Shown here in pieces: positions 1 to 11,309 of a stretch of DNA of 11,309 bases (positions within the stretch are counted from its first letter, which is position 1; each line of letters begins with the position of its first letter). The notes beneath the pieces are model-generated. The model was not told where the DNA came from, did no database searches, and was given only the letters and a program-made list of their open reading frames with translations. This DNA comes from Clostridia bacterium (lineage in GTDB: Bacteria; Bacillota; Clostridia; Oscillospirales; Acutalibacteraceae): the NCBI GenBank assembly GCA_017437165.1, contig JAFSBS010000012.1, forward strand, positions 1-11,309. The letters are read 5' to 3'. Both the position numbers and the translations under genes were made by a program.

Positions 1-738
1 ATTGGTTCGCTTGTAGCAATTTTGGTTTTCTTTTACAAAACCATTTATGAATTATTTATCGAATTTACACTTTGTATAAAAGATATTTCTAAAAAACGAT
101 TCACATTAAACAGAAAAGAGATATCAAAAACAAGAAGAATGCTTTTTATGTTCATTATTTCTTGTGTACCTCTATTTTTTTTATTTTTACCGACAAAAAG
201 TGGTAGTAACATTCTTGAGACGGTTGAATCTTTTTCTAAAGATGACAGCGTTTTGATTGAAGGGGTTTGTTTTATAATAACAGGCGTTTTCCTTCTTTTT
301 GGTGTGTTTGTTGATAATTCTCGTAAGAAAAAGAAAAATGTTGGTCCGTTGGCTGCTTTTATTATAGGTGTAGCACAAGTTATTTCTGCATGTTTCCCTG
401 GAATTTCTCGTTCAGGAACAACGATTTCAACCGGTTTAATATGTGGTTCGAGTAAAAAGAATATGGTTATGTATTCTTTTATATTGAGCATTCCTACAAT
501 TTTGGCAGCAGGTCTTTTTGAATTTATTGATGCTATGAAAACTCCAACTTTTATACCCGTATTGCCACTTATTGTAGGTGTAATTACATCAGCAGTTGTG
601 GGCATTTTATCAATAGGACTTTTAAGATTTCTTTTGCAAAAGAATAAATTCAAATATTTCGGATATTATTGTGTTTCACTTGGTGTCATAACTACAATTA
701 TAGGCATAGTTGAAACTTTAATGAATAAAGGAGTGTAA
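1..738 (+). CDS. uppP: Undecaprenyl-diphosphatase UppP (BacA family), 5'-partial
   Basis: This integral membrane phosphatase removes a phosphate from undecaprenyl pyrophosphate, recycling the lipid carrier for peptidoglycan and other envelope polymers; overexpression of the family gives bacitracin resistance. The frame is open from base 1, so the gene begins upstream; 245 residues are visible of a usual 265-285. The first visible residues (IGSLVAILVFF) match the segment after the family's N-terminal Glu-rich and LPxSSxGH region, which is outside the window. The second family signature is present at about 387-435 as FPGISRSGTT, holding the catalytic-site PGxSRSG. Several hydrophobic segments follow, including GVITSAVVGILSIGLLRFLL, typical of the C-terminal helices. 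A TTG at 22 could be read as a start, but the homology extends upstream, so I treat it as internal. The stop is 6 nt before ftsK, suggesting cotranscription. Family assignment is confident; specificity rests on family knowledge. Confidence 0.93.
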   Translation: MGSLVAILVFFYKTIYELFIEFTLCIKDISKKRFTLNRKEISKTRRMLFMFIISCVPLFFLFLPTKSGSNILETVESFSKDDSVLIEGVCFIITGVFLLFGVFVDNSRKKKKNVGPLAAFIIGVAQVISACFPGISRSGTTISTGLICGSSKKNMVMYSFILSIPTILAAGLFEFIDAMKTPTFIPVLPLIVGVITSAVVGILSIGLLRFLLQKNKFKYFGYYCVSLGVITTIIGIVETLMNKGV

Positions 739-747
739 AGAAAATTG
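727..747 (+). promoter_or_regulatory. Ribosome binding site and TTG start of ftsK
   Basis: An AAGGAG Shine-Dalgarno at 728-733 lies inside the last codons of uppP, 11 nt before the TTG at 745. With a 6 nt gap between the genes, this fixes a non-ATG start and suggests that translation of uppP and ftsK is coupled. Confidence 0.7.
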
Positions 748-3549
748 GCTACACAAAAAAAGTCGGGTAAATCACCGGCTAAAGGCAAAACAAATACAAA
801 AGGAAAAAATACCAAAAAAACTAATATTGCAGATTCATCTAAAAAACAAGGTGTTTTATTAGGTGTTTTTATATTCGCGATTTTTATGGCTGCGGTAGTG
901 TTTATAGATGCGGGCGGTCCTTGGGGAAGTTTAAGAAACTTCTTTTTTGGTGTATTTGGTTTTACCGCATTTATATTTCCGTTCTTTTTGATGTTTGTAA
1001 GCGTTATTGCAGCAATTGGTAGAGATTCAAGAAAGTATAAATATCGTGTTGTTGAGGGTGTTGTGATTTACACTCTTATTATAGCATTTGTACATATTGT
1101 ATCGAGTTCAGATGGTCTTGGCTACGGTGAACAGATAACAGAAAGTTATAATGTTTTCAAAAATGCCGATGGAACCGGACCTCGTTTTGGTACGGGTGTC
1201 TATGGTGCGGTATTTGGTGGTTTACCACTTCTTTTAACCGCTGGTAATAAACTTGCTGCAGGAATTATAACATTTCTTCTGATTTTTTCACTTGTTATGA
1301 TTTTTTCGGGTACATCACTGCTTAAATTAGTACGTTCTTTAAAAACACCTGTAGAAGTTGTTGGTGATTATGCTGAAGAAAAACTTGACAGTATGAAAGA
1401 AACTTACGAAACAGTTTCTCACGATGTTCAGGAAATTAAAGCAAAAAACGCAGAAAAACGCAGAGCAGCAAGAGAACAATATGAGCCTGTAAAAAGGTCA
1501 AGAATCGATATTCCGTTAGATGATACTGAAAGTGCACCGGATATAGGTATTGACACCATTTTTGAAACCTCGTCTTACAAAACTGTTGCTGAATTAAATA
1601 ACACTTCGCTCAATATGAATGATTTTGATGAAGTTAAACCCTCAAAAATTGAACTTCTTGATGACTATAATGATAGTTACCCTGAAAATGATGTTGAAGT
1701 TACTGAAGAGGGAGCTATTAAAGCTGATGCTATTTTAGAAAAGGCTGTTAACGATTTGAATTCTAAATTTTCGGATTCAGGCAATTTTAACTTTGGTAAT
1801 GAGTTAGCTGAACCTGTCGAACAACAAAGTGAAATTGTTGAAGATATCAGCGACGAAGATGAAGATGTTGACGAAGAAGAATTTGTAGCACCTGAGATTA
1901 AAGAACTTGAAATTAATTATGAATTACCACCGATTGATTGTCTCGATTTACCAAAAAACAGGGCAGGGTATGATGATTCAAGAGATTTGCAGGAAAAAGC
2001 AAACAAAATTGTTGAAACACTTAATTCCTTTGGTGTAGGAACAAAAATTGTTGACATCTGTAAAAGTCCTTCTGTTACACGATTTGAACTTCAACCTAAT
2101 CCGGGCGTTAAAATCAGTAAAATTACTGCACTTGCAGATGATATTGCGATGAATCTTGCGGCTTCAGGTGTTCGTATTGAAGCACCGATTCCTAATAAAA
2201 ATGCTATTGGTATTGAAGTTCCTAATTCGGAAAAAACAATGGTCTATTTAAGGGAAATTGTTGACAGTCAGGAATATAAAAATGCGAAGTCAAAACTTAC
2301 TGTTGCTTTGGGAAGAGATATTCAGGGTACAGCAACTTGTGCAGATTTAGCAAAAATGCCTCACTTACTCGTTGCTGGTACAACAGGTTCAGGTAAATCT
2401 GTTTGTCTTAACGCAATGATTATAAGTTTGCTTTACAATGCTACACCTGATGAAGTTAAACTTATTATGATTGACCCTAAAAAAGTCGAGTTTACAGTTT
2501 ATCGTTCTATTCCTCATCTTTTAGTTCCGGTTGTTTCTAACCCACGCAAAGCAGCAGGCGCTCTTTCATGGGCAGTTGCAGAAATGGATAAGCGTTATGC
2601 TTTGTTTGCTGAAAAAGGGGTAAGAAATCTTGCTGGTTATAATGCTTATGCAGTTTCCGAAAACCTTCCTAAAATGCCACAGATTGTTATAATTATAGAT
2701 GAGTTGTCTGATTTGATGATGGCAGCTTCAAATGAAGTTGAGGATTCGATTTGTCGTCTTGCTCAAAAAGCGAGAGCTGCCGGAATGCATTTAATTGTTG
2801 CTACTCAAAGACCTTCAGTTGATGTTATTACAGGTCTTATTAAAGCTAATATTCCAAGCCGTATCGCTTTTGCTGTTAAATCACAGATTGACTCAAGAAC
2901 AATTATTGATACACAAGGCGCTGAAAAACTTTTAGGTAATGGTGATATGCTTTATTGTCCGGTAGGTCTTTCAAAACCTGTAAGAGTTCAGGGTGCTTAT
3001 CTTTCCGATGATGAGATTGAAAGAGTTATCAATCACGTAACTTCTCAGGGTGAAGTCAAATATGATGACGAAGTAATTCAGGAAATCGAAAAAAATGCTG
3101 CAAAAGATGACAAAAAGAAAAGTGCTGATATTTCGATTGATTCAACCGGTCAGGGTGAAGACGGAGATGAAATGATACCAAAGGCAATTGAAGTTATTCT
3201 TGAACAAGGTATGGCTTCAACAACTCTTCTTCAAAGAAAGTTGAAATTAGGTTATGCACGTGCAGCGAGAATAATTGATGAACTTTCCGAAAAAGGTATT
3301 GTTGGGCCTTATGAAGGAAGTAAACCGAGAAAAGTTCTGATTACAAAAGAACAATGGTATGAAATGCAGGCGCGTTCAGGAAGTTCAGCACCGAAACAAC
3401 TCACTATTGAGGAAGTTACTGCACCCAAAATTACTGCTCCCGTGTTTGAATATCATGACACAGATGATGCCGATGACGATGCTTCTTCTGATATTGGTAA
3501 CAGTAATTATTTCGGTGGAGCAGTAAGTTCTTATCAGGATGAGGAGTAA
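745..3549 (+). CDS. ftsK: DNA translocase FtsK/SpoIIIE
   Basis: This septum-anchored hexameric motor pumps double-stranded DNA, clearing the chromosome from the division or sporulation septum. The 934 residues start with a Lys-rich cytoplasmic tail (1-34), then hydrophobic membrane segments at about 36-55, 66-90, 102-119, 155-172 and 175-195. A charged linker follows (about 200-395), strongly acidic near 355-385. The motor has Walker A GTTGSGKS at 545-552 and Walker B IVIIIDE ending at 652-653. After these come the family-typical RPSVDVITGLIKANIPSRIA and the GAEKLLGNGDML segment. A winged-helix gamma domain (about 806-867), which in the family reads oriented DNA motifs, has the usual AARIIDELSEKGIVGP. 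An acidic tail of about 65 residues ends the protein. The start is TTG at 745, with AAGGAG at 728-733 overlapping the end of uppP; there is no good ATG alternative. Whether it acts in vegetative division, sporulation or both cannot be told from sequence. Confidence 0.96.
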   Translation: MATQKKSGKSPAKGKTNTKGKNTKKTNIADSSKKQGVLLGVFIFAIFMAAVVFIDAGGPWGSLRNFFFGVFGFTAFIFPFFLMFVSVIAAIGRDSRKYKYRVVEGVVIYTLIIAFVHIVSSSDGLGYGEQITESYNVFKNADGTGPRFGTGVYGAVFGGLPLLLTAGNKLAAGIITFLLIFSLVMIFSGTSLLKLVRSLKTPVEVVGDYAEEKLDSMKETYETVSHDVQEIKAKNAEKRRAAREQYEPVKRSRIDIPLDDTESAPDIGIDTIFETSSYKTVAELNNTSLNMNDFDEVKPSKIELLDDYNDSYPENDVEVTEEGAIKADAILEKAVNDLNSKFSDSGNFNFGNELAEPVEQQSEIVEDISDEDEDVDEEEFVAPEIKELEINYELPPIDCLDLPKNRAGYDDSRDLQEKANKIVETLNSFGVGTKIVDICKSPSVTRFELQPNPGVKISKITALADDIAMNLAASGVRIEAPIPNKNAIGIEVPNSEKTMVYLREIVDSQEYKNAKSKLTVALGRDIQGTATCADLAKMPHLLVAGTTGSGKSVCLNAMIISLLYNATPDEVKLIMIDPKKVEFTVYRSIPHLLVPVVSNPRKAAGALSWAVAEMDKRYALFAEKGVRNLAGYNAYAVSENLPKMPQIVIIIDELSDLMMAASNEVEDSICRLAQKARAAGMHLIVATQRPSVDVITGLIKANIPSRIAFAVKSQIDSRTIIDTQGAEKLLGNGDMLYCPVGLSKPVRVQGAYLSDDEIERVINHVTSQGEVKYDDEVIQEIEKNAAKDDKKKSADISIDSTGQGEDGDEMIPKAIEVILEQGMASTTLLQRKLKLGYARAARIIDELSEKGIVGPYEGSKPRKVLITKEQWYEMQARSGSSAPKQLTIEEVTAPKITAPVFEYHDTDDADDDASSDIGNSNYFGGAVSSYQDEE

Positions 3550-3551
3550 TT

Positions 3552-3788
3552 ATGGATATTTTTATTGAACGATTTGAGGGTGATTACGCTCTTTGCAGAT
3601 TAGATGACAGAGAAAAGAATCTTATAAAATTACCGTTACGGGAGTTGCCTGATGATGTCAAAGAATTCTCTGTAGTTACTTTAAAATCAAATGGTACTAT
3701 GTTTGTAAATTCTTACGCAAAAGAGTTAAGAATGGAGAAAATAGCAAAAAGTCTTAAATGTAAAAAATATAAATTTGATTTTTTATAA
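3552..3788 (+). CDS. Small DUF3006-like protein
   Basis: This 78-residue protein resembles the DUF3006 family, whose members open with a short beta-strand pattern of the type DRFEGDYA followed by an acidic turn. Here residues 3-17 read IFIERFEGDYALCRL, then a basic/hydrophobic stretch IKLPLRELPDDVKE. The C-terminus is Lys-rich (MEKIAKSLKCKKYKFDFL). There is no signal peptide, membrane segment or catalytic motif. The family's function is unknown to me. The ATG at 3552 is 2 nt after the ftsK stop, and its GAGGAG binding site lies in the last ftsK codons, so it is probably translated together with ftsK. The family call is from memory of the opening motif and is moderately sure; a role is not inferred. 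Confidence 0.72.
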   Translation: MDIFIERFEGDYALCRLDDREKNLIKLPLRELPDDVKEFSVVTLKSNGTMFVNSYAKELRMEKIAKSLKCKKYKFDFL

Positions 3789-3818
3789 AGATTTTTGCAA
3801 AAAAATGTTAAAAAACAC

Positions 3819-3847
3819 TTGATTTTTAGGGAAAGTAGTGCTATACT
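3819..3847 (+). promoter_or_regulatory. Sigma-A promoter of rpsB with extended -10
   Basis: TTGATT at 3819-3824, a 17 nt spacer and TATACT at 3842-3847, with TG at 3839-3840 in the extended -10 position. Transcription would begin near 3854, giving a leader of about 105 nt before rpsB. The site matches the consensus well and suits a highly expressed ribosomal gene. It also separates the translation genes from the ftsK run upstream. Confidence 0.8.
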
Positions 3848-3853
3848 TTCATA

Positions 3854-3958
3854 GCAAAAACTCACGCAGGGGAGATTTGGAATGCCTTGTGCATCATAAG
3901 GTGTGGTGTTCTTAAAGTTGATACCTTGCGGCGGTTTAACAAAAAGGAGGACAATAAT
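3854..3958 (+). promoter_or_regulatory. Structured 5' leader of rpsB, candidate S2 autoregulatory element
   Basis: The stretch between promoter and start is GC-richer than other gaps here and folds by eye. Hairpin 1 pairs 3882-3888 with 3898-3904 around a 9 nt loop (includes two G-U pairs). Hairpin 2 pairs 3917-3925 with 3933-3940, with one bulged T at 3922 and a loop TTGCGGC. A competing long-range pairing of CGCAGG (3865-3870) with CCTTGCG (3924-3930, one bulge) would exclude hairpin 2. AAGGAGG at 3944-3950 follows directly. Ribosomal protein operons often carry such protein-binding leaders; a role for S2 is inference, and I do not match it to a named RNA family. Confidence 0.45.
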
Positions 3959-4708
3959 ATGTCAGTAGTATCAATGAAACAACTTCTCGAAGCAGGTGTT
4001 CATTTCGGTCACCAAACAAGAAGATGGAACCCCAAAATGGCTCAATACATCTTCACAGAAAGAAATGGTATTTACATCATCGACCTTCAGAAGACTGTTA
4101 AGAAGCTCGAAGAAGCTTACACATTCATCAACCAGATTGCACAAGACGGTGGCGAAGTTCTCTTTGTAGGTACAAAGAAGCAAGCACAGGATTCTGTTAA
4201 AGAAGAAGCAGAACGTTGTGGTATGTCATTCGTTAATGCTCGTTGGCTTGGTGGTATGCTTACAAACTTCAACACAATTCAGAGAAGAATTAAAAGACTT
4301 GCTCAGTTAAAAGCTATGGCTGAAGACGGTACTTTTGATCTTCTTCCTAAAAAAGAAGTTATTAAGCTCAACCTTGAAAGAGAAAAACTTGAAAAATTTA
4401 TGGGTGGCATTACTGAAATGAAAAAAATGCCTGCAGCAATGTTCATTGTTGACCCAAGAAAAGAAAGAATTGCAGTTCTCGAAGCAAAGAAACTCGGTAT
4501 CCCGATCGTTGCTATCGTTGACACAAACTGCGATCCTGATGAAATTGATTATGTAATTCCTGGTAACGATGATGCTATCCGTGCAGTAAAACTTATTGCA
4601 GGTGCTATGGCAGATGCTATTATTGCTGGTCGTCAAGGTTTACAGACAATCCCTTCTTCAGAAGCAGCAGAAGAAGTTGCTGAAGAAGTAGCAGAAGACG
4701 CTGAATAA
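3959..4708 (+). CDS. rpsB: 30S ribosomal protein S2
   Basis: Structural protein of the small ribosomal subunit, sitting between head and body on the solvent side and needed for S1 or mRNA-platform function in the family. The 249 residues fit the family's 230-260. Hallmarks are [19 protein letters not shown] near the N-terminus, [29 protein letters not shown] and the C-terminal [20 protein letters not shown] followed by [11 protein letters not shown]. The protein ends in an acidic, Ala/Glu-rich tail ([12 protein letters not shown]). The start is the ATG at 3959, 8 nt after a strong AAGGAGG; the open frame extends upstream to about 3887 but without a binding site or homology. It has its own promoter and leader and is followed by tsf, the widespread bacterial rpsB-tsf order. 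Confidence 0.98.
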
Positions 4709-4724
4709 TTTGAAAATATTAAAT

Positions 4725-4752
4725 AAGGCGGAAAATTTTTCCGCCTTGTTTT
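4725..4752 (+). terminator. Hairpin between rpsB and tsf, terminator or attenuator
   Basis: AAGGCGG at 4725-4731 pairs with CCGCCTT at 4741-4747, extended by A/T pairs towards the loop, and is followed by GTTTT. This is a plausible but leaky intrinsic terminator. In many bacteria such a hairpin between rpsB and tsf makes S2 and EF-Ts yields differ, and I infer the same here. I see no clear separate promoter for tsf in the 76 nt gap. Confidence 0.7.
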
Positions 4753-4784
4753 AAAATATGGTAAAACCTAAGGAGGAAATAAAA

Positions 4785-5651
4785 ATGGCATTTACAGCTC
4801 AAGACGTTAAAACATTAAGAGAAAAAACAGGCGTTGGTATGATGGAGTGTAAAAAAGCACTTACAGAAGCTGACGGCGATATGGATAGAGCTTTCGAAAT
4901 TCTTCGTGAAAGAGGCCTTGCAGCATCTGAAAAGAAAGCAAGCAGAATTGCAGCAGAAGGTGCAGTTATAGCTTACACAGACGAAGCTACTAAAGTTACA
5001 GTTCTTCTTGAAATCAATTCAGAAACAGACTTCGTTGGTAAAAATGAAAAATTCCAAGAATTCGGTCTTAATGTAGCAAAAACTATTGCTGCTAACAAAC
5101 CATCATCAGTTGAAGCACTCGCTGATCTTCAACTTGTTGGTACAGACAGAACAGTAACAGAAGGACTTAATGACCTTATTCTTGTTATTGGTGAAAACAT
5201 CAAAATTCGACGTTTTGAAATCGTTGAAGGTGACGTTGTGACATACATTCATGCAGGCGGTTCAGTTGGTGTTGCAGTTAAATTTGAAACAAACCTTACT
5301 GATAAAGCTGAATTCGTTGCAATGGGTAAAAATATTGCTATGCAAATCGCTGCTATGAGCCCTGAATATCTTAGTCAGGATTCAATTTCTGCTGATGAAC
5401 TTGCAAAGATGAAATCTATCACAATTGATAGTTCACTTAATAAACCTGAATCACTTCCAAAGCCAATTCTCACAGCTCTTTTCGAAAAAGCAATTTCGGA
5501 AAAACTTTTCAGTGATGAAGATATTGCTGCTTATGAAGAAAACAAAAAGAATCAGTATCTCTTTAACTTCCTTTCAAAAGAAGCAGTTGCTACTCTCGCT
5601 TCTCTTGCTGTTGCGGGTAAAGATGAGTATATCAACAACAAAATCTTCTAA
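4785..5651 (+). CDS. tsf: Elongation factor Ts, cut short by an in-frame TAA
   Basis: EF-Ts is the guanine nucleotide exchange factor that recharges EF-Tu. The N-terminal UBA-like domain (residues 3-55, including REKTGVGMMECKKAL and GDMDRAFEILRERGLA) and the core motif TDFVGKN (81-87) are intact, as is IHAGGSVGVAVKF. The ATG at 4785 has AAGGAGG at 4770-4776; the ATG at 4758 is upstream of that site and is rejected. The frame stops at TAA 5649-5651 after 288 residues, yet the same frame resumes with the family's C-terminus (see 5652-5882). Between NKPES and VEGR there are about 65 residues where typical EF-Ts has under ten, an apparent expansion at the coiled-coil tip. The truncated product would lack the returning coiled-coil helix and the conserved C-terminal module, so it is unlikely to be fully active. 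A sequencing error is the leading alternative. Confidence 0.93.
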   Translation: MAFTAQDVKTLREKTGVGMMECKKALTEADGDMDRAFEILRERGLAASEKKASRIAAEGAVIAYTDEATKVTVLLEINSETDFVGKNEKFQEFGLNVAKTIAANKPSSVEALADLQLVGTDRTVTEGLNDLILVIGENIKIRRFEIVEGDVVTYIHAGGSVGVAVKFETNLTDKAEFVAMGKNIAMQIAAMSPEYLSQDSISADELAKMKSITIDSSLNKPESLPKPILTALFEKAISEKLFSDEDIAAYEENKKNQYLFNFLSKEAVATLASLAVAGKDEYINNKIF

Positions 5652-5882
5652 GGTTCAGTAGAAGGTCGTATTAAAAAGCAAATTAAAGAAATCTGCCTTC
5701 TTGAACAAGCATTTGTTCGTTCAGATATATTTGATGGTACAGTTGCTGGTTATGTTGCAAATGTTGCAAAAACAACAGGTGCTGATATCAAAGTAGAAAG
5801 TTTCATTCGTCTTGTAAAAGGTGAAGGTCTCGAAAAGAGAGAAGATAATTTTGCAGATGAAGTTGCAAACATGGTAAAATAA
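5652..5882 (+). pseudogene. tsf: In-frame C-terminal remainder of tsf beyond the TAA
   Basis: The 76 codons after the internal stop, in the same frame, encode unmistakable EF-Ts C-terminal sequence: GSVEGRIKKQIKEICLLEQA, then VAGYVANVAKTTGADIKVES and GEGLEKREDNFADEVANMVK before TAA at 5880-5882. No frameshift or second stop occurs, and a terminator follows at once. A full reading frame from 4785 would be 365 codons including the stop codon. No ATG, GTG or TTG with a good binding site opens this piece, so independent translation is not supported. One base change (for example AAA to TAA) explains the break. Confidence 0.85.
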
Positions 5883-5896
5883 TTTGATTTAATTAA

Positions 5897-5925
5897 AACG
5901 ACTCTCGTTTGAGGGTCGTTTTTTT
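5897..5925 (+). terminator. Intrinsic terminator of tsf
   Basis: A 10 bp stem, AACGACTCTC (5897-5906) with GAGGGTCGTT (5911-5920, one G-T pair) around a GTTT loop, followed by five further Ts. It lies 14 nt after the downstream tsf stop at 5880-5882, as expected if the full-length frame is the true gene. Confidence 0.9.
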
Positions 5926-5931
5926 CATTTC

Positions 5932-5960
5932 TTGACATTTATTTTGTAACATATTATAAT
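5932..5960 (+). promoter_or_regulatory. Perfect-consensus sigma-A promoter of the glycosyltransferase
   Basis: TTGACA at 5932-5937 and TATAAT at 5955-5960, spaced exactly 17 nt. Transcription would start near 5967, about 27 nt before the ATG at 5994. No activator or operator motif is evident. The promoter sits seven nt after the end of the tsf terminator T-run, so the gene is transcribed independently. The ribosome binding site that follows is weak (TTTGGTG), so strong transcription may be offset by poor initiation. Confidence 0.88.
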
Positions 5961-5993
5961 TTTTATAACATTATAATTTAGTTTGGTGTTTTT

Positions 5994-7196
5994 ATGAAGA
6001 TTTTTGAAATAAATTCCGGTAACTATGGTAGTACCGGTAATATTATGTTGAATATTGCAGAAACTGCGAAGTTATCGGGTCATAATGTAAAAATTGCTTA
6101 TCGTAAAAGCCGTAGTGTCACTCCAGGCAATTCTGATGATGAAATTCTTATTGGTAACAGCTTTTATGGTTTAACTCATAGACTTCTTGGTGAATATTTG
6201 GGGCTTGAAGGTTTTGGTTCTGTTTTTTCTACTTTAAAGCTAATTAAAGATATTAAAAATTTTAACCCGGATATTATTCATCTTCATATTTTACACGGTT
6301 GGTATCTCAATTTACCATTGTTATTCAGTTTTTTGTCAAAATATGACAAGAAAGTTGTATGGACAATGCACGACTGCTGGGCTTTTACCGGGCATTGCCC
6401 ACATTTTGAGTATGTGAAATGTAATAAATGGCAAACGGGTTGTGAGAATTGTTCACAATATAAAGAATATCCTTTTTCAAAAATTGATAATTCAAAGTTT
6501 TTATATAAATATAAGAAGAAATATTTTACTTCAATTAAAAATCTGAATATTGTTACACCTTCTCAGTGGTTAGAAGGATTGATTGAAGGCTCGTATTTGA
6601 AAAATAACAGTAAAACTTACGTTATTAACAATGGTATTGATTTAAACATTTTCAAACCTGTAGAAAGCAATTTCAGAGAGTTAAATAATATATCTGAAAA
6701 CGTTTATTTAATTTTAGGTGTTGCTTTTGAATGGACTGAAAAAAAAGGTGTTGATATTTTTAAAAAACTTAGCAATGATTTGAACAGCAATTATAAAATT
6801 GTTTTAATTGGTACAACTGAAGATGATGAAAAGAATTTACCTGAAAATATTATAAAAATAAGAAGAACTTCAAGTAAAGAAGAATTAGCTGAAATATATT
6901 CTTCGGCAGATTTATTTGCGAATCCGACAAAGGAAGAAACGTTTCCTACAGTCAATATGGAAGCTCTTGCTTGCGGGACACCTGTTTTGACATTTAGCAC
7001 AGGTGGAAGTCCTGAAATAATTGATGAAAAAAGTGGTAGCGTTGTCGATTGTGATGATTATGAAAGTTTTAAAAGTGAAATTATCAGAATATGTGAAACG
7101 AAACCATTCAATAGTTCAGATTGCATTGAAAGAGCGAAAATGTACGATATGAACGACAAGTTTATAGAATATGTAAAATTGTACGAAAGCATATAA
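5994..7196 (+). CDS. Family-4-type glycosyltransferase, GT-B fold
   Basis: A 400-residue cytoplasmic or membrane-associated sugar transferase that would add a sugar from a nucleotide donor during surface polysaccharide or glycolipid synthesis; acceptor and sugar are unknown. The N-terminal half has the GSTGNI loop (12-17) and NPDIIHLHILHGW. WTMHDCWAFTGHCPHF (123-138) begins a Cys-rich segment with C128, C135, C143, C150 and C153, as seen in a colanic-acid-type subgroup. The C-terminal donor half has VINNGIDLNIF (210-220) and the retaining-type EX7E pair E315/E323 in ETFPTVNMEALACGTPVL, then GGSPEII. No signal peptide or membrane segment is visible. It is a single-gene unit with its own promoter and terminator and no sugar-synthesis neighbours, so context does not reveal the pathway. 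Family is confident, the specific role is open. Confidence 0.9.
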   Translation: MKIFEINSGNYGSTGNIMLNIAETAKLSGHNVKIAYRKSRSVTPGNSDDEILIGNSFYGLTHRLLGEYLGLEGFGSVFSTLKLIKDIKNFNPDIIHLHILHGWYLNLPLLFSFLSKYDKKVVWTMHDCWAFTGHCPHFEYVKCNKWQTGCENCSQYKEYPFSKIDNSKFLYKYKKKYFTSIKNLNIVTPSQWLEGLIEGSYLKNNSKTYVINNGIDLNIFKPVESNFRELNNISENVYLILGVAFEWTEKKGVDIFKKLSNDLNSNYKIVLIGTTEDDEKNLPENIIKIRRTSSKEELAEIYSSADLFANPTKEETFPTVNMEALACGTPVLTFSTGGSPEIIDEKSGSVVDCDDYESFKSEIIRICETKPFNSSDCIERAKMYDMNDKFIEYVKLYESI

Positions 7197-7199
7197 TTT

Positions 7200-7248
7200 T
7201 GCACTCCTACAGATCAATTTTTATTCATCTGTAGGAGTGTAGTTTTTT
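7200..7248 (+). terminator. Strong intrinsic terminator after the glycosyltransferase
   Basis: CACTCCTACAGAT (7202-7214) pairs perfectly over 13 bp with ATCTGTAGGAGTG (7227-7239) around a 12 nt loop, and TTTTTT at 7243-7248 follows. It stops + strand transcription between convergent genes; its T-run touches the kinase stop codon at 7247-7249. Read on the - strand the hairpin is also just downstream of the kinase, but there it is followed by CAAAATTATATG rather than a U-tract, so it is at best weak in that direction. Confidence 0.9.
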
Positions 7249-9955
7249 AGTTTATTTCATTAAATTTTGCAGTACCAAATTCATTAACGGAAGGTGATGT
7301 CTTTTCTTGTTTTATTTGAGGTTTGTTTGTTATCGGTAATTTAATTGTAACTTTAAATAAGTCACCATCAATTTCAATTGAGAAAATACCTTTCTGAAGC
7401 TCTGTGAAGCTTCTAGCAATAGAAAGACCAAGACCACTGCCTTCAGTTGTTCTTGAATTATCACCGCGTACAAATCTTTCGGTAATCTCATCAGGATTTA
7501 TATTAAGTTTATCTTTGCTTATGTTTTTAACAGAAAATACACCATATTTTTCCTCTTTATAAACATCAACATAAACTCTTGTACCTGAAAGAGCATATTT
7601 TTTTACATTTGAGAATAAATTGTCAAAAATTCTGAAAGTGTGCTGACTGTCGGCTTTTACAAATAAATCGGTATCTTTTTGAGAAACGATGATTTCTAAA
7701 CCAACATTTTCTAAAATATCATTATTTTCACCGACGGCTTGTAACGCCAATTCATTAAGATTTACAGTATCTACTGTCATTTTAATATTACCGCTTGATG
7801 CTTTACTTGCTTCAGTTAAATCCTCAATAAGTCTTTTTAACTTAGTTGATTTTTCATCAAGAATATCTAAATATTTAATTTCATCTTCGCCTTCAATATC
7901 ACAAAGTTTCAAGAGTGAAACATAGTTTATAATTGAAGTAAGGGGAGTCTTCAAATCGTGAGAAACATTAGTAATAAGCTCAGTTTTTAGTCTTTCACCT
8001 TTTAATGCTTCGCCAACTGCCTTTTCAATTGAATCACGGCATTCATTAAGATTTCTTGCAAAATCTTTGAGAGGGAATACGAATTTTGTAGAATCAAGGT
8101 TAATATCAAGATTGCCATTTTTCATATTCTCAACAGCAATAGCAAGAGTTTTGGTTTGTGATAAAAATTTTAATGCAAAAATTATTCCAATAATTGTATT
8201 TATTAATAATAAAATTGCAAAAAATACACCGACTTCTTCTTCAAAACCAAAACCACAAGCAAAAAATCCAACAGCGAATTCTATAACCGCCCAAATTGAT
8301 AAAACAATTAACAACTTTTTCTCAATTTGTTTTACTGTATTTCTTAAATCTTTATTTTTTTCAATAAATTTCTTGAAGTTCTTATAAATTTTATAGCAAA
8401 TAAAACGCTCTTTAAAAGAATTAGCTTTTTTGTTCACTACAATATGGTTTATAAATACTGTAGTCGAAAAGGTGAGTATTGCAAAGAACAATCCTATTAA
8501 ATCCGGCAATATTTCTCCTATAATAAAATAATCAAAAGCTCTGTCGAAATTATAGGAATTATCAGGAAAATAATCAAATTCACCAATAAGGTATATAATG
8601 CTCACTCCGATAGAAAAAATAATTCCCAAATATAATGCAAGATGAACAATAAAGAATGTTCGCTGGCTAATATTTAAACAGAGTTTTTCATTTTTAAATT
8701 TTGGTTTAGAAAGTATTGCAAGAGTAATAATTCCGGCAACTGTTAAAATAGAAAAAATAATAGTTTGTGTTTTTAAAGAAAGGGAGTCCTGTTTTGAACT
8801 ATCATTAAACATTTGTGATAGTACATAAAACTCATCATCCGCGGACTGCGGCATATTAACTTTAAAATAAACAGTACAATCATTAAAGTGATGCAAAATT
8901 AAACCTGTTCTTAATGTTTCTGATATTAAGCCAGATTTTACGAGAATCATATTTATAAAATTCTCTTCTAATTCAACTTTAGCAGGAGTATAATTTACTA
9001 TTTTACCATCATAATAGAAATAAAACAAAGCATTATCTTTATAATTTTGTTTTAAATTTTCAATATCTTCAATTTTTTCAAAATTTGAAAGATAATTACC
9101 ATTCTTATTATTAACAACCAAGAAATCAATATTGTTAAAATTTTCTCTTAAATTATATAAACCTTCTTGACTTGCTTCATAACGCGAAACTAATTGTTCA
9201 TTAAATTTAATTTCTAATTCTGTTTTTATTGTTTCTTCGCTTCGGGCATCATTTACAATTTCAAAAAGACGCCTTCTTAAATTTGCATAGTCATATTCCC
9301 ATTCGGCACGCGTGTTGTATTTATTATGAGACATATAATCTGTATCAGGATTTTCAACAACAAAAGTTTCAACAACAAAAGTTGTAAGTGGCGAAGTTAC
9401 TTCACCCTGAACGTAGTTTGAATCAGCATTTGTTGTCTGGTTCGAAGAAACATTGTTTGTGTTAAAATAAGGAAACCTGTTTAATTCCTCCTGGAAAGAT
9501 TCAAGAGAGCCATATTCTTCCTGATAGTCACCATTATCAATATAAAAACAACCGGATTCGTTATTGTAAGAAGTACCATCAGGTAATGGTTGAACTTTTT
9601 TATGCTCCTGAATTTTATTGTAATAATAAAGCGCATCTTTTAATTGAGAGTCGTGAGATTCCTTTAAATCTTTGGTGTTTAAAGTGCTTTTTGAAAAATC
9701 CTCGAAAGTCATATTCTGACCGAAATTTTCTAAAGTAGAGCCAACTTCCCACGACAAAAAATCTAATTCATTCTGAATATTTTTAATAAAAATAGGAGTA
9801 TTTCTTATATTTTCTGTTTCATTATTAAAATAAATTGTTTTACGCACCAAATTTAATGCTGAAGTTCCCGAAAGAAATGCAAAAATAAGTGTAAGTATTA
9901 AAATAATTGCTTTAATAATCGGGTTAAATTTAGATTTTTTCAATTTTGTATCCAA
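7247..9955 (-). CDS. Large membrane sensor histidine kinase
   Basis: Partner of the adjacent OmpR-type regulator; it would autophosphorylate and pass the phosphate to that protein on sensing an envelope or external signal. At 902 residues it is about twice the usual kinase size. A membrane helix (11-33) is followed by an unrecognised, Asn/Glu-rich, probably extracellular region (about 35-395), then helices at about 396-416, 433-457, 475-505, 547-570 and 574-597, and a HAMP-like linker. The kinase core has the H box NVSHDLKTPLTSI (H666), N box residues N779 and N783, F box ERFVRGDNSR (826-835) and G2 box GSGLGLSIA (839-847). The usual DxGxG G1 box is replaced by KNISKDKLNI (810-819). A 15 bp tandem repeat encodes TFVVE twice (192-201). 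Start is TTG at 9955, overlapping the regulator by 26 nt, with AGGTGG 9 nt upstream. The signal is unknown. Confidence 0.93.
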   Translation of the reverse strand: MDTKLKKSKFNPIIKAIILILTLIFAFLSGTSALNLVRKTIYFNNETENIRNTPIFIKNIQNELDFLSWEVGSTLENFGQNMTFEDFSKSTLNTKDLKESHDSQLKDALYYYNKIQEHKKVQPLPDGTSYNNESGCFYIDNGDYQEEYGSLESFQEELNRFPYFNTNNVSSNQTTNADSNYVQGEVTSPLTTFVVETFVVENPDTDYMSHNKYNTRAEWEYDYANLRRRLFEIVNDARSEETIKTELEIKFNEQLVSRYEASQEGLYNLRENFNNIDFLVVNNKNGNYLSNFEKIEDIENLKQNYKDNALFYFYYDGKIVNYTPAKVELEENFINMILVKSGLISETLRTGLILHHFNDCTVYFKVNMPQSADDEFYVLSQMFNDSSKQDSLSLKTQTIIFSILTVAGIITLAILSKPKFKNEKLCLNISQRTFFIVHLALYLGIIFSIGVSIIYLIGEFDYFPDNSYNFDRAFDYFIIGEILPDLIGLFFAILTFSTTVFINHIVVNKKANSFKERFICYKIYKNFKKFIEKNKDLRNTVKQIEKKLLIVLSIWAVIEFAVGFFACGFGFEEEVGVFFAILLLINTIIGIIFALKFLSQTKTLAIAVENMKNGNLDINLDSTKFVFPLKDFARNLNECRDSIEKAVGEALKGERLKTELITNVSHDLKTPLTSIINYVSLLKLCDIEGEDEIKYLDILDEKSTKLKRLIEDLTEASKASSGNIKMTVDTVNLNELALQAVGENNDILENVGLEIIVSQKDTDLFVKADSQHTFRIFDNLFSNVKKYALSGTRVYVDVYKEEKYGVFSVKNISKDKLNINPDEITERFVRGDNSRTTEGSGLGLSIARSFTELQKGIFSIEIDGDLFKVTIKLPITNKPQIKQEKTSPSVNEFGTAKFNEIN
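9352..9381 (-). repeat. 15 bp perfect tandem duplication in the kinase sensor region
   Basis: On the + strand TTTCAACAACAAAAG occurs twice back to back (9352-9366 and 9367-9381). Translated on the - strand it gives TFVVE-TFVVE, residues 192-201 of the kinase. A unit of 15 nt keeps the frame, so copy-number changes would add or remove five residues without breaking the gene. Confidence 0.9.
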
Positions 9956-10619
9956 TTCCCCACACCACCTTTAAGTATTTTGGTTCTTTAGGATTTATTT
10001 CGATTTTTTCTCTTATTCTTCTTATGTGAACTGTAACTGTTTTATCACCGGAAATAGGGGTGTCGCCCCAAACTGCTTCATAAATCTGGTCAGTTGAAAG
10101 AATTCTGCCTAAATTCTTCATTAAATGCTCAACTATCCCATATTCTGTAGCAGTTAACTTTACAATTTCGCCATCAACTGTAACTTCGTGTGCGTTAGTG
10201 TCAAGTGAAAGACCGCCTGAAGTTATAACTCCATCTTTTTTCTCTAAACTGCCAAGTGAACAGTATCTTCTTATCTGACTTTTAACTCTTGCACAAAGCT
10301 CAAGAGGGTTAAAAGGTTTTGTTACATAGTCATCTGCACCAAAACCAAGACCGGTAATTTTGTCTGTATCTTCACTTTTAGCAGAAAGTAAAATAATTGG
10401 AATATTTAAAGACTCTCTGATTTTCAATGTTGCGTTCAATCCGTCTAAAACCGGCATCATAATATCAAGAATTATACAGTGTACTTCATTATTCTCTAAA
10501 GCGCTCAATGCTTCTTTACCGTTTTCGGTTAAAATAACATTATAACCCTCCATCTTTAAATAAATTTCAATTGATTTTAAAATTGCGACATCGTCATCAC
10601 ATACAAGAACAGTTTTCAT
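9930..10619 (-). CDS. OmpR/PhoB-family response regulator
   Basis: DNA-binding transcription regulator of a two-component pair with the downstream kinase. The receiver domain (1-115) has acidic residues D8-D10, the phosphoacceptor D52 in ILDIMMP, S79 in IILLSAKSE and K101 in DDYVTKPF. The C-terminal winged helix (about 130-229) has the usual LTATEYGIVEHLMKNLGRIL, IYEAVWGD and VHIRRIREKIE followed by KVVWGIGYKIE. At 229 residues it is a standard full-length member. The ATG at 10619 is preceded by AAGGAGG (10626-10632), and the gene is followed by the kinase with a 26 nt overlap, so both are made from one transcript. A leader dyad at 10634-10650 and a promoter at 10746-10775 lie upstream. Targets are unknown; similar pairs often control envelope or antimicrobial-peptide responses, which is only inference. 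Confidence 0.96.
   Translation of the reverse strand: MKTVLVCDDDVAILKSIEIYLKMEGYNVILTENGKEALSALENNEVHCIILDIMMPVLDGLNATLKIRESLNIPIILLSAKSEDTDKITGLGFGADDYVTKPFNPLELCARVKSQIRRYCSLGSLEKKDGVITSGGLSLDTNAHEVTVDGEIVKLTATEYGIVEHLMKNLGRILSTDQIYEAVWGDTPISGDKTVTVHIRRIREKIEINPKEPKYLKVVWGIGYKIEKI
9953..9970 (-). promoter_or_regulatory. Ribosome binding site and TTG start of the kinase
   Basis: On the - strand AGGTGG (9970-9965) lies 9 nt before the TTG at 9955-9953, inside the regulator's last codons. No ATG or GTG lies in frame nearby upstream, so this start is chosen. A second in-frame TTG four codons later (L5) is possible. The 26 nt overlap implies coupled synthesis of regulator and kinase. Confidence 0.6.
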
Positions 10620-10633
10620 CGAAATTCCTCCTT

Positions 10634-10650
10634 GGTTTACACTATAAACC
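10634..10650 (-). promoter_or_regulatory. Dyad next to the response-regulator binding site
   Basis: GGTTTA (10634-10639) and TAAACC (10645-10650) form a perfect 6 bp inverted repeat around 5 nt, directly before the AAGGAGG of the regulator gene on the - strand. As RNA it is a small hairpin beside the ribosome binding site; as DNA it could be an operator. Function is inference. Confidence 0.4.
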
Positions 10651-10745
10651 CCATAAATTACAAAAAAGGTAATAAAATTATTAAGAAAATCTTACAAATT
10701 TTAATTTTAATGCTATTTTCTACAAAATACTGTGTTTTTTCCTTT

Positions 10746-10775
10746 ATTATAACACAAAATAATATTTTTTTACAA
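10746..10775 (-). promoter_or_regulatory. Promoter of the regulator-kinase operon
   Basis: On the - strand TTGTAA (10775-10770), an 18 nt spacer and TATAAT (10751-10746), a perfect -10 with a moderate -35. Transcription would begin near 10739, giving a leader of about 120 nt, AT-rich, ending in the dyad at 10634-10650. Confidence 0.6.
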
Positions 10776-10801
10776 CATAAAGCGACCGATTTTTTAGGTA
10801 C

Positions 10802-10831
10802 TTGTCTTTAAAATTATATGGTAAATATAAT
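10802..10831 (+). promoter_or_regulatory. Candidate promoter of spoIIE
   Basis: TTGTCT at 10802-10807, an 18 nt spacer and TATAAT at 10826-10831. The start near 10838 falls on the ribosome binding site AAGGACGG (10837-10844), leaving a leader of only about 13 nt, which is tight. In Bacillus spoIIE is switched on by Spo0A from a sigma-A promoter with a long spacer; I see no convincing Spo0A box here. Confidence 0.45.
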
Positions 10832-10850
10832 ACTTTAAGGACGGTTAAAA

Positions 10851-11309
10851 ATGAGTGTTACAGAAACAATAAATTATGTAAAAAATAATAAGACATACAA
10901 ACTAAATAAAAGAGAAATAATAACAACATTATTAAATTTTATTTTTGGTTTAATTTTTAGTTTTTCGGGGTTCAGCACAACTTTTTCACCCTTTGGGGTT
11001 GCATTTGCAGCATCTGGTGGAAAAAAATATCTTACAATTTCTGCTTTGGGTGCTTCATTAGGTTATATATTAAGTGGCGATTCTATTTCATCTTTGCGCT
11101 ATATAGCATCTATCTTGGCACTTGTTGTAATTTTCGGTGCATTAAGACCCTTTAAAGAATTGAGAGATTCAATTGCGACACCTATTTTATCAACATTTGT
11201 TTGTCTTTTTGTTACCGGACTTGCAGTTGTATTGGCAGAAAAAATTTCTATTTTATCGTTTTTAATATGTTTTTCTGAAAGTTTATCAGGTGCATTTGTT
11301 ACATTTTTA
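10851..11309 (+). CDS. spoIIE: Stage II sporulation protein E, N-terminal part, open at right edge
   Basis: SpoIIE is a membrane-bound PP2C-type phosphatase that dephosphorylates SpoIIAA to activate sigma-F in the forespore and also takes part in polar septation. Only the first 153 residues are in the window; family members are about 750-830 long, so the FtsZ-binding and phosphatase domains lie outside. The visible part is the multi-pass membrane domain: hydrophobic helices at about 23-42, 60-76, 83-98, 110-130 and 133-150, with the family-typical SPFGVAF (46-52) and GASLGYILSG (67-76). The ATG at 10851 follows AAGGACGG. The gene is divergent from the regulator-kinase operon. The call rests on the N-terminal membrane pattern alone, so it is good but not certain. 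Confidence 0.82.
   Translation, partial: MSVTETINYVKNNKTYKLNKREIITTLLNFIFGLIFSFSGFSTTFSPFGVAFAASGGKKYLTISALGASLGYILSGDSISSLRYIASILALVVIFGALRPFKELRDSIATPILSTFVCLFVTGLAVVLAEKISILSFLICFSESLSGAFVTFL

Follow-up and report, generated by a model that had tools for sequence, protein, structure and literature searches.

The in-frame TAA at positions 5649-5651, which interrupts the gene for translation elongation factor Ts (tsf), most likely represents a local consensus error in a metagenome assembly, a reading to which a probability of roughly 0.73 is assigned from sequence comparison. A small error of this kind, arising in the assembly or from the few reads behind it, would have altered codons 289 and 291 of an otherwise normal tsf gene from an uncultured Clostridia bacterium, converting the former into TAA; in the real population, tsf would most probably encode an intact 365-residue EF-Ts. 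This explanation is favored because an ordinary amino acid is encoded at the interrupted position in the relatives examined, among them a nearly identical protein. It is also the best reading of the lesion because the change is clustered, private, and limited to two residues, in an assembly that is 81% complete and divided into 457 contigs. Under such an error, we infer that the stop would lack read support.

The window, i.e., the whole stretch of DNA analyzed here, is one entire contig (C66) of 11,309 bases from an assembly totaling 1,933,028 bases. Its closest named relatives are metagenome assemblies assigned to Clostridia and Oscillospiraceae, several of them labeled as originating from the gut of sheep, deer, yak, or cattle, and the source organism is probably an uncultured Clostridia bacterium from a gut.

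The interrupted tsf gene

A single uninterrupted frame is expected of EF-Ts, and in the window this frame is broken by a TAA at codon 289. The gene begins at an ATG at 4785, downstream of rpsB (Ribosomal_S2 match at 3983-4630), which is the usual upstream neighbor of bacterial tsf. The relevant features are as follows:

4785-5882, + strand: tsf (translation elongation factor Ts), 365 codons plus stop over the whole frame, interrupted at codon 289; Pfam EF_TS on both pieces
5649-5651, + strand: in-frame TAA at codon 289; a sense codon in relatives, the closest of which encode Ser or Ala
5652-5879, + strand: conserved EF-Ts C-terminus, residues 290-365, corresponding to Pfam EF_TS positions 157-204
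5895-5922, + strand: terminator-like stem-loop and T-run 3' of the natural tsf stop; two such sites in 4700-6000, against 0.5 expected in shuffles

Beyond the TAA, the frame remains open for 76 codons (residues 290-365) before reaching the natural stop, also a TAA, at 5880-5882. A profile search of the assembly returned an EF_TS match spanning 5001-5825 that contains one TAA, and Pfam EF_TS (PF00889) scores 147.1 bits before the stop and 33.2 bits after it, both above the cut-off of 27. The preliminary description had reported an in-frame TAA in tsf with an intact C-terminus beyond it, and the frame, the 76 codons, the quoted motifs, and the terminator-like stem were all recovered. Possible restart codons after the stop comprise a single ATG, at 5871 and thus close to the natural stop, and six of the rarer ATT, ATC, or ATA codons; GTG and TTG are absent from this part of the frame. 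Scans of the window against Rfam and for tRNAs found nothing, nor did phage records give a match to it.

Sequence divergence points to constraint on both sides of the stop. Relative to the closest genome locus (L032), dN is 0.017 and dS 0.449 after the stop, compared with 0.026 and 0.303 before it, and for L033, L034, L037, and L041, dN after the stop is likewise not higher than before. For L035, L036, L039, and L040, amino acid changes affect a somewhat larger share of codons after the stop (12-14 of 76, vs. 26-32 of 288 before), which we take to reflect divergence of those lineages. Thus, no clear sign of the relaxed constraint typical of a pseudogene was found beyond the lesion, where a very recent change would not yet show decay.

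Within a single genus, EF-Ts occurs both in a long form, as in the window (365 aa), and in a shorter form represented by 308-codon open frames in two genomes (G010 and G020); by a rough estimate from the translation and the Pfam match, the extra stretch of the long form lies at about residues 230-290. Further along the window, a perfect match to a sigma-70-type promoter (12/12, spacer 17) is located at 5932-5960 on the + strand, just upstream of a glycosyltransferase gene that begins at 5994; at a looser threshold, four promoter-like sites were found against 4.0 expected. The glycosyltransferase gene (5994-7196) is convergent with a gene pair at 7247-10619 on the - strand, which, from the translations, we take to encode a sensor-kinase-like and a response-regulator-like protein.

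Privacy of the stop and an intact counterpart

The preliminary description had proposed aligning tsf of close relatives at codon 289. This comparison yielded a sense codon in 69/69 alignable loci and a stop in none; the full set held 110 relative loci, with some genomes present twice, and 41 were set aside as their first-part alignment did not end at residue 288. The matching codon is TCA (Ser) in the three closest loci and GCA (Ala) in the next nearest. At the level of whole genomes, an EF_TS match was obtained in 54 of the 60 relatives searched, and none of these 54 has a stop inside the match. Among the sequences examined, the TAA at codon 289 is private to this assembly.

The most direct comparison is offered by a protein of 365 aa, P0001, identified in a protein search with 100% identity to window residues 1-288. 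Over all 365 positions, 363 are equal, and the only two differences fall at residues 289 (Ser vs. stop) and 291 (Ala vs. Ser). The database entry combines 34 member sequences and four contigs whose provenance is not shown; the longest contig measures 36,627 bases, and therefore at least one of them is not the 11,309-base window. The source field of P0001 carries the mark otherwise given to proteins encoded by the window; as P0001 is not encoded there, we take the mark to reflect its identity over the query, a point that tempers the error reading. Given clustering of the database at 90% identity, some members may belong to other species, and the truncated protein of the window may itself be among them. 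P0001 may derive from this species or one very close to it: for the adjacent ftsK product, the search returned the protein itself (P0121, on a contig of 11,309 bases), the others among the 120 matches listed reaching at most 88% identity. The suggestion in the preliminary description that a sequencing or assembly error is the simplest explanation gains support from the privacy of the stop and from this intact, almost identical protein, which is encoded on at least one contig other than the window.

The lesion extends beyond the stop codon itself, to a second unusual residue:

5655-5657, + strand: codon 291, encoding Ser in the window; of the 120 EF-Ts proteins listed, 119 have Ala at this residue and one has Val

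At residue 289, the same 120 proteins have Ala (97), Ser (16), Val (4), or Met, Ile, or Cys (one each). Two random positions would fall as close together as 289 and 291 with a probability of about 0.011. The earlier statement that no further damage is present needs one correction, since residue 291 is also unusual; otherwise, no clear decay was seen in the tail. At the nucleotide level, bases 5650 and 5655 are unlike those of all 13 relatives aligned, and base 5660 is unlike that of the four closest relatives, such that the differences from these four are spaced exactly five bases apart (5650, 5655, and 5660). Base 5660 may nevertheless be ordinary variation, since it is common to a more distant relative, L040.

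A biological alternative is that the stop is read through, so that a single gene yields EF-Ts in two lengths. The open and constrained frame beyond the stop is compatible with this idea, as is a small private hairpin that covers the stop. The hairpin, however, contains the stop rather than following it, and the usual readthrough signal is not placed straddling the stop codon. Furthermore, the 92-nt segment that starts with the stop (5649-5740) folds no better than shuffled sequences (z -0.06, for folds free of pseudoknots). The stop is shared by none of the relatives tested, neither at the 69 alignable loci nor in the 54 genomes, and no EF-Ts shorter than 354 aa occurs among the 120 listed, in which truncated proteins could be hidden inside clusters. 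Readthrough is accordingly considered highly improbable.

A reassigned or suppressed TAA in this organism has a next to negligible probability. Of the 60 genes that could be aligned as far as their stop codon, 43 terminate in TAA, the commonest terminator among them, for which reason reassignment is very unlikely; the earlier argument that recoding is improbable because other genes end in TAA is borne out by this count. The readable sample of the assembly, described below, contains no other internal TAA. With regard to suppression, none of the eight tRNA genes found, a number far from a full set, reads a stop codon, and a tRNA scan of the 60 fetched contigs, 31 of which consist of N throughout, found no tRNA. 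In the sequences examined, there is accordingly nothing to suggest conserved readthrough, recoding, or a suppressor.

A possible real nonsense allele and the quality of the assembly

The main rival to a consensus error is a real and very recent nonsense allele present in some cells, as a deleterious or minor variant, which is judged unlikely. Such an allele might have arisen, perhaps, through one multinucleotide event at a small inverted repeat:

5643-5666, + strand: small inverted repeat spanning the stop, with a predicted 8-pair hairpin including G-U pairs; private to the window

The stretch 5630-5680 has a predicted folding energy of -6.7 kcal/mol (z -2.82), a value equaled or bettered by 2 of 200 shuffles. 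In L032, L033, L034, and L040, the same stretch gives z values of -0.17 to 0.62 and no hairpin of note, and the hairpin is therefore a product of the window's own differences. The changes at 5650 and 5660 each add one pair to it, as might be expected of an inverted-repeat event, whether real or technical; the hairpin may thus leave room for an event of either origin. Clustered changes can, moreover, occur as real multinucleotide mutations, which counts against an error. A source for the changed stretch was nevertheless not apparent nearby. The surrounding 21 bases occur nowhere else in the assembly's own genome within three mismatches, and the longest local reverse-complement match in the four relatives is seven bases. 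Because no nearby reverse-complement template exceeds this length, a simple template switch at the inverted repeat is not supported. An exact 11-base match to 5650-5660 was found once, in L241 on the other strand, against roughly 0.13 expected in the sample (a rough figure, with masked bases counted).

The undamaged tail is what would be expected of a recent change, and thus fits a real allele. Against it, the closest known protein is intact, and the stop would remove the region matching approximately residues 212-279 of E. coli EF-Ts from the product of a gene found only once. The preliminary description had raised another tsf copy as an option; in the assembly, which is 81% complete, a single EF_TS match was found, and a single DNA match covers tsf. 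As for the functional consequences, passages in a structural account (PMC3747624) describe the N- and C-terminal modules of EF-Ts as contacting domain I of EF-Tu and subdomain C, including Val-234, as contacting domain III. An EF-Ts ending at residue 288 would probably be inactive because these C-terminal contacts with EF-Tu would be missing. EF-Ts is held to be necessary for normal growth, a view that the stop would challenge if real. It is very improbable that a living Clostridia strain has a true nonsense codon in the sole gene it possesses for EF-Ts and sustains its growth by leaky readthrough or with a truncated EF-Ts.

The frequency of gene-breaking changes elsewhere in the assembly bears on both explanations. 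The readable sample consisted of the window and 29 further contigs (189,373 bases), 31 of the 60 other contigs fetched being N throughout, and the open frames of the relative G019 (1,088,583 bases) served as the reference, with thresholds of at least 65% identity and at least 80 residues. In this sample, 74 genes (of 848 reference frames; 26,494 codons) could be compared, revealing one internal stop, namely the tsf TAA, and one frameshift, on contig C65. The reverse comparison covered 62 of 133 frames (22,886 codons) and gave four stops, all within one open frame that was judged not to be a gene. A sample with so few other breaks, and no other internal stop, is not riddled with errors; this counts against an error at tsf and is in keeping with a real allele. 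Gene-breaking changes in the assembly are rare but present, and they neither prove nor exclude an error at 5650. The small size of the readable sample weakens the error-rate estimate in both directions and leaves the odds unaltered.

The frameshift on contig C65 (L144, G000:C65) is located at about 2715-2725, where a single-base shift within an A run splits a gene about 711 codons long (reference in L200); it represents either a further small error or a genuine indel. A chimeric contig was considered and rejected, as colinearity with G019 extends across the entire window at 88.4% identity. In another relative (G016, locus L128), rpsB shares 97% identity with its counterpart in the window, and the sequence upstream of it shows 72-86% identity when compared in 300-base steps (window 2449-4725); this alignment stops short of tsf, where the fetched locus ends.

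Comparison with known systems

The interrupted gene resembles bacterial EF-Ts (PF00889; E. coli structure 1efu) in its location downstream of rpsB, its N-terminal and core regions, and its conserved C-terminus. It differs from E. coli EF-Ts in that the frame is cut at codon 289 and in that the form found here is longer (365 aa vs. 282).

Among the papers listed by literature searches on premature stops in tsf and in metagenome assemblies, none deals with this case. The lesson to be drawn is that comparison with near-identical proteins should precede any biological reading of a single private stop in a draft metagenome assembly. For the consensus error favored here, passages of one study (PMC7111523) provide a parallel: uncurated metagenome assemblies are described there as containing local errors that result in incorrect gene sequences, and in metagenome genomes such errors are detected by a lack of read support. 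Read support is the defining check for these errors; the tsf stop, assessed here by sequence comparison, is like the local errors of uncurated metagenome-assembled genomes in being a small private lesion, on an otherwise colinear contig, in a fragmentary assembly.
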